From assembly GCA_937981555.1 (NCBI GenBank), contig CALJOK010000007.1, positions 1 to 64,000 on the forward strand: 64,000 bases of DNA, written 5' to 3'. This DNA comes from an uncultured Saprospiraceae bacterium. GTDB lineage: Bacteria > Bacteroidota > Bacteroidia > Chitinophagales > Saprospiraceae. Shown piece after piece: positions 1 through 64,000 of the stretch. The notes below the pieces were generated by a model. It made no database searches, was not told the DNA's origin, and worked only from the letters and a program-made list of their open reading frames with translations. The translations under genes and the position numbers were made by a program. The stretch's first letter is position 1. Each line of letters begins with the position of its first letter.

Positions 1-145
1 GCAGGCACTTTCGCCAACATTTTAGAGACCAAATCTTAAACATTTGTGTCGGTCTTCATAATTTTAGAGTCTGTAGTCCTTTTAGAAAATATCAATCTAA
101 AATTAAATGGAGCTAAAATCTCATTTAGAATAATGTCTATTAAAT

Positions 146-679
146 ATGAAAAAGCTACTTCTATTCTCAATTTTTCTCTTCAGTTTTTCTTCAAGCGTAT
201 TTGCAGATATTTATTACTTTGAAATAAAAGTAATGGACGAAGGAATTGAAACGTTAGATTATGAAATTTTTTTTGAAGGCAAATATTATGAAATGACACC
301 TTATTGGTCGAATCAAAACAAGTTTGATTTTGATACATACTCTCATCATTTAGATAGTAATGTGGTTATCATTTTAAAATACAAAGGAGAAAATTATAAA
401 ATAAAAAACCTTCCAACTTCAATTATTCAGAGTGCAAAAATTGAAATCAACTTTTCAAAAGATAACCTAGAAAAAAATAAGATTGAGAAAACTGATAATC
501 AGATTTTAATTATCGAGAGAGATTTTAGTTTTAAAATGGAAGGATTGGGGAATGTACTTTATGGAAGTTTTTGTTGGAGACGAAATGGAAAACATAGCAA
601 CTCTCCTTATGTGCCAAGTTCAAAAGTGTTTTTTAAAACAAAACTTTCAGGAACACCAGCTACTTCCAAAAATAAATAA
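146..679 (+). CDS. Exported protein of unknown function
   Basis: A 177-residue protein that begins with a clear signal peptide: two lysines, a hydrophobic stretch of about 16 residues and a likely cleavage after Val-Phe-Ala near residue 20. The rest is hydrophilic, rich in Lys, Asn and aromatic residues, with no motif I recognise. A secreted or periplasmic location is the only functional statement I can support. It is a single gene, convergent with sdhB, and both share the perfect stem-loop just after its stop codon. The overlapping ORF in another frame at 552-764 runs into that terminator and is treated as a shadow. Confidence 0.7.
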   Translation: MKKLLLFSIFLFSFSSSVFADIYYFEIKVMDEGIETLDYEIFFEGKYYEMTPYWSNQNKFDFDTYSHHLDSNVVIILKYKGENYKIKNLPTSIIQSAKIEINFSKDNLEKNKIEKTDNQILIIERDFSFKMEGLGNVLYGSFCWRRNGKHSNSPYVPSSKVFFKTKLSGTPATSKNK

Positions 680-680
680 A

Positions 681-714
681 AAAAGCGCATCAAAAATTAA
701 TTTGATGCGCTTTT
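681..714. terminator. Bidirectional terminator between the exported protein and sdhB
   Basis: A perfect 14 bp stem (681-694 with 701-714) around a 6-base loop, with A-run and T-run flanks on both sides, so it can act for the plus-strand gene and for the end of sdhB on the minus strand. Confidence 0.85.
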
Positions 715-734
715 TTATTTTTCAAAAAACGAAT

Positions 735-1487
735 TTACACACTCTTCTCCGACCCCAAAACTGAACCAGCATATTGTCGATTCATCAAAGCTATATTCGT
801 AATTGAGATTTCTTTAGGACATTCCGCTTCACAAGCTCCTGTATTCGAGCACATTCCGAAACCTTCCAAATCCATTTGCTTCACCATAGATTGAACTCGA
901 GTAGATTGCTCCACTTCCCCCTGAGGCATCGTACCTAAGTGTGCTACCTTCGCAGCAGTAAATAACATCGCACTTGCATTTGGACAAGCTGCTACACACG
1001 CGCCACAACCGATACACTCAGCTGCATTCATCGCAAAAGAAGCTCTTTCCTTTTCAATTGGAATCGCATTTCCATCTTGTGCTTGACCAGTATTTACAGA
1101 AACATATCCACCTGCTTGAATGATTCTATCAAAAGAAGAACGATCAACAACCAAATCTTTGATAACTGGAAATGCAACTGCTCGCCAAGGTTCTACCACA
1201 ATTGTATCGCCATCTTTGAACGAACGCATATGCAATTGACAAGTCGTCGTTCCTGAATCAGGCCCATGAGGCTGACCATTGATGACCATATTACATGAAC
1301 CACAAATTCCTTCTCGACAATCATGTTCGAAAGCAACAGGTGTTTCTTTTTTAGAAACCAAGTTCTCATTTAAGACATCCATCATTTCCAAAAATGACAT
1401 ATGCTCATCTGCTTGAACTTGATGATCTTCTAAGTAACCTTTTGATTCTCCATTTCTTTGTCTCCAAACTTTTAAATGAATTTTCAT
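735..1487 (-). CDS. sdhB: Succinate dehydrogenase/fumarate reductase iron-sulfur subunit
   Basis: The iron-sulfur subunit of complex II passes electrons from the flavoprotein SdhA to the quinone site of SdhC at the inner face of the cytoplasmic membrane. All cluster ligands are visible: a ferredoxin-type 2Fe-2S site (Cys57, Cys62, Cys65, Cys83) and the CxxCxxC plus Cys-Pro sets for the 4Fe-4S and 3Fe-4S clusters (Cys158, 161, 164, 168, 213, 219, 223). The 250-residue length is normal for the family. It is the last gene of sdhC-sdhA-sdhB. A 133-base gap after sdhA is longer than usual in an operon and holds one copy of the dispersed ATAACGCT-type motif just before the start codon, so an internal promoter is possible but unproven. 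Confidence 0.95.
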
Positions 1488-1514
1488 ATCGAATTTATTT
1501 TAGAACGATTTGTA

Positions 1515-1540
1515 AATGTATTAACGTTAGCGTTATAAAA
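1515..1540 (-). repeat. Copy 1 of a dispersed 26 bp motif, upstream of sdhB
   Basis: Read on the minus strand this stretch contains ATAACGCTAACGTTAATACA followed by TTTACA. It closely matches stretches before coaX (7500-7525) and inside the YhhN gene near 58.6 kb. In this copy and the coaX copy the motif lies directly upstream of a start codon in the same orientation and is preceded by a T-run. Confidence 0.5.
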
Positions 1541-1620
1541 AATACAACTCGCCAGTTTTTTTAATGAAAAAAATAAAACACAAAACGGGAGATTAACCAT
1601 TAACAGTTAACTATTCACCA

Positions 1621-3615
1621 TTATTTGTAAGACCGAGTTTTTAATTCAATGTCTTTAAATTCTAAATGCTCTTTGTGAACTTTCGGTTCAATCTCATCCC
1701 ATTCCCAAGCAGCCACGTAAGCATAATCTTCATCGTTACGTTTTGCTTCACCACCTTCCGAAGCATACTCTTCTCGGAAGTGACCACCACAACTTTCGTT
1801 TCTGTCCAAAGCATCCAACATCATGACTTCACCTAATTCTAAAAAGTCAGCCACTCGACTTGCTTTTTCTAATTCAGGATTAAATTCATTTACTTCACCT
1901 GGAACAAAAACATCATTGTAAAATTCAGCACGCAAGTCTCGAATCATTTGACGACCTTTTTTCAAGCCTTCTGCATTTCGAGCCATACCACAATAGTCCC
2001 ACATGATTTTTCCCAAACGACGGTGGAAACTTTCCACAGATTGATTCCCTTGGATTTTAATCAAGCGTTCTAATTTTTCATTCGTCTCTTTTTCTGCAGC
2101 CAAAAATTCAGGACTGTCTGCACTTATTTGAGGTGTTCGAATTTCTTTTGATAAAAATGGACCAACAGTATATGGTATCACAAAATACCCATCAGCCAAT
2201 CCTTGCATCAATGCCGAAGCTCCTAATCGGTTGGCTCCGTGATCTGAGAAATTCGCTTCTCCCAAACAAAATAATCCAGGAACATTGGTCTCCAAATGAT
2301 AATCCACCCAAACGCCGCCCATCGTATAATGAACTGCTGGGAAAATTTTCATTGGGGTTTTATATGGATTCTCTGCTGTAATCTTTTCATACATTTGGAA
2401 AAGATTACCATATTTTTCTTTGACAACTGCTTCTCCTAATTCGATAATCTTATCCGCATTAGGATTATTGATTCCTTTAGAAATCGCAGAAGATTTTCCA
2501 TATCGTTGAATGGCCGCAGCAAAATCTAGATAAACTGCTAAACCAGTTTTACTCACTCCTTTGCCTTCATCACAAGCTACTTTCGCAGCACGCGAAGCAA
2601 CATCACGAGGGACTAAATTTCCAAACGCAGGGTAACGTCTTTCTAAGTAATAATCTCTATCTGCTTCTGGAATATCCAAAGCCGTTTTTGTACCAGCTTG
2701 AATTGCTTTTGCATCTTCTACTTTATTCGGTACCCAAACTCGACCATCATTTCTTAATGACTCTGACATTAAAGTCAACTTCGATTGATACTCGCCAGAT
2801 ACTGGAATACAAGTTGGGTGAATTTGAGTATAGCAAGGATTCGCCATCAAAGCTCCTTTTTTAACTGCTCTCCAAGCGGCAGTTACATTCGATCCCATTG
2901 CATTCGTTGATAGATAAAAAACGTTTCCGTAACCACCTGTTGCCAAAACAACACAATGAGCTGCGAATCGTTCCGACTTTCCAGTCAACATATTTCGAGC
3001 AATAATTCCTCGTGCTTTGCCATCTACTTTTACTAAGTCCAACATTTCATGTCGGTTGTACATTTCGACATTTCCCAAAGAAATTTGTCGAGACAATGCT
3101 TGGTAAGCACCTAACAAAAGTTGCTGTCCCGTCTGACCTCTTGCATAAAAAGTTCTCGATACTTGAACTCCACCGAACGAACGATTCGCCAAAAGTCCTC
3201 CGTACTCTCTTGCAAAAGGAACACCTTGTGCGACACATTGATCGATAATATTTCGACTCACTTCAGCCAAGCGGTGAACGTTCGCCTCACGACTTCGGTA
3301 ATCACCACCTTTGACTGTATCATAAAATAATCGGTAAACTGAGTCACCATCATTTTGATAATTTTTTGCAGCATTGATTCCACCTTGGGCAGCAATACTA
3401 TGCGCTCGACGAGGACTATCATGAAATGTAAAACACTTCACCTTATAACCTAACTCTCCAAATGTTGCAGCAGCCGAAGCTCCAGCCAAACCAGTTCCTA
3501 CTACAATAATTTCAAGTCTTCGTTTATTATTAGGCGCAACGAGTTCCATCTTTCCTCGATAATTTTCCCACTTAGTTGCGATATCACCTTCGGGTATATT
3601 TGATTTAAGTTCCAT
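1621..3615 (-). CDS. sdhA: Succinate dehydrogenase/fumarate reductase flavoprotein subunit
   Basis: The catalytic subunit that oxidises succinate to fumarate in the TCA cycle and respiratory chain. A Rossmann FAD-binding motif GTGLAG lies at residues 40-45. His72 in the AHSIAAQGG stretch is at the position of the histidine that carries covalent FAD in this family. The substrate-site motif QIHPT, the HYTMGG stretch and [17 protein letters not shown] near the C-terminal half are all intact. The 664-residue length fits the B-type Bacteroidota enzyme. It sits between sdhC (69 bases upstream) and sdhB, all on the minus strand, so co-transcription is likely. Confidence 0.96.
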
Positions 3616-3684
3616 AATTTTTTTTGATAAAATTTTTAAATGAAAATTTCAGATTGTATTTTTTTATAAAAAATAACAATCAAT

Positions 3685-4377
3685 TTACGCCTTGGTCAAA
3701 TAAAATACGATTGGAATAATAGCATATCCCAAAGGAATCAAAATCGAATAGGCAGTACCTAAACCTTTGATAATCGGAGTGTATTTTTTATGATTCAAAC
3801 CGAGTGACTGAAAAGCACTTTGGAATCCATGACTCAAGTGCAAACCGATGACAATCATCGACGCCACATAAAAAATTACAAATGGAATACTGCTAAAAGT
3901 CGCAGCCACCAAAGTGTATACATCTTTTACTTGAACTCCATCGTAAGTAATCATTTCAGGAAAGTTGGTAAATTTCACTTTGAACCAAAATTGGAAAAGG
4001 TGAATCAAAATAAAAACTAAAATAACTGTTCCGAACCAAGCCATATTTCGACTTGAGTAAGTAGTTGTCTTAGTACTTTTCACAGCATACCTTGAGTTAC
4101 CTCCGCCTGAAGCTGCTTTATTTTGAAAATAAAGTAAGATTCCAAGTACAGCATGAAGAAAAATAAAAAAGAAATTTCCAATGGAAATAAATTGAATCAA
4201 AGGATTGTGTCCCATGAAATCAGCATAGAGATTAAAACTTTCACCGCCATCACCAGCCAGCAATTGTATATTACCTAACAAGTGGACAGTTAAAAATAAA
4301 ATCAAAAAGATTCCAGTCAAGCTCATAGTAAGTTTTCGCCCGATGGAAGAGAATAAAAAATTGGTTAACCAACTCAT
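3685..4377 (-). CDS. sdhC: Succinate dehydrogenase cytochrome b subunit (B-type membrane anchor)
   Basis: The di-haem membrane anchor of B-type complex II, which ties SdhA and SdhB to the membrane and reduces menaquinone. The 230 residues form about five hydrophobic segments with membrane-located histidines (for example in TVHLLGN, IFLHAVLG, LIHLFQ and LHLSHGFQ) suited to ligate two haems b. The single fused anchor, instead of separate SdhC and SdhD, is the typical Bacteroidota arrangement. It is the first gene of the sdhCAB unit, transcribed leftwards. Confidence 0.93.
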   Translation of the reverse strand: MSWLTNFLFSSIGRKLTMSLTGIFLILFLTVHLLGNIQLLAGDGGESFNLYADFMGHNPLIQFISIGNFFFIFLHAVLGILLYFQNKAASGGGNSRYAVKSTKTTTYSSRNMAWFGTVILVFILIHLFQFWFKVKFTNFPEMITYDGVQVKDVYTLVAATFSSIPFVIFYVASMIVIGLHLSHGFQSAFQSLGLNHKKYTPIIKGLGTAYSILIPLGYAIIPIVFYLTKA

Positions 4378-4711
4378 AAAAAAATGTTTTTAATGGTTTT
4401 GCCCAAGAGTTAAAAATGGGTCAAATTAGTTCTTCGTTTTATTCAAATCACATTAAAAAAAGTTAATAAACGTGATTTTTTTCAAACCTTGACAAATCTA
4501 TCTATTTAAAGGGATTTTCCCAACAGTTGTTCGGACTTGAAGGGAAGGAATAGTTTATTTAGAATGAATCAAAATTAGTGCAAAAAGGTAGGTTTTATTT
4601 AAAAAAGATCAATAATAATGGGGCAAAGAAATATTCCCATTTTCTAATAAGTATTTAATGTAGTTGAGTTAACTTTGCAATTTCCTATTTTAACTGAATT
4701 TAAATTTCTAT
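4378..4711. other. Divergent intergenic region between sdhC and the 166-residue gene
   Basis: A 334-base AT-rich spacer holding the promoters of two divergent genes. On the plus strand a consensus -7 box lies at 4670-4677. I did not find an equally good box for sdhC on the minus strand, and I see no RNA gene or short ORF here. Confidence 0.5.
4670..4677 (+). promoter_or_regulatory. Bacteroidota-type -7 promoter element
   Basis: TAACTTTG fits the TAnnTTTG consensus of the Bacteroidota primary sigma factor and lies 34 bases before the start codon of the next gene, leaving a short leader. A clear TTTG -33 box is not visible. Confidence 0.5.
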
Positions 4712-5212
4712 ATGGACAAGGTAGTAAACATAACATTTCAAGAATTTATACAGGCATTTCCAGAAACGGAATTGCCAATTGATTTAACAGAAGATACTCA
4801 ATCGATCTTCAGCAAAGAAAATAAACCTTTATCAAAACAAATGATTGAAGAATTCATTGTTCCGATTGACGATTCGATTGATGAATTTACGGAATACATT
4901 CCTTGCTTTCGATTTCCACGAACTAAGAATTTTTATGCAATTGTTTTGTGGAAAGCTAGTTTGATGAATTATGAATATTTCGTCATTACTTTTGACAAAA
5001 AAGGAAGTCTAATAGAAAAAAAGATGGTTGCGGGAACTCAAGTGAAGGGAGATGCGTTACTAAGAACTGTAACCACCATTAAAGAGGATTGGACGATTGC
5101 GAGTGTAGTTGGAGTGGTTGCTGCAAATGATGATCTCGCCTATGACCCTGCCACAAGTCTCGATTCGATCCTAGAATTAACCCAAGATGGAAAAATTTCA
5201 ATCTTAACTTAA
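4712..5212 (+). CDS. Conserved-looking protein of unknown function
   Basis: A 166-residue soluble acidic protein without signal peptide or membrane segment. The N-terminal half is rich in Glu, Asp and Ile; the centre (about 65-110) alternates hydrophobic and aromatic residues in a way that suggests beta strands. I recognise no family. It starts with ATG 34 bases after a good -7 box and is followed after 76 bases by ribonuclease R in the same direction, so the two may be co-expressed. Being a cytoplasmic protein is the only inference I would make. Confidence 0.65.
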   Translation: MDKVVNITFQEFIQAFPETELPIDLTEDTQSIFSKENKPLSKQMIEEFIVPIDDSIDEFTEYIPCFRFPRTKNFYAIVLWKASLMNYEYFVITFDKKGSLIEKKMVAGTQVKGDALLRTVTTIKEDWTIASVVGVVAANDDLAYDPATSLDSILELTQDGKISILT

Positions 5213-5288
5213 TCTAAAATTTAGCGTTATATAATAAAGTAATCGTTTTGATTACTAACAACACCGACTATTTTTTACAAAAACTATT

Positions 5289-7487
5289 ATGAAGAAAAAG
5301 AAAAAACTTAAAAAAATAAAAATGGGTCAAAAACCCGCAGCCTCAGAACTAAAACACCAAATATTTAAATTCTTAAAAACCAATCCTAAAAAGCGACTCA
5401 CCGCAAAACAACTAATCAAAAAACTAAACTTGGGGAACAGTCCTGATGCAGTCAACGATGCTATGTTGAAGTTGGCGAAGGAAGGAAAATTATACGAAAT
5501 TGAACCAGGCAGATTTCGCCTCGACAGATTTGCAGATACCTCAAGTGGGAAAATAAAATCACGTAGAAAATTACATGTTGGAAAAGCGGACGTGACTCGA
5601 AGTGGCGCTGCATACATTGTTATAGATGACTTGGAAGACGATGTGTATGTTGCACAAAGACATACGAACGGAGTGATGCAAGGAGACCAAGTTCAAGTGT
5701 CAGTTCATTTGCCTCGAGGTCGAAGAAAACCAGAAGGAGAAATTGTGAAAATCTTAAATCGAGCAACGGAACACTTTTTAGGTGTCATTCGAATTTATGG
5801 AGATTATGCGCTTTTGACTCCGAGCATGTATCAATATGAAGACTTGGAAATTCAAGTTGGATTGGATGATCTGAAAGAAGCAAAGGATGAAGATGTGGTC
5901 GTGGTAAAAGTGACGAAGTGGGGCGAGAGTTTCAATTTTAGATCAGTCGGAGTTGTGACAAGTGTGTTGGGTGAAGAAGGAGGAAGCGAGATTGCAATGA
6001 AGTCAATTTTGATCAACAAAGGTTTTGAATTAGACTTTTCAGAAGCAGTAAAACGAGAGTCAGAAGCATTGACAGATGAACTCTCGGATGCAGAAGTTGC
6101 TCGACGGAGAGATATGCGAGACATCACGACGTTTACGATTGATCCAGATACCGCGAAGGATTTTGATGATGCATTATCGTATCGAATTTTGGAAGATGGA
6201 CGAAAAGAAATTGGTGTTCACATTGCAGATGTAACACATTATGTTCGACCAAAAACTGCTCTTGATAAAGAAGCATTGAAACGAAGTACTTCCGTTTATT
6301 TGGTGGATCGAGTGTTGCCGATGTTGCCTGAAAAAATCTCCAACGAATTATGTTCGCTTCGACCGAATGAAGATAAATGTACGTTCAGCGCAGTTTTTAC
6401 TTTTAGTGCAAAAGGAAGAATTGAGGAGCGTTGGTTTGGGAAAACTTTGATTCATTCTGACCGGAGATTTAGCTACGAAGAGGCGCAAGAAATTTTAGAA
6501 AATGGAGAAGGAGAATATGCAGAAGAATTATTAGATTTAAATAAAATTGCCAAAAAACTTCAGAAGAAGAAATTCAAAAATGGAGCGATCAGTTTTGAAT
6601 CTCCTGAGGTGAAATTTAAGTTGGACGAAGATGGAACACCAATTGATGTTTTTGTAAAAGTTCGAAAAGATGCACATAAGTTAATTGAAGAATTTATGTT
6701 GTTGGCGAATAAAGAAGTAGCGACTTATATTGTCAAAAAAGGTAAAGATGGAGGTGGAGAGATTCCATTCGTTTATCGAGTTCACGATGAGCCAGATCCT
6801 GATAAAATTGCCGAATTTGCTAGGTTTGCGCTTGAATTAGGTTTTAAGATGGAAATGCAAACGCCTAAGCAAGTTGCTGAAAGTTTCCTTGCACTCGATG
6901 TAGCTGCGCGTGATAATGAAGCATTGAGAATGCTGCAGCCAATTGCGATTCGTTCGATGGCAAAAGCAATTTATACGACGGATAATATTGGTCACTATGG
7001 ATTAGCTTTTGAAAATTATTCACATTTTACTTCTCCGATTCGAAGGTACTCAGATGTGCTTGCACATCGTTTGTTGGAGAAAAATTTGGAAGAAACTTTC
7101 CGAGATGATAAAGGAGAGTTGGAAGCAAAATGTCGACACATTTCTACTCAAGAAAAGAAGGCTGCTGAAGCGGAAAGAGAGTCTGTGAAATATAAGCAAG
7201 TAGAATATTCCAGTAAGCATATTGGAGAAGTTTTCGATGCACATATTTCAGGAATGATTGATCGTGGAATCTTTGTTCAAATCGATCATAGTAACGCAGA
7301 AGGATTGATTGGTTTTGAAAATTTCTCAGAATCGTACGAGTTGGGAAGTGGTAGGTTGAAAGCAGTTGGAACGAAAACGGGAAGTGTTTTGAAGATGGGA
7401 CAGAAGGTACGAGCGAGAATTATTTCAACTGATTTGGAAAAGAAACAAATTGAATTAGAGTTGGTAGAAGAAGGAGAAGAGGAGTAA
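5289..7487 (+). CDS. rnr: Ribonuclease R (3'-5' exoribonuclease, RNB family)
   Basis: A processive 3'-to-5' exoribonuclease that degrades structured RNA. The 732 residues show the expected order: a Lys-rich start with a winged-helix region (about 15-70), cold-shock-like OB domains (about 85-240), the RNB catalytic domain with the metal-binding aspartates in IDPDTAKDFDDALS near residue 280, the FTSPIRRYSD motif near residue 580, and an S1 RNA-binding domain at about 640-728. The lysine-rich N-terminus rather than a lysine-rich tail is a small peculiarity. It is followed by coaX after 39 bases on the same strand. Confidence 0.94.
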   Translation: MKKKKKLKKIKMGQKPAASELKHQIFKFLKTNPKKRLTAKQLIKKLNLGNSPDAVNDAMLKLAKEGKLYEIEPGRFRLDRFADTSSGKIKSRRKLHVGKADVTRSGAAYIVIDDLEDDVYVAQRHTNGVMQGDQVQVSVHLPRGRRKPEGEIVKILNRATEHFLGVIRIYGDYALLTPSMYQYEDLEIQVGLDDLKEAKDEDVVVVKVTKWGESFNFRSVGVVTSVLGEEGGSEIAMKSILINKGFELDFSEAVKRESEALTDELSDAEVARRRDMRDITTFTIDPDTAKDFDDALSYRILEDGRKEIGVHIADVTHYVRPKTALDKEALKRSTSVYLVDRVLPMLPEKISNELCSLRPNEDKCTFSAVFTFSAKGRIEERWFGKTLIHSDRRFSYEEAQEILENGEGEYAEELLDLNKIAKKLQKKKFKNGAISFESPEVKFKLDEDGTPIDVFVKVRKDAHKLIEEFMLLANKEVATYIVKKGKDGGGEIPFVYRVHDEPDPDKIAEFARFALELGFKMEMQTPKQVAESFLALDVAARDNEALRMLQPIAIRSMAKAIYTTDNIGHYGLAFENYSHFTSPIRRYSDVLAHRLLEKNLEETFRDDKGELEAKCRHISTQEKKAAEAERESVKYKQVEYSSKHIGEVFDAHISGMIDRGIFVQIDHSNAEGLIGFENFSESYELGSGRLKAVGTKTGSVLKMGQKVRARIISTDLEKKQIELELVEEGEEE

Positions 7488-7499
7488 TTTTATTTTTTA

Positions 7500-7525
7500 T
7501 AACGCTTATGCTAATACATTTACAT
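7500..7525 (+). repeat. Copy 2 of the dispersed 26 bp motif, upstream of coaX
   Basis: ATAACGCTTATGCTAATACA followed by TTTACA, ending one base before the coaX start codon and preceded by a T-run, the same layout as the copy before sdhB. It fills almost the entire rnr-coaX gap. Confidence 0.5.
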
Positions 7526-7526
7526 C

Positions 7527-8288
7527 ATGCTTTTAGCTATTGATATTGGAAATTCAAATATTGTACTTGCGCTTCATGATGGCGCTGAATGGAAACACAC
7601 TTTTCGGTTTCCGACTTTGTCGGATGAGTCTTCGCTTTTTTATAAAATGAAAATCGTCAATGATTTTTGGGAAGCGAATATTATTCCTAATCAGATTAAG
7701 AAATGTGTTTTGAGTAGTGTGGTTCCGATTCTTCGAGATGTATTTGAAGAGATACTTTTGGAGCTTTTTGGAAAACCACCTATCGTTGTCAACTCCACTA
7801 TTTTTCCAAAATTAAAATTACAAATTGATCGACCTGATGAAATTGGAACTGACTTAGTGGCGAATGCAATTGCTGCGAATCAGTTGTTTAAAAAAGATTG
7901 TATCGTTGTCGATTTTGGAACAGCTTTGACTTTTACAGTTGTTTCAAAAGAAGGTCATCTGAAAGGAGTAAATATAGTTCCAGGATTGGAAACGGCCATT
8001 CAATCACTTGTTGGAAATACTGCACAATTGCCAGAAGTACCACTTGAAATGCCAAAATCTGCGATTGGAAAAAATACAGTTACAGCGATTCAAGCTGGGA
8101 TTTTGATCGGTTATGTTGGTTTGGTGCGACATCAATTAGCGAGCATTAGAGCAGAAGTTGGAGAGCAATATATTGCTGTTGCAACTGGCGGATTATCAAA
8201 AATTTTAGCTGAGTTAGAAAATGACTTTGAAGAAGTGAATATGGATTTGACGATGGAAGGATTAAGATTGATCGGAGAAACGGTATAA
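7527..8288 (+). CDS. coaX: Type III pantothenate kinase
   Basis: Phosphorylates pantothenate in the first step of coenzyme A synthesis; type III enzymes belong to the ASKHA fold and need a monovalent cation. The N-terminal phosphate loop AIDIGNSN (residues 4-11), the PDEIGTDLVANA motif near residue 110 and the VVDFGTALTFT motif near residue 130 are intact. The 253-residue length is normal. It follows rnr closely and ends at a strong stem-loop. Its last codons (GLRLIGE) reappear as a fragment in the gap between the two DUF1800 genes further on. Confidence 0.93.
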   Translation: MLLAIDIGNSNIVLALHDGAEWKHTFRFPTLSDESSLFYKMKIVNDFWEANIIPNQIKKCVLSSVVPILRDVFEEILLELFGKPPIVVNSTIFPKLKLQIDRPDEIGTDLVANAIAANQLFKKDCIVVDFGTALTFTVVSKEGHLKGVNIVPGLETAIQSLVGNTAQLPEVPLEMPKSAIGKNTVTAIQAGILIGYVGLVRHQLASIRAEVGEQYIAVATGGLSKILAELENDFEEVNMDLTMEGLRLIGETV

Positions 8289-8312
8289 TTTTTTTCAAAA
8301 AAAATAAACAGG

Positions 8313-8346
8313 AAAGCGTTTTGCAATTGATTTTGCAAAACGCTTT
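8313..8346 (+). terminator. Stem-loop after coaX
   Basis: A perfect 14 bp stem (8313-8326 with 8333-8346) with a 6-base loop just after the coaX stop codon. The T-run after it is short and interrupted. Confidence 0.75.
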
Positions 8347-8663
8347 TCTGTTTTCTAGCTTTACGCATTAGCTTCTTTCTCAAAATAACCCGCTTTACGA
8401 ACTCTTGCTCTGTACAAATACCCTCTCACGGATTTCGCAAAGCTAGCGTTGTATTTTTGGTATTTTTTTTCGAAAAGAAGTTGGAAGAGTAAATGTAGTA
8501 GAGATGTCAAGTTTTTAATTCAATTAAACCTTTTTCTTAATTACAAAGGTCTAATTTTTGATGTGAAATAAAAAACACCGTTTCTTCACCAAATCTAAAA
8601 TAAATATTTTCTTAAAGTACACCGCCAAAAACGTATTTCTCATTTTAAAAAAACCAAAGGAAA
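8347..8663. other. Intergenic region before the DUF1800 genes
   Basis: Contains the possible short minus-strand ORF and a spaced inverted repeat (CTAGCTTT at 8355-8362, AAAGCTAG at 8439-8446). From about 8511 to the start codon the sequence is AT-rich with no consensus -7 box that I can identify. Confidence 0.4.
8361..8510 (-). CDS. Possible short basic ORF or gene remnant
   Basis: A 49-codon open frame on the minus strand with only a TTG as possible start. Its C-terminal half is strikingly protein-like, with Arg, Lys, Tyr and Ala in a pattern such as SVRGYLYRARVRKAGYFE, and it ends shortly before the coaX terminator. Codon content is richer in G+C than the flanks. An in-frame TGA lies four codons before the TTG. 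It may be a small gene, or the tail of a decayed or deleted gene. I do not recognise the family. Confidence 0.25.
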   Translation of the reverse strand: MTSLLHLLFQLLFEKKYQKYNASFAKSVRGYLYRARVRKAGYFEKEANA

Positions 8664-10313
8664 ATGCATATGAATCGAAGAGCTTCACTCGCATTATTAA
8701 TGGGAAAGCAGAAAAAATCTGTTCCCAAATTAACTACGGCAGCGGTTACTGTAACGAATACTTTTGCTCCCTACACCGGAACTTGGGGGTTTGAGCAAGC
8801 TGCCCATTTACTTCGTCGAACGACCTTCGGATCAACTTATACTCAAATAAAACAAGCCACTTCTGATGGTTTGAATGCGACTGTAGATTTGCTCTTTGAA
8901 AGTCAACCACTTCCTAACGATCCAATTTATTATGATTTCGAAAATGATCCCAATGTTGGCAATGGCGAAGCTTGGGTAAATGAACCAACGGACTTCACCA
9001 TCTTAGATTTGAATATTGCTCGAAAAAAATCTTTGCAAGGTTGGTCGTACAAAATTATTCGAGAATCAGGGATGAATATCCGAGAAAAAATGGTGCTGTT
9101 TTGGCACAATCATTTTGTGGTAGCCAACACGAATGATGCAAGACTCCAACATCGATATATGACTTTGTTGAGAGAAAATGCTTTGGGGGATTTTAAAGAG
9201 TTAGTAAAATTGATTACGATTGATCCTTCCATGTTGCAATATTTAAATGGGACGCAAAATTCAAAGAATGCTCCCAATGAAAATTATGCAAGAGAATTGT
9301 TAGAACTTTTTACTATCGGAAAAGGAGTTGCTGCTGGACCTGGTGATTACACCAATTACACGGAAGATGATGTGGTACAAATTGCTCGTTCGTTGACAGG
9401 TTGGAACCATTTAGATATTGATAATCTAACTCAGGTGCAGGCAGGTTATAATCCAAATCTTCATGATACTGGTGATAAACAATTGTCCCATCGATTCAAT
9501 GATATAATCATTACGAATGAAGCCGAAAATGAATATAGAGTTGTCATTGATATTATTTTTCAAAAAGTTGAAGTCGCTCGATTTATTGCTCGAAAATTGT
9601 ATAGTTGGTTTGTTCACTTTGATATTAATAGTGAAGTCGAAGCGAATATTATCGAACCGATGGCGCAAATGTTAATCGGTGATAATTATGAGGTTAAAGA
9701 AGCTTTAATGGCACTTTTATCGAGTGAGCATTTTTACGATATGTCTATCCGTGGTTGTATGATTACTCATCCGATTGATTATTTATTTAAGATGATCAAT
9801 GCATTTGAATTAGAACTCAACCCAGATATTTTAGAAGAATATAATATTTTAAAAAGGTTATATACTGCGATGATTCCGCTCGAAATGATCATATATGCTC
9901 CTCCGACTGTCGCTGGATGGAAAGCATATTATCAAGCGCCTCAATTTTATAGAATTTGGATAAATGCAGTTACGCTGCCGTTGCGAATGAATTACTCTGA
10001 TACATTGATGGAAGGATATGATGTATCGGGATTTCAAGTGAAAATTAATGTGCTCGACTTTGTGGCATCACTTGACAATCCAGCTGATCCTGATGATTTG
10101 ATTACTGAAATCGCAAGTATTTTATTTGCTCAACCTTTAGTTCAAGAACAAGTCGATTCGTTGAAAGACTCTCATGGAATTACGAATCCTGAGTGGCAAG
10201 ACGAATACTTAGATTACAGTACAGGCAATGTTAGTCTTGAGCCAGCCATTGATAATAAGCTCAAAGACTTGGTCAAAACGATGTTGAAAATGCCTGAGGT
10301 TTATCTCATGTAA
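8664..10313 (+). CDS. DUF1800 family protein, copy A
   Basis: A 549-residue protein of the DUF1800 family, recognised by the AAHLLRRTTFG motif near residue 50, the WHNHF motif near residue 150, and the NENYARELLELFTIG and EDDVVQIARSLTGW stretches. In Bacteroidota and Planctomycetes such proteins are nearly always encoded next to DUF1501 proteins, as here; the biochemical role is not known. No standard signal peptide is visible. It is a tandem paralog of the next gene: the first 20 and the last 60 or so residues are almost identical, and the middle differs by scattered substitutions. The start follows the shared ATGCATATGAATCG context seen in both copies. Confidence 0.88.
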   Translation: MHMNRRASLALLMGKQKKSVPKLTTAAVTVTNTFAPYTGTWGFEQAAHLLRRTTFGSTYTQIKQATSDGLNATVDLLFESQPLPNDPIYYDFENDPNVGNGEAWVNEPTDFTILDLNIARKKSLQGWSYKIIRESGMNIREKMVLFWHNHFVVANTNDARLQHRYMTLLRENALGDFKELVKLITIDPSMLQYLNGTQNSKNAPNENYARELLELFTIGKGVAAGPGDYTNYTEDDVVQIARSLTGWNHLDIDNLTQVQAGYNPNLHDTGDKQLSHRFNDIIITNEAENEYRVVIDIIFQKVEVARFIARKLYSWFVHFDINSEVEANIIEPMAQMLIGDNYEVKEALMALLSSEHFYDMSIRGCMITHPIDYLFKMINAFELELNPDILEEYNILKRLYTAMIPLEMIIYAPPTVAGWKAYYQAPQFYRIWINAVTLPLRMNYSDTLMEGYDVSGFQVKINVLDFVASLDNPADPDDLITEIASILFAQPLVQEQVDSLKDSHGITNPEWQDEYLDYSTGNVSLEPAIDNKLKDLVKTMLKMPEVYLM

Positions 10314-10440
10314 CTGGTTTTAGACTTTTTGACTAACCAAAAAATCAATGTCGGAGCGCATCAAATTAGACTGGAAGGATTGTGCTTGATCGGAGAAAGT
10401 AGCAGGTCGTTTTTTTCCAAAAAGAAACTTAAGAAATAAG
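10314..10440 (+). pseudogene. Chimeric scar: DUF1501 tail fused to coaX tail
   Basis: Positions about 10326-10379 match the end of the DUF1501 gene at about 13680-13733 at roughly 85 percent identity (46 of 54 by eye); in frame it reads LTNQKINVGAHQIRLEG against LTNQKFNAGTHQIRMEG of the T9SS tail. From about 10372 the sequence switches to the coaX end (8255-8280), with the 13 bases TTGATCGGAGAAA identical. The switch falls on the shared bases TGGAAGGA. This is what an unequal crossover that duplicated the DUF1800-DUF1501 block would leave after loss of most of the first DUF1501 copy. Confidence 0.75.
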
Positions 10441-10532
10441 AGGTGAGATTTTTTTTCTAAATTAGATTAAACTATTAATGACTCACGGAGTCAAAATTTC
10501 AATCAAAGCTTATTTTTTTAAACCTAAATTCA

Positions 10533-12179
10533 ATGCATATGAATCGAAGAGCTTCGCTCGCATTATTAATGGGGAAAGAGAAAAAAACTATTTCCAAATT
10601 AACTACAGCAACTACTGTGACGAATACTTTTGCACTCTATACAGGAGCTTGGGGGGTTGAGCAAGCGGCCCATTTGCTTCGCCGAACGACCTTCGGGCCA
10701 ACTTATGCTCAAATGAAACAAGCCACTTCGGATGGTTTGGATGCGACCATAAGTTTGCTTTTTGAAAGTCAACCACTTCCTGCCGAGCCTATATATTATA
10801 ATTTCGAAAATGATCCAAATATTGCGAATGGCGAGAGTTGGGTTGATGAACCGACCAACAACGCCATCTCAGGTTTGAATGGTGCCCGAAAAAGATCTTT
10901 GCAGGGGTGGTCATTCAAAACCATTCGAGAATCAGGAATGAACATTCGAGAGAAAATGCTTTTGTTTTGGCATAATCATTTTGTGGTAGCCGATACGAAT
11001 GATTCGAGATTTCAACATAGGTATATGACTTTGTTGAGAGAAAATGCATTGGGCAATTTTAAAGAATTAGTAGAATTGATTACGATCGATCCTTCTATGT
11101 TGCAATATTTGAATGGTACGCAAAATTCAAAAAATGCGCCCAATGAAAATTTTTCAAGAGAGTTGTTAGAACTTTTCACCATTGGAAAAGGAGATGCTGC
11201 TGGCCCTGGTGATTACACCAACTATACGGAAGATGATGTAGTACAAATTGCTCGTGCGTTGACAGGATGGAGGCATTTTGATATTGATGATTTAACTCAG
11301 GTTAAAGCAGGTTATAATGCAAACCGTCATGACACAGAAGATAAACAATTGTCTCATCGATTCAATGATGTCATTATTACGAATGGAGAGGAAAATGAAT
11401 ATAAAACTGTCATCGATATTATTTTTCAAAAAGATGAAGTGGCGCGTTTTATTTCTCGAAAACTGTATCGTTGGTTTGTTCACTTTGATATTACTAGTGA
11501 CGTCGAAGCGAATATTATCGAACCGATGGCGCAAATGTTAATCGCTGATAATTATAATGTGCAACCAACTTTGATGGCACTTTTGTCGAGCGAACATTTT
11601 TACGACATGTCAATTCGAGGTTGTATGATTACTCATCCGATTGATTATTTATTCAAAATGGTCAATACATTTGAGTTGGAACTCAACCCAGATATTTTAG
11701 AAGAGTATAATATTTTAAGAAGATTATTTACGGCTATCGTGCCATTAGAAATGGTCCTGTATGCTCATCCAAATGTCGCAGGATGGAAAGCCTATTATCA
11801 AGCGCCTCAATTTTATAAAATTTGGATAAACGCAGTTACGCTACCTGTGCGAATGAATTATTCTGATGCATTATCGGAAGGGTATAATGTGTCTGGATTT
11901 CAAGTGAAACTTAATGTGCTCAACTTTGTGGCATCACTCGACAACCCAGCTGATCCTGATGATTTGATTACTGAAATCGCAAGTATTTTATTTGCTCAAC
12001 CATTAGTGCAAGAGCAAGTTGACTCGTTAAAAGATTCTCATGGAATCACGAACCCTGAGTGGCAAGATGAGTACTTAGATTACAGTACAGGCAACACTAG
12101 TATTGAGCCAGCCATTGAAAGTAAACTTAAAGGCTTGGTTAAAACGATGCTAAAAATGCCTGAGGTTTATCTCATGTAA
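10533..12179 (+). CDS. DUF1800 family protein, copy B
   Basis: A 548-residue paralog of the preceding gene with the same family motifs (AAHLLRRTTFG, WHNHF, NFSRELLELFTIG). Most differences are conservative, so both copies are probably functional. It lies 81 bases before the DUF1501 gene, the usual partner, and the pair is probably one transcription unit. Function within the family is unknown; association with exported DUF1501 partners suggests an envelope or surface role, which is inference. The presence of a second copy is explained by the recombination scar upstream. Confidence 0.88.
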   Translation: MHMNRRASLALLMGKEKKTISKLTTATTVTNTFALYTGAWGVEQAAHLLRRTTFGPTYAQMKQATSDGLDATISLLFESQPLPAEPIYYNFENDPNIANGESWVDEPTNNAISGLNGARKRSLQGWSFKTIRESGMNIREKMLLFWHNHFVVADTNDSRFQHRYMTLLRENALGNFKELVELITIDPSMLQYLNGTQNSKNAPNENFSRELLELFTIGKGDAAGPGDYTNYTEDDVVQIARALTGWRHFDIDDLTQVKAGYNANRHDTEDKQLSHRFNDVIITNGEENEYKTVIDIIFQKDEVARFISRKLYRWFVHFDITSDVEANIIEPMAQMLIADNYNVQPTLMALLSSEHFYDMSIRGCMITHPIDYLFKMVNTFELELNPDILEEYNILRRLFTAIVPLEMVLYAHPNVAGWKAYYQAPQFYKIWINAVTLPVRMNYSDALSEGYNVSGFQVKLNVLNFVASLDNPADPDDLITEIASILFAQPLVQEQVDSLKDSHGITNPEWQDEYLDYSTGNTSIEPAIESKLKGLVKTMLKMPEVYLM

Positions 12180-12260
12180 CAATGTGCACACGTTTTTTTT
12201 GTTTAAATTTTATTTTAAAAACCTTCTCACTTTTTTGTGGGAAATTAAATTTTAGTTCTT

Positions 12261-13817
12261 ATGAAAAGAAGGACATTTATAAAAAGAAGTTCTGCGGCAT
12301 CTGTTCCTGTTTTGTTAGGAGGAGTAAATGTTTCCGCTTTAAATAATCCGATGTTTAATATGTTAAACACGGACTCAGATAAAGTGTTGGTTTTAATTCA
12401 ATTGGATGGAGGAAATGATGGATTGAATATGCTGATTCCAAAAGACCAATATTCCAACCTTGTTCAAGTTCGAGAAAATGTAATCGTTCCCGAAAGTTCG
12501 ATTTTGGATTTGACCGATACTTTAGGTTTTCATCCTGTGATGGGTGATCTGAAAAATGTATTTGACAATGGTAAATTAAACATCATTCAAAGTACAGGTT
12601 ATCCAAATCAAAATCGTTCACATTTCCGTTCGACGGACATTTGGACATCAGGTTCCGCAGCTAATGAATATTTAAATACAGGTTGGTTAGGTCGATATTT
12701 TGAGCATTTACATACAGGTTTTCCAACAGGTTATCCAAATGCAGAATTTCCAGATCCATTTGCGATTACAGTTGGCTCTCAAGTCACACCAACTTGCGAA
12801 GGTTCAGGGGGTAATTTTAGTATGGCACTCGTTGACCCTGATAATTTATCAGCTTTGGCAACACCTGTAAATGGTACTTTGCCTGATTCATGCTACGGAG
12901 ATCAAGTTGAATTTTTGATTGATAGCATCGTGCAAACGAATGCCTACAATGATGTTATTCAAACTGCTAATGACAACGGAGCAAACCTTTCGACGAAATA
13001 TGCAGATGATGATAATTTGTCCAGCAAGTTAAAAATTGTGGCAAAATTAATTGCAGGAGGATTAAAAACAAAAGTCTATGTTGTCAACCTCGGAGGGTTC
13101 GATACACATGCTTTGCAAGTAGATGGTTCAGATCCGACAATTGGAGCACATGCTAATTTGTTGAATAGTTTGTCCAAAGCAATTTGTGCTTTCCAAGATG
13201 ATTTGGAACAATTAGATTTGGATAAGCGAGTGGTCGGAATGGTTTATTCTGAGTTCGGAAGACGGATTCGTTCGAATGATAGTTTGGGAACAGATCATGG
13301 AACTGCTGCGCCGATGATGCTTTTTGGATCATGTGTCAACCCAGCAGTTTTGGGAGACAATCCTGAAATTTCACCTGACGTAGATAATCAAGAAGGCGTG
13401 CCGATGCAATTTGATTTTAGATCAGTTTATGGAACTGTTTTGATGGATTGGTTTGACGTGGAAGAACAAGTGGTGAAAGACTTATTGTATGATGATTTCC
13501 AACATTTACCAATTTTGGAAACTTGTGATTCGGTGAGTGCACAGGAGATTTTAAAAGAAGGAGAATTAGAATTGAATGCTTATCCAAATCCATTTGATCA
13601 ATCAACTAATATTGAATTTACAGTAAAATCTGGTTGGGTAAAAATCAGTTTGTTTGATGTCATCGGAAGCGAATTGAAAGTTTTGACCAACCAAAAATTC
13701 AATGCGGGAACACATCAAATTAGAATGGAAGGAAATAACTTAGCATCAGGAAGTTACTACTACCGTATCCAAACTGACTACGGTCAAAAGACGAAGCGAT
13801 TAGTGAAAATGAAATAA
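12261..13817 (+). CDS. DUF1501 family protein with T9SS sorting domain
   Basis: A 518-residue exported protein. The N-terminus MKRRTFIKRSSAASVPVLLGG resembles a twin-arginine signal, as is common for DUF1501 proteins. The body holds the family hallmarks: VLIQLDGGNDGLNMLIP near residue 45, an NRSHFRSTDIW stretch near residue 115, LGGFDTHALQ near residue 275 and YSEFGRRIRSNDSLGTDHGTAAPMM near residue 335, a sulfatase/phosphatase-like fold by family knowledge. The last 80 residues (NAYPNPFDQSTNIEF to RLVKMK) form a type A T9SS C-terminal sorting domain, so the protein is probably delivered to the cell surface. It ends at a strong terminator. Confidence 0.9.
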   Translation: MKRRTFIKRSSAASVPVLLGGVNVSALNNPMFNMLNTDSDKVLVLIQLDGGNDGLNMLIPKDQYSNLVQVRENVIVPESSILDLTDTLGFHPVMGDLKNVFDNGKLNIIQSTGYPNQNRSHFRSTDIWTSGSAANEYLNTGWLGRYFEHLHTGFPTGYPNAEFPDPFAITVGSQVTPTCEGSGGNFSMALVDPDNLSALATPVNGTLPDSCYGDQVEFLIDSIVQTNAYNDVIQTANDNGANLSTKYADDDNLSSKLKIVAKLIAGGLKTKVYVVNLGGFDTHALQVDGSDPTIGAHANLLNSLSKAICAFQDDLEQLDLDKRVVGMVYSEFGRRIRSNDSLGTDHGTAAPMMLFGSCVNPAVLGDNPEISPDVDNQEGVPMQFDFRSVYGTVLMDWFDVEEQVVKDLLYDDFQHLPILETCDSVSAQEILKEGELELNAYPNPFDQSTNIEFTVKSGWVKISLFDVIGSELKVLTNQKFNAGTHQIRMEGNNLASGSYYYRIQTDYGQKTKRLVKMK

Positions 13818-13839
13818 AATTTTTATAAAAAAAACTAAC

Positions 13840-13874
13840 AAGGGCTGTTAGCGTTTTAAGCGTTAACAGCCCTT
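13840..13874 (+). terminator. Terminator after the DUF1501 gene
   Basis: A 14 bp stem with one G-U pair (13840-13853 with 13861-13874), 7-base loop and a T-rich tail. Confidence 0.85.
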
Positions 13875-13944
13875 TTATTTTATTTTCCAAAAAAAATCTA
13901 TCTTTAACCTTGTCCAACTATTTATTTAAAACGAAACGAAAATC

Positions 13945-15432
13945 ATGGAACCATTTTTTACAAATGATGCTGTTGTACTGGGTATTTTACTTGGAGTGCT
14001 AGCAGCCATTTTCTACACACATAGTCTTGAATCAGCAGGATGGAAAAAATTCTACAAATTTGTACCTGCTTTATTGTTGTGTTATTTTATTCCCGCTATT
14101 TTATATTATCCATTGGGACTAATCGCTTCAGATTGGTTTGATAATTCATTGTTGGATTATGTCAAAGATTTGACTTTAGTCCTTCCTGAAAAAATGAAAG
14201 CAAGTTTTGAAAGTGCGCAAGCAGTTTTCAATTCAGGTTCATATGATGATATAAAATTGCTTTTGGAAAAAAATGGAGTGGAAAGTGGAGTCATCAATTC
14301 TTACACAAAACATTCGAGATTATACTTTGTGGCATCGAGATATTTGTTGCCAGCGAGTTTGGTTTTGCTTTGCGTAAGTATAGATTTTAAAGCGATTATG
14401 AATTTAGGTTGGAAAGCGATTGTGATGTTTTTGACGGCAACGTTAGGTATTGTAATCGGTGGACCAATTGCACTTTTCGCAGCGATTAATTTATTCCCAA
14501 GCGTGTTGGGTGAGAATTCTGTGGAGATAGCAAATGGTTTGTCAACCGTAGCAGGAAGTTGGATTGGAGGAGGAGCGAATCAGAATGCGATGAAAATTAT
14601 TTATGAAGTACCGAACGAAGTTTTTGCCATCATGCTCGTAGTTGATATTGTGGTTGCAAATATTTGGATGGGCTTTCTTTTGTATGGCGCAAATGTTACC
14701 GAACGAATTGATGCATGGTTAAAAGCAGATACTTCAGCCATCGAAGATTTGAAAAATAGAGTAGCAGAATATAGTGCAAGTATTGCTCAAATGCCAACGA
14801 CTACAACTTTATTTATCATGTTGGCAGTTGCTTTTGGAGCAGTTGGAATTTCGCATTGGGGAGCAGATTTGATTGCACCATTTTTTGGAGACATGAATGA
14901 AGCATCAAAGGTTGTTATTGGAACAAATGAAGATGGCAGTAAGATTTTCTCAGCAGGAAGTCTTGTCGAAAATGGATTAAGTTCTGTAATGTCAGGATTC
15001 TTTTGGTTGATCGTAATTTCAACAACGGTAGGTTTACTTTTGTCATTTACGTCAGCTCGAAAATTAGAAGGAGTTGGTGCATCTCGATGGGGATCAATTT
15101 TTATTTACATCTTGGTAGCGACGATTGGAATGCATATGAATTTGGGAAAAGTGTGGGCGAATTTAGGATTATTTGGCATCGGAATTATTTGGATGTTAGT
15201 TCATGTAACGCTTTTAATTTTAGTAGCAAAACTCATTCGAGCACCTTTCTTTTTTGTGGCAGTTGGAAGCCAAGCCAATGTTGGAGGAGCGGCCTCAGCG
15301 CCAGTTGTAGCTTCGGCATTTAGTCCTTCGCTTGCACCTGTAGGAGCATTGTTAGCAGTTTTGGGATATGCGATTGGAACGTATGGAGCAATTATGTGTG
15401 CGGAAATTATGCGAGCAATGGTTGGTGGGTAA
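13945..15432 (+). CDS. DUF819 family integral membrane protein
   Basis: A 495-residue polytopic membrane protein with about ten to twelve hydrophobic segments. The glycine-rich pairs ANGLSTVAGSWIGGGANQNAMK near residue 200 and GSQANVGGAASAPVVASAF near residue 445 resemble the paired re-entrant motifs of the DUF819 (YjcL-like) family, which is distantly related to sodium-dependent carrier folds; the substrate is unknown. It is a single gene bounded by the DUF1501 terminator and by a large palindrome that overlaps its stop codon. Confidence 0.85.
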   Translation: MEPFFTNDAVVLGILLGVLAAIFYTHSLESAGWKKFYKFVPALLLCYFIPAILYYPLGLIASDWFDNSLLDYVKDLTLVLPEKMKASFESAQAVFNSGSYDDIKLLLEKNGVESGVINSYTKHSRLYFVASRYLLPASLVLLCVSIDFKAIMNLGWKAIVMFLTATLGIVIGGPIALFAAINLFPSVLGENSVEIANGLSTVAGSWIGGGANQNAMKIIYEVPNEVFAIMLVVDIVVANIWMGFLLYGANVTERIDAWLKADTSAIEDLKNRVAEYSASIAQMPTTTTLFIMLAVAFGAVGISHWGADLIAPFFGDMNEASKVVIGTNEDGSKIFSAGSLVENGLSSVMSGFFWLIVISTTVGLLLSFTSARKLEGVGASRWGSIFIYILVATIGMHMNLGKVWANLGLFGIGIIWMLVHVTLLILVAKLIRAPFFFVAVGSQANVGGAASAPVVASAFSPSLAPVGALLAVLGYAIGTYGAIMCAEIMRAMVGG

Positions 15433-15538
15433 AACGACTTTCCAAGTCGTTCTCCGTCCAACGAATCTCCAGATTCGTTGGAGTAGCATGCGACTTGGAA
15501 AGCCGCTAAACGGAGAACGACTTGGAAAGTCGTTTTAC
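15429..15538. repeat. Nested palindromic element
   Basis: Perfect 28 bp arms (15429-15456 and 15511-15538) enclose a second perfect hairpin of 12 bp with a 2-base loop (15457-15482). Each outer arm is itself a small hairpin (ACGACTT-TCC-AAGTCGT), and an imperfect third copy of the arm core lies at about 15491-15505. The left arm overlaps the DUF819 stop codon. It is richer in G+C than the surroundings and has no long T-run, so it looks more like a REP-type palindromic element than a plain terminator. Confidence 0.8.
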
Positions 15539-15682
15539 AGAAAAAATCAAAAAATCTAAACAATCTCACCTTAAATTTGATTTATCTATTGAAACAAGTA
15601 ACTTTCAGAAACTTTTGAAAGTAAAATAAGTACTTTTTTTCAGACAAATCTATATTGACACAAACTTCATATTTATTATAAA

Positions 15683-16183
15683 ATGGAATTACAAGACGGC
15701 AAAGATAAGTTTATTCAATCTTGGGGAACCTTAGGTTCTAACTGGGGCATCAATCGTACTATGGCACAAATTCATGCCTTGTTACTCATTGCACCCGAAC
15801 CACTATGTGCTATGGATATCAAAGAGAAATTGAATATTTCGATGGGAAATACGAATATGAATGTTCGCCAATTAATAGATTGGGGATTGGTTTATAAAAA
15901 GTTAATACCAGGGGAAAGAAAAGAATTTTTTATAGCCGAAAAAGAGATGTGGGAAGTTGTCAAAAAAATCGTCATCCAAAGAAAGAAACGAGAACTCGAA
16001 CCAGTCATAAAAATATTAGACGAAATTTCAGCGGTAGATGGCATGTGTAGTGATTCAGATGAATTCTGCAAAGTGATTAAGGATATTAAGTTATTTTCCA
16101 ATAAAGCAGATTCGATGCTCGACACTTTAATCAAGGCAGATTCGAACTGGTTTATGAAATCATTTATTAAAATGATTAAGTAA
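15683..16183 (+). CDS. GbsR/MarR-type transcriptional regulator
   Basis: A 166-residue DNA-binding protein. A winged helix-turn-helix spans about residues 25-80, with GTLGSNWGINRTMAQIHALLLI as first helices and LNISMGNTNMNVRQLIDWGLVYK as recognition helix and wing. The start and the length match Bacteroidota GbsR-like regulators of the MarR superfamily. The C-terminal half is helical and likely mediates dimerisation. The ligand and target genes are unknown; no obvious operator is visible nearby, and it is probably a single gene ending at its own terminator. Confidence 0.82.
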   Translation: MELQDGKDKFIQSWGTLGSNWGINRTMAQIHALLLIAPEPLCAMDIKEKLNISMGNTNMNVRQLIDWGLVYKKLIPGERKEFFIAEKEMWEVVKKIVIQRKKRELEPVIKILDEISAVDGMCSDSDEFCKVIKDIKLFSNKADSMLDTLIKADSNWFMKSFIKMIK

Positions 16184-16188
16184 GTTTT

Positions 16189-16221
16189 TTAACGGTTAAT
16201 GCTGAATGGTTAACGGTTAAT
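16189..16221 (+). repeat. Short direct repeat TTAACGGTTAAT
   Basis: Two exact copies of a 12-base sequence at 16189-16200 and 16210-16221 right after the regulator stop codon. A related run of TTAAC/GTTAA words lies at about 1592-1620 between sdhA and sdhB. Confidence 0.5.
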
Positions 16222-16231
16222 TTGAAGCAGG

Positions 16232-16273
16232 AGGAATCCCGAATTTTTGATTAGTCAAAAGTTCGGGATTCCT
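16232..16273 (+). terminator. Terminator after the GbsR-like regulator
   Basis: A 12 bp perfect outer stem (16232-16243 with 16262-16273) continued by a 6 bp inner stem after a one-base mismatch, a 4-base loop and a T-run. Confidence 0.85.
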
Positions 16274-16341
16274 TTTTTGAGACGAAAACCTCTAGCCTTT
16301 ATTTATTTCAAAAAAAATTAAATAAAATTGATGCTATTTTA

Positions 16342-19032
16342 CTAAAAATGTTGATCTATGCTAAAAATAAAAAAAGGATTTATCGCATCAATCATATTTT
16401 CAAAAATAAAATATTCTCCTGTAGTTATGGCTTTATAATTTTTCTGGTTGAATAAGTTATAAAACCTTAGGGAAACATTAGTTTTCCTATTCTTAATATT
16501 AATTCTTTTTTCTATTTCAAATTTGCTACTTAAAATTTTTGCAGATTGGTTTTGATTAAAACTATTTTGGTAAGTAGCAAATATTTTGATATTCCACGTC
16601 CCTTCTTTCCACGAAATAAAAGGTGTTATTCCAATATTTATCAATTGATTATTGATGGAGTTATTGCTTTTAAAATAACGCTTACCAAAAGAACCATCCA
16701 ATCTAAATAATATAGAATGGTGTAGCCGCCAAGCAGTTACGAAACTAGTCCCTAGATTAAGTACTTGAATTTTAGAAATAATACCATTAGAAACTAAGCT
16801 ATTTTTAGAAAAAGAAAAACGTGGTTTAATTTCAAAATTCGTTTTAAGTATAGGAATAAATTTATCCCACTTGCCAGAAATTCTAATTTGGTTATTATCA
16901 TCAACGAAGTAAGGTTGGCTATTAATAATACTATTAAAAAAAGTGAAATCTTGAATCCACCGTTTTTCTTTAATCTTCAAAATCATGCTTAAATAATAAC
17001 TACTCAATTTTCTTATATTTTTTTGTGAAAACCTTAGGACAAAAGAATGTCCTCCTGTAAGCTTAGTTTTGGGTATGTTATTAGAAAAATTATAATTATC
17101 ACGAATATAATTTGCCGAAATCAAATCATAATTATTGAGTTGATTATTGGCGTATTGATAAACAGCATTTAGTTTAGTTTTAGAATTAATATCTTTTGTT
17201 ACCCAAAATTTGAGGGTATAACTATTGGAAAAATTAAATTCAGTTCTTTGGTCATTTTGTTCAAATAATCTATAAAAAAATGTTGTGCTTAGGTTTGCGG
17301 TGGAGGTAGAATTTATTTCTCTACTCAAGGTTAATTGATTAGTCCAGGTGAAATCTTTTTGGTTGTTGGCTGAAAGCGATATAATTGGAAAGTCTTGAGT
17401 AAGACTATCGTGCATCCCATACCATTCTGGAGAAAGATTAAGCCGAGTAGTTTTTATTTTTGATTCCGCTTGAAATGAAAATAAAGAAAACCGATTAAGA
17501 TAACTGGTAGAAAATTCGCCTAATAGATTTTTAAAATTCAAATCCTGTTTGATTTTTTCAAATGTATCAGGGGCTGTTAATACGGAATTGTAATCTTCAT
17601 TATTTCCAATAAACTGTTCTTTTATATTAAAGTAATTAGACTTCGCTTTTATAATCAATGCACTTTGATCGGTCAGTCTGAGGGAGTAAATAGCAGTAGC
17701 TAAGAATTTATTATTTTGAAAATCTACTTGGCTAAATAAATCTTTATTTCTATTAAGGTCATCAATATTTTGGAAACCATGGTGGGTAGAGTTATCATAA
17801 GAGATATAAAAGTCTAAACTTTGCTTTAGCGAAGGATTGATATAATTTAATGTCAAATCTATTTTGGCTAACCGATTCTTAAGTTTTAAATTTTGTTGTG
17901 TCGTGTTTTTATATGGATCGATTTGGTACAAAGAAGTGATATTATCAAATATTTGTTGAGCTTCCTTTTGCGTTGCGAAAGTGGTATTTAGTTTCAGTTT
18001 TAAAGTTGAGCCTAGTTCAAAAAAACTTCGTAAAGTATTAAAGGTATTGATTGAATTATCGACAGACTGCCCTGCGGTACTTAAATAATTGGGACGTAAC
18101 TCATTTGTGAATTTAGGAATATTTTCTACGTCGTCGGTAAGTATATCTTTATTGTTAAAACTATAGGTTGATTTTATTTGATTCAAACCATACTGTTCTC
18201 CAGTATTTCCATTATTACTGATCCAGAGATATTTTTGTTTTTTGCTTATCGAAAAAATATTTACATCAAAAAAGGCTTTCCATTCATCTCCATACCCAAC
18301 TCCTTCTGTAAGCATTCCCGATAATTTGTTTTTTACATTATCTTTTAGTTTAAGATTAAGGACGATATCCTCAGAGCTTACAATATCTTTTATTACTTGA
18401 TTCTCTTGATGGTGATTGATGATTTCGATTGATTCGATGTAGTCAGCAGGAATATTTTGAGAACCCATCGTGTATTGGCGACCGAACATATCGGTGCCTT
18501 CGATTAACATTTTTTTGATTGGCTTGCCTTCTATTTTTATTTGCCCGTTGCCGTCAATTTCTACACCGGGTAATTTTCTTAGCAAATCTTCTACAGTCGT
18601 TTCGGTAGAATCTCTAAACTGTGCGGCATCGTATATAACAGTATCCCCTTGTTCTTGAATAGGAACTATTTGGTCGGTAACGATGACTTCGCTGAGTTGA
18701 TTGGAAGTAGATTTTAGGTTTATTTTTATTGGGAAAGAATCACCTTTGTGGAACTCTACTACTTTTTTATGATAACCCAAATAATTACAAACTAGTAGAA
18801 CGTTATGCCTAGATGAATCAACGTTCAGTTCAAAATATCCATCATTATCTGTGGAGGTAAATACTAATATTTTTTTGCTTAAAGAATCGGTAGAGATAGG
18901 AGTTAGATATACTGTTGCAAATGCTAATGTTTCTTTTTCTCCAAAAACATATCCTGAAATTTTCCAACTAGATTGGCTTTTTAGGATAAAGGAAAAAAAC
19001 AGCAAAATAATCAGCACTACAATTCTTTGCAT
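16342..19032 (-). CDS. TonB-receptor-like outer-membrane barrel protein
   Basis: An 896-residue outer-membrane protein. After a signal peptide (cleavage near residue 20) comes a carboxypeptidase-regulatory-like beta-sandwich (about 25-115), then a plug-like segment (about 120-230) with EDLLRKLPGVEIDGNGQIKIEGKPIKKMLIEG, and a long region of alternating strands ending in Phe, typical of a barrel. This layout is the one usually found next to GLPGLI proteins. A TonB box is not obvious. It is the last gene of a minus-strand cluster and starts 34 bases after the upstream GLPGLI gene, so co-transcription is likely. The cargo, and whether it imports or exports, is unknown. Confidence 0.85.
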   Translation of the reverse strand: MQRIVVLIILLFFSFILKSQSSWKISGYVFGEKETLAFATVYLTPISTDSLSKKILVFTSTDNDGYFELNVDSSRHNVLLVCNYLGYHKKVVEFHKGDSFPIKINLKSTSNQLSEVIVTDQIVPIQEQGDTVIYDAAQFRDSTETTVEDLLRKLPGVEIDGNGQIKIEGKPIKKMLIEGTDMFGRQYTMGSQNIPADYIESIEIINHHQENQVIKDIVSSEDIVLNLKLKDNVKNKLSGMLTEGVGYGDEWKAFFDVNIFSISKKQKYLWISNNGNTGEQYGLNQIKSTYSFNNKDILTDDVENIPKFTNELRPNYLSTAGQSVDNSINTFNTLRSFFELGSTLKLKLNTTFATQKEAQQIFDNITSLYQIDPYKNTTQQNLKLKNRLAKIDLTLNYINPSLKQSLDFYISYDNSTHHGFQNIDDLNRNKDLFSQVDFQNNKFLATAIYSLRLTDQSALIIKAKSNYFNIKEQFIGNNEDYNSVLTAPDTFEKIKQDLNFKNLLGEFSTSYLNRFSLFSFQAESKIKTTRLNLSPEWYGMHDSLTQDFPIISLSANNQKDFTWTNQLTLSREINSTSTANLSTTFFYRLFEQNDQRTEFNFSNSYTLKFWVTKDINSKTKLNAVYQYANNQLNNYDLISANYIRDNYNFSNNIPKTKLTGGHSFVLRFSQKNIRKLSSYYLSMILKIKEKRWIQDFTFFNSIINSQPYFVDDNNQIRISGKWDKFIPILKTNFEIKPRFSFSKNSLVSNGIISKIQVLNLGTSFVTAWRLHHSILFRLDGSFGKRYFKSNNSINNQLINIGITPFISWKEGTWNIKIFATYQNSFNQNQSAKILSSKFEIEKRINIKNRKTNVSLRFYNLFNQKNYKAITTGEYFIFENMIDAINPFFIFSIDQHF

Positions 19033-19066
19033 TTTTTTTTACTTAGAGCATGTTGGATAATTAAGT

Positions 19067-19921
19067 TTATTTCCTTTTGTTCATATATTTTTGATAAATA
19101 TTAAACTTCCCCTTTTCTATATATGCATCAACGTTTTTACTCCCAATTGTTACGGTGAATTCACTCGTAGATTGGCTTTCTTTTTTTAATTTAAAAATTA
19201 TTTTAGCTTCCACAAATTCTTCCAACGTATCGAATAATTCTCCAATAGAAGGAGGTACTAACTTTACTTCTGCTGTAGTTTTTGCTTCATACCCAACAAA
19301 TTGCCAATTGATTTTTCCATCTTCTGATTTTGCTTCTAAGATTAATCCTGGTAAACCTCGCAGTCGATATGGGCCAAATGGTACTGGAATATCTGGCGTA
19401 AACCAGGCGGAATATTTTCTTCCTTCATATTCGGTTGTTGCCAAAATGCAAAGAAAGTTTTTAATATTTTTTTGAGAGTCTTGAACTTCCCAAGTGATGT
19501 TGTCCATTTTTTCTTTGATGATACTTTGGGATTGTCCGAAAAATTGTCCCACTAGTTTTGTATATGTCAAACTATCTTTAAAATTAATAAACTCAGGAGC
19601 TCCTTCCTTGTCACCTACAGTCGAAATAATATCATTCCCATCTTGCTTTTGCGTCGATTCTTTTGGATAACCTTCATGTATAAATAAACTATAGTTCTGA
19701 TTAAAGTGTAATGTATTTTGTCCATTATAACTATTTGCTGAATGGAAAGAATGCTCTGCATGATACACTACACGAGAGATTGAATTTTGAGAAAATGAAT
19801 CGGTTGAATTTAATATTAATAGTAAAAAAAATAGGATTGGTAACTTGATTTGTTCGACTGATAAATCCAATTTAAAATCAAACTTATTTTGCGTTGTTCT
19901 TTTTTCTATATTTTTTGACAT
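19067..19921 (-). CDS. GLPGLI family protein 1
   Basis: A 284-residue exported protein of the GLPGLI family, named for the motif found here in GPYRLRGLPGLILEAKS near residue 190. The hydrophobic signal segment (about 27-45, ending in SFSQ) is preceded by an unusually long charged N-terminus of about 25 residues; no later Met offers a better start. The body resembles the next gene in length, in the LHFNQNYSLFIH stretch and in the YSAWFTPDIPVPFGPYRL stretch. GLPGLI proteins are of unknown function, are confined mostly to Bacteroidota and often flank barrel proteins like the one downstream. Confidence 0.9.
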   Translation of the reverse strand: MSKNIEKRTTQNKFDFKLDLSVEQIKLPILFFLLLILNSTDSFSQNSISRVVYHAEHSFHSANSYNGQNTLHFNQNYSLFIHEGYPKESTQKQDGNDIISTVGDKEGAPEFINFKDSLTYTKLVGQFFGQSQSIIKEKMDNITWEVQDSQKNIKNFLCILATTEYEGRKYSAWFTPDIPVPFGPYRLRGLPGLILEAKSEDGKINWQFVGYEAKTTAEVKLVPPSIGELFDTLEEFVEAKIIFKLKKESQSTSEFTVTIGSKNVDAYIEKGKFNIYQKYMNKRK

Positions 19922-19976
19922 AGTGAAATAGTTTTAAAAGATTTATAATTTTCTGATGACAACTTCGCTGTGCCTA

Positions 19977-20768
19977 TTATTTTTTATTCAAGTACTTACT
20001 GTATATACTAAATTTCCCTTTTTCTATATACCTCTCGGGCGCACTATCTAGAACCGTAAGTGTTACAGTACCTCCCGCTTTATTTTTATATTTACTTTCC
20101 ATTTTATTTTTATAGTCAATCTTGTATTTAACAAATTCTTCCCATGTATAGAGTTCTCCATTTGAAGGAGGAATAAGTTCTACGGCTTCTTTGCTTTGGA
20201 CTTCAAAATGAACAAACTCCCAACTCACTTCATTATCTTGAGATTTTGCTTCGAGAATAAGCCCTGGTAATCCTCTTAATCTATACGGACCAAATGGAAA
20301 GAGAATTTGAGGGGTAAACCATGCGTCATAAGTTCGACCTTCGTAATAAGCAGAAGCTAGTGTGCATGAATATCCTCCTATTACTTTCTTCTCTGTACTA
20401 ATCTCCCATTGGATAGTATCCATGGATTCTTTGATTATATGTAAATACTCTGTAAGGTATTCACCTCCTTTTTTAGTGTACGTCATTTTGTTTTGGTAGT
20501 TAATAAAAACAGAACAACCTTCTTTATCTCCAATATTTATTTCATCATGATAACCTCCTTCCTTTGGAATATTTTTGATTGGATAATTATTATGGATAAA
20601 TAGACTTCGTAAACTATCAAAGTGTAATGTATTTTCTCCATTCAATACTGAAGAGGTAGGGAAAGAATGTTTAGCATTGTAGGTAACTTTTGATAAAGAG
20701 ACTTGAGCATTCATAAAAGACATGCATAGCATTAACAACGATAATAATAGTAGTGAGTGTTTTTTCAT
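19977..20768 (-). CDS. GLPGLI family protein 2
   Basis: A 263-residue GLPGLI family protein with a clean signal peptide (MKKHSLLLLSLLMLCMSFMNAQ) and the family motif GPYRLRGLPGLILEAKSQD near residue 170. It is a diverged tandem paralog of the neighbouring gene, 55 bases away in the same direction, which points to duplication. Both contain a single internal cysteine in the segment before the motif (YSCTLAS here, NFLCILA in the other). It is probably periplasmic and co-expressed with the barrel protein. Confidence 0.9.
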   Translation of the reverse strand: MKKHSLLLLSLLMLCMSFMNAQVSLSKVTYNAKHSFPTSSVLNGENTLHFDSLRSLFIHNNYPIKNIPKEGGYHDEINIGDKEGCSVFINYQNKMTYTKKGGEYLTEYLHIIKESMDTIQWEISTEKKVIGGYSCTLASAYYEGRTYDAWFTPQILFPFGPYRLRGLPGLILEAKSQDNEVSWEFVHFEVQSKEAVELIPPSNGELYTWEEFVKYKIDYKNKMESKYKNKAGGTVTLTVLDSAPERYIEKGKFSIYSKYLNKK

Positions 20769-20828
20769 CTTTTTAATTGAATCTATTTAGTTCGGTTCGT
20801 ATAACTAATGAACTATATTGGTTTAAAT

Positions 20829-20868
20829 CTAATGAAGAAAGGAATATTGGTCTTCCCTTCTTCATTAG
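20829..20868 (-). terminator. Stem-loop after the Cys-rich peptide gene
   Basis: An 11 bp perfect stem (20829-20839 with 20858-20868) extended by four more pairs after one mismatch. No T-run follows on the minus strand, so it may be a weak or attenuating terminator between the peptide gene and the GLPGLI genes. Confidence 0.45.
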
Positions 20869-20885
20869 GTATAAAATTTCACCTG

Positions 20886-21221
20886 TTAATTTTCACCACT
20901 ATTTGAGCCACAATGGGTAGCGAAAACCTCATCTATCGTATCACAAGAACCCGTAACGCAACAAGATTCTCCATTAGGATAATAAACACACTTAGAACAC
21001 AGGTGAACATCTTCACGTGCAAAAATATTCTCTAATTCACATCTAATATCATCTTCAGCTGTAAAGTAAAAAATTTCAGACGTCCCGTCATTTAGAAAAG
21101 CTTCAATTGTAATTTGCGTTATTTCAGTTGCAGAAATATCAGTAGGACTAGTTACGTCAGCAGTAGAAAACCCAGATAGGATTGTAAATAAAAACGTTAG
21201 TGAAACAAATAAAATTTTCAT
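20886..21221 (-). CDS. Cys-rich exported peptide of unknown function
   Basis: I prefer the ATG at 21221, which begins a standard signal peptide (MKILFVSLTFLFTILSGFSTA); the open frame extends upstream to 21329. The mature part is about 90 residues: an acidic Thr/Ile-rich segment and then a C-terminal 50 residues with seven cysteines, including CSKC, SCC and SCDT. No family is recognised. Size and layout resemble the small exported peptides that accompany some Bacteroidota barrel/peptidase clusters. It lies upstream of two GLPGLI genes and the barrel gene on the same strand, which suggests it is a substrate or partner of that set; this is inference. Confidence 0.65.
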   Translation of the reverse strand: MKILFVSLTFLFTILSGFSTADVTSPTDISATEITQITIEAFLNDGTSEIFYFTAEDDIRCELENIFAREDVHLCSKCVYYPNGESCCVTGSCDTIDEVFATHCGSNSGEN

Positions 21222-21325
21222 AATAAGTAAGGTTTTAATTAAAAATAAAATTATCCCTACAAGGCTAGCTACTGCAAAAAGTATAATTGGGTAATAGTGA
21301 GTAAGTATGGGTAATCTTGAGAAAT

Positions 21326-21541
21326 TCAAGTATGAGCGAATAATTTAATATAATATTCTCTTTCTTTTTTTGATATTAATTGAGGTATTCCAAATGTCTG
21401 ATAAATTAACTCTTGTTCCTTTGGTGTAATCAAACTTCCTTTAATCATAATTTTTTTTTCTTTCATCCAATTGTATAATGTTTTTCTAGTTATACCATAT
21501 TCATTGGCTATTTCCTTTCTTGTTTTTGGTTTTCCTAACAT
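21326..21541 (-). CDS. Small helix-turn-helix protein
   Basis: A 71-residue protein whose first half is a helix-turn-helix (KTRKEIANEYGITRKTLYNWMKEKKI, about residues 6-31) of the kind found in transposase N-termini and small regulators. The second half (LITPKEQELIYQTFG) may be a dimerisation helix. It is the first gene of the minus-strand cluster with the Cys-rich peptide and the GLPGLI genes and may regulate it. No transposase catalytic part or inverted ends are near, so I do not call it an insertion sequence. Confidence 0.65.
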   Translation of the reverse strand: MLGKPKTRKEIANEYGITRKTLYNWMKEKKIMIKGSLITPKEQELIYQTFGIPQLISKKEREYYIKLFAHT

Positions 21542-21635
21542 GGCGTTGTTGTTATTATTTTTTAAAAAAATATAGAGAATTCTAAGCCCAAATGAATACT
21601 ATTCATTGAGTCATGTTAATTTAGGTTTAAACACA

Positions 21636-21696
21636 AAAGTTGAAAGTTGAAAGTTGAAAGTTGAAAGTTGAAAGTGAAAGTTGAAAGTGAAAGTTC
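21636..21696 (+). repeat. Tandem heptamer repeat (TTGAAAG)n
   Basis: About eight units of TTGAAAG, the last ones shortened to TGAAAG. It may vary in copy number between strains by slipped replication. Confidence 0.85.
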
Positions 21697-21896
21697 ACTT
21701 TATGTTTTTCTCTACTTTTCTGTTGTATACTAAATGTATGAAAATAATCCGACAATAGTAGTATAAGAATAATTAAGTATGTTTCAAGATCTACTCTTTT
21801 TTTAAATTACTATTTAGTCTGTATGGAGTATTAGTCGAGTATTTCAAATAGGAGAAGCATTAGGAGCTCCTCCAAAAAAATATTTGAACTATAAAA

Positions 21897-21933
21897 AAAG
21901 CCCAAGTTTTTCCAAAAGAAAAACTTGGGCTTT
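21897..21933 (-). terminator. Terminator of the giant PKD gene
   Basis: A perfect 16 bp stem (21897-21912 with 21918-21933) with a 5-base loop, followed on the minus strand by a T-run. Confidence 0.9.
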
Positions 21934-21956
21934 GGTATTTTATCAAAAGAAAGTGA

Positions 21957-24900
21957 TTATTCGATCACTACTTTTTTGTAAGTAACTTGTTGATTAGACT
22001 TCAACTCAACGATGTAAGTTCCAACTGGTAAACGATCAAAGTTGAACGTTTTTGTCAATTGACCAGATGTGAAATCTACTTCTTCTTGGTGAATATATTG
22101 TCCGATGATATTAATCAAATTAATATGAAGATCATCTTTTGGTTCTCCTTTGAGGACAACAGTAAATTGTCCATCAGATGGATTCGGGAACAATAGAAAT
22201 TCTTCCAAGAAAGTAATTTCGTTAGTTGCAGTTGTCAATACAATTGTCATCTCAAATGTTTCTGTTCCACAATCATTAGTTACCGTTAATGTCACGATGT
22301 AAGTTCCACCTGCAGCATAATCATGTGAAGGAGTTTCATCATTACTAGTCATTCCGTCTCCGAAATTCCATAAGTAAGTTGGATTCGTTCCTCCTGTTGA
22401 AGTATTTAAAAATACTACATGAGTTGTATCTGAGTTCGCAGAGAATGAAGCAGTTGGTACATCATCCACAACTACATATGAATTAACTGTGATGTTATCT
22501 GAACCAACACTATTAGATGCATCTAAAGTAACTGCATAAGTTCCTGGAGTATCGTAAGTAACTAATGGGTTTTGGTCAGTAGAAGTACTTGGTGTACCTC
22601 CGTCGAATGTCCAGTTCCATGCTATAGCATTGACGGACTCATCTGTAAATTGAACCATGAAAGGTGCACATCCAAAAGTTGTATCTGAACTGAAAGCTGC
22701 CGTTGGAGCAGCAACTACTGCTAACAATAATTCAGTTGTATCAGATCCACATGGTCCATTTGAAATTAATTGAACCGTGTATGAACCGTTTAATCCATAA
22801 GAGTGAGTTGGATTCATTTCAGTACTAGTCATACTTCCATCACCAAAGTCCCAAACATAACTTGTTGTTCCAGTTGAGTTATTCACAAATGAATAAACAG
22901 AACCACTTAAGTTCGCATCAAAGGCTGCTGTTGGAGCAGCTTCAACTACGATCATTGAAGTTTGAGTAATTGGATAACTTCCATTTGGGTTAGTTACGGT
23001 TAAGGTTACATCATAAGTTCCAGGCGTATCGAAAGTTATCGTTGGGTTTTGTTCCGTAGAAGTACCTGGTGTACCTCCTTGAATATCCCAAGACCAACTA
23101 TCAACTGTTCCTGTTGTCAAGTCCATAAAGTTAACTACTAATGGTGCACAACCAGAAACTACATCTGCTGAAAACGCAACTACAGGTACTGTAGTAACTG
23201 TAATCGTTTGAGTTGTTGTTACTGAACCACAATCATTAGTTGCAGTTAAAGTTGTAATGAAAGTTCCATCAGTTGTATAAGTATGAGTTGGATTCATATC
23301 CGTACTCATATTTCCATCACCAAAATCCCAAGAGTATGAAGTCGCACCTGTCGTGTTATTAGTGAAAGAATATACGCCTCCAGAAAAATTAACATCAAAG
23401 GCAACTGTTGGAGTAGTTCCGACCAATATGTATGACGTTTGAGTATTTGTGTAACTTCCTGATGCATTAGTGGCAGTCAAGGTTACGTCGTAATTTCCAG
23501 GTGTATCAAAAGTGAAAGTTGGATTTTGATCAGTAGAACTATTTGGAGTAGCTCCTGTAATTTCCCATAACCAACTATCAACAGTACCTATACTTTGATC
23601 GGTAAAGTCTACGGTCAAAGGTGTACATCCTGAAAGAACATTTGCTGAGAAGGCAGCAACTGCTGCAGAGGTAACAGTAATTGTTGTAGTTGAAGTTACT
23701 GTTCCACATGCATTAGTTGCAGTTAATGTAACGGTATAAGTACCGTCTGCAGCATAAGTATGAGTTGGATTTTCATCTGTGCTCATATTTCCATCACCAA
23801 AATCCCAAGCATAAGAGGTAGCATTGGTAGATGTATTTGTAAAAATCGCATTCAATGCATTTGTCGAAGAAGAGAAAGAAGAAGTTGCTTCATTTAATAC
23901 TTCGATGTATGCTGTTTGAGTACTGGTATTATTTCCTGATGAATTAGTAGCTACTAAGGTAACATTATAAGTACCAGGACTATTATAGGTAACGATTGGG
24001 TTTTCATCAGTAGAAATTGCTGGAGTTCCACCAGGGAAAGACCAGTTCCACTCCGTTACATCACCAGTTGAATTATCATTGAATTGAACTTGTAACGGTC
24101 CGCAACCAATTGTAATATCTGAATCAAATGCAGCTACTGGTAGATTAACAAAAGAAATATTATCTATAAAAGTAGTTGATCCACAATCATTCGTTGCAAT
24201 AAGAGTTACAGTATAACCCCCACCCATTGCATAAGTATGAATTGGGTTAGCATCTGTACTTGTATTTCCATCACCAAAATCCCAAGAATAAGAAGTCGCA
24301 CTTGTAGAAGTATTACTAAAGTTTGCTGTCAAGGCATTTAAGGTAGAAGAGAAACCAGAAGTTGGTGCGCCTTCTACATTGATGTATGAAACTTGAGTAG
24401 CAATATCATTTCCAAAAGAATTACTTACTTCCAATGTTACGGTATAAGAACCTTGATTTGGATAAGTTACAGTTGGGTTTTGATCAGTAGAAGTTGAAGG
24501 CATAGCTCCAGGGAAAGACCAATTCCAAGTTGTCGCACCTCCTGCAGAAAGATCAGTAAATTGAACTTCCAAAGGTCCACAACCTGAGTTTACATTTGAA
24601 GTGAAAGATGCTGCCGGAGCACTCCCAGAGTTTGTAGTGATATCGACAAAGAAAGTTGTAGCGTTAGAACCACATCCATTCGTTGCTGTCAAGGTAACTT
24701 CGTAAACTCCTGATGCACCATAAATATGAGTTGGATTTTGTTCATTGCTAAATGTACCATCTCCAAAACTCCAAGTGTAGTTAAATGCATTTGCGCTACT
24801 TAAATTAGTAAATGTAGCTAATGAATCTAATGTAGTAAATGTATAACCTGAAGTAGGTCCTTCCAAAATAGTAATGTAAGATGTTGTAGTCGTCATATCC

Positions 24901-27900
24901 GTTCCATTTGGATTACTTACTTCCAAAGTCACATCATAAGTTCCTGCTACATCATAAATTACAGATGGATTTTGATCTGTAGAAGTTGCAGGTGTTCCGC
25001 CTGGGAAAGTCCAGTTCCAACTTGTTGCACCAACTGAATTATCCATAAAATTAATCTCCATAGGAGCACATCCATTAATATTATCAGAAGCAAACCCAGC
25101 AGTAGGAGGTAAGTTACTTGCATCGATATTTACAATTTGTGAAAATGATGCAGAACCACATCCATTTGCAACAGTCAAGGTAACGGTGAATGCACCACCT
25201 GCGGAATAAGTATGAACAGGATTTTGTAATTGACTATTATTTCCATCACCAAAATCCCAGTAATAACTAATTCCATTTAAGGAGTTATTGGCGAAATTTA
25301 AGGTTGGTGAATTAGCCAAGTCATAAGTGTAACTTGGCGAAGGAAGTCCAAGAACATTGATTAAACTTGTCTGTTCAAATGTAGTGGTACCTGAAGCATT
25401 TGAGGCTTCCAAAGTTACATTGTAATTTCCAGGGGTATTATAAACTACTGTTGGATTTTGATCCGTAGAAGTGGAAGGTGTTCCTCCAGGGAAAGTCCAC
25501 ATGAAGTTAGTCGCATTCGAAGAAAGGTTAATGAAGTTGACTGATAATGGCCCACAACCTGCTGATAAGTTAGTTGAAAAACTAGCAGTAGGAGGTACTC
25601 CTGATCCCATTCCTATTTCGATGACTTGAGTAATCACGATCGTATCACAAGAGTTGGAAGCAGACAATCCAATATTATATAATCCATCACCTGCATAGGT
25701 ATAAGTTGGATTTTCTTGATCGGTAAAACCTATACCATCTCCAAAGTCCCAAGAAAAATTAGTTCCATTGACAGACGTATTCGTAAAGGTAACTTGGTTA
25801 CCATTAATCACATAAGTGAATCCACCAGTCAATGCTGCATCAACCTGAATCAATTGAGTGGTCGAATTAGTACCTGCTGCATTACTTACTTCAAGTGTTG
25901 CATTATAAGTACCTGGATCATTGAATGTGATCGCTGGATCTTGATCTGTTGAAGTTAGATTGAAACCATTTGGTCCAGTAAAAGTCCAATTCCAAGTGTC
26001 AATATTCGAACTAGACATGTCATCGAAGTTGACCGTAAGCGGTGCACATCCAACACTAATGTCTGGGAAGAATGTAGCAGTCGGAACTACAATCGTAGTT
26101 TGACTTTCCAATAAATAAATTGGACGGCCAGTAAGCACTACATTGCTTGGACTAATTGTTTGAGTCGCATTTGTTTCAGAGTAATCCCATTCTCTTTTAT
26201 ATAAATCAGAAATATTGAATGAGCCTGGGAAAGAGTAAGTTGCATTCGCTACCTCACTTTGATCTTCCGTTGTAATCGCCCAAAGCACATAGGAATAATT
26301 TCCAACTGCATCAATAAATGCCGCTCCATCAATATTTGATGGAAGGTTCATGGCATTGGTTTTTGCCTCATCATATTCATTTCCGAACAAAATATCGGAA
26401 GCCGTTTTATAAGAAATACCTTCCAAGTTGACGACTTGAGAATACTCAGGTTGACCAATTAGTTTTTGATACATACCCATCACGTCAAATTCACGAGTGG
26501 CACTATTGATGAATTCTGCTTCTCCTAAATTGTAAACGTGGAACTGGTGAATATCATTTTTATAACAAGTCACGACAGCTTTTGCCATGTAGTTAATTTG
26601 CGCATCTTCATTCCCAATAAAATCTTGAAACTCTCTTCGAGGTAAATTACTTTCGGTGATGATCCATTCTTTGTTTGGATAAGTTGTACCGTTGTAACCG
26701 TAATTTTCTAAAACTCCTTGATACTGGTTTTGACGATTTTTAATACCTGTGATTGCTTGGTCAGAATGTCTTTCGTAGTGGAAACCTCCAATCGAATTAT
26801 CCCACCATCTCATTGTCCCATCAAAGTGAGGATAAGCATGGAAACCCATCACATCAAAATAAGCACCACCACCAAGTGGATAATCAGCAGTTACACTTCC
26901 ATCCACTGGGTTATCGGTATTTCTCAAAATTGCATCTAAGTAACTTGGGAAACCAACTCCTGCAACTACCAAGTAATCGTCGGGTTGAAGCGTTTTGATG
27001 ATTTCATAACTAATTCTCAAGATCCGAACATAGTGCATAATTGGTGCACGTAATTTGAAATCACAAGGATCAGGATTTTGATCCCACCAATTACAAACTG
27101 GATCGCCTGGCTCTCTCCATCCACAATTTCCTGTATAATCAAATCCTGGCTCATTCCAAATTTCCCAAAATCTAATATTGTCTCCGTATAAAGTAACTAC
27201 TTTATATAAATAAGCAGCTAAATAATTATCATCATTGTAAGGTGTTCCATCTGTTCCATCATCCCAAATATCAGAATACATATTGGCAAACATTTCAGAT
27301 TGAACGCCATCACAATAGTAAGCTGGGTCTCTTTCCTCTGGAGCAGGGAAACCAATAATTAATACATTTTCTTCCAAACCTAGATTATCATAGTGTTGAT
27401 AATTTGGCAAGTTAAATTCATAACCGTATTCATTTACGAACCATCCTGGAAGAGACGGTCGAGAAGCTTTTACACCTACACCTTTAATATTTATACTTGG
27501 ATTTCCAGCTGCAAGATCTGCTAAACTAAAATCTGTATAAGGTGGATTATATCCAAAGTTTGTTCCTGGACGGAATGTACCTAGGTAAGGATCTAAAACA
27601 GTATTGGCATTATATGGAACTTGGAAATTCGATGAAGTGTTGATCGTAATAGTTGCGGTTTGCGTACTCGCACCACAGCCATTAGAAGCAATCATCGTAA
27701 TGGTATAAGTTCCATTTGTATCGTATACATGAGTAGGTTCTCTTTCTGTACTTGTAGTTCCATCTCCAAAAACCCAGTTATAAGTATCGGTATTTGTCGA
27801 AGAGTTATTTTGGAAAACAATAATTGGTCCTGATAAAGTATATGCAAAATCAGCAGACGGTGGAGAACTTACCACGACAAAAGATGTTTGCGTCGCTAAA

Positions 27901-29687
27901 ACATTTCCACTTCCATCTAATACCTCTAAATTGAATTCGTAAGTTCCAGCATTGGCATAATTAACGGTAGGATTAGCATCAGTTGAAGTGGCAGGTATAC
28001 CTCCATCAAATGTCCAATTATAACTTGCTGCAGTTCCTGAATATCTTTCTTCGAAATTGACAATCAAAGGTTCACACCCTGCTGATATATCTGTAGAAAA
28101 AATTGATTCTGTAAAAAATGTAGGCTCAGCAGTCAAGGCAATACTACTTGGATCAACTTGCGAACTTTGGAAAGTATTAGAGTATTCCCAATTTCTTGCT
28201 TCCAAATAATTGATATTTAGTCCTGCTGGAAAAGTATAAGTTGCACTCGAAATCTCACTCATATCAGTTGTGGTTTTTGCCCACATCACATAAGTGTAAT
28301 TTCCATCCACATCTAAAAATGCACCACCATCAACTGTCGCAGGCATATTTAATTGAGCCGTTCGAGTTGCATCATAAGTGGAACCGAACAATAAATCTGA
28401 CATGGTTTTGTAGGCAACTCCTTCACTTGTTTTTACTTGAGTATAAGGTTGAGTACCTTTTACTTTTTCATATAAACCGAATAAATCAAATTCTCCAGTT
28501 GCTTCATTATAAGTTTTCCTTTCTGCCAAATTATAAACGTGCATTGCTCGGATGTCATTTTTCATACAAGTCACCGCACCTTTCAACAAAAAGTTTCTTT
28601 GATATTCTTCTGACCCTACGAAGTCTTGAAATTGTTTTCTTGGGCCATTGATCTCTGTAATAATCCATTCTTTTTCAGGAAAAGTTGTTCCATCAAAACC
28701 ATAATTGCCTAAAACGTCTTGATATTGATCTTGTCTTCTCAATACTCCACTCGCACCTTTATCAGAATGTCTTTCATAGACAAATTGATTGGTTGCATTA
28801 TCCCAATATTTCATCGTACCATCAAAGTGAGTATAAGAGTGAAACCCCATCACATCAAAATAAGCACCACCACCATGAGGGTATTCAGCCGTTACACTTC
28901 CATCCACAGGGTTATCTGTATTTCTCAAAATGGCATCTAAGAAACTAGGAAAACCAACTCCTGCAACAATTACATATGCGTCAGGATCAAGCGTTTTGAT
29001 AATTTCCCAAGAAATCCGAAGAGTACGCACATAGTGTTGAATTGGCGCACGTAATTTATTAATACATGGATCTGGATCATTATCCCACCAGTTACACAAT
29101 GGGTCACCTGGCTCTCTCCAACCACAATTTCCACTATAATCAAAACCTGGCTCATTCCAAATTTCCCAAAATTTTACATGCTGTTTGTACATCGAAACTG
29201 TTTTATACAAATAAGCAGCATAATAATTATCATCATTATAAGGAGTTCCATTGGCACCACCATCCCAAATGTCTGTGTACAAGTTGTCAAACATTTCAGA
29301 CTGGATTCCCGGACAAGGTTGATCAGTTTCTTTTTGATCATCTGATGGAAAACCAACGATACATACATTATCTCTTAATCCAAGATCAGTATAGTGTTGA
29401 TATGTATTTAGTCGGAAGTCATAACCATATTCTTCCATAAACCAGCCCGGAAGAGTTGGTCGAGAGGATTTTACTCCTACACCATCAATCCCTAAGGCAG
29501 GATTTCCAGCGGCAATATTAGCTAAGTCTTCATCTTGCCAAGGTGGGTTGTATCCAAAATTGGAACCAAACAAGAATACATCATCGTAGATGGTTACTTG
29601 ATCTTTTGCAGTATAATTAACTTGAGCAAACAGGCTGCTGCTCAATAAAACCAACAAAAGAGTAAGAGTGGTTGTAAAATTTTTCAT
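21957..29687 (-). CDS. Giant T9SS protein with two glycoside-hydrolase-like and 18 PKD domains
   Basis: From the ATG at 29687, which starts a normal signal peptide ending in LFAQ, the protein has about 2576 residues; an upstream in-frame extension to 29738 is not needed. Order: a glycoside-hydrolase-like domain (about 25-540) with WEIWNEP (candidate acid/base Glu179) and EWIITEINGP (candidate nucleophile Glu345), one PKD pair, a second copy of that domain (about 700-1200) with the same motifs, then eight more PKD pairs, and a type A T9SS sorting domain (FLLFPNPSDG to KKVVIE). The Asn-Glu-Pro and strand-end Glu resemble clan GH-A TIM barrels; the substrate is unknown. PKD domains alternate strictly between a GCxPLxVxF type and a WDFGDG type. 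It is probably a surface or secreted polysaccharide-active enzyme. Confidence 0.85.
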   Translation of the reverse strand: MKNFTTTLTLLLVLLSSSLFAQVNYTAKDQVTIYDDVFLFGSNFGYNPPWQDEDLANIAAGNPALGIDGVGVKSSRPTLPGWFMEEYGYDFRLNTYQHYTDLGLRDNVCIVGFPSDDQKETDQPCPGIQSEMFDNLYTDIWDGGANGTPYNDDNYYAAYLYKTVSMYKQHVKFWEIWNEPGFDYSGNCGWREPGDPLCNWWDNDPDPCINKLRAPIQHYVRTLRISWEIIKTLDPDAYVIVAGVGFPSFLDAILRNTDNPVDGSVTAEYPHGGGAYFDVMGFHSYTHFDGTMKYWDNATNQFVYERHSDKGASGVLRRQDQYQDVLGNYGFDGTTFPEKEWIITEINGPRKQFQDFVGSEEYQRNFLLKGAVTCMKNDIRAMHVYNLAERKTYNEATGEFDLFGLYEKVKGTQPYTQVKTSEGVAYKTMSDLLFGSTYDATRTAQLNMPATVDGGAFLDVDGNYTYVMWAKTTTDMSEISSATYTFPAGLNINYLEARNWEYSNTFQSSQVDPSSIALTAEPTFFTESIFSTDISAGCEPLIVNFEERYSGTAASYNWTFDGGIPATSTDANPTVNYANAGTYEFNLEVLDGSGNVLATQTSFVVVSSPPSADFAYTLSGPIIVFQNNSSTNTDTYNWVFGDGTTSTEREPTHVYDTNGTYTITMIASNGCGASTQTATITINTSSNFQVPYNANTVLDPYLGTFRPGTNFGYNPPYTDFSLADLAAGNPSINIKGVGVKASRPSLPGWFVNEYGYEFNLPNYQHYDNLGLEENVLIIGFPAPEERDPAYYCDGVQSEMFANMYSDIWDDGTDGTPYNDDNYLAAYLYKVVTLYGDNIRFWEIWNEPGFDYTGNCGWREPGDPVCNWWDQNPDPCDFKLRAPIMHYVRILRISYEIIKTLQPDDYLVVAGVGFPSYLDAILRNTDNPVDGSVTADYPLGGGAYFDVMGFHAYPHFDGTMRWWDNSIGGFHYERHSDQAITGIKNRQNQYQGVLENYGYNGTTYPNKEWIITESNLPRREFQDFIGNEDAQINYMAKAVVTCYKNDIHQFHVYNLGEAEFINSATREFDVMGMYQKLIGQPEYSQVVNLEGISYKTASDILFGNEYDEAKTNAMNLPSNIDGAAFIDAVGNYSYVLWAITTEDQSEVANATYSFPGSFNISDLYKREWDYSETNATQTISPSNVVLTGRPIYLLESQTTIVVPTATFFPDISVGCAPLTVNFDDMSSSNIDTWNWTFTGPNGFNLTSTDQDPAITFNDPGTYNATLEVSNAAGTNSTTQLIQVDAALTGGFTYVINGNQVTFTNTSVNGTNFSWDFGDGIGFTDQENPTYTYAGDGLYNIGLSASNSCDTIVITQVIEIGMGSGVPPTASFSTNLSAGCGPLSVNFINLSSNATNFMWTFPGGTPSTSTDQNPTVVYNTPGNYNVTLEASNASGTTTFEQTSLINVLGLPSPSYTYDLANSPTLNFANNSLNGISYYWDFGDGNNSQLQNPVHTYSAGGAFTVTLTVANGCGSASFSQIVNIDASNLPPTAGFASDNINGCAPMEINFMDNSVGATSWNWTFPGGTPATSTDQNPSVIYDVAGTYDVTLEVSNPNGTDMTTTTSYITILEGPTSGYTFTTLDSLATFTNLSSANAFNYTWSFGDGTFSNEQNPTHIYGASGVYEVTLTATNGCGSNATTFFVDITTNSGSAPAASFTSNVNSGCGPLEVQFTDLSAGGATTWNWSFPGAMPSTSTDQNPTVTYPNQGSYTVTLEVSNSFGNDIATQVSYINVEGAPTSGFSSTLNALTANFSNTSTSATSYSWDFGDGNTSTDANPIHTYAMGGGYTVTLIATNDCGSTTFIDNISFVNLPVAAFDSDITIGCGPLQVQFNDNSTGDVTEWNWSFPGGTPAISTDENPIVTYNSPGTYNVTLVATNSSGNNTSTQTAYIEVLNEATSSFSSSTNALNAIFTNTSTNATSYAWDFGDGNMSTDENPTHTYAADGTYTVTLTATNACGTVTSTTTITVTSAAVAAFSANVLSGCTPLTVDFTDQSIGTVDSWLWEITGATPNSSTDQNPTFTFDTPGNYDVTLTATNASGSYTNTQTSYILVGTTPTVAFDVNFSGGVYSFTNNTTGATSYSWDFGDGNMSTDMNPTHTYTTDGTFITTLTATNDCGSVTTTQTITVTTVPVVAFSADVVSGCAPLVVNFMDLTTGTVDSWSWDIQGGTPGTSTEQNPTITFDTPGTYDVTLTVTNPNGSYPITQTSMIVVEAAPTAAFDANLSGSVYSFVNNSTGTTSYVWDFGDGSMTSTEMNPTHSYGLNGSYTVQLISNGPCGSDTTELLLAVVAAPTAAFSSDTTFGCAPFMVQFTDESVNAIAWNWTFDGGTPSTSTDQNPLVTYDTPGTYAVTLDASNSVGSDNITVNSYVVVDDVPTASFSANSDTTHVVFLNTSTGGTNPTYLWNFGDGMTSNDETPSHDYAAGGTYIVTLTVTNDCGTETFEMTIVLTTATNEITFLEEFLLFPNPSDGQFTVVLKGEPKDDLHINLINIIGQYIHQEEVDFTSGQLTKTFNFDRLPVGTYIVELKSNQQVTYKKVVIE

Positions 29688-30310
29688 TATCAATATTTTA
29701 GAATTTAGTTTTGAAGCGGCATGGCGCACGTTCTTCAAGTATTAAGTAAGAATTCGATAAAAATGTTTATTTGAAAATATTCGAAATAATATAAAAAGTT
29801 CATTCCATAACGACGGGGATATCATTATAAAAAGAATCAGTTTTAAACAGTCAGTCTAGAGATTAGGAAAAAGGAAATACAGTAATTTTGAATTGCAAAA
29901 AGTTATTTAATAGTCTTTTTGCTTTTATATTATATTGTTTCTACGGTAAGGCTTTGGGAGTAAGAACGATACAAAAATACCGCTTTTTTCAGTCATATGA
30001 AAATTTAGTGAATACTTTAGCAATAATATTGGGGAAAATTTGAAGTGATAGGAAAGTACTAAATTACTGGTTTTTAAGGACTTATGAAAGAGGATGTCTT
30101 TCATTTATCAAAAAAAAAATAAGGTTTTACGAAAAAAAATAGGGAAACCACCAAAAAAGGTAATTTCCCTGCGCTCTCCCTATTAAAAATAATAGGCTTC
30201 TGTTGTATTAAAAAAGACAGGATTTGTTTTAGATGGTTGCAAAAAAAAAGAGTTGACTGCGTTAGCAATCAACTCTTTTCTTAACCTAAGTAAGGTAAAA
30301 TGAATATAGA
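29688..30310. other. Intergenic region between two minus-strand genes
   Basis: About 620 AT-rich bases between the PKD gene and the upstream repeat-protein gene. It holds the terminator at 30246-30279 and a 7 bp hairpin with 16-base loop (30141-30147 with 30164-30170). TATTTTTG on the minus strand (29972-29979) fits the -7 consensus and could start the PKD transcript with a long leader. No ORF of note. Confidence 0.4.
30246..30279 (-). terminator. Terminator of the 320-residue repeat-protein gene
   Basis: Stem GAGTTGA/TCAACTC (30250-30256 with 30269-30275) extended by four A-T pairs, with a strong T-run on the minus strand. Confidence 0.8.
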
Positions 30311-31273
30311 CTATCCTTCTACTCCAAGAGCTTTCAAAGTTTCTAAGTTCAAATTTCCTACAGGTAATCCTTTATCAGTTTGGTATTGAGCCATAGCAGC
30401 TTGAGTTTTTAAACCCATAACACCATCGATAGGACCAGGATTATAACCAGCATTAGATAATGCTTGTTGTACTGATCTTACTTTGCTAGAAGTTGTTTTT
30501 TCAGCACAAAGGATTTCAGTCCAAATTGTAAATCCACCAGCTTTCACTAATTGCTTAGAGTTACTAGTTGCGTAAATAGCAGGAATTACTTCCTCACGAG
30601 TTGTAGCAGGACTAACCAATACTTTCTTAGTAATAGTTTTGTACTGAGGCTCAACTACGATTTCTTCAACTCTTGCAGGCTCATTAATCACTTTTTTATT
30701 AACAGTCTTGTACTTAGCAGGAATTACTTCTTCAGTAGTAGTAGCAGGTGTTGCTAAAACTTGGTAACTTTCCGTTCTGTATTTTGCTGCAATTTCTTCA
30801 TAACAAGCTACATAACAGTCATCAGGATTTTGAGAAAAACATCCAGGAGATTTTTTCTTTTTTACCCATTTTCCACCAGCAGGAGATACTAAGATTTGAC
30901 GAGTCTCAGTTCTGTACTTTGCAGGAACAGTTCTGATTCGAGTAGAAGCAGGAACTACTTCAATTGTTTCAGTTACTGTCTTGTAAGTAGCAGGAATGGT
31001 TTTGTATTTTACTCCACCTTCTTTTACTAAAACTGTCTCAGTTGCATTTTCGTACTGAGCTGGAACTTTTACTAATTTAGTAGAAGCTTCTTTCTTTACT
31101 TTCTGAACAGATACTGTTTCGTATACATCCGGAATTTTACATTTTGCATAACACTTTCCGTATTCAGTTGTAGGTGGTAAATCAGCAAATGGTGCATCTC
31201 CTTGAGCGAAGATTACAGCTACACATGCAAATAATGTTAATACAGTAAGGGTTGCTTTTTTTAAACTACTCAT
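30311..31273 (-). CDS. Exported repeat protein with peptidoglycan-binding-like C-terminus (short paralog)
   Basis: A 320-residue exported protein: signal peptide ending near AVIFAQ, a GKCYAKC motif soon after it, about nine imperfect repeats of 23 or so residues around the pattern VPAxYxTVTxxVxVxPA, a Cys-containing insert (KKKKSPGCFSQNPDDCYVACYEE) in the middle, and a C-terminal PG_binding_1-like domain (VRSVQQALSNAGYNPGPIDGVMGLKTQAAMAQYQ). It is a shorter paralog of the gene at 60606-62132, with the same order of parts. By domain logic it may link the outer membrane or a secreted polymer to peptidoglycan; the repeats are of a type I cannot name. Confidence 0.8.
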   Translation of the reverse strand: MSSLKKATLTVLTLFACVAVIFAQGDAPFADLPPTTEYGKCYAKCKIPDVYETVSVQKVKKEASTKLVKVPAQYENATETVLVKEGGVKYKTIPATYKTVTETIEVVPASTRIRTVPAKYRTETRQILVSPAGGKWVKKKKSPGCFSQNPDDCYVACYEEIAAKYRTESYQVLATPATTTEEVIPAKYKTVNKKVINEPARVEEIVVEPQYKTITKKVLVSPATTREEVIPAIYATSNSKQLVKAGGFTIWTEILCAEKTTSSKVRSVQQALSNAGYNPGPIDGVMGLKTQAAMAQYQTDKGLPVGNLNLETLKALGVEG

Positions 31274-31348
31274 AGTCGAATAAGTTTTTTTTATTATTAA
31301 TAAATATGATTAGAATTTGAATTTATTTTGGTTCAAATAAAATCACTG

Positions 31349-31356
31349 CAAAAGTA
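31349..31356 (-). promoter_or_regulatory. -7 promoter element of the 320-residue repeat-protein gene
   Basis: On the minus strand TACTTTTG matches the TAnnTTTG consensus, about 75 bases before the start codon. A -33 box is not clear. Confidence 0.4.
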
Positions 31357-31415
31357 ATATATTTGAATTGAAAAAAACGAGTTATGGTCTAATAAAAACA
31401 GTTATTTTTTCAATA

Positions 31416-31455
31416 AAAAACGGTAATACAAATTATTTTTTGTATTACCGTTTTT
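31416..31455 (-). terminator. Terminator of the 400-residue T9SS cargo gene
   Basis: A perfect 17 bp stem (31416-31432 with 31439-31455), loop of 6, with T-rich minus-strand flank. Confidence 0.9.
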
Positions 31456-31494
31456 AGTTGGAAAAATGCGTTACTTTTTCGAGAAAGTTACGTC

Positions 31495-32646
31495 TTAAGG
31501 TCTTAAAATTACCAAGCGTCTGGTAGCTATAGTTTTTCCTCTTTCATTTACAAGACTATATAAGTAAGTTCCTTTTTTAAAGTTATTTATATCCAATTGA
31601 ATGGTGTCTGTAGCGTTTCTAAAGTCATAATTATTACTCCAAACTTTCACTCCCAAGATGTTATAGATGTTCAAATCATATTTACCACTTGGTACATTTA
31701 ATACATCAAATCTTACTTGATCAATTGCTGGATTTGGATAAGCATAAATGTTTGGTTTCTGATCATACAATTTGATAATACCTACTGTGTTGGGATCCGC
31801 TGATTTGTATTGAGCATTGGTTGGTGTATCGTCAATTGGATCGACAGTAATGACTGCAATTGGTTCTTTTGATTCATCATTATAATATCGATAAGTTAAG
31901 GTTGTATCTCCTCCTAGAAGTGGAGTTACTCCTCCTAAAAATGAAGTTACATCAACCCAAATTGAAGGAAACCCTGGAAAGGTTGGAACTAATGCTTGCA
32001 CACTTGTTTCCGTTATATCTAATCTTCGTACTCTCAATACATCATAAGTTCCTACTGGCAAAGCTACTTTCCCCCATGCATCTACTGTTTCTGTTCGAGT
32101 AGTCGAAACCTCGATTGCAATTGAATCAGGAGTGGTTGGCAATGGTAAACTATCTGTTATAATTGCAGGTAGGTCACTCCATGCAAATGGAACTGAAACA
32201 AATGAAGATGAATTATTATCATCGTCATAGTTAAGTGGTGAAACTCGCTCAACTAAAGGTGGTGAATTTTTAAAAGCTACATCCAAACCTAATCCAATTG
32301 GATCTTGACCACTATACCCTAAAGAAGTGTAGGAAGAAGTGGTCGTCTGAAAATATCTTTCAGCGAGTGGTGTTTGCCCCGTCATAAATGTTGCATTTGG
32401 AAAGTTAGCAACTGAAGCTCCTTGACTAGCATCCAAAATTATATTTTCAAATACAGGTCCATCCAAAGAAGTAAAATTCCAAGTCAAATCTTCTCCAGGG
32501 GAAAGTAAGTTAATATTAGGTTCTGAATCTACAACTGTTCGTAAAGTATCTCCAGGTGCAGGAAAGGTAGCGCTTGTCACAGTAATCTGAGCTAACAAAC
32601 TATTGCTTAAAATTGCTAATATAAATAGGAGTATATTTTTTTTCAT
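31495..32646 (-). CDS. Exported protein with T9SS sorting domain
   Basis: The ATG at 32646 starts a standard signal peptide (MKKNILLFILAILSNSLLAQ), giving about 383 residues. The mature part begins with ITVTSATFPAPGDTLRT and has no catalytic motif that I recognise; its beta-rich pattern (VGTYDVLRVRRLDITET and LTYRYYNDESKEPIAV) resembles a family of Bacteroidota surface proteins of unknown role. The last 75 residues (IYAYPNPAIDQVRFDV to RRLVILRP) form a type A T9SS sorting domain, so export to the surface is likely. It is a single gene between hisC and its own terminator. Confidence 0.82.
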   Translation of the reverse strand: MKKNILLFILAILSNSLLAQITVTSATFPAPGDTLRTVVDSEPNINLLSPGEDLTWNFTSLDGPVFENIILDASQGASVANFPNATFMTGQTPLAERYFQTTTSSYTSLGYSGQDPIGLGLDVAFKNSPPLVERVSPLNYDDDNNSSSFVSVPFAWSDLPAIITDSLPLPTTPDSIAIEVSTTRTETVDAWGKVALPVGTYDVLRVRRLDITETSVQALVPTFPGFPSIWVDVTSFLGGVTPLLGGDTTLTYRYYNDESKEPIAVITVDPIDDTPTNAQYKSADPNTVGIIKLYDQKPNIYAYPNPAIDQVRFDVLNVPSGKYDLNIYNILGVKVWSNNYDFRNATDTIQLDINNFKKGTYLYSLVNERGKTIATRRLVILRP

Positions 32647-32731
32647 AAGAATGAAGTTTTGTAAAAATAAAAGTACGATTTTAGAAACTATGAACAAAGT
32701 TTCCGTACGTTAAGGTTTTTAACCAATTTTT

Positions 32732-33832
32732 CTATAAAATATTTTCCATGGCATGAATTACTGCTTCATTTGCTTCTCGTGTACCAATGGTAATTCTTAC
32801 ACAACCAGGTGCTCCAAAATTCCCAACTGGTCGAACCATTACTCCAAAACTCTGCATTTTTTCTTCAAATAATTTTGGGTCCATTGTTGGTTTTATAGTA
32901 AAAAAGTTGGCTTGGCTTTTCCAATAAGTAATTCCTAATTTATCCAACTCAGGATATAAATATGCTTTTCCTTCATTCACCGTTCGAACCGTCAATTCAA
33001 GAAATTCATGATCAGTTAGTGCTGCCATCGCCGCTTCAGTTGCCAATGTGTTGATATAAAATGGACGTTGCAATTTACTCAAGTATCGACCTATTTTTGG
33101 AGTTGAATAAGCGTATCCAATTCGTAAACCGGCTAATCCATATGCCTTCGAAAAACTATTTACACCAATTACATTTTTCCCTTTCAAAACATAAGGAAGA
33201 GAAGTAGTGTAATCTTCCGCAGTTGCAAATTGAAAATAAACTTCATCCAAAATCACGACCACATGCTCAGGAACATGTGCTAACAATTTATCAATATCTT
33301 GTTTTGGTAAATATGTTCCAGTTGGATTATTAGGACTGCAAAGCCAAATGACTCGCGTGTTATCATTGATGTTTTTGACTATTCCTTCAATGTCCAATTC
33401 GTAATCATGACCTAACAATGGCACATCTCGAATGACCGCTCCTACTTTTGTAGGGAAAGAAATGTAAGGCAAAAATGCAGGATTGCAAGCGATACATTCT
33501 AAGCCTTCTCCCAAAAATGCATGAACGATTAATTCAATAATTCCAACACCACTATTAGCTGTGACAAACTGATCAGCTGTCAATTCATTTTTATAAAAAG
33601 TACTTAATGCCGTTCTCAATCGAATATCTGTATTATCTGGATACTCAAACAAATTATTCATTTTTGCCTGCATGGCAGCAATGGCTTTTGGCGATGCTCC
33701 AATTGGATTTTCGTTAGATGATAATTTGTAAATCGGACCGTCGAAATTTATTTGGTCTTTTGACTTCCCACCTTTGTATGCAGGTGTATCAGTATCGAGG
33801 TATGATTTGAAAAGAGATATATTTTTAGACAT
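32732..33832 (-). CDS. hisC: Histidinol-phosphate aminotransferase-like PLP enzyme
   Basis: A fold type I aminotransferase of 366 residues. Lys229 in NSFSKAYGLAGLRIGY is the PLP Schiff-base lysine; CSPNNPTGT (about 165-173) and ILDEVYF (about 194-200) are the usual cofactor-contact stretches, and the C-terminal RITIGTREAN arginine binds substrate carboxylate. Sequence style fits HisC, which transaminates imidazole-acetol phosphate in histidine synthesis. No other his genes are nearby, so a related role on aromatic amino acids cannot be excluded. Confidence 0.83.
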   Translation of the reverse strand: MSKNISLFKSYLDTDTPAYKGGKSKDQINFDGPIYKLSSNENPIGASPKAIAAMQAKMNNLFEYPDNTDIRLRTALSTFYKNELTADQFVTANSGVGIIELIVHAFLGEGLECIACNPAFLPYISFPTKVGAVIRDVPLLGHDYELDIEGIVKNINDNTRVIWLCSPNNPTGTYLPKQDIDKLLAHVPEHVVVILDEVYFQFATAEDYTTSLPYVLKGKNVIGVNSFSKAYGLAGLRIGYAYSTPKIGRYLSKLQRPFYINTLATEAAMAALTDHEFLELTVRTVNEGKAYLYPELDKLGITYWKSQANFFTIKPTMDPKLFEEKMQSFGVMVRPVGNFGAPGCVRITIGTREANEAVIHAMENIL

Positions 33833-33912
33833 AAAAATGGTATGATTAATTTGGTTAGACTGCTAAAATTTTGCAATGCGAAATTAAATAAAAATAGTTG
33901 CTTTGGCAACGA

Positions 33913-35007
33913 TTAAAAACATTCGTAAATAATGAATTTATTGTTTTCTGAAATCACATTTACTTCTTTGAAAATTTTAATCAAATGAGTTTTAAAATTC
34001 AAATGCTGACTTGCCACTAATTCAAATCTCCCTCCATCTTTCAAACATCTTTTTACTTCAGAAAATAACTGAATCGCTACTTCAATATTCGTTTCATGCT
34101 CAAAATGAAAAGGTGGATTTGAAATCACTAAGTCAAAAAAGTCATCTTCAAAAACTTCCATCGAATCGCTAAGATGGAAAAATACATTTTCAGAATTCAG
34201 ATTTAATTTTGATGACTCGATCGCTAAAAGAGAATCATCCATCAAATGAACTTCACCACTCGGATTTTGTAATTGAACAGCTTTGGATAAAACACCATTG
34301 CCGGAAGCTAAATCTAAAATTCGTTGGTCGCTTTCATCTAATTTTAAATTTTGGATAAAAAACTGACTCGCGTAGTCAATATTTTTTGCAGAAAAAACGC
34401 CAAAATATTGTTGGTAATTAAAGTCTTGAAATTCGATAGAATGTAACATCGAAATGTCTTTCTTCTGTTTTCTATTTTTTAAAATCAAAACCCGTGATTT
34501 TTTCCAAGCCTTGCTTTGTTCTACTTCTTCAAAAAACTCATTAGCAATGGAAAGCATTTGTGGCGAAAAATATTTCGTCATAAATGAAGTTAAAACAATG
34601 GAATTTTCACTCAATGATTTCGAGAGTTGAAATAATTGCATTCTGAATAAATCCATAGACTTGGGTATCTTAAGGATAGCAAGGTCTAATTGTTCCGGCA
34701 AAGATTCTAAAGGAGTAATAAAATTTAGCTCACTAAATTTTAAATCATTTGATTCCAAATTTTGAAAAATCGCTTTTTCTTGGCTTTTATAATTTAAAAT
34801 AACCGTTGGTGAAAATGGATGCAAGTGGCAACTCAAAAAACCAAAGCGATCATTGAAAATAGCTATGGTAGGTTTTTCTAAATTCAGCGAATCGAATTCT
34901 GTCAAAAGATACTCGTCTGCAGCACTCCATGCTTTCAAAGATTGATTCCTCGTTTTTGGATAACGAGTGATGGAGTATTTATTTTTATTGGTATTATTGT
35001 CTGTCAT
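33913..35007 (-). CDS. rlmG: RlmG-like 23S rRNA guanine-N2 methyltransferase
   Basis: A 364-residue two-domain SAM methyltransferase. The N-terminal half keeps features of the RsmC/RlmG pseudo-catalytic domain, notably LKAWSAADEYLL (25-35) and FNDRFGFLSCHLH, which match RlmG more than RsmC as I recall the E. coli protein. The C-terminal half has the SAM motif LDLASGNGVLS (231-241) and the catalytic NPPFH motif (297-301). RlmG methylates G1835 of 23S rRNA in E. coli; RsmC acts on G1207 of 16S rRNA. It is a single gene, upstream of hisC by 80 bases on the same strand. Confidence 0.75.
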   Translation of the reverse strand: MTDNNTNKNKYSITRYPKTRNQSLKAWSAADEYLLTEFDSLNLEKPTIAIFNDRFGFLSCHLHPFSPTVILNYKSQEKAIFQNLESNDLKFSELNFITPLESLPEQLDLAILKIPKSMDLFRMQLFQLSKSLSENSIVLTSFMTKYFSPQMLSIANEFFEEVEQSKAWKKSRVLILKNRKQKKDISMLHSIEFQDFNYQQYFGVFSAKNIDYASQFFIQNLKLDESDQRILDLASGNGVLSKAVQLQNPSGEVHLMDDSLLAIESSKLNLNSENVFFHLSDSMEVFEDDFFDLVISNPPFHFEHETNIEVAIQLFSEVKRCLKDGGRFELVASQHLNFKTHLIKIFKEVNVISENNKFIIYECF

Positions 35008-35082
35008 TTGCGTGCAAAAATAGAGATAAAAATGTTTCCCTTTGGTAAATTTGTTCGTCTAATGTTTTGAAAACAAAATCTA

Positions 35083-35237
35083 ACGCGGTGGTCTGCTTTA
35101 GCTGACCTGAAAAAGAAGAGCGAAGCGAATTTTTTTCAAAACTATTTTTTCGAAACTTGTACTGAATTTATAAAACAAGCAAGCAAGAAAAAATTCGCTC
35201 TGCTTTTTTTTAGGTCAGCTAAAGCAGACCACCACGT
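35083..35237. repeat. Long inverted repeat of about 155 bp
   Basis: Outer arms of 26 bp (35083-35108 and 35212-35237) pair with one mismatch, and the pairing continues inward, with small bulges, through the GAGCGAA/TTCGCTC region to about 35133 and 35187. Arms total about 50 bases around a loop of about 55 bases. There is no coding capacity inside. It ends 18 bases before the next gene and separates the divergent rlmG and pnuC-like genes. It could be a MITE-like element or a very strong transcript hairpin. Confidence 0.75.
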
Positions 35238-35255
35238 AACTTAAAAATATACATT

Positions 35256-36050
35256 TTGGAAAAAAATACTCGCACGCTCGTTAGAAATTTAGTTCAATCA
35301 AAATACCTTGATGTATTTGCAGCACTATTGATTTTTGGAATTTGTATTTGGAGAGATTTTCATGGAACAATTTTTTTTAATGGGGAAATCCAATTTGGAA
35401 TTCCGATGAAAGAGTTGGTGAGTTACATGCAACAAGGTGCTTTCCCTTTGGGGATCGTCTCAATGGTTGGAGCAATTTTTTCTGTTCTTGCTACTCGCTT
35501 AGTGGGTAAACAAAATAACTGGGGGAATTTCATTGGCATTTTTACCACAATTACTTCGGGCGTAATTGATTATTTATTTGGAAATCACTCTGCAATTATT
35601 ACCTACCCAGTAACTTTTTTTATTCAGACTTATGCATATTCTAAATGGAAAAATGGCGAACGAATTCGTAAAAGAGATATTTATTATTATTTGATTCTAG
35701 CAGCAGGAATGTTATTGGGATTTGCTTTGGTTTATTTGGGAGCCTATCTTTTTGGAGGAATTACTGATCCAACATTTTTGATTTTGGTTTCTGTTATTTT
35801 TGGATTGTCGGTTGGTGGGAATGTTTGTAATGCATTCAAGTATGAAGAAACTTGGTTCAGTTGGGTGATTTATAATATCGTTAATTTGGTAAAAAACGCC
35901 ATGCAAGCAAACCTAGCCAACGTCGTGAAATATTTATTCTATTTGTTTAATGCAGCAGTTACGTTATTAGATTGGAAATGGAATGGCGACATCGATAAAA
36001 ATATTTCCGATGATGCAAACATTTTAGAGCAAGAAGTGATTACCTCATAG
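35256..36050 (+). CDS. pnuC: PnuC-like nicotinamide ribonucleoside/mononucleotide transporter
   Basis: A 264-residue membrane protein with about seven hydrophobic segments. QNNWGNFIGIFTTITSGVIDYLFGN, the ETWFSWVIYNIVNLVKN stretch and the C-terminal NVVKYLFYLFNAAVTLLDWKWNGD resemble PnuC carriers, which take up nicotinamide riboside for NAD salvage. The only in-frame start at this end is TTG, 18 bases after the large inverted repeat; the next Met would remove about 45 residues and one membrane segment, so TTG is preferred. It is followed by a small gene in the same direction. Confidence 0.72.
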   Translation: MEKNTRTLVRNLVQSKYLDVFAALLIFGICIWRDFHGTIFFNGEIQFGIPMKELVSYMQQGAFPLGIVSMVGAIFSVLATRLVGKQNNWGNFIGIFTTITSGVIDYLFGNHSAIITYPVTFFIQTYAYSKWKNGERIRKRDIYYYLILAAGMLLGFALVYLGAYLFGGITDPTFLILVSVIFGLSVGGNVCNAFKYEETWFSWVIYNIVNLVKNAMQANLANVVKYLFYLFNAAVTLLDWKWNGDIDKNISDDANILEQEVITS

Positions 36051-36104
36051 GCTGAGTTGCAAAAAAGGAAGACTAATCGTATTTTTATAAAAAAGAGAAA
36101 ACAG

Positions 36105-36596
36105 ATGTACACACAAAATGAGATCAAGCAAATGGTTATTCCTTTGCTAAAATCAAAAGGGAAATCCTATCGGAAGTTTAAAAAAGTCCTTGCTCGAAAA
36201 GCAAAGGAAATTGAACCGATCGCAACAATTACTAGCGATGGATTAGAAACAACTAACCGAGCAAGAACAGGAGATTATATTGTCAAAAATCAAACAGATG
36301 CAGGCGAAGAATATGTGATGTCTCCACAGAAATTTAAAGACCGATATAAATACAAAAAACGATCTAAGGCTGGATATTCTGAGTACGAACCGAAAGGGCG
36401 AATTACAGCTATGGAAGTGAATAAAAGTTTTTTGAAAAAACTTAAACTCAATGAGGAGTTTTGTTTTGAAGCTGCATGGGGTTCAAAAATGGTGGTTAAA
36501 GAAAAAGATTTTTTGGTTTGTCCGATGGGGGGGAATGAAATTTATCGGATTGCTAGGAAAGAGTTTTTTGAGACTTATGAGAAAGAAAGGGAATAA
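36105..36596 (+). CDS. Protein of unknown function downstream of pnuC-like gene
   Basis: From the ATG at 36105, 55 bases after the transporter, it encodes 163 residues; an upstream TTG at 36057 would add 16 basic residues. It is a soluble basic protein with an ARTGDYIVKNQTDAGEEYVMSPQKFKDRY stretch (about 50-80) and a C-terminal part (EEFCFEAAWGSKMVVKEKDFLVCPMGG) rich in aromatic and charged residues, which looks like a small beta-barrel domain. I cannot name the family. Position suggests co-expression with the transporter and perhaps a role in nicotinamide nucleotide use; this is inference. Confidence 0.6.
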   Translation: MYTQNEIKQMVIPLLKSKGKSYRKFKKVLARKAKEIEPIATITSDGLETTNRARTGDYIVKNQTDAGEEYVMSPQKFKDRYKYKKRSKAGYSEYEPKGRITAMEVNKSFLKKLKLNEEFCFEAAWGSKMVVKEKDFLVCPMGGNEIYRIARKEFFETYEKERE

Positions 36597-36616
36597 CGAA
36601 TAGCGAACACTTCGCT

Positions 36617-36685
36617 AAGGAATAACCAATCTCCAAGTTTTGTAAAAATCTAGTTTTGTAATTCCTTGGACATTGGTTATCCCTT
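36617..36685. repeat. Imperfect inverted repeat in the convergent gap
   Basis: Arms of 21 bases (36617-36637 and 36665-36685) pair with two mismatches. A small hairpin AGCGAA-CAC-TTCGCT lies just before it. It probably ends the plus-strand transcript of the pnuC-like unit. Confidence 0.55.
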
Positions 36686-36718
36686 GTAGAGTGTTGGATA
36701 TTCGAAAATAAAAAAAAG

Positions 36719-36750
36719 ATGAAGTGCCTACGGGGGTGTAAGCACTTCAT
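36719..36750 (-). terminator. Terminator of the sigma-factor/159-residue gene unit
   Basis: A 9 bp stem (36719-36727 with 36742-36750) followed on the minus strand by a T-run. A second 9 bp hairpin with a 5-base loop lies closer to the stop codon at 36771-36793. Confidence 0.65.
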
Positions 36751-36800
36751 TCCACATACTATGAGAAAGCAAAGTGGTTGGAAAAACCACTTTGAGTATT

Positions 36801-37280
36801 TTAAGCTGTTCGGGACTGATGATGAAGATAAGTACTCAATGGAATTGTTGACCAACCTTTTTGTTTTTTCCCACCCATAATTTTTTCTTTTTCCAAATCA
36901 TTTAATATTTCATGTGTGGTCAAAGATTGACTTAATAGATCAAAAGATTTAGATTTTTTGATCATCATGTATTTGTCAAAATCAGAGAATGATGTCAATC
37001 CGTTTTTTTCAAGAATAACTTTATACCCTTTTAGATTGCATGCTGTAATTAGATTACAGAAATTTTCGATTTCATAAAACATTGCATTATCGTCGTTGAA
37101 GAAGTAATTGAAAATGACTTGAAAGAGTTCTTCCTTTTTGAAAGGAAAGAGTTTTTGGAAATTAGGATAAGTCAAATTCAAAATTTCCTCAACGACAACA
37201 GAATGCAAATGACTATTTGTCCATTTTTGAGAATGGATTAATTCGTTTGTTTTGCCAACATGTAAATTTTTCATAGTCAT
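36801..37280 (-). CDS. Unknown protein with double-glycine leader-like motif near its C-terminus
   Basis: A 159-residue protein with no signal peptide. Residues 126-137 read LNDLEKEKIMGG, which matches the pattern of double-glycine leaders (Leu at -12, Glu at -8, Ile at -4, Gly-Gly at -2/-1), although Lys replaces Leu at -7. It leaves a basic 22-residue tail beginning KKQKGWSTIPLS. Known double-glycine precursors have much shorter leaders, so this may be chance. The N-terminal part is rich in Phe, Leu and Asn, with FPFKKEELFQVIFNYFF. It starts 42 bases after the sigma-factor gene on the same strand and is probably co-transcribed. No ABC peptidase-exporter is seen in the window. Confidence 0.6.
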   Translation of the reverse strand: MTMKNLHVGKTNELIHSQKWTNSHLHSVVVEEILNLTYPNFQKLFPFKKEELFQVIFNYFFNDDNAMFYEIENFCNLITACNLKGYKVILEKNGLTSFSDFDKYMMIKKSKSFDLLSQSLTTHEILNDLEKEKIMGGKKQKGWSTIPLSTYLHHQSRTA

Positions 37281-37322
37281 TTTAGATGAAGTAAAATTAT
37301 AGTGTTTATAAATGCAAAGGGC

Positions 37323-37883
37323 TTACCCTATTTTAATTCTCTTTTTGATTTTTAATCGCAACCTGCGAAAATTGGTGCCAACTGTGTTAGCGGGCATGTT
37401 TAAGAGATGAGCAATTTCTTTATTTTTAAATCCTCGATCAGTCCTCAAGTAAAAAGCAACTCGAATTATTTTAGGTTCCTTTTCTAATGTGTCATAATAT
37501 GCATTTTTGATCACACAGATATTTTCGTTGGACAAATAATTCGCTTCGATGGACTGTTCAAATTTTGTTTTTTTTATTTCGCAATATTTTTTTTCTCTCT
37601 CTTGCCTATTTTTCTTTTTTCGAATAGCATCGATATGTGTGTTGTTCAAGGTAGTAGAAAGATAAGACAGCGTCCTTGGTTTTTCCCAAAGGATTATTTC
37701 TTCCAACTTTATTAAAGGCCAGGTACATATTTTTTCAAAAGTGTTAGCTACTAGTTCATTAGCGTCAGTTTCATTCAAAGTCAAATATAGCCCTACACCA
37801 AAGAGTGCATGGTAGTAAGTATTATGAAAGACGGTGATGATTTCGCATGAGCGAGTTATCTGGGGTGTTTTCTCATTTCCCAT
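37323..37883 (-). CDS. ECF-type RNA polymerase sigma factor
   Basis: A 186-residue sigma-70 family protein. Region 2 (about 20-95) has the helical NELVANTFEKICTWPL and YLSTTLNNTHIDAIRKKKNR stretches typical of ECF factors; region 4 (about 130-183) has the helix-turn-helix FKNKEIAHLLNMPANTVGTNFRRLRLKIKKRI. It may recognise a promoter set outside the primary consensus. No anti-sigma factor with a membrane segment is next to it, which is unusual; the downstream soluble 159-residue protein takes the place where one often finds it. Confidence 0.85.
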   Translation of the reverse strand: MGNEKTPQITRSCEIITVFHNTYYHALFGVGLYLTLNETDANELVANTFEKICTWPLIKLEEIILWEKPRTLSYLSTTLNNTHIDAIRKKKNRQEREKKYCEIKKTKFEQSIEANYLSNENICVIKNAYYDTLEKEPKIIRVAFYLRTDRGFKNKEIAHLLNMPANTVGTNFRRLRLKIKKRIKIG

Positions 37884-38239
37884 AGTGATCGTTTTGATTC
37901 AGAAAGAAATCTAGTATGTTTAAAGTATTCTTCTTTTTTTCCCTCAAAAGAAGAATGCTTGAATAAGCTTGTTTAATATTAAGACGATTCTAAAAGAGAA
38001 TCATTTCAAAAAAAAACGGTGAATTTAAAATTAGTTTTGTTCGAAGTGTGAAAGGTAAGAAATTGAAAAGTTCGTATTGAAACTTTTTTTTATAAAGATA
38101 AAGAAAAACTTTAATATTTTAAAATGTGTTATATGTTTTTTGGTAAGCCATTTTAACTTACTAGATTCTTTTCAAGAAATAAAAAATGCGATTACCCATT
38201 TCTGAATAATCGCATTTTGTTTTTTAGAAAAAAATAAAC
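37884..38239. other. Intergenic region upstream of the sigma-factor gene
   Basis: About 355 AT-rich bases between two minus-strand genes. It contains the DUF2461 gene terminator at 38183-38218 and should hold the sigma-factor promoter; I find no TAnnTTTG box, which would fit autoregulation by the ECF factor but does not prove it. Confidence 0.4.
38183..38218 (-). terminator. Terminator of the DUF2461 gene
   Basis: A perfect 12 bp stem (38183-38194 with 38207-38218), 12-base loop, with T-run on the minus strand. Confidence 0.8.
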
Positions 38240-38920
38240 CTAATCTATAATCGAAACACCATTCGAATCAGTTGTTAGTACTTCGCTCATGTAATTAAAA
38301 AATGGCTGCATCGCCTTGTAAGCTTTGACTACTTCTTTGACAAACTTTGGATCTTTAATTTCTTTGTCCGTAAATTTTCGATAAACGACAAATTGCTTGT
38401 ATCGCAGTAAATCAACTGCAGGGTGATCTTTTTCAAAACCACGAGGCGCAGTTTTTAATTTTTCTCCTTCCAATGTTCCAAACATTTTTTTAAAACTCGC
38501 GGACTTAATAATTTTTCGAAACGGTTTATCATCAATGGCAATTTCTTCTCGAATTCGTTTTAAGTCTGGAGAATTGGGTGCCCAAAAACCACCTGCTGCA
38601 AATGAATTTCCAGGTTCGATATGAAAATAATAACCACCTCTTAATCTTGCAGTTGCTCGAGTCAATCCTCCTGAAAGATGTTTTTTGTAGGGAGTCTTAT
38701 CTTTTGAAAAACGAGTGTCTCGATAGATACGATGGGTTCTACATCGTTCGATATTATCGATCTTACTCATCTCATCATTCAGCGTGCTTGCAAAATTTTT
38801 GAAGAGTTCGATTTCTTTTTGGTAGCGAGGTTTATGTTCATTAAACCATTCTCGGTTATTATTTTTTTGAAGGTCTTTGATGAATTTTAAAGTAGAAGTT
38901 GGAATGTGAGTCAATTTCAT
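38240..38920 (-). CDS. DUF2461 (TIGR02453) family protein
   Basis: From the ATG at 38920 the protein has 226 residues, close to the family norm; the frame continues upstream without a good start. Recognised by FIKDLQKNNNREWFNEHKPRY at the N-terminus, HRIYRDTRFSKDKTPYKKHLSG near residue 70 and YYFHIEPGNSFAAGGFW near residue 100. The family is common in Bacteroidota and Actinobacteria, and its function is unknown. It follows the SRPBCC gene on the same strand, separated by a terminator-like hairpin. Confidence 0.85.
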   Translation of the reverse strand: MKLTHIPTSTLKFIKDLQKNNNREWFNEHKPRYQKEIELFKNFASTLNDEMSKIDNIERCRTHRIYRDTRFSKDKTPYKKHLSGGLTRATARLRGGYYFHIEPGNSFAAGGFWAPNSPDLKRIREEIAIDDKPFRKIIKSASFKKMFGTLEGEKLKTAPRGFEKDHPAVDLLRYKQFVVYRKFTDKEIKDPKFVKEVVKAYKAMQPFFNYMSEVLTTDSNGVSIID

Positions 38921-38946
38921 GTTAAGTATTTTTTGCAAAAATAAAT

Positions 38947-38983
38947 AAAATTGCGAGAGCGGGATAACGACTTTCGCAATTTT
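38947..38983 (-). terminator. Hairpin between the SRPBCC and DUF2461 genes
   Basis: A 13 bp stem including one G-U pair (38947-38959 with 38971-38983), T-rich on the minus-strand side; likely ends the SRPBCC transcript. Confidence 0.65.
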
Positions 38984-39022
38984 AATTTTTAACAAATGAA
39001 ATAGAATAGTTGTTTTGGGAAA

Positions 39023-39523
39023 TTAAGATTCTACTAGTTTTTTTAAATTTTTATTCATTTGAATAAAACTCTCCCTAGTGGCATTCCCTATTTTTTTCAT
39101 AATCATTCCTCGCAACCAACCACTAAAATTTTCTCCATGAATTAGTTTTGTTTGAGTAGAGGTGATCGCTTCCAATTTGAAATAATGTTGGCCATTGAAA
39201 ATTCCTAGAGGTGCTTTTCCTAACCATTCTAAATGTTCGTTTGGAGTGATCTTTAAAATCTTTGGCTTAAAAATATTTTCCTTTCCATCAAGTATCATTT
39301 TATTTTTGAGGCGACTACCTTCTTTTAATTCTCCTTCGATAGAAATGATAAAAGTATTCCAATTGGGATAATTTTCAAAGTTAGTAAGTGCTTGCCATAC
39401 TTTTTCTTGAGATGCGTTGATGATAATTTCAGTTTGAATAGATTTCATTTTTCTTGGGTTTTGAGCAGTTAATGAATAGGTGATAAAAAATAAAACTAAG
39501 ATTGCAATTAACTTTGTATGCAT
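39023..39523 (-). CDS. Exported SRPBCC-fold protein
   Basis: A 166-residue protein of the START/SRPBCC superfamily, which binds hydrophobic ligands in a deep cavity. The family pattern is visible in IIINASQEKVWQALTNFENYPNWN (about 32-56), the beta strands with EGSRLKNKMI and the long C-terminal helix. Unusually for the superfamily it begins with a likely signal peptide (MHTKLIAILVLFFITYSLTAQ), so it may act in the periplasm; an internal Met at residue 26 could instead give a cytoplasmic form. The ligand is unknown. Confidence 0.75.
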   Translation of the reverse strand: MHTKLIAILVLFFITYSLTAQNPRKMKSIQTEIIINASQEKVWQALTNFENYPNWNTFIISIEGELKEGSRLKNKMILDGKENIFKPKILKITPNEHLEWLGKAPLGIFNGQHYFKLEAITSTQTKLIHGENFSGWLRGMIMKKIGNATRESFIQMNKNLKKLVES

Positions 39524-39685
39524 GATTTCTAAATTTTGATTCGATACAAAGATGCGGCGAGTTGAAGTCAGCTAACGTTAACAAAAGATAAGAAAATGGA
39601 ATTTCTAATTTTTCATTGAACGAATTAATTAAAATCAGAGTTGGTTGGTTTGGAATTTATAAATCTAAAAAACATAAAATTAAAA

Positions 39686-40681
39686 ATGCGAAAATTAGCA
39701 ACCATTCGAAAGATTGATGAGGTCAAGGAGCACACTAATGCAGACCGTTTAGGAATATATGTAGTCGATGGCTGGAAAGTTATTGATGGAAAAGGTCGTT
39801 ACCAAAAAGGTGACGTTGTGATTTATTGTGAAATAGATTCCTTTTTGCCGATACGAGAAGAATTTGAATTTTTGCGAAAAACTTCCTTTAAAAAAATGGG
39901 AGAGAAAGAAGGTTTTCGATTAAAAACTATTCGACTAAGAGGCGAGTTGTCTCAAGGATTATTGATCCCTATTTCTGTTTTGCCAAAAGATTTTGAATGG
40001 ACTGAGATGGGAGAAGATGTAACCGCATTGTTAGGAATTGAAAAATATGAACGGCCAATTCCAGCAAGTCTTTCAGGTATTGCGAAAGGAGATTTCCCAG
40101 GCTTTATTCGAAAAACGGATGAAGAACGAATTCAAAATTTATCTTACGATGAATTAATTCAACACTCTTACATCGTTACCGAGAAGTTGGATGGCTCAAG
40201 TTGGACGGCATATGTTAAGGATGGAGAAATTGGAGTTTGCTCTCGTAATTTAGAATTGTTAGAGGATGAAAAAAACTCGATGTGGCGAATAGTTAGACAG
40301 TATGGTTTGGAGGATAAAATGATTTCTCTAGGTCGAAATATTGCGTTGCAAGGAGAATTGATTGGAGGAAAAATTCAAGGTAATCCATACAAGATGAATA
40401 ATTTTGATGTTCGGATTTTTAAAATTTGGGATATAGATAATCATAGTTATTTAGAGATGACTGAAATGATTGAGTTGAGTGCTTCTTTAGGATTGACGAC
40501 TGTTCCTATTTTGGAAAAGGGATTTCAATTACCTCCGACAATGGATAAAGCACTACTTTTTGCAGATGATATTTCAACCTTGTATTCTACCAATCGGGAA
40601 GGTGTTGTGCTCTATGCAGAAGGAAATCCTGATGTTCATTTTAAAATAATTTCTAATACTTTTTTGGAAAAAGAAAAGTAA
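39686..40681 (+). CDS. RNA ligase of the DRB0094 family
   Basis: A nucleotidyltransferase that seals RNA ends by way of a lysyl-AMP intermediate. I choose the ATG at 39686 over a TTG at 39641. The 331-residue product has an N-terminal OB-like domain (about 1-110; LATIRKIDEVKEHTNADRL) as in Deinococcus radiodurans Rnl, then the adenylation domain with motif I KLDGSS, Lys167 being the candidate nucleophile, and motif IV-like REGVVLYAEG near residue 305. Stand-alone ligases of this family lack the 5' end-healing domains of T4 Pnkp/Rnl systems. It is a single gene with its own terminator; no RtcB or toxin RNase neighbour is seen. Confidence 0.85.
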   Translation: MRKLATIRKIDEVKEHTNADRLGIYVVDGWKVIDGKGRYQKGDVVIYCEIDSFLPIREEFEFLRKTSFKKMGEKEGFRLKTIRLRGELSQGLLIPISVLPKDFEWTEMGEDVTALLGIEKYERPIPASLSGIAKGDFPGFIRKTDEERIQNLSYDELIQHSYIVTEKLDGSSWTAYVKDGEIGVCSRNLELLEDEKNSMWRIVRQYGLEDKMISLGRNIALQGELIGGKIQGNPYKMNNFDVRIFKIWDIDNHSYLEMTEMIELSASLGLTTVPILEKGFQLPPTMDKALLFADDISTLYSTNREGVVLYAEGNPDVHFKIISNTFLEKEK

Positions 40682-40711
40682 TGAATTTTTCCTTTCGACT
40701 ATAAAATAGAG

Positions 40712-40743
40712 ACTTGTGATTCGTTGAAAAATGGGTCACAAGT
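40712..40743 (+). terminator. Terminator after the RNA ligase
   Basis: An 8 bp stem (40712-40719 with 40736-40743), 16-base loop, followed by a T-run. Confidence 0.7.
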
Positions 40744-40746
40744 TTT

Positions 40747-41325
40747 TTATTTCCCATCAAAAATTCTCTTCCGAATCCTACTCAAAGAAACAGGCGTGAT
40801 GCCTAAATAAGTCGCCAACATATGTTGAGGCACTCGATTTAATAATTCAGGTTGGCGCTGGAAAAGGCGAAGGTAGCGTTCCTCAGGACTATCTAAAATT
40901 AGAGAAGCCACCACCTTTTGAGCGAAGACAAAACGCTCGGCTAAAAGTTTTCGAGTAAAAATATTGAGTCTTGGAATTTTTTCATGCAAGTCATCAAATT
41001 TAGAAAAAGGAAGGATAACTAACTCACAGGGTTCTAACGTTTCGATTCCTTGCTGGCTAGGTTGGCGAGTAAGCATACTTTCAAATCCGCCCAGCATCAT
41101 GTTTTCGAGAAAAAAGAAACCAGTAATTTCCTCGCCATCTTTGTCGTAAAACAATCGAGCACAACCTTTATTGATAAAGTAAATTTCTCGGGCAATTTCT
41201 CCGATTTTCAGTAAAGGATATTTTTTAGGTACTTCCCGAAAAATTAAAATATCTTCTAATGCTGACTTTTCTTTTTCTGAAAATCGAAGATAACGATCGG
41301 TGAATTGAAAGAACTGTTGGAACAT
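40747..41325 (-). CDS. Crp/Fnr family transcriptional regulator
   Basis: A 192-residue regulator with a cyclic-nucleotide-binding-like beta-barrel (about 25-115; YFINKGCARLFYDKDGEEITGFFFLE), a long dimerisation helix and a C-terminal helix-turn-helix (VPQHMLATYLGITPVSLSRIRKRI). The canonical cAMP-phosphate-binding arginine motif is not seen, as is usual for the many Bacteroidota members of this type, so the signal is unknown. It is convergent with the RNA ligase gene. Confidence 0.85.
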   Translation of the reverse strand: MFQQFFQFTDRYLRFSEKEKSALEDILIFREVPKKYPLLKIGEIAREIYFINKGCARLFYDKDGEEITGFFFLENMMLGGFESMLTRQPSQQGIETLEPCELVILPFSKFDDLHEKIPRLNIFTRKLLAERFVFAQKVVASLILDSPEERYLRLFQRQPELLNRVPQHMLATYLGITPVSLSRIRKRIFDGK

Positions 41326-41614
41326 GAATATTAATTTTTTTTAAAAAATAACACTTGCGAGAAAACGAAATGGAATAAAAATGAATCATGAGATTGTATA
41401 ATCTCATGAAATTAATCTTTAAGATAAAAAAGAAATGAATAGTGGATTACATAATGTAAAACCTTCTTTATAGATAATGAAGATTCAACTATTTTATTTT
41501 TATCTTTTCGGAATTAATTTGATGTCTAAAAATCACTAACAATCTATTCACTAAACCTTCTCTCAATGTGGTAGTTTTTACTTCCTCATTGTAAAACCAA
41601 AATTTTTTTCCAAT

Positions 41615-44600
41615 ATGAAAAACTATACCAAGCTGACGTTACTTGTTATTTTCGTTTTTTTATCCAATCTAGTTTTTTCTCAAAAAGATTTTTCTCTTCA
41701 TTTACATGCTGGTGAAATTTCTCAAGATCAATTCTTAAAACCAAATGAAATTAATGCTCCAATATTGAGAGCTAATCAATTCGGAACAGATTATTATGTG
41801 ATGGTACAATTTGACCATCATCTTTCTTTGGCAGAAAAAGATAAATTGAAAACGCAAGGAATAGAATTGCAAGAATACATTCCTAATTTTGCATATATCG
41901 CAAAAGTTGCTAAAAATGCCAACCTTAATAATTCCATTGTAAAGTTTATCATTCCATTTCGACCAACTTATAAATATTCGATTGAGTTGGTGAAAAATAA
42001 AATTCCGACTCATGCGAAGATTGGAAATGAAGTGAGATTAAATGTGATAAAATTTGATGGAATTCCTATGAATGATTTTTTGTCTTCGCTTAGAATGAAA
42101 GGTTATGAAGCAGAGATGATTTCTGAAAGAATGGCTATAGTTCAATTGGAATTAGCAAAATTGGAAGAACTAGCTTTAGTTTCAGTTGTCAAATATATTG
42201 AACCAGTTCACCCTGATCCAGTAAAAGAAGGACTTAGAGGAAGAACTGTTCAGCGGGTAAATATGATTTCAAAAGGACCAGGTGATGGATATGATGGAGA
42301 AGGTGTGGTGCTAGGATTGTCAGATGATGGAGGAGTGAGTCATGTGGATTTTAAAGGAAGATTGACAGATTTTACGACTAACCAAGGAGGTACTCATGGA
42401 GACATGACTGCGGGACTTGCGATAGGTGCAGGGAATATAAATCCGTTGGGAATGGGAATGGCGACGGGGTCACATTTGAATTTATATAGAATGATTTCAT
42501 CCACTAATAATCCTCCAGTTACGAATGCAGTTAATAACTATAATAATTTAGGACAGGTTATTTCATCTACTTCTTACTCAGAAAGTTCGGGTGCTCAATA
42601 TACCGAGCGATCTAATTTTGTAGATAATCAATTGTATAATAATAATCAGTTAATGCATTTTTTCTCAGCTGGAAATAGTTCTTCTTCTAATTCAAGTCCA
42701 ATCTATGGTGGGATTACAGCTTCCAATGGTGGCTTTTTTGGAAATATTACAGGAGGAACTAAAGCAGCTAAAAATACGATTGCTGTTGCGAATTTGCTTT
42801 ATAATGATGAGCGAGTCGGTTCTTCTTCCCGAGGACCAACTGCTGATGGTCGAGTCAAGCCAGATATTTCAGCACATGGAAATGGAAATTTATCACTTGA
42901 TCCAAACAACCAATATGGAGCAGGTGGAGGAACTTCCGCAGCGGCTCCTTCTACAGCTGGAACAGTTGCCATGTTGTATGATGCTTACCGAGATATGAAT
43001 GGAGGTTCTAATCCAAATGGAGGGTTGATCAAAGCAATGATCTTGAATACTGCGGATGATATTGGACGAACTGGGCCAGATTATGATCATGGTTGGGGAA
43101 GGATTCATGCAGGGAATGCGTATGAAGTTATTTCCAATAATCAATACCTCTCCTCTTCTATCTCCAATAATGGATCAAATACACATACTGTTACAGTTCC
43201 TTCGGGAACTAAAGAAGTAAAGGTGATGGTGCTTTGGGTTGATCCTGCTGGTGCGATCAATGCTTCTATTGCTTTAGTCAATGATATTAATATTACGATG
43301 ACTACCCCGAGTGGGCAAAATTATGAACCATGGATATTAGGACTTGATCCAACTTTGGCAAGTTTAGAGGCTGATGCGGTGCGAGGAATTGATAATCGAA
43401 ATAACATGGAGCAAGTTAGTTTGGAAAATCCACCAGCGGGAAATTATACCATTAATGTTTCAGGGTTTGATATTCCTCAAGGACCACAAGAATATTTTTT
43501 AGTTTATCATTTTACTCCAGATGAAATAAAAGTTACCTATCCAAATGGAAATGGTGAACCTATGGTACCTGGTGTAGAAGAACCTTTGCGTTGGGATGCC
43601 TTTGGGAATACTGGAAATTTTACGGTTGAATACTCTGTCAATAATGGAGCAAGTTGGACAAATATTTCAAGTTCAGTTCCAGGGAGTGATCGTTACTTAA
43701 ACTGGACACCACCTGCAGTTCCAACTGGAGAGGCTAAAATTAGAGTGAGTAGAAATGGTCAAAGTGACGAATCAGATACAGGGTTTAGCATTATCGACGA
43801 ACCTGATTTTTCCATAGCTAGTGGTGCAAATAATGAAGCAATTATTTCATGGGATGCGATTCCTGGGGCAACTAGTTATGATATTTTTAGATTAGAAGAT
43901 AAATACATGGAGTTACTTGGATCAACGGCAACAACTTCATATACATTACAAAATTTAGTTTTAGGAGAAAGTCATTGGTACTCCGTCAGAGCAAAAGATG
44001 CTGGGAATAATATTATAGGAAGACGTGCTTATGCAAAAGAGTATCGATATTTTATATGTCATGTAGATGTTTCTGTCAATATATTAACCGATGATTATCC
44101 TGGTGAAACTTCCTGGAGTATATTCGATGCAGCAGGAAATGAAATAGTTACAGGTGGCGGTTATTCGCAGCAAGCAACGAATTATTCTACGGTAGCTTGT
44201 GTACCTTTTGGCTGTATGGACTTTGTCATTTATGATTCTTTTGGTGACGGTATTTGCTGTGCTTGGGGACAAGGATCATATGAGGTGGTTGGTCCAGCAG
44301 GTAATGTATTAGCTTCAGGTGGACAATTTGGTTCTAGTGAGTCTACTAATTTCTGTTTGCAATCTGCTCCGCTTGTTTTAGAGTTAACCAATCAAACCAA
44401 CGTATCCTGTAATGGAGATAATGATGGAGAAATTACCGTTCAAGCATCAGGTGGACTTGGAACTTATACTTATAATATTAACGGAGGAACTCCTCAATCT
44501 AGCAATGTTTTTACAGGGCTTTCAGCAGGGACATATTTGGTTGCCGTAGATGATGGCACTAGTACGATTTCCATGGATGTTATTTTGACAGAGCCGCCAC

Positions 44601-47600
44601 TTTTAGTTGCAGCGTTGAATTCACAAAGTAATATTACTTGTAATGGTTTGAATGATGGTTGGGCTATTGTCGATGGATTAGGAGGTACCAATACAGTCGG
44701 TTATACTTATAGTCTTGACAACGGACCATTCTCAAATACTAATTCTTTTTTCAATTTAACTGTAGGATCGCATGAAGTGAAAGTTAGAGATGATAATGCT
44801 TGTGAAGCATCCATTATCATCATAATTATTGAACCAGTAGAATTACTTTCCTTTATCGGGAGCGAAACTTCAATTGATTGTAATGGAAATAATAATGGAG
44901 CAGTTGTGATTGAATCTTCAGGAGGGACATCTCCATTTACCTACTCATTTAATGGAGGAACATATTCGAGTAATAATGTTTTTGAAAATTTAGCTGCGGG
45001 TGTTTATGCCGTAACCACGCGTGATAATAATCTATGCGAGCATTCATTTGATGTTACGGTTACTGAACCATCAGTTTTGGAAATGACTGTTGAAACTCAA
45101 ACAGACATCACTTGTTTTGGAGAAGAGGATGGACTGATAGAATTATCAGGACAAGGAGGAACTGGAGATTTGACTTATCAAATTAACACCCAAGGATTTC
45201 AAAATAGTCCTGTTTTTAATAACCTTTCTCAAGGAACTTATAACCTAGAAGTAAAGGATGAGAATGGTTGTATCACTTCAACTTCGGTAGAAATATCGGA
45301 ACCACAAGAAGTTCAAATAGCATTGACTAATCAAATGAATGCTTCTTGTTCCAATTCAACTGGAGCGATTACGATTAATGTTTCGGGAGGAGTAGGTACA
45401 CCGACGATTAATTTTAATGGAAGTTCGGTCAATGGAAACTCTGCTACTTTTGAAAATTTAGGAGTAGGCATTTATCCGATAGTTGTTACTGATGAAAATA
45501 ATTGTGAATCAAATTCTTCCGTAGAAATTACTGGAGGTTCTGCTGTCGAATTGCAAATTACCAATACTCAAAATATCCTTTGCAATGGAGGAACTAATGG
45601 AATGATTGAAGCTCAGTCATCTGGTGGATCTGGAAATTATACCTATTCCTTGAATGGAATTAATCAAGGAACAAACAACATCTTTACAAATCTAACAGGA
45701 GGAATTTATATAGTCACAAGTATGGATGATGAAGGTTGTACCACAGCAACTGAAGTAATTATTACGGAACCTAATGCGATGACTGCCGAAGTGACTCAGC
45801 AAAATAATGTAAATTGTTTTGAAGGAAATAATGGTTCGGCAATAATCCAAGTGCAAGGTGGAAATGGAATATTAGAATATACGCTTGGTAGTACATCAAA
45901 TACAACAGGTGAGTTTAATAACTTATCTGCGGGGAATTATGAAGTAATGATTTTGGATGAAAATAATTGTTCGTCCATGATTAATTTTGAAATTACTCAA
46001 CCTACAGAAGTTGCTGCTGCAATTTCGAATAACACTTCCGTAAGTTGTTTTGGCGAAAATAATGGAAGTCTTCAAGTGACAGCTTCAGGTGGCGTTTCGA
46101 ATTTTGAATTTACTAACGGAACAACAACAAACTCCACCGGGATTTTCGATAATCTTGCTCCAGGAACGTATCAGATTTCTGTAACTGATGGCAATAATTG
46201 TCAAACAACGATTGAATCAATTATCGATGAACCTGTAGAATTAACTGCGAACATTTCTACTCAACAATCAGTTGATTGTTTTGGAGGAAATACGGGATCG
46301 GTTTCTTTAACATCAAATGGTGGATCAGGAACAATAACTTATACTTTAAATGGAACTTCGAATTCAACTGGAGATTTTTCAAATTTGACAAGTGGAAATT
46401 ATGTAGTTGGATTGTCAGATGAGAATGGTTGCGAAACTACGGTCGAATTTGAAATCGATGAACCTACAGAATTAACTGCCAGTATTTCTGCTCAACAATC
46501 AGTTGGTTGTTTTGGAGAAAATAATGGTTCAATTTCTCTTAATTCAAATGGAGGAGTAGGAGCAATAACTTATACCTTAAATGGAACTTCGAATTCAACT
46601 GGAAATTTCTCCAACTTATCAGGTGGAGTTTACATAGTTGGATTATCAGATGGAAATGGTTGTGAAACTACAATGGAATTTGAAATCGACGAACCTGCAG
46701 AATTAACTGCCAGTATTTCTACTCAACAATCAGTTCTTTGTTTTGGAGAAAACACAGGCTCCGTTTCCCTAAATGCAAATGGCGGATCAGGAACAATTAC
46801 CTATACCTTAAATGGCGCTTCGAACTCAACTGGAGATTTCTCCAGTTTAATGAGCGGAATATATGTAGTTGGTTTAGCAGATGAAAATGGTTGCGAAACT
46901 ACGATGGAATTTGAAATTGATGAACCAACTGAATTGAATGTTGAGTTAGAAAGTATTAACCAAGTTTCTTGTTCGGGACAAGAGGGCACTATTGAGGTAA
47001 GTGCTAACGGCGGAGCAGGCGACTATGAATTTTCCTTAAATAGTTTGTCTAACTCAACTGGAAATTTCACAAACTTATCAGGCGGAATATATTTAGTGCA
47101 AGTGACTGATGGAAATGGTTGTACGGCAGTTTTGGAAGTAGATATCAACGAACCTAATTCTTTAAGTGCTTCTGTTTTACAAACTCAAGACATCACCTGC
47201 AATGGTGAATTAAATGGAAGTGTTCAAATTGGCGGTCAAGGAGGAACTGGAATGTTGACTTACACTTTGGGAACGGAAATAAACACTACTGGGTTTTTTG
47301 AAAACCTACCAGCTGGAAATTATACGGTGATTTTGGAAGATGATAATAACTGTATTTCTCAAGTTGATGTGGTAATAACGGAACCAGCTACCCTTGAAAT
47401 TGAGATGCTCTTTATTACTGAAATAAACTGTTTTGGAGATACTGATGGTCAAGTAATTTTATCATCGACAGGAGGAACAGGAGATATTCAATACACGCTG
47501 GGAAGTTTGTCTAATACAACTGGAATGTTTGAAAATTTAGAAAGCGGAACTTATGATGTTTTGCTAGAGGATGAAAATGGTTGTACAGAATCAACTACAA

Positions 47601-48814
47601 TTACTTTAGATCAACCTACAGAACTGGATTTACAAGTTTTAAATAATTCCTCAGCAGGTTGTGGAATAAGTACAGGGTCAGTTGAAGTTCAAGGTTTAAA
47701 TGGAATTGGAAATTATTCTTACCAATTAAATAGTGAAACCAACACAACAGGTGTTTTCGAAAATTTAGCATCAGGAAACTATGACGTTTTATTGATTGAT
47801 GGAAATGGTTGCGAATTTGAAATGACAATTACCATCATAGAAGATGATGAAATTTCTATTGAAAATATGACCACTCAAAATGTAAATTGTTTTGGAAATG
47901 AAAATGGAAGTATAACTGTTCTCGCCACAAGTCCAGCAGGAAATATTTCTTACGAACTAAACGGTATGACTAATACGACTGGTGTTTTTGAAAACTTACC
48001 TTCAGGAAATTACGAGGTGACTGTTATGGATGGAAATGAATGTTCTGAGGTTGTGTCAGTCGAAGTCACCGAACCTACTGCAATGGACGTAACTAATACT
48101 ATCGTTCCAATTCAATGTTTTGATGGAGTTGGAGAAATTTTAGTAGAAGCATTTGGAGCGAACGGAGGGTTCAATTATACTTTAGATGGAGAGACAAATG
48201 AAACTGGGCTTTTCCAAAATTTACATGCTGGTACATTTGAAATTGAGATTGCAGATGCAAATGGATGTTCTCAAATCGCAACGATAGAATTGGAACAACC
48301 AGATGAATTATTTGCCATCGTTAACCAAACTACAGTTGATATGGGAATTGGAGATGGAACAGTAACTTTAGACGGAAGTGGAGGAACTGGAACTTATCTA
48401 TATTCTATCGATGGGCAAAATTTTCAATCTGGAGCGTTGTTTATTGAACTACCTGCAGGTGATTATGAAGGGTCAGTTTTAGATGAAAATGGTTGTATCT
48501 CCATTGTAACTTTTACAATTCTTTTGGAGACTTCAATTCAAAATCCAGCAGAAGGAATTGGGAAAATAGAAGTGATGCCAAATCCATTTTCGGAAAAATT
48601 ATTCTTGAATGTTGAATTGGAAAAATCTCAAGATTTGGAATTGACTTTTTGGACCGTTTCTGGAATCCAAGTTTTTCAAAAAACAATACATTTCCAAAAT
48701 GGAAATTCAAATATTGATTTAGATGTAAATGAACAATTGGCAGCCGGAGCCTACTTTTTAAAAGTAGAAAATGGGAATGGTTCAATCGGACATTTTAAAT
48801 TGATAAAACAATAG
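41615..48814 (+). CDS. S8 serine protease with 18 SprB-like repeats and T9SS sorting domain
   Basis: A 2399-residue surface protein. Order: signal peptide (ends VFSQ), pro-region, a subtilisin-type domain (about 205-515) with Asp237 (LSDDGG), His261 (GTHGDM), Asn354 (SAGNSS) and Ser441 (GGGTSAAAPS) as the expected catalytic set, a beta-sandwich, a fibronectin-III-like part (about 725-810), a Cys-containing domain with DYPGETSW and DSFGDGICC, then 18 repeats of about 75 residues (about 920-2310) with the SprB pattern (C-x-G-x-N-x-G, then GG, YT, LSAGTY, DxNxC), and a type A T9SS domain (MPNPFSEKLF to IGHFKLIKQ). SprB repeats occur in gliding adhesins; a role in adhesion, motility or surface proteolysis is plausible but not shown. 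Confidence 0.9.
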   Translation: MKNYTKLTLLVIFVFLSNLVFSQKDFSLHLHAGEISQDQFLKPNEINAPILRANQFGTDYYVMVQFDHHLSLAEKDKLKTQGIELQEYIPNFAYIAKVAKNANLNNSIVKFIIPFRPTYKYSIELVKNKIPTHAKIGNEVRLNVIKFDGIPMNDFLSSLRMKGYEAEMISERMAIVQLELAKLEELALVSVVKYIEPVHPDPVKEGLRGRTVQRVNMISKGPGDGYDGEGVVLGLSDDGGVSHVDFKGRLTDFTTNQGGTHGDMTAGLAIGAGNINPLGMGMATGSHLNLYRMISSTNNPPVTNAVNNYNNLGQVISSTSYSESSGAQYTERSNFVDNQLYNNNQLMHFFSAGNSSSSNSSPIYGGITASNGGFFGNITGGTKAAKNTIAVANLLYNDERVGSSSRGPTADGRVKPDISAHGNGNLSLDPNNQYGAGGGTSAAAPSTAGTVAMLYDAYRDMNGGSNPNGGLIKAMILNTADDIGRTGPDYDHGWGRIHAGNAYEVISNNQYLSSSISNNGSNTHTVTVPSGTKEVKVMVLWVDPAGAINASIALVNDINITMTTPSGQNYEPWILGLDPTLASLEADAVRGIDNRNNMEQVSLENPPAGNYTINVSGFDIPQGPQEYFLVYHFTPDEIKVTYPNGNGEPMVPGVEEPLRWDAFGNTGNFTVEYSVNNGASWTNISSSVPGSDRYLNWTPPAVPTGEAKIRVSRNGQSDESDTGFSIIDEPDFSIASGANNEAIISWDAIPGATSYDIFRLEDKYMELLGSTATTSYTLQNLVLGESHWYSVRAKDAGNNIIGRRAYAKEYRYFICHVDVSVNILTDDYPGETSWSIFDAAGNEIVTGGGYSQQATNYSTVACVPFGCMDFVIYDSFGDGICCAWGQGSYEVVGPAGNVLASGGQFGSSESTNFCLQSAPLVLELTNQTNVSCNGDNDGEITVQASGGLGTYTYNINGGTPQSSNVFTGLSAGTYLVAVDDGTSTISMDVILTEPPLLVAALNSQSNITCNGLNDGWAIVDGLGGTNTVGYTYSLDNGPFSNTNSFFNLTVGSHEVKVRDDNACEASIIIIIIEPVELLSFIGSETSIDCNGNNNGAVVIESSGGTSPFTYSFNGGTYSSNNVFENLAAGVYAVTTRDNNLCEHSFDVTVTEPSVLEMTVETQTDITCFGEEDGLIELSGQGGTGDLTYQINTQGFQNSPVFNNLSQGTYNLEVKDENGCITSTSVEISEPQEVQIALTNQMNASCSNSTGAITINVSGGVGTPTINFNGSSVNGNSATFENLGVGIYPIVVTDENNCESNSSVEITGGSAVELQITNTQNILCNGGTNGMIEAQSSGGSGNYTYSLNGINQGTNNIFTNLTGGIYIVTSMDDEGCTTATEVIITEPNAMTAEVTQQNNVNCFEGNNGSAIIQVQGGNGILEYTLGSTSNTTGEFNNLSAGNYEVMILDENNCSSMINFEITQPTEVAAAISNNTSVSCFGENNGSLQVTASGGVSNFEFTNGTTTNSTGIFDNLAPGTYQISVTDGNNCQTTIESIIDEPVELTANISTQQSVDCFGGNTGSVSLTSNGGSGTITYTLNGTSNSTGDFSNLTSGNYVVGLSDENGCETTVEFEIDEPTELTASISAQQSVGCFGENNGSISLNSNGGVGAITYTLNGTSNSTGNFSNLSGGVYIVGLSDGNGCETTMEFEIDEPAELTASISTQQSVLCFGENTGSVSLNANGGSGTITYTLNGASNSTGDFSSLMSGIYVVGLADENGCETTMEFEIDEPTELNVELESINQVSCSGQEGTIEVSANGGAGDYEFSLNSLSNSTGNFTNLSGGIYLVQVTDGNGCTAVLEVDINEPNSLSASVLQTQDITCNGELNGSVQIGGQGGTGMLTYTLGTEINTTGFFENLPAGNYTVILEDDNNCISQVDVVITEPATLEIEMLFITEINCFGDTDGQVILSSTGGTGDIQYTLGSLSNTTGMFENLESGTYDVLLEDENGCTESTTITLDQPTELDLQVLNNSSAGCGISTGSVEVQGLNGIGNYSYQLNSETNTTGVFENLASGNYDVLLIDGNGCEFEMTITIIEDDEISIENMTTQNVNCFGNENGSITVLATSPAGNISYELNGMTNTTGVFENLPSGNYEVTVMDGNECSEVVSVEVTEPTAMDVTNTIVPIQCFDGVGEILVEAFGANGGFNYTLDGETNETGLFQNLHAGTFEIEIADANGCSQIATIELEQPDELFAIVNQTTVDMGIGDGTVTLDGSGGTGTYLYSIDGQNFQSGALFIELPAGDYEGSVLDENGCISIVTFTILLETSIQNPAEGIGKIEVMPNPFSEKLFLNVELEKSQDLELTFWTVSGIQVFQKTIHFQNGNSNIDLDVNEQLAAGAYFLKVENGNGSIGHFKLIKQ
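46238..46930 (+). repeat. Three near-identical 231 bp repeat units inside the S8 protease gene
   Basis: Units starting at 46238, 46469 and 46700 are spaced exactly 231 bases (77 codons) and are much more alike than the other SprB-like repeats of the gene, for example in the STQQSV-CFGENTGSVSL segment. This points to recent local duplication or conversion. Confidence 0.85.
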
Positions 48815-48834
48815 AGACTTTTTTAGTAGAGAAT

Positions 48835-48869
48835 TACTCACAAGGGGACTTCGAGTCACCTTGTGAGTA
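48835..48869 (+). terminator. Stem-loop after the S8 protease gene
   Basis: An 11 bp perfect stem (48835-48845 with 48859-48869) with an inner 4 bp stem. No T-run follows, so read-through into the small barrel gene is possible. Confidence 0.55.
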
Positions 48870-48898
48870 GAAGATGAGTAATTTTAAATATAAAAAAT

Positions 48899-49693
48899 AT
48901 GAACATACAGTTTATTTTGTTTGTGTTATTATTGACTTCCCTATCTAGTAATGGTCAGCAAAAATATGGAAAAAATGAACTTTCTTTTTCTTATTTCAAA
49001 GGCATAACAAAAACAAATATTAGTAACTTTCAGGAAATATCAAGTTCTAATTATTATACGAATTATCTTTATGAAACAGCCCGTCCGACACAAACTGTTT
49101 TAGGATATTCTTATGGAGGAAATTATTTAAGAAAAATAAACAGAAAACTAGGAATAAGCCTTGGATTCCGTTTGACGAAAAGAGGACAGAAATCTCCTAA
49201 ATTTCGTAGCATTGTAGGTATTCCTGATAATTCGCTTCCAGAAGGTTACGGAGAAAGTTTTTATAGGTTTACAATGAAATCTGTTGAAACTCCTTTACTA
49301 CTTCATTATGATTTTTATCAAGCTAATAGACTAATCTTATTTTCAAAATTAGGTGTTTCTACAGATATTTACCGAGTGTTTTATGCCGAATATCTTATTA
49401 GAAAAACAGGTAGAAATGAATTCCAGGTAAGTTCTAGCCAAACTCTTTTTAATGCTAAAACATCACTATTAAAACAATTAAAAATTCATATTGGAGAAGA
49501 TATAGTTAGATTTGGAGGAGTAGGAGGTTTGGGAGCTAAATTTAGAATATTCTCTTTCTTTTATCTTAAAACAGAATTTGAATTTAGTTATTATGGAGAT
49601 ATTCTTCGTTCTAAAAGTAAGAATCCTACTACGATTGTCAGAGGAAGTGCCTATGCGTTTGGTTTAAATTCTGGAATTATTTTCAAGTTTTAG
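48899..49693 (+). CDS. Small outer-membrane beta-barrel protein
   Basis: A 264-residue protein with a signal peptide (MNIQFILFVLLLTSLSSNGQQ) and alternating amphipathic strands (LGISLGFRLTKRG, TPLLLHYDF, FFYLKTEFEFSYYG) ending in Phe (GIIFKF), the layout of PorT-like or OmpW-like small barrels. It lies 84 bases after the S8 protease gene in the same direction and before a terminator shared with the next, convergent gene, so it may serve that protease or be a T9SS accessory; this is inference. Confidence 0.75.
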   Translation: MNIQFILFVLLLTSLSSNGQQKYGKNELSFSYFKGITKTNISNFQEISSSNYYTNYLYETARPTQTVLGYSYGGNYLRKINRKLGISLGFRLTKRGQKSPKFRSIVGIPDNSLPEGYGESFYRFTMKSVETPLLLHYDFYQANRLILFSKLGVSTDIYRVFYAEYLIRKTGRNEFQVSSSQTLFNAKTSLLKQLKIHIGEDIVRFGGVGGLGAKFRIFSFFYLKTEFEFSYYGDILRSKSKNPTTIVRGSAYAFGLNSGIIFKF

Positions 49694-49705
49694 TTTTCTA
49701 AAAAC

Positions 49706-49741
49706 AAAAGCCTTGGTGAAAAATAATCCACCAAGGCTTTT
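49706..49741. terminator. Bidirectional terminator
   Basis: A perfect 13 bp stem (49706-49718 with 49729-49741) with A- and T-runs, shared by the barrel gene and the convergent Ig-repeat gene. Confidence 0.9.
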
Positions 49742-49764
49742 TTTTATAACAATATACTTACATT

Positions 49765-52700
49765 TTAATAAGTATGTTCTTTTGTAGCTGTCCCGCCGCC
49801 ATTCGTTGCAGTAATCTTCACTTTGTTCGTTGTACCATTTGTCAAACTAATCGACACTTGAAAAACTTTTGTTCGAGTATTAAAAGTGAAATCTGTAATT
49901 TCTTTTCCATTGTGTGTAATCTTAACTTGGTCCTTTCTTGAAACATTTTTGACATTACCAATTATGGTACTTCCAGAAATATTTGGACTAAAAGGATTTG
50001 CCGTAGGCGTCGAAACCGAAGTAATCGTAATCACCGGTTTTGGATCCTGAATAACTCTTGGAGTATATTTTAAACTCGTCTCCGCCGAAGCAGTTCCTCC
50101 CTTATTCGTTGCCTTTACTACAAATGTATTCGTTCCAGATGTTAAAGTAGTGGGAATCGAAATTTCCTTTTTTCGTAGTTCAAAACTAAAATCAACATTC
50201 TTCCCATTGAAGGTAACTTTGATTTCACTCTTCTTCGTAACGTTAGCGACAGTTGCCTTGACAGTAGTTTTTTGAACTCTTGCTTTACTGCCTGGACGCT
50301 TAGGATTCGTAAATTTAATTGTCGGTTTTGAAATGGTCACTACTTTTTGTTTAAAGGTAACATTCACTTGATCGTTATCACTTCCATCTCTGTTTTGCAC
50401 ATTGATCTTGATTGTATTTTTTCCTTCTTTTAATGTTACTGGCGCTGAAAATTGTTCTCCTCTCAGGGTGAAATTATTCACTCGTTTGCCATTTAGGAAA
50501 AAGGTTACATCATTTTTACCACTTACATTTTTAATGTTTGCTTTTACGGTAACGTTTTTTCCTTTAGCTGTTGAGTTATTTTTAGGCGAATTAATTTTTA
50601 CCGTTGGTAAAACTTTAGGCGCATTATATTTCACTCGAACAGTTTTCGAATCAGTACCATCAGCAGTAGTTGCTTTGATAGTAACAGTATTTGTTCCTTC
50701 CTTCAAAGTAACATTCGCCGTCAAAATTTTCGAAGAAGTACTGTAAGAGAAATTACTAAAGTTACTTCCATTGAGAGTAAAACGAATATCGTTTTTACTA
50801 TTGACGTTTAAAATTTTAGCTTTGACCACCGCAGTTTTTGAACCAGTAGTTGAGTTATTAGTAGGTTGCGTGATATCCACCGTTGGCGGATTTTTATCAA
50901 CAACATATTTTACTCGAACAGTTTCTGAATCAGAACCATCAGCAGTAGTTGCTTTGACAACGATGGTATTTGTTCCTTCTTTTAAAGAAACATTCGCTGT
51001 CAAAATTTTCGAAGAAGTATTGTAAGAAAAATTACTAGTGTTACTTCCGTTGAAAGTTAATCTAATATCATTCTTACTATTGACGTTCAAAACTTTGGCT
51101 TTGACTACCGCAGTTTTTGTATCAGTAGTTGTATTGTTTGCAGGTTGCGTGATATCCACAGTTGGTGGATTGTTCGGTGCGTTGTATTTTACATTGACAC
51201 TTGCTTCATCTGTTCCGTCATTATTTTTTCCAAAAACAGAGATGGTATTATTTCCATTTTTTAAATTAATAGTTGCAGTCACCACTCCTGAAACTGGGCT
51301 AAAAGAAAAATTACTAAGTGTACTTCCATTTACTTTTACGGTGATGTTACTTTTCGTCTGTACCTTTTTTACACGAGCATTTAAGCTAGTCGTTGCTGAC
51401 GAACTTGTGCTGTTGTTTGTAGGATTATTGATAATCACTTCCGGTGGATTAGACGAAGATAATTCACAATTTTTATTAGCAGTATCTTCATCGTCTCCCA
51501 CATCGTTAAATGCTTTTACACTTATTGAATTATTTCCATTATCTAAAGTCAACGTACTTTTGAACACTTTTGAATTGGAATCATAAGTGAAATCAGTTCG
51601 TTGATTTCCATTAATTCTAAAAATAATATCACTCTTACGTGCTACATTTAAAATGGTAGCTACCACAGTCGTTCGACAAAGTTGAGAATTTGGATCCATT
51701 GGATTCGAGGTTCCAGAACTCACACTTGTAATGGTTACAACAGGAGGATTCATAGTAGGTGTACTTGTTCGCTTGTAAACGATAGTCACTTCATCTTGCG
51801 CCTCACCAGCTTGGTTGTAACCTTTTACCATGATCTTATTTTGCCCCTCCCTCAAATTTGCAGTAGCACTAAATCGTCCTGATCGAGAGTCAAAATTAAA
51901 AGAATTGTTTTGAGAGCCATTGATATAAAATCGCACATCATTTTTAGTTGTAACATTTTCCAAAACAGCCTGGATTGCGGCTCTATCAACAGTCACTTCA
52001 GAGTAATTCTGATTTGGCTGAGTGATATTTACTCGAGGAAGTTGTACCGAAGGTGCATTGGTTTTGTAAATGATTGTTACATCATCTTGCGCTTCACCAG
52101 CTTCGTTAGCACCTTTTATCGTCACTTCATTTCGACCATTCACTAATTCCAAATCAACACTAAATCGACCTGCGCGAGAATCATAATTAAATAAACTTCG
52201 CTCTTTTCCGTTGACATAAAATCGCACATCATTCTTACTCGTAACATTTTCTAAGGCTGCTCGAATGGAAATATTTCGCGAGCCAGTTTCATGAGGCGAA
52301 CGAGCAGGAGAAGTAATATTCACTCTTGGCAAATTCGCTTTTTTCTCATAAAAAATAATCACATTATCACGAGCACTTCCTGTCTGATTTCTAGCAATGA
52401 TTTCAACTTCGTTTCGTCCTTCGTTCAATCTAATGTTTGCAGAAAATTGATCACTTCGACCATCATAATTGAAGTTATAATCATCTCGTCCATTCACTCG
52501 GTATTCGATATCATTTTTACCATTCACATATTTGATATTTGCTTGGATGGTAAAATCTTGATTTTCAGAAGTATATCTTTCGCTTTGTGGATTGGTAATA
52601 TTCACTTGCGGTGCGTAAGAATTATTCACTACAGGAGGACCTGAGTTACCACGATCACCATAGTAAATGATAACGGTTTCTTCATCAGAACCAGCTTGAT

Positions 52701-53847
52701 TAGTCGCTGTAATTAAAACTTCGTTATTGCCATATTCCAATGGGAAATTCGTTCTGAATTTTCCTTTGTTAAAACTAAAGCTCGAAGGATTTCCGTTGAC
52801 ATAACACCTGATGTCATTTCGGTTTTTGACGTTTTTAATTTTTGCATCTACTCTTCCAGACGAAACATTAGAAACGTAAGGATTTGTTCCAGGATAAGTT
52901 ACATTGATAATTGGTGGTTCCAATGTATTGGTTCCAGCATCAATAATCCATTGCAAACCTAGATTGGTGTAATGATGAAGATCATTAGTTCCTGTCAAAT
53001 TATTATCATCTTTCCACAACTCGCCATCCAAATCATCACTCAATGGAAAAGTGAATTTATGACCAGCATGCATCGAAAATCTTGGGGTAAATTGATAACC
53101 CAATTCCACTCCAAGAGAAGGCATAAAACCAATTTTACCAGCTCCATCTTCGAAGCCATGTGCATTAGTTTCGTACACGCCATCAAGAATATTATTTTTT
53201 AAAATATTCTTAATCTGTGATTTACTTTCATTCACATTATCGATAACAGAGTAATCATAAATTCCTCCGTTGTCTGCTTGGTCCAATTTGACATTGTACC
53301 AATCCAAATTAATTCCTCCGTAAATGGAAGCAATAATTCCAGTTCGTTCTCGCAAACGATTTGCAGTAATTACACCTTCCAATCCGAGTTCGAATTGATG
53401 AGTTTTATTATTTTGAAAAACATAACCTGGACCACTCGGAATAGTATAATCCAATCCTTCACCTGCTTCACGAGAACCATTTAAGGCATCGTTATTTTCA
53501 AGTCCTGTTGATCGTTTGGTATCCAAACCAATGCTTTGAGAATATAACCATCGACCTCGTGCATCAAATGAAATTGGCGAACCAGGTTGGTAATATAAAT
53601 TTTTCGCAAGCGTCATTCCAAATCCATATCCTTGGAAAGTAGTCGGAACATCACTTGATTGATAAGCCCAACCACCATTGATGCCGAGTGTCCACCATCC
53701 TGCATCTCTAGGAGGGAAATAACTTCTTTGAAACTTTGTCGTTTCTTTCGTTTCTTCAAAAACGACTTCTTCATCTTGAGCGAAGATCGAAGCAGCACCC
53801 AAAAGAATGAATGCGAATATGCCGAAGATTTTAATTAGATTTTTCAT
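49765..53847 (-). CDS. Outer-membrane protein with barrel-like N-terminus and 11 Ig-like repeats
   Basis: From the ATG at 53847 (signal peptide ending SIFAQ) the product has 1360 residues. Residues about 40-315 look like an outer-membrane barrel: WWTLGINGGWAYQSS, ISFDARGRWLYSQ, HQFELGLEG, LGVELGYQFTPRFSMHAGHKF. Then follow 11 tandem domains of about 90 residues with a shared pattern: PPxVxIxxP, VKAxIxNVxxKNDIRFxxNG, NFxYxxxSxxF, LxxGxNxIxVxAxNxxGxD. They resemble bacterial Ig-like domains. There is no T9SS tail; the last domain ends the protein. Domains 7 and 8 are nearly identical. The barrel-first layout suggests an anchored fibre, possibly reaching into periplasm or outward; orientation is unknown. 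Confidence 0.75.
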   Translation of the reverse strand: MKNLIKIFGIFAFILLGAASIFAQDEEVVFEETKETTKFQRSYFPPRDAGWWTLGINGGWAYQSSDVPTTFQGYGFGMTLAKNLYYQPGSPISFDARGRWLYSQSIGLDTKRSTGLENNDALNGSREAGEGLDYTIPSGPGYVFQNNKTHQFELGLEGVITANRLRERTGIIASIYGGINLDWYNVKLDQADNGGIYDYSVIDNVNESKSQIKNILKNNILDGVYETNAHGFEDGAGKIGFMPSLGVELGYQFTPRFSMHAGHKFTFPLSDDLDGELWKDDNNLTGTNDLHHYTNLGLQWIIDAGTNTLEPPIINVTYPGTNPYVSNVSSGRVDAKIKNVKNRNDIRCYVNGNPSSFSFNKGKFRTNFPLEYGNNEVLITATNQAGSDEETVIIYYGDRGNSGPPVVNNSYAPQVNITNPQSERYTSENQDFTIQANIKYVNGKNDIEYRVNGRDDYNFNYDGRSDQFSANIRLNEGRNEVEIIARNQTGSARDNVIIFYEKKANLPRVNITSPARSPHETGSRNISIRAALENVTSKNDVRFYVNGKERSLFNYDSRAGRFSVDLELVNGRNEVTIKGANEAGEAQDDVTIIYKTNAPSVQLPRVNITQPNQNYSEVTVDRAAIQAVLENVTTKNDVRFYINGSQNNSFNFDSRSGRFSATANLREGQNKIMVKGYNQAGEAQDEVTIVYKRTSTPTMNPPVVTITSVSSGTSNPMDPNSQLCRTTVVATILNVARKSDIIFRINGNQRTDFTYDSNSKVFKSTLTLDNGNNSISVKAFNDVGDDEDTANKNCELSSSNPPEVIINNPTNNSTSSSATTSLNARVKKVQTKSNITVKVNGSTLSNFSFSPVSGVVTATINLKNGNNTISVFGKNNDGTDEASVNVKYNAPNNPPTVDITQPANNTTTDTKTAVVKAKVLNVNSKNDIRLTFNGSNTSNFSYNTSSKILTANVSLKEGTNTIVVKATTADGSDSETVRVKYVVDKNPPTVDITQPTNNSTTGSKTAVVKAKILNVNSKNDIRFTLNGSNFSNFSYSTSSKILTANVTLKEGTNTVTIKATTADGTDSKTVRVKYNAPKVLPTVKINSPKNNSTAKGKNVTVKANIKNVSGKNDVTFFLNGKRVNNFTLRGEQFSAPVTLKEGKNTIKINVQNRDGSDNDQVNVTFKQKVVTISKPTIKFTNPKRPGSKARVQKTTVKATVANVTKKSEIKVTFNGKNVDFSFELRKKEISIPTTLTSGTNTFVVKATNKGGTASAETSLKYTPRVIQDPKPVITITSVSTPTANPFSPNISGSTIIGNVKNVSRKDQVKITHNGKEITDFTFNTRTKVFQVSISLTNGTTNKVKITATNGGGTATKEHTY
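50611..51168 (-). repeat. Two nearly identical 279 bp Ig-like repeat units
   Basis: Equivalent positions of domains 8 and 7 (for example the VDITQP segment) lie exactly 279 bases apart at about 50875 and 51154, and the DNA is almost the same over the unit, much closer than any other pair in this gene. Confidence 0.75.
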
Positions 53848-54440
53848 AAGCAACTGTTGTAAGAATTATTCAATAGGGGTTTATTTTAGTATTGAGATTC
53901 AATAGTTTAAATCTCTTTATTCTTAGACGATTTGTTTTTGGAAAAATAGCAGATTTTATGCCTATTTAAAAATGAGGGTGTCTGGAATTTTAAGACTTCA
54001 AAGGTCTTGAAAAGTAAGGTAAATGTGTCTTTTTTTTATAAAAATTTTAAAAAATAAGCAAGTGTAATCTATTGGTAATCAGCTAATTGAGGCAATTATT
54101 AAGCCTAAGTGTGTTATTTACTTAAAAGGGAAGAAAACAACGATACAGTTATGTTAAAATAATATATGTTTTCAAGGAAGTTTAACTCCATGTTAATGAG
54201 ATTTTTTGAGTTATACCTGATTTTTTTAGGAAATAAGAGAGATTGAAAACAAAAAATGACCCTGGATTAAACTTCACGTGTCATTTTTGGTTATATTTAC
54301 AATTCAAATCCTTTCCCAAATTCCGTCAGATTAAATACCTCTAAACAAAACAAGGCTAATTTCATTGATTTTCATCATTACATTGATAATGAGAAAACTT
54401 GTTATTTGTATTTTTTAACCATGAACACATTACACTACTG
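53848..54440. other. Divergent intergenic region
   Basis: About 590 AT-rich bases between the Ig-repeat gene (leftwards) and the peroxidase gene (rightwards). It includes a 9 bp hairpin (54252-54260 with 54280-54288) flanked by A- and T-runs. I see no consensus -7 box that I would defend and no convincing ORF or RNA gene. Confidence 0.4.
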
Positions 54441-57329
54441 ATGGAGAGAATTATACTATTAATAATTGGACTTACTTTTTTCCAAATATCTATTTTTTCT
54501 CAAGACAATCGAATGATCGATGGTTCGGGAAACAATCTTCAAAATTCAGATTGGGGAGCAGCTCATACTCAACTCAAGAGGTTTACGACTGTAGATTATG
54601 CTGATGGAATTGAGTCACCAGCAGGTACCTCAAGACCTAATCCACGAACGATTTCCAATACCCTTTTTGCTCAAGATTCCTTACTCAATGATCCATTGAA
54701 TTTGAGTGATTTTGTGTGGGTGTTTGGTCAATTTATAGATCATGATATCACATTAACTGGAGATAGTCATGAAAACGCATTCGTTCAAGTACCTAGTGGC
54801 GATCCTTGGTTTGATCCATTTGGTCAAGGGACGGCTTTGATTTTTATGCGTCGCTCCAAAGAAATGGCTGGAACAGGAACCGATCCTTCTAACCCTCGAG
54901 AACATGGAAATGAAATTACTGGTTGGATTGATGCATCGAATGTGTATGGTTCTGATTTGGATCGAGCGAGTTGGTTGCGAACATTTGCTGAAGGGAAAAT
55001 GAAAACGTCTACCTATAATTTATTGCCTTGGAATACTTTTACTGGAAACTTTGCGACACCTGTAGATTACGATGCTCCTTTGATGGATGATGCAGTTCAA
55101 TTATCTAATTATCGTTTTGTAGCGGGAGATTCACGAGCAAATGAAAATCCATTATTGGTTGCTTTTCATACTCTATTTGTTCGAGAGCATAATCGATTGT
55201 GTGATACTTTGAAGATAGATAATCCAGGTTGGACGGACGAAGAACTATATCAACATGCTCGAAAGATGGTAAGTGGCTTAATTCAAAATGTAGTTTATTC
55301 TGAATGGTTACCATCGATGGGGGTTCAACTTGACCCTTACTCAGCTTATGATGAAACGGTTGATCCTCGGATTATGAATGTTTTCTCGGCAGCTGCATTT
55401 CGAATGGGGCATACTTTATTGAACAGTACTATTCTTCGATTAGATAATGATGGAAATGAAATAGCAGGAGGAAACTTACAATTGCAAGAAGCATTTTTTA
55501 ATCCACAAACATTGCTTTTCTTAGGTGGTGGAATTGATCCTTTGTTCAAAGGAATGGGAACACAGATTAGTCAAGATTTAGATTGTAAAGTAATTAATGA
55601 TGTGCGTAATTTTTTATTCGGACCTCCTGGAGCAGGCGGATTAGATTTGGCATCGATTAATATTAATCGAGGACGAGAAAGAGGGTTACCTGATTTTAAT
55701 ACAGTTCGAGCTGATTTTGGATTGACTACTTACACTAGTTTCTTAGAATTAAATTCAGATACGCTGATTGCAAACTCTATGGAACAATTGTACGGAGATA
55801 TTAATAATCTTGATCCTTGGGTGGGCATGTTGGCAGAGGAACATATGCCTGACGCATTGTTTGGAGAAACGATTATGAAAATTATGGAATTTCAATTTTC
55901 AGCGTTGCGAGATGGGGATCGTTTTTATTTTGAAAATGACAATGGTCTATCTGCGGATGAAATTTTGGAAATAAAAACTACAACACTTCATGACATCATC
56001 ATGCGAAACACTAACATTACGTTGATGCAACCTAATGTATTTGAAGCAATGCCACATAATGATATTTGCGATCCGAATATAGCAAGTGGAATTGCAGGTG
56101 TGGTGACGAACCAATTTGGAGAGAATGTACAATTTGTAGATGTATTGTTAGAAAGTGATAGTATGACTAGTACTTCTTCTCTTGGAACATATGAATTAGA
56201 TGTTTCGAATTGTCAAGAGCATACCGTAACATTTAGTAGAACTGATAATCCAGCGAATGGAGTAACTACTTTTGATATGGCTTTGATTCAAAAACATATT
56301 TTGCAATTAGAACTTTTGGATTCACCTTTGAAACTAATTGCAGCAGATGTTAATCGCTCGAAAGAAATTACCACATTTGATTTGGTGCATATTCGACAAG
56401 TGATTTTGGGACTTGTTCCTGATTTTCCAAACAGTCCTTCTTGGTTGTTTTTGGAAGATGATTTTACTTTCGATGATACGAGTGATCCTTTTACTACGGT
56501 GTTACCTAACAATGTATACACGTTCTCAACAGATGCGGATACCTTGGAGATGAATTATACAGCATTGAAAATTGGAGATGTAAATAATAGTGCGAATCCT
56601 AATTTTAATTCTGATGTTGACACAAGAGATGAATATGCAAGAGCATTGTTATTAAATGTAAAAGATCGAGAGTTAAAAGTAGGAGAGGAGGTTGAAGTTT
56701 ACTTGAAATCAACAGATGATGAAGTACTAGAAGGCTATCAATTTACTTTTAATTATGATTCAGAAGTGTTAGAGTTTCTTGATTTAACTTCAGAAGTGAC
56801 AGAAGATTTCTCATTGAGTAATTATGCACTATTTGAAGATCGAGGAGCGGTGACGGTAAGTTATAATGGTGATTTTTTATTGGAAAAAAATAACGCATTA
56901 TTGCATTTTACTTTCCGAGCGAAGCGAGGTGGGCAATTGAGTGACTTGCTTTTTGTCAATTCTAATATCACCAAGGTGGAAGCATATTCTGCAGAAGATG
57001 AATTGTTAGATATTGATTTAAACTTCCAAGAAGAAAATGAAAATGTGTTGACACAAGTGTCAGCAGAGCAATTTAAATTATATCAAAATCAACCTAATCC
57101 ATTTAATAATTCTACCGAAATCAATTTTTACTTACCAACTGCTAGTGACGTCGAGTTGAAAATATTTAACCTTTCAGGAAAAGTATTGGTGAGTGTGCAA
57201 CGTGATTTTGAAGAAGGATTACAAACCTTGACTATTGATAAACAAGACTTTGATGCGACAGGTGTTTTTTATTATCAATTGCAAACAGCGTTTGGAACTT
57301 TGACGAAAAAAATGGTTCGAGTCAACTAA
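54441..57329 (+). CDS. Animal-type haem peroxidase with dockerin-like, cohesin-like and T9SS domains
   Basis: Starting at the ATG at 54441 (signal peptide MERIILLIIGLTFFQISIFSQ), 962 residues. The peroxidase domain (about 22-550) has the distal motif GQFIDHD (His101), the catalytic Arg232 (GDSRANENP), FVREHNRLC and the proximal His324 (FRMGHT), as in the myeloperoxidase-cyclooxygenase superfamily. Then come two dockerin-like segments (TTFDMALIQKHIL; DVNRSKEITTFDLVHIRQVILG), a cohesin-like domain (about 755-880; DREL.VGEEVEVYLKS, LEGYQFTFNYDSEVLEF) and a type A T9SS sorting domain (LYQNQPNPFNNSTEI to KKMVRVN). It is probably a secreted or surface enzyme using peroxide, for defence or polymer modification. 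Confidence 0.88.
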   Translation: MERIILLIIGLTFFQISIFSQDNRMIDGSGNNLQNSDWGAAHTQLKRFTTVDYADGIESPAGTSRPNPRTISNTLFAQDSLLNDPLNLSDFVWVFGQFIDHDITLTGDSHENAFVQVPSGDPWFDPFGQGTALIFMRRSKEMAGTGTDPSNPREHGNEITGWIDASNVYGSDLDRASWLRTFAEGKMKTSTYNLLPWNTFTGNFATPVDYDAPLMDDAVQLSNYRFVAGDSRANENPLLVAFHTLFVREHNRLCDTLKIDNPGWTDEELYQHARKMVSGLIQNVVYSEWLPSMGVQLDPYSAYDETVDPRIMNVFSAAAFRMGHTLLNSTILRLDNDGNEIAGGNLQLQEAFFNPQTLLFLGGGIDPLFKGMGTQISQDLDCKVINDVRNFLFGPPGAGGLDLASININRGRERGLPDFNTVRADFGLTTYTSFLELNSDTLIANSMEQLYGDINNLDPWVGMLAEEHMPDALFGETIMKIMEFQFSALRDGDRFYFENDNGLSADEILEIKTTTLHDIIMRNTNITLMQPNVFEAMPHNDICDPNIASGIAGVVTNQFGENVQFVDVLLESDSMTSTSSLGTYELDVSNCQEHTVTFSRTDNPANGVTTFDMALIQKHILQLELLDSPLKLIAADVNRSKEITTFDLVHIRQVILGLVPDFPNSPSWLFLEDDFTFDDTSDPFTTVLPNNVYTFSTDADTLEMNYTALKIGDVNNSANPNFNSDVDTRDEYARALLLNVKDRELKVGEEVEVYLKSTDDEVLEGYQFTFNYDSEVLEFLDLTSEVTEDFSLSNYALFEDRGAVTVSYNGDFLLEKNNALLHFTFRAKRGGQLSDLLFVNSNITKVEAYSAEDELLDIDLNFQEENENVLTQVSAEQFKLYQNQPNPFNNSTEINFYLPTASDVELKIFNLSGKVLVSVQRDFEEGLQTLTIDKQDFDATGVFYYQLQTAFGTLTKKMVRVN

Positions 57330-57351
57330 ATTATTCGAGCGATATTTTAAT

Positions 57352-57389
57352 AAAAAAAGCGATGTGGAATTTTTCACATCGCTTTTTTT
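57352..57389 (+). terminator. Terminator after the peroxidase gene
   Basis: A perfect 15 bp stem (57352-57366 with 57375-57389) with an 8-base loop and a T-run. Confidence 0.9.
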
Positions 57390-57523
57390 TATGTAAAAAA
57401 TAAGGAAACTGATTTTTAGAGAATTTAGATTCTCTTGTGATTCTTTAAATGCTTTATGCATTATTTTTTATAAAAACGTTTCCTTATTTTTATTCATTTT
57501 AAAAATCATAAAACAAAAGAGAA

Positions 57524-57946
57524 ATGAATTCAACAATAAAAAATATCATTGTCATCATTGTCGGTCTACTTGTGGGTGGATTTATTAATATGAAATTAAT
57601 TGAACTTGGACCAAGTATTATTCCTCCACCAGAAGGAATAGATATGACTACTCCAGAAGGATTGCTTGAAGGAATGCCTTTACTTCAACCAAAGAATTTT
57701 ATTTTCCCATTTTTAGCACATGCATTAGGAACATTGGTCGGTGCATTTATTGTTGCAAAATTTGTTGAAACTAATAAGTTTAATTTTGCCATGTTAGTTG
57801 GAGTATTTTTTTTACTTGGAGGGATAGCTATGATCGTGATGATTGGTGGACCACTTTGGTTTTCTGTTTTGGATTTGGCAGGCGCATATTTTCCAATGGC
57901 ATGGCTAGGACATAAATTAGCGGTTGGAAATGATTCGACGGGATAA
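57524..57946 (+). CDS. Small integral membrane protein of unknown function
   Basis: A 140-residue protein with four predicted membrane segments (about 7-28, 65-82, 88-108, 112-132). The second and later segments are Gly/Ala-rich (FLAHALGTLVGAFIVAKF, DLAGAYFPMAWLGHKLA). I know similar short proteins from Bacteroidota genomes, but I cannot assign a function. It is a single gene sharing a terminator with the convergent YhhN-like gene. Confidence 0.7.
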   Translation: MNSTIKNIIVIIVGLLVGGFINMKLIELGPSIIPPPEGIDMTTPEGLLEGMPLLQPKNFIFPFLAHALGTLVGAFIVAKFVETNKFNFAMLVGVFFLLGGIAMIVMIGGPLWFSVLDLAGAYFPMAWLGHKLAVGNDSTG

Positions 57947-57968
57947 TTTTTTTAAGTATTAGAATTAG

Positions 57969-58009
57969 AAAATAGCCACCTTGAGACTTAATCTCAACGT
58001 GGCTATTTT
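57969..58009. terminator. Bidirectional terminator
   Basis: An 11 bp outer stem (57969-57979 with 57999-58009) plus a 6 bp inner stem (57981-57986 with 57992-57997), with A- and T-rich flanks, between the small membrane protein and the YhhN-like gene. Confidence 0.85.
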
Positions 58010-58012
58010 ATT

Positions 58013-58708
58013 TTACTCTTGCATCATTTCTATTCCTCCTCGGACAATCAGATACTGCCCCATTAAATATAAACTCATAATCCAAATATGTGCATGAGGA
58101 ATTGTGGATTTAAATTTATTTAATGCAATAATTGAATCTGAAAACATAAAAAGTAATGCACCCAAAAAAACAATCTGGAAAGCTTTTTTTCCAACAAATG
58201 TATTCCAATTTAGCGCTGCTAAAACCATTATTATAATTACACTACTATAAACTGCAACAGGGATTTGCATTGCTTTTTCCACATCAGGAAGTAAGTAATT
58301 TTGAAACGCTAAAAAGAAAATCAAGAAAGGAATTATGATCCATTTATTTTTCCATAAAAAACCATTTTTCCAAGAGACCGTTTTAAAAAATGCAGTAGTA
58401 TATAAAACATGAGTTAAAAGAAAACTCACCAATCCAAATAAGAAGAAATGTTCTCCTTTCGATTCTACAAACATCAAAAGGGTATCTCCTCCCCAACTAA
58501 AAAATAATGCGAATAAGATTAATTGACGAAAAGAGGAGGGATAATTTTTCGTTTGGAAATAAAACCAAAGTGCCAAAATTGGCATCAGTAAAGGTTTTGA
58601 ATAAAATGCAATTGTATTAGCGTAAGCGTTATGAGAATAACCTGCCCAGAGATTTATCAGAGATACTAATAAATAAAGGAGGAGTAAAGTTGTGTTTTTG
58701 TTAGGCAT
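58013..58708 (-). CDS. YhhN family membrane protein (lysoplasmalogenase-like)
   Basis: From the ATG at 58708 (231 residues; an upstream TTG would add eight) this is an eight-segment membrane protein. SKPLLMPILALWFY near residue 38, FSWGGDTLLMF near residue 72 and GALLFMFSDSIIALNKF near residue 190 match the YhhN/TMEM86 family, whose acidic residues on membrane helices are thought to be catalytic; animal TMEM86B hydrolyses the vinyl-ether bond of lysoplasmalogen. The bacterial substrate is uncertain. The codons for SHNAYANT contain copy 3 of the dispersed 20-base motif. Confidence 0.82.
   Translation of the reverse strand: MPNKNTTLLLLYLLVSLINLWAGYSHNAYANTIAFYSKPLLMPILALWFYFQTKNYPSSFRQLILFALFFSWGGDTLLMFVESKGEHFFLFGLVSFLLTHVLYTTAFFKTVSWKNGFLWKNKWIIIPFLIFFLAFQNYLLPDVEKAMQIPVAVYSSVIIIMVLAALNWNTFVGKKAFQIVFLGALLFMFSDSIIALNKFKSTIPHAHIWIMSLYLMGQYLIVRGGIEMMQE
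58608..58633 (-). repeat. Copy 3 of the dispersed 26 bp motif, inside the YhhN-like gene
   Basis: On the minus strand it contains ATAACGCTTACGCTAATACA and then ATTGCA, differing from the coaX copy by one base in the first 20 and by three in 26. Here it is coding sequence, unlike the other two copies. Confidence 0.5.
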
Positions 58709-58828
58709 AGAAGATTTTTTGCTCTGTATCAAATGTGTACTTTTCCTTTAAATGTCCTTCCTTATTTTTGAAACACGGGAAGACTGATCGGTGTACAAAC
58801 ACAACACTACCAAATTTTTTTCAAAAAA

Positions 58829-58859
58829 AAAAGCGATGCTGAAAATCAGCATCGCTTTT
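58829..58859 (-). terminator. Terminator of the OmpH/Skp gene
   Basis: A perfect 14 bp stem (58829-58842 with 58846-58859) with a 3-base loop and T-run on the minus strand. Confidence 0.9.
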
Positions 58860-58880
58860 CTTTTTAAGAAATTAAAAATA

Positions 58881-59408
58881 TTAAAGTCCTAATTTTTTCT
58901 TTACTAAAGAAGTTACATCATCTGAATCCTCTGCAGATAGAATAAAATTATAAAGACTAGAATCAAAAATCATTGCATAGCCATTTTCTTTTCCTACAGC
59001 TTTTACCGCAGCATCCACTTTGTCCAAAATAGGTTTAAGAATCTCATTTCGCTTTTTTGTTACTTTATCAATAACATCTTGCTCCATCGCTGAGATGGCT
59101 TGTTGTTCTTTTCCTAATTTTTCTTCAGCTTGCTTAACCTGTAAACCAGTTAATTCACCAGCTTGAGCTTTAACTTGCATTGTTTGAACTTCCTTTTCCC
59201 ATTTAGAAACTCGATCTTGACCTTGCTTAACTAATTGATTTCGATAAGTTTCTAATTGAGTATTTCCACTTTTAAGTTCAGGAATTTGTTCCAATAAATT
59301 GCCATAATTCATATGACCATATTTGCTTTGAGCCGAGAGGGGATTACCTGAAGCCAGAATAACTATAAAAGCGAAAGCTAAAAAGGTAATTTTTCGTAGT
59401 AATTTCAT
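58881..59408 (-). CDS. OmpH/Skp family periplasmic chaperone
   Basis: From the ATG at 59408, a 175-residue exported protein: signal peptide (ending PLSAQ), then YGHMNYGNLLEQIPELKSGNTQLETYRNQL, a long charged helical hairpin (about 50-130; KWEKEVQTMQVKAQAGELTGLQVKQAEEKL) and a C-terminal strand with KENGYAMIFDSSLYN. This is the tentacle-and-body layout of Skp, a trimeric chaperone for outer-membrane proteins in transit. It is upstream of nothing related, but the genome's many barrel proteins explain the need. Promoter at 59478-59485. Confidence 0.88.
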   Translation of the reverse strand: MKLLRKITFLAFAFIVILASGNPLSAQSKYGHMNYGNLLEQIPELKSGNTQLETYRNQLVKQGQDRVSKWEKEVQTMQVKAQAGELTGLQVKQAEEKLGKEQQAISAMEQDVIDKVTKKRNEILKPILDKVDAAVKAVGKENGYAMIFDSSLYNFILSAEDSDDVTSLVKKKLGL

Positions 59409-59477
59409 TTTCAAATTTTTGTAAAAAAATATTTATTCAAGTATCTCAATGAAGAGTATAACTTCAATTGTTCTCAA

Positions 59478-59485
59478 CAAAGGTA
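59478..59485 (-). promoter_or_regulatory. -7 promoter element of the OmpH/Skp gene
   Basis: On the minus strand TACCTTTG matches TAnnTTTG, about 70 bases before the start codon; TTAG at about 59506-59509 is a three-of-four match to the -33 TTTG box. Confidence 0.5.
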
Positions 59486-59664
59486 ATGTTCCTAAATTTT
59501 TTAATCTAATTTTTAACTAAAGATTAATTATTCAAGATTTAATGAAATAAAAGGAATGTTAAGAGGAGTAGGTAAAGTGTTGATAATCAGTAAGTTGAGT
59601 TGATGTTAAACACATTAACAGTTTTTATAATTGTTAAAAAGTGTTAATTCGAAATAGGAGTTTA

Positions 59665-59695
59665 TTTGTAAAAAAAGATTAGAATCCTATCTTTG
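59665..59695 (+). promoter_or_regulatory. Complete Bacteroidota promoter of the ABC ATPase gene
   Basis: A -33 box TTTG (59665-59668) and a -7 box TATCTTTG (59688-59695) are separated by 19 bases, the consensus spacing for this phylum. The start codon is 30 bases further. Confidence 0.75.
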
Positions 59696-59725
59696 GAAAA
59701 CAACTCTTAAGAAAAATAAATTGAA

Positions 59726-60499
59726 ATGATACAAGTAGAAAATTTATCAAAAGCATTCTCTCTTTCTAGACAACAACGGAAAGAAGTTGGAACTGATGCA
59801 AAGACCATTACGGCGGTTAATAATATTAGTTTTAATTGTCAGCCAGGTCGAATTTATTCTTTGCTTGGACCTAACGGTGCAGGAAAGACAACCACCTTAA
59901 GAATGATGGCAACTATTCTAAAACCAACTGGTGGAAGTATAAAAATAAATGGATATGACGTAGTGGAGGAAGGAGTGAAAGTTCGATCATCAATTGGATT
60001 TCTGACAGGATCAACTGGTTTGTACCAAAGATTGACGCCCAATGAATTGACTAAATATTTTGCTGACTTATATGGTGTTGATAAAACTGTTTATGAGACA
60101 AGGAAAGATGAATTGTATACCTTATTAGATATGCATGATTTTGCCAAAAAAAGAATAGGACAATTGTCAACTGGAATGAAGCAAAAAGTATCGATTGCTC
60201 GGACGATGATTCATAATCCTGATGTTGTGATTTTTGATGAGCCAACGTCTGGTTTAGATGTGATAACGGCGGAGAATATTATTAATTTAATTCGTAATTG
60301 TAAAGAAGATGGTAAGACCGTTATTTTTTCTTCTCACATTATGAGTGAAGTTGATTTATTGTGTGACGATTTAGCAATTATTCATAAAGGAAATTTAATT
60401 CATTCCTCAACAATGGAAGAGTTTAGAAATCAAATGCAGAGTAGAAGTTTGACGGAGGAGTTTATTAGAATTGTAAATGATGCTACAGTAGGCGTCTAA
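59726..60499 (+). CDS. ABC transporter ATP-binding protein (NatA-like)
   Basis: A 257-residue ATPase subunit with all key motifs: Walker A GPNGAGKT (48-55), signature LSTGMKQ (147-153) and Walker B VVIFDEP (167-173) followed by TSGLD. The order and the short C-terminal tail resemble NatA/CcmA-type exporters of the ABC-2 class. No permease gene follows; the next gene is convergent, and upstream is ompH on the other strand. The partner must be elsewhere or this is an orphan subunit. Confidence 0.88.
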   Translation: MIQVENLSKAFSLSRQQRKEVGTDAKTITAVNNISFNCQPGRIYSLLGPNGAGKTTTLRMMATILKPTGGSIKINGYDVVEEGVKVRSSIGFLTGSTGLYQRLTPNELTKYFADLYGVDKTVYETRKDELYTLLDMHDFAKKRIGQLSTGMKQKVSIARTMIHNPDVVIFDEPTSGLDVITAENIINLIRNCKEDGKTVIFSSHIMSEVDLLCDDLAIIHKGNLIHSSTMEEFRNQMQSRSLTEEFIRIVNDATVGV

Positions 60500-60543
60500 A
60501 AAACATAATATTTAGCGAATGCTTTGTTGCTAAATGATGCAAT

Positions 60544-60585
60544 AAAAAATAGCCTTACTTTCAATTGAAAGTAAGGCTATTTTTT
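60544..60585. terminator. Bidirectional terminator, perfect 42-base palindrome
   Basis: Two 21-base arms (60544-60564 and 60565-60585) are exact reverse complements, with A- and T-runs at the ends, between the ABC ATPase gene and the convergent repeat-protein gene. Confidence 0.9.
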
Positions 60586-60605
60586 ATAAAGAAATTAAAA
60601 TCTGA

Positions 60606-62132
60606 TTAGAAGTTAACTCCTAAAGACTTCAAAGTTTCAAAGTCCATTTGACCAACTGGTAAGTTGTTGTCTCTTTGGTACTTCATCAATGCAGCTTTAG
60701 TTTGTGCTCCTAAAACATTATCGATTGGTCCTGGATCATATCCTCTTGAGCTTAATGCTCTTTGTACAGATCGAACCATTTCAGTTGTGATATTACTTCC
60801 ACAAACAACTTCTCTCCATTCTGTGAATCCACCTTGTTTTACTAAGTTTCTTTTAGTAACTGTAGCGTACTCAGCAGGAACATCAATAGATCTAGTTTGA
60901 GCAGCAGCTTTAACAACTCTCTTAGAAACTGTAGCGTACTCAGCAGGGATCTCAATAGATCTAGATTGAGCAGGAGTTTTAACAATTCTTCTACTTACAG
61001 TTTTGAAAACAGCAGGAGTCTTCTCTTCTCTAGTAGTTGCAGGAGTTTTTAATCTTGTTTTAGTAACTGTTTGGAACTCAGCAGGAATCTCGATAGTTCG
61101 AGTAGTAGCAGGAGTTTTAACAACTTTTCTAGATACTGTTTTGAAAACAGCAGGAGTAGTTTCTTCTCGAGTAGTCGCAGGAGTTTTCAAAACAGTTTTA
61201 GTAACTGTAGCGTACTCAGCAGGAATCTCAACAACTTTTTCAGAAGGAGGAGTCTTCATTACTCTTGAAGTTCTAGTTGCATATTTAGCAGGAATAGTAA
61301 CTTCTTTAGTACAGTTAGAGTTAGGAGATCCGTCTCCACCAGCACATCCTTTGTTCACTTGCTTAGATACAGTTTTGTACTCAGCAGGAACTTCTACCAA
61401 ACACCATACTTGACAATCGTTAGGATCAGCAGAAAGGCAGTTTCTGTCAGCTCTTTTCTTTACCCATTTAGTAGAAGCAGGACGAGTTTCGATTCGCTCA
61501 GTAACTGTTTCAAATCGAGGAGCTAAAGTTTCGATACGAGTAGAAGCTGGTTCAGCTTCGTACTGCTCAGAAACATTTTCGTAAGACGCAGGAATTACTT
61601 CGATACGAGTAGAGGCTGCTTTAGCAACTACTTGCTCAGTTTCCGTACCATATTCAGCAGGAATTGCAATTAATCTTGTTTTTGCTGGAGAAACTTCAAC
61701 TTGCTCAGTTACAGTTTCGTAAGTAGCAGGAATTACTTCCAATCTTGTAGAAGCAGCTTTAGATTCTACTGTTTCTGTGTAAGACTCGTACTCAGCAGGA
61801 ACTGCTACTAATCTAGTTTTTTCAGGAGAAACCATTACTTGTTCAGTAACTGTTTCGTATTCAGCAGGAATTACTTCCATTCTTGAAGCAGCAGCTTTAG
61901 CAACTACTTGTTCAGTAACATTTTCGTAAGCAGCAGGAATTACTTCAGTTCGTACTCCAGCAGCTTTAGTTTCAACTTGCTCAGTTGTAGTTTCGTATTG
62001 ATCTGCGATCAAACATTTTGCGTAGCATTTTCCAGCTTCGCCATTTGGTGGCATTTCAGAACTTGGTTGTGCTAAAACAACAAATCCACAAAGCATAAAA
62101 GCTACAGATAAAATGAGGTTCAATCTTTTCAT
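60606..62132 (-). CDS. Exported repeat protein with peptidoglycan-binding-like C-terminus (long paralog)
   Basis: A 508-residue exported protein: signal peptide (ending VVLAQ), GKCYAKC motif, then about 17 repeats of roughly 23 residues around PAxYxTVTxxV. The first nine or so are acidic (TEQV, EVIPAEYE), and after a Cys-rich insert (NCLSADPNDCQVWC, KGCAGGDG...NC) the remaining ones turn strongly basic (SRKVVKTPATTR, VTKTVLKTP). The last 65 residues are a PG_binding_1-like domain (VRSVQRALSSRGYDPGPIDNVLGAQTKAALMKYQ). It is a longer paralog of 30311-31273. Binding to peptidoglycan and to an outer partner through the repeats is inferred from domain order. Confidence 0.82.
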   Translation of the reverse strand: MKRLNLILSVAFMLCGFVVLAQPSSEMPPNGEAGKCYAKCLIADQYETTTEQVETKAAGVRTEVIPAAYENVTEQVVAKAAASRMEVIPAEYETVTEQVMVSPEKTRLVAVPAEYESYTETVESKAASTRLEVIPATYETVTEQVEVSPAKTRLIAIPAEYGTETEQVVAKAASTRIEVIPASYENVSEQYEAEPASTRIETLAPRFETVTERIETRPASTKWVKKRADRNCLSADPNDCQVWCLVEVPAEYKTVSKQVNKGCAGGDGSPNSNCTKEVTIPAKYATRTSRVMKTPPSEKVVEIPAEYATVTKTVLKTPATTREETTPAVFKTVSRKVVKTPATTRTIEIPAEFQTVTKTRLKTPATTREEKTPAVFKTVSRRIVKTPAQSRSIEIPAEYATVSKRVVKAAAQTRSIDVPAEYATVTKRNLVKQGGFTEWREVVCGSNITTEMVRSVQRALSSRGYDPGPIDNVLGAQTKAALMKYQRDNNLPVGQMDFETLKSLGVNF

Positions 62133-62247
62133 AATTAAATGATCTTGGTTTTGATTAATAAAAATTTTTTAATAAAATTGACATTATTGTGAAGTAAATT
62201 TACTATGTCACACTTGGGTTTTCCTAATTTGACCGCAAATTTACTGT

Positions 62248-63462
62248 TTAATACTTTGGATAACAAATATAATGTTTAGTAATTATTTTCGGTTGAACTC
62301 CGTGATCAGAGGCATCCGACATTGGAACTACTTTTCCATTTTTATAGAGGATCTTAATTTCGTCTTTATTCGTCGTGTAAGCACTATTTGATTCCTTCCC
62401 TTCAAAAACGAGATAATCTAAAGCTTCAGAACGACCTTTGGGTAAGTTGTTTACGATCATGTGACGAAGATCTTTTACATAGTCACTTTTAAAAGGCTCA
62501 TTTTGCATTTTTATTTTAAATAATTTTCGCTCGATGATTCTTTTTGATAAAAATGACAACACATAATCGTTGTGATTACTCCAATTTTTCAAAGCTGATA
62601 AAATGTCTACATCATCCAATGAGGCATATTTATCTAACAAAACATTTCGATTCTTTTTAAAATCCTTTAAAGTTATATTCTCATATAGAAAAAACTTCAA
62701 TCCTTCTGAGGCTTCCAGTTCAACTCCTTGCTGGGCTAATTCTTTCGCTCTTTTCAACGTTCGAATCAACATCTGCTCCGCAGCCAAAACGGTTTTATGC
62801 AAATACACTTGCCAATACATTAATCGACGTGCAATCAAAAATTTCTCAACAGAGTAAATGCCTTTTTCCTCCACCATTAGTTCATTATTCTTCACTGTCA
62901 ACATTTTAATAATTCGATCGTATCCAATTACCCCTTCTGAGACACCTGTAAAAAAACTATCTCGATTGAGGTAATCCATACGATCCATGTCGAGTTGACT
63001 ACTGACTAATTGATGCAAAAATTTCTTCGGATATTTATTTTGGAATATCTGAATGGCAATGTCAAGTTTACCTTTAAACTCTTCATTGAGTTTTTGCATA
63101 AAAAGTTCCGACAATTCTTCGTGGTGAACATTAACCAATGTGTGTTCCAAGGCGTGAGAGAATGGTGCGTGTCCGATATCATGTAATAAAATTGCGATTA
63201 GAGCACCACGAGCTTCCTTCTTAGAAATTTCGACATCTTTTGATTTTAGTGTTTCTATTGCTTGGGTCATTAAGTGCATTGCACCGAGGCAATGATGAAA
63301 TCGTGTATGCAACGCTCCTGGATAAACATAATGGGAAAGTCCCAATTGTGAAATCCGTCTCAGCCGTTGATAATAAGGATGTTCAATCAAGTCGAATATG
63401 ATTCCGTGAGGAATACTAGTAAAACCATAAACGGGGTCGTTAAATATTTTTTTCTTATTCAT
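62248..63462 (-). CDS. HD-domain phosphohydrolase
   Basis: A 404-residue cytoplasmic protein of the HD superfamily, close in style to bacterial dGTPase/SAMHD1-like proteins (YdhJ-type). The metal site is intact: His52 or His56/57 in ALHTRFHHCLG, His94-Asp95 in LLHDIGHAPFSH and the later Asp in QLDMDRMDYLNRD near residue 160. Such enzymes hydrolyse dNTPs or other phosphoesters; the exact substrate here is unknown. It begins at an ATG and is divergent from porX. Confidence 0.85.
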   Translation of the reverse strand: MNKKKIFNDPVYGFTSIPHGIIFDLIEHPYYQRLRRISQLGLSHYVYPGALHTRFHHCLGAMHLMTQAIETLKSKDVEISKKEARGALIAILLHDIGHAPFSHALEHTLVNVHHEELSELFMQKLNEEFKGKLDIAIQIFQNKYPKKFLHQLVSSQLDMDRMDYLNRDSFFTGVSEGVIGYDRIIKMLTVKNNELMVEEKGIYSVEKFLIARRLMYWQVYLHKTVLAAEQMLIRTLKRAKELAQQGVELEASEGLKFFLYENITLKDFKKNRNVLLDKYASLDDVDILSALKNWSNHNDYVLSFLSKRIIERKLFKIKMQNEPFKSDYVKDLRHMIVNNLPKGRSEALDYLVFEGKESNSAYTTNKDEIKILYKNGKVVPMSDASDHGVQPKIITKHYICYPKY

Positions 63463-63946
63463 AATTTCTAGTTGTCATTGTATTTTCCTCTTTCGAAAAA
63501 AACGAACAACATCAATTCCAAGATTATAGAAACAATATGTTCAAAATCTAAGAATAATTTTTTTTGCAAAAATATCTAATGAATCCGAAACGTTTCAATT
63601 ATTCAAACCAAATTTATTCCCGTTTCAAAGAATCTTTCTTCTTCGATAAAAGTAATAATTAGATGGTTTACTCTTAGAAAGGGTTGCGTCTTAAATTTTT
63701 GATAAGTGTTATTTACACGCATAGGAGGGGACAAAACGATAAAAAGAGGTGATAATAAATTTAATCGAATATTGATAAAATCTCATTTTTACCCATACAT
63801 GAGGTTTTTTTTGTTTTTTTGTAAAAAACTAAAGACTATACTCTTGTTTATAAAATCATTATACCTATAATAGTAACATCTACACTCTAACATTTTATAT
63901 ATAAAACCTGTTCCGTTACTCGGGACTAAAACCAACAGTTTATCTT
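63463..63946. other. Divergent intergenic region between the HD gene and porX
   Basis: About 480 AT-rich bases. A minus-strand TATTTTTG (63567-63574) fits the -7 consensus for the HD gene, with TTG about 21 bases further upstream. I see no good box for porX and no ORF or RNA gene. Confidence 0.45.
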
Positions 63947-64000
63947 ATGGAAAAAATTAAAATCCTTTGGGCAGATGACGAAATTGATTTGTTGAAACCA
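63947..64000 (+). CDS. porX: Response regulator, PorX-like (partial, runs off the window)
   Basis: Only the first 18 codons are present: MEKIKILWADDEIDLLKP. The ILWADDEIDLLKP start, with the acidic pair at the beginning of a receiver domain, is characteristic of PorX of Bacteroidota, a response regulator with an alkaline-phosphatase-like output domain that controls T9SS gene expression and works with PorY and sigma-P in Porphyromonas gingivalis. A related response regulator remains possible because the output domain lies outside. Confidence 0.7.
   Translation, partial: MEKIKILWADDEIDLLKP

Follow-up and report, generated by a model that had tools for sequence, protein, structure and literature searches.

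A chimeric gap between two DUF1800 genes of an uncultured Saprospiraceae bacterium: a probable tandem-duplication seam, now decayed

Spontaneous rearrangements in Salmonella include duplications with short microhomology at their junctions, as described in the available part of one study (PMC3411829). Among the duplication candidates given there, those with 7 and 9 bp stayed unconfirmed, four of the five at 11 to 17 bp were confirmed, and the count is 5 of 8 in all (PMC3411829). As to the genes that concern us here, the available part of another report calls the DUF1800-DUF1501 pair a predicted operon and records two such pairs in tandem in Agrobacterium vitis (PMC5122149).

The window, that is, the whole stretch of 64,000 nucleotides analysed here, comes from an uncultured Saprospiraceae bacterium whose draft genome (G000) amounts to 7.25 Mb in 117 contigs. 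It contains, in this order, genes for RNase R (5289-7487), coaX (7527-8288), DUF1800 copy A (8664-10313), DUF1800 copy B (10533-12179), DUF1501 (12261-13817) and DUF819 (13945-15432). The coaX gene, for a type III pantothenate kinase, is intact (Pfam PF03309, E 8.8e-57). Copy A is an intact frame of 549 aa (PF08811, E 4.4e-86) without a DUF1501 of its own, and copy B, of 548 aa (PF08811, E 8e-88), still has DUF1501 as its next downstream neighbour. The DUF1501 gene (PF07394, E 3.8e-19) ends in a T9SS sorting domain, matched by two C-terminal models (PF18962, E 1.4e-9; TIGR04183, E 4.6e-10). From coaX to DUF1501, these genes and all the pieces discussed below are read on the + strand. Titles and the beginnings of abstracts on DUF1800 and DUF1501 were scanned, and nothing on this locus was found among them. 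To our knowledge, where a bacterial tandem duplication is old, its join can rarely still be read.

The gap between the two DUF1800 genes, 10314-10532, is a three-part chimera: a DUF1501 tail, a coaX end and a coaX-DUF1800 spacer follow each other in that order and lead into DUF1800 B, so that the gap reads as the end of one block running into the start of the next. We put at about 0.85 the probability that a tandem duplication with these donors left it as its seam, since decayed; this core is common to two of the alternatives weighed below, a later deletion join and template switching. The change is of a known kind, a tandem duplication with a short junction followed by later loss, and the case is an instructive and well preserved one. 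As in the Salmonella duplications that the available part of the study describes, a doubled stretch would have been joined at a short sequence common to both of its ends; unlike them, the event in the window is an old one that has become fixed (dS about 0.5 between the copies), its join can be read only as a remnant, and its putative microhomology of 6-9 bp lies at the short end (PMC3411829). The families are the same as in the Agrobacterium vitis pairs as described in the available part of that report, but in the window one DUF1501 of the doubled pair was lost and the seam was kept (PMC5122149).

The left junction of the gap, 10314-10326, is where about 1.49 kb is missing, namely a spacer and most of a first DUF1501 copy: position 10326 pairs with position 13680, which is separated from the stop of copy B by 1500 bases (12180-13679), against 12 bases (10314-10325) after copy A. 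The next segment, 10327-10379, is a remnant of the T9SS sorting tail of that first copy, and is identical to 13681-13733 of the surviving DUF1501, its source-like relative, at 46 of 53 positions (87%). The initial annotation, made by eye, had reported this match as 46 of 54, a count that includes the mismatch 10326/13680. The local alignment scores 71, the best of 2000 dinucleotide shuffles 31, and none of them reaches the observed score. When 10314-10400 is searched against its own genome, the DUF1501 tail is the best non-self match (E 1.4e-11), coaX 8254-8280 is second among the non-self matches listed (E 0.0065), and the following one has an E of 0.157. These two best non-self matches in 7.25 Mb are the two donors that the initial annotation had named, both of them beside the DUF1800 pair. 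Seen as a sorting signal, the remnant lacks the C-terminal end of the domain: it stops at the seam, at residues LEG (MEG in the parent), and the last 27 residues are missing.

The second piece, 10380-10398, is a remnant of the coaX 3' end, identical to the window coaX at 16 of 19 positions; counted together with seam bases, the match between 10372-10398 and its donor, coaX 8254-8280, reaches 24 of 27 (89%). The origin of this piece had first been argued from 13 identical bases, TTGATCGGAGAAA. We rejected this 13-mer as a proof standing alone: it occurs 3 times in the genome (in the scar, in coaX and in one unrelated place), and it proves little by itself because the same pattern read backwards, as a control, also occurs 3 times. 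When 10380-10440 is compared, without TGGAAGGA, to 8220-8300, which is the coaX 3' end plus 12 bases, the score is reached by 1 of 2000 shuffles; when it is compared to all of coaX, by 50 of 2000. What makes the coaX part firm is the sequence that follows it: in the right place and in the right orientation, it is the spacer that two congeners, G001 and G003, have between coaX and DUF1800.

This third piece, 10399-10532, is a remnant of the spacer without the coaX stop and hairpin, and it carries the scar as far as DUF1800 copy B. The finding of a chimera was right and slightly understated, the scar having been given too short. Aligned with the G001 spacer, the piece scores 43.5 against a shuffle mean of 20.8, and with the G003 spacer 40.5 against 21.8, with 0 of 2000 shuffles reaching the score in either case; three control gaps of the window, aligned with the same two spacers, remain within 1.3 standard deviations of their own shuffles. 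Taken whole, 10380-10532 was also aligned with the coaX 3' end and spacer together, where the score is reached by 0 of 1000 shuffles in G001, 0 of 1000 in G003 and 1 of 1000 in the window. The window's own coaX-DUF1800A spacer (8289-8663), which was aligned with the spacers of copy B, G001 and G003, has a terminator-like hairpin 3' of coaX, at about 8310-8349 (-24 kcal/mol computed for 8310-8360). As direct evidence for the spacer piece it is weak, and the congener spacers carry the argument: against the copy-A spacer alone, 122 of 2000 shuffles reach the score of the scar, and such weak Z values mean little, because the control gap 12180-12260 attains a Z of 2.5 and the scar itself 1.7. When 10380-10532 served as query for a search of the genome at the DNA level, neither coaX nor its spacer was among the 42 matches listed (40 of 233 candidates scored); short A+T-rich matches elsewhere ranked higher, the best of them covering 25 bases of the A+T-rich run, on another contig (E 2.7e-4).

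The genus is represented by 5 genomes, that of the window included (G000 and G001 to G004), all of which were searched; the nearest to the window genome among the four others is G001. If the seam was read correctly, a single order coaX-DUF1800-DUF1501 should be the ancestral one, as the initial annotation predicted, and this order is present in two of the four: G001 and G003 both have RNase R-coaX-DUF1800-DUF1501-DUF819, with one DUF1800 at the locus. The G001 contig contains, letter for letter, a public record stretch, L037 (CAJQQY010000370.1, uncultured Saprospiraceae bacterium). In G002, coaX lies on a different contig and the order reads RNase R-DUF1800-DUF1501. In G004 coaX is elsewhere too, and the copy number of DUF1800 is unsure because the gene is split over two contig ends (L034 and L035); this draft is 66% complete, and an assembler might break at a repeat, as at these ends. 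The gap of the window is not shared by G001 and G003, whose coaX-DUF1800 gaps are without the DUF1501 tail: the best scores obtained for it there are 24 and 22, which 59 and 190 of 2000 shuffles reach, and the same search in their own DUF1501 genes gives 66 and 56, which 0 of 2000 shuffles reach. An intermediate of the duplication was found in none of the four other genus genomes examined.

Of 555 relatives the best 80 were kept, and 96 loci were surveyed. These are not independent, since L037 lies inside L031 letter for letter, and the proteins of L047 and L123, and of L050 and L124, are identical. DUF1501 directly follows DUF1800 in 91 of the 96, and the remaining 5 stop there at a contig end. 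Only L031 and L037, which are the same contig, and L032 have coaX beside DUF1800, in a survey by phmmer with the window CoaX at E 1e-5 in which some loci offer little upstream sequence. With three identifiable pieces, and with the ancestral order in two congeners, the duplication becomes reconstructable in an uncultured Saprospiraceae lineage.

The next question is when the two copies separated. A protein tree was built from the DUF1800 frames above 400 bits, in 78 rows; L034, L035, L037, L048, L085, L089 and L101, which were incomplete, broken or duplicates, were left out. In this tree, copy A and copy B pair as sisters (99/90, starred); G001 stands next to them (98/78, not starred), and then G003 (100/100). 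Informative site patterns favour the pairing of A with B by 56 against 29 and 13. The dS between A and B is 0.49, and that between either copy and the G001 DUF1800 is 0.62-0.64; for the other genes, window and G001 are separated by dS values of 0.56 (DUF1501), 0.68 (DUF819), 0.70 (RNase R) and 0.77 (coaX). The tree, the sites and the dS together indicate that the duplication is specific to the window lineage among the genomes examined, and that it is old. To the eye, the patchy similarity of the spacers, that of copy A being like G001 and that of copy B like G003, had suggested that the duplication predates the split from G001; sites, dS and tree reject this. In raw DNA identity, copy B is equally near to G001 (0.867) and to A (0.864), because A evolved faster, its branch in the tree measuring 0.10 against 0.03 for B. 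With a dN/dS of 0.16 between the copies and an intact frame, copy A does not have the look of a pseudogene.

At the seam itself, 10371-10379, the window now has CTGGAAGGA, and both present parents have ATGGAAGGA (coaX 8253-8261, DUF1501 13725-13733). The switch had been placed on TGGAAGGA, shared by both parents, and this is confirmed, the present parents having one base more in common. The run shared by coaX and DUF1501 at this place is thus of 9 bp today (ATGGAAGGA), and it is of 6 bp, GAAGGA, in G001 and of 5 bp, GAAGG, in G003. Such a microhomology is not diagnostic, because 9-mers shared between coaX and DUF1501 are common, with 25 pairs. The block between the two shared places has 3513 bp in G001, and G003 has 3485 bp there; in the window, the second block measures 3354 bp and the first is now of 2118 bp, its shortfall being mainly the lost body of DUF1501.

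These observations support the history proposed in the initial annotation, made of an ancestral order, a crossover, a block duplication and the loss of a DUF1501; the identity of the breakpoint, the enzymology and the order of events are what we infer from them. In an ancestor with coaX-DUF1800-DUF1501, a stretch of about 3.5 kb, beginning close to the 3' end of coaX and ending close to that of DUF1501, would have been doubled in tandem by an illegitimate joining at a short microhomology of 6-9 bp, somewhere between GAAGGA and ATGGAAGGA. The tail of the first DUF1501 copy would thereby have run into the coaX 3' end and the spacer that precedes DUF1800 copy B. Later, a deletion of about 1.49 kb would have removed nearly all of this first DUF1501, and a smaller one the coaX stop and hairpin of the second block; both DUF1800 copies would have survived, B keeping its DUF1501 neighbour and A diverging faster. 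This order of events is the one with the fewest steps, which falls short of a proof. A run so short suggests an illegitimate rather than a homologous exchange and, judging from the length of the junction alone, the duplication may have formed without RecA, by exchange between sister strands or by slippage.

That the seam is the very breakpoint of the duplication is a view that we somewhat favour. A larger block, for example one with all of coaX, could also have been duplicated and its breakpoints erased, the TGGAAGGA seam being then a later deletion from the first DUF1501 tail to the second coaX. Such a history predicts the same final sequence, the absence of further coaX or DUF1501 3' sequence at the seam being expected either way; deletions at short microhomologies are reported in the available part of the Salmonella study (PMC3411829), and the scar already shows two other losses. 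It costs one event more than the duplication of a 3.5 kb block joined at the seam, and we consider it possible and clearly the less probable of the two.

If the seam is the original join, it has a consequence for the first DUF1501. The shared bases are in the same reading frame in coaX and in DUF1501, so the join would have fused the first DUF1501 to the last residues of coaX, these replacing its own last 27. By analogy with Porphyromonas, where the T9SS signal has been narrowed to the last 22 residues (PMC5445135, available part), and where, in the available part of a second study, RgpB is inactive after the loss of two terminal residues and another cargo, PPAD, tolerates the loss of two residues and not of four (PMC11285876), the newborn protein would probably have been unable to leave the cell by T9SS. 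Having lost the part needed for T9SS export, the first DUF1501 may have been expendable. One could go further, and conjecture that the duplication was made and decided at once: the frame-preserving join would have cut the export signal, the locus would have been born with two DUF1800 and one working DUF1501, copy A, freed from its partner, would have been driven to faster divergence toward a new role, and the open frame of the scar could begin an extended copy A. We hold this conjecture to be improbable. Of the 53 positions of the tail remnant, 7 differ, and about 13 would be expected to under free decay since the duplication; the probability of so low a divergence is 0.02-0.04 at dS 0.49, and ranges from 0.003 to 0.37 when a dS of 0.3-0.6 is assumed. 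This good preservation is in mild tension with a first DUF1501 dead at birth.

The frame that follows the stop of copy A (10311-10313) keeps the register of copy A and meets no stop over 41 codons until the TAA at 10437 (10314-10439 in all); it traverses the tail and coaX remnants each in its own frame. Its openness is probably an inherited one, combined with a one-in-three chance of frame.

A complete double block, which the initial annotation proposed to look for in relatives, does exist in G018, of another genus of the family, as the result of an independent event and not as an intermediate of the present one. It has DUF1800-DUF1501-DUF1800-DUF1501 at L117:3066-10029, with copies 76% and 87% identical in protein, and the repetition extends to part of the spacer upstream and part of the sequence that follows DUF1501 (0 of 1000 shuffles for each). 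This duplication is not fresh, because the first G018 DUF1800 pairs in the tree with that of another record, L052 (100/99), and the second lies outside them. G018 shows that the proposed intermediate form can exist and persist.

This case also bears on the idea of a single complex replication event, a template switching in which copying would have left the end of DUF1800 for the DUF1501 tail, followed it over some 60 bases and then jumped back to the coaX 3' end, both junctions arising together. Two junctions within about 60 bases, and a seam at a microhomology, are what such an event would leave. However, the missing coaX stop and hairpin would still call for a separate event, a complete double block exists independently in G018, and free decay from the beginning would, if anything, have left the tail remnant less well kept than it is; we regard this explanation as improbable. 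That the similarities arose by chance, or from another gene with a sorting tail, DUF1800 being doubled by other means, could be argued from a coaX part that is short and weak alone, but we reject it as very improbable on the whole-genome search, where the DUF1501 tail is the best match (E 1.4e-11) and the flanking coaX the next non-self one, and on the alignment of the remainder with congener coaX-DUF1800 spacers.

Whatever its exact course, the decayed tandem duplication shifted a conserved two-gene pair of unknown function to a 2:1 ratio. The same arrangement, DUF1800-DUF1800-DUF1501, is found at L064:4092-9149, L118:9659-14354 and L081:4128-9167, where the pairs are older, with copies 52-57% identical. 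In the tree, the pairs of L064 and L118 share one duplication and that of L081 has its own, hence at least two separate duplications. This recurrence may mean that additional copies of DUF1800 are tolerated or are of use. Remnants of DUF1501 were sought between the DUF1800 genes of these pairs, with no match in L064 and, in L118, one with an E of 5 on the other strand. In L081, a match of 21 residues (E 0.005) was rejected as a remnant: it lies where the upstream DUF1800 ends, and the query residues that it involves are those whose frame overlaps the second DUF1800 at its end, so that two DUF1800 ends, and no DUF1501, are what is matched.

A last observation concerns the spacer before copy A, where some 90 bases, at 8360-8455, are absent before copy B and in G001 and G003. 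The ends of this stretch are, by eye, inverted (CTAGCTTTACG / CGCAAAGCTAG), and its other matches in the genome are 72-76% identical over 55-67 bases (E 6.6e-4 and 0.195): it is possibly a small inserted element.
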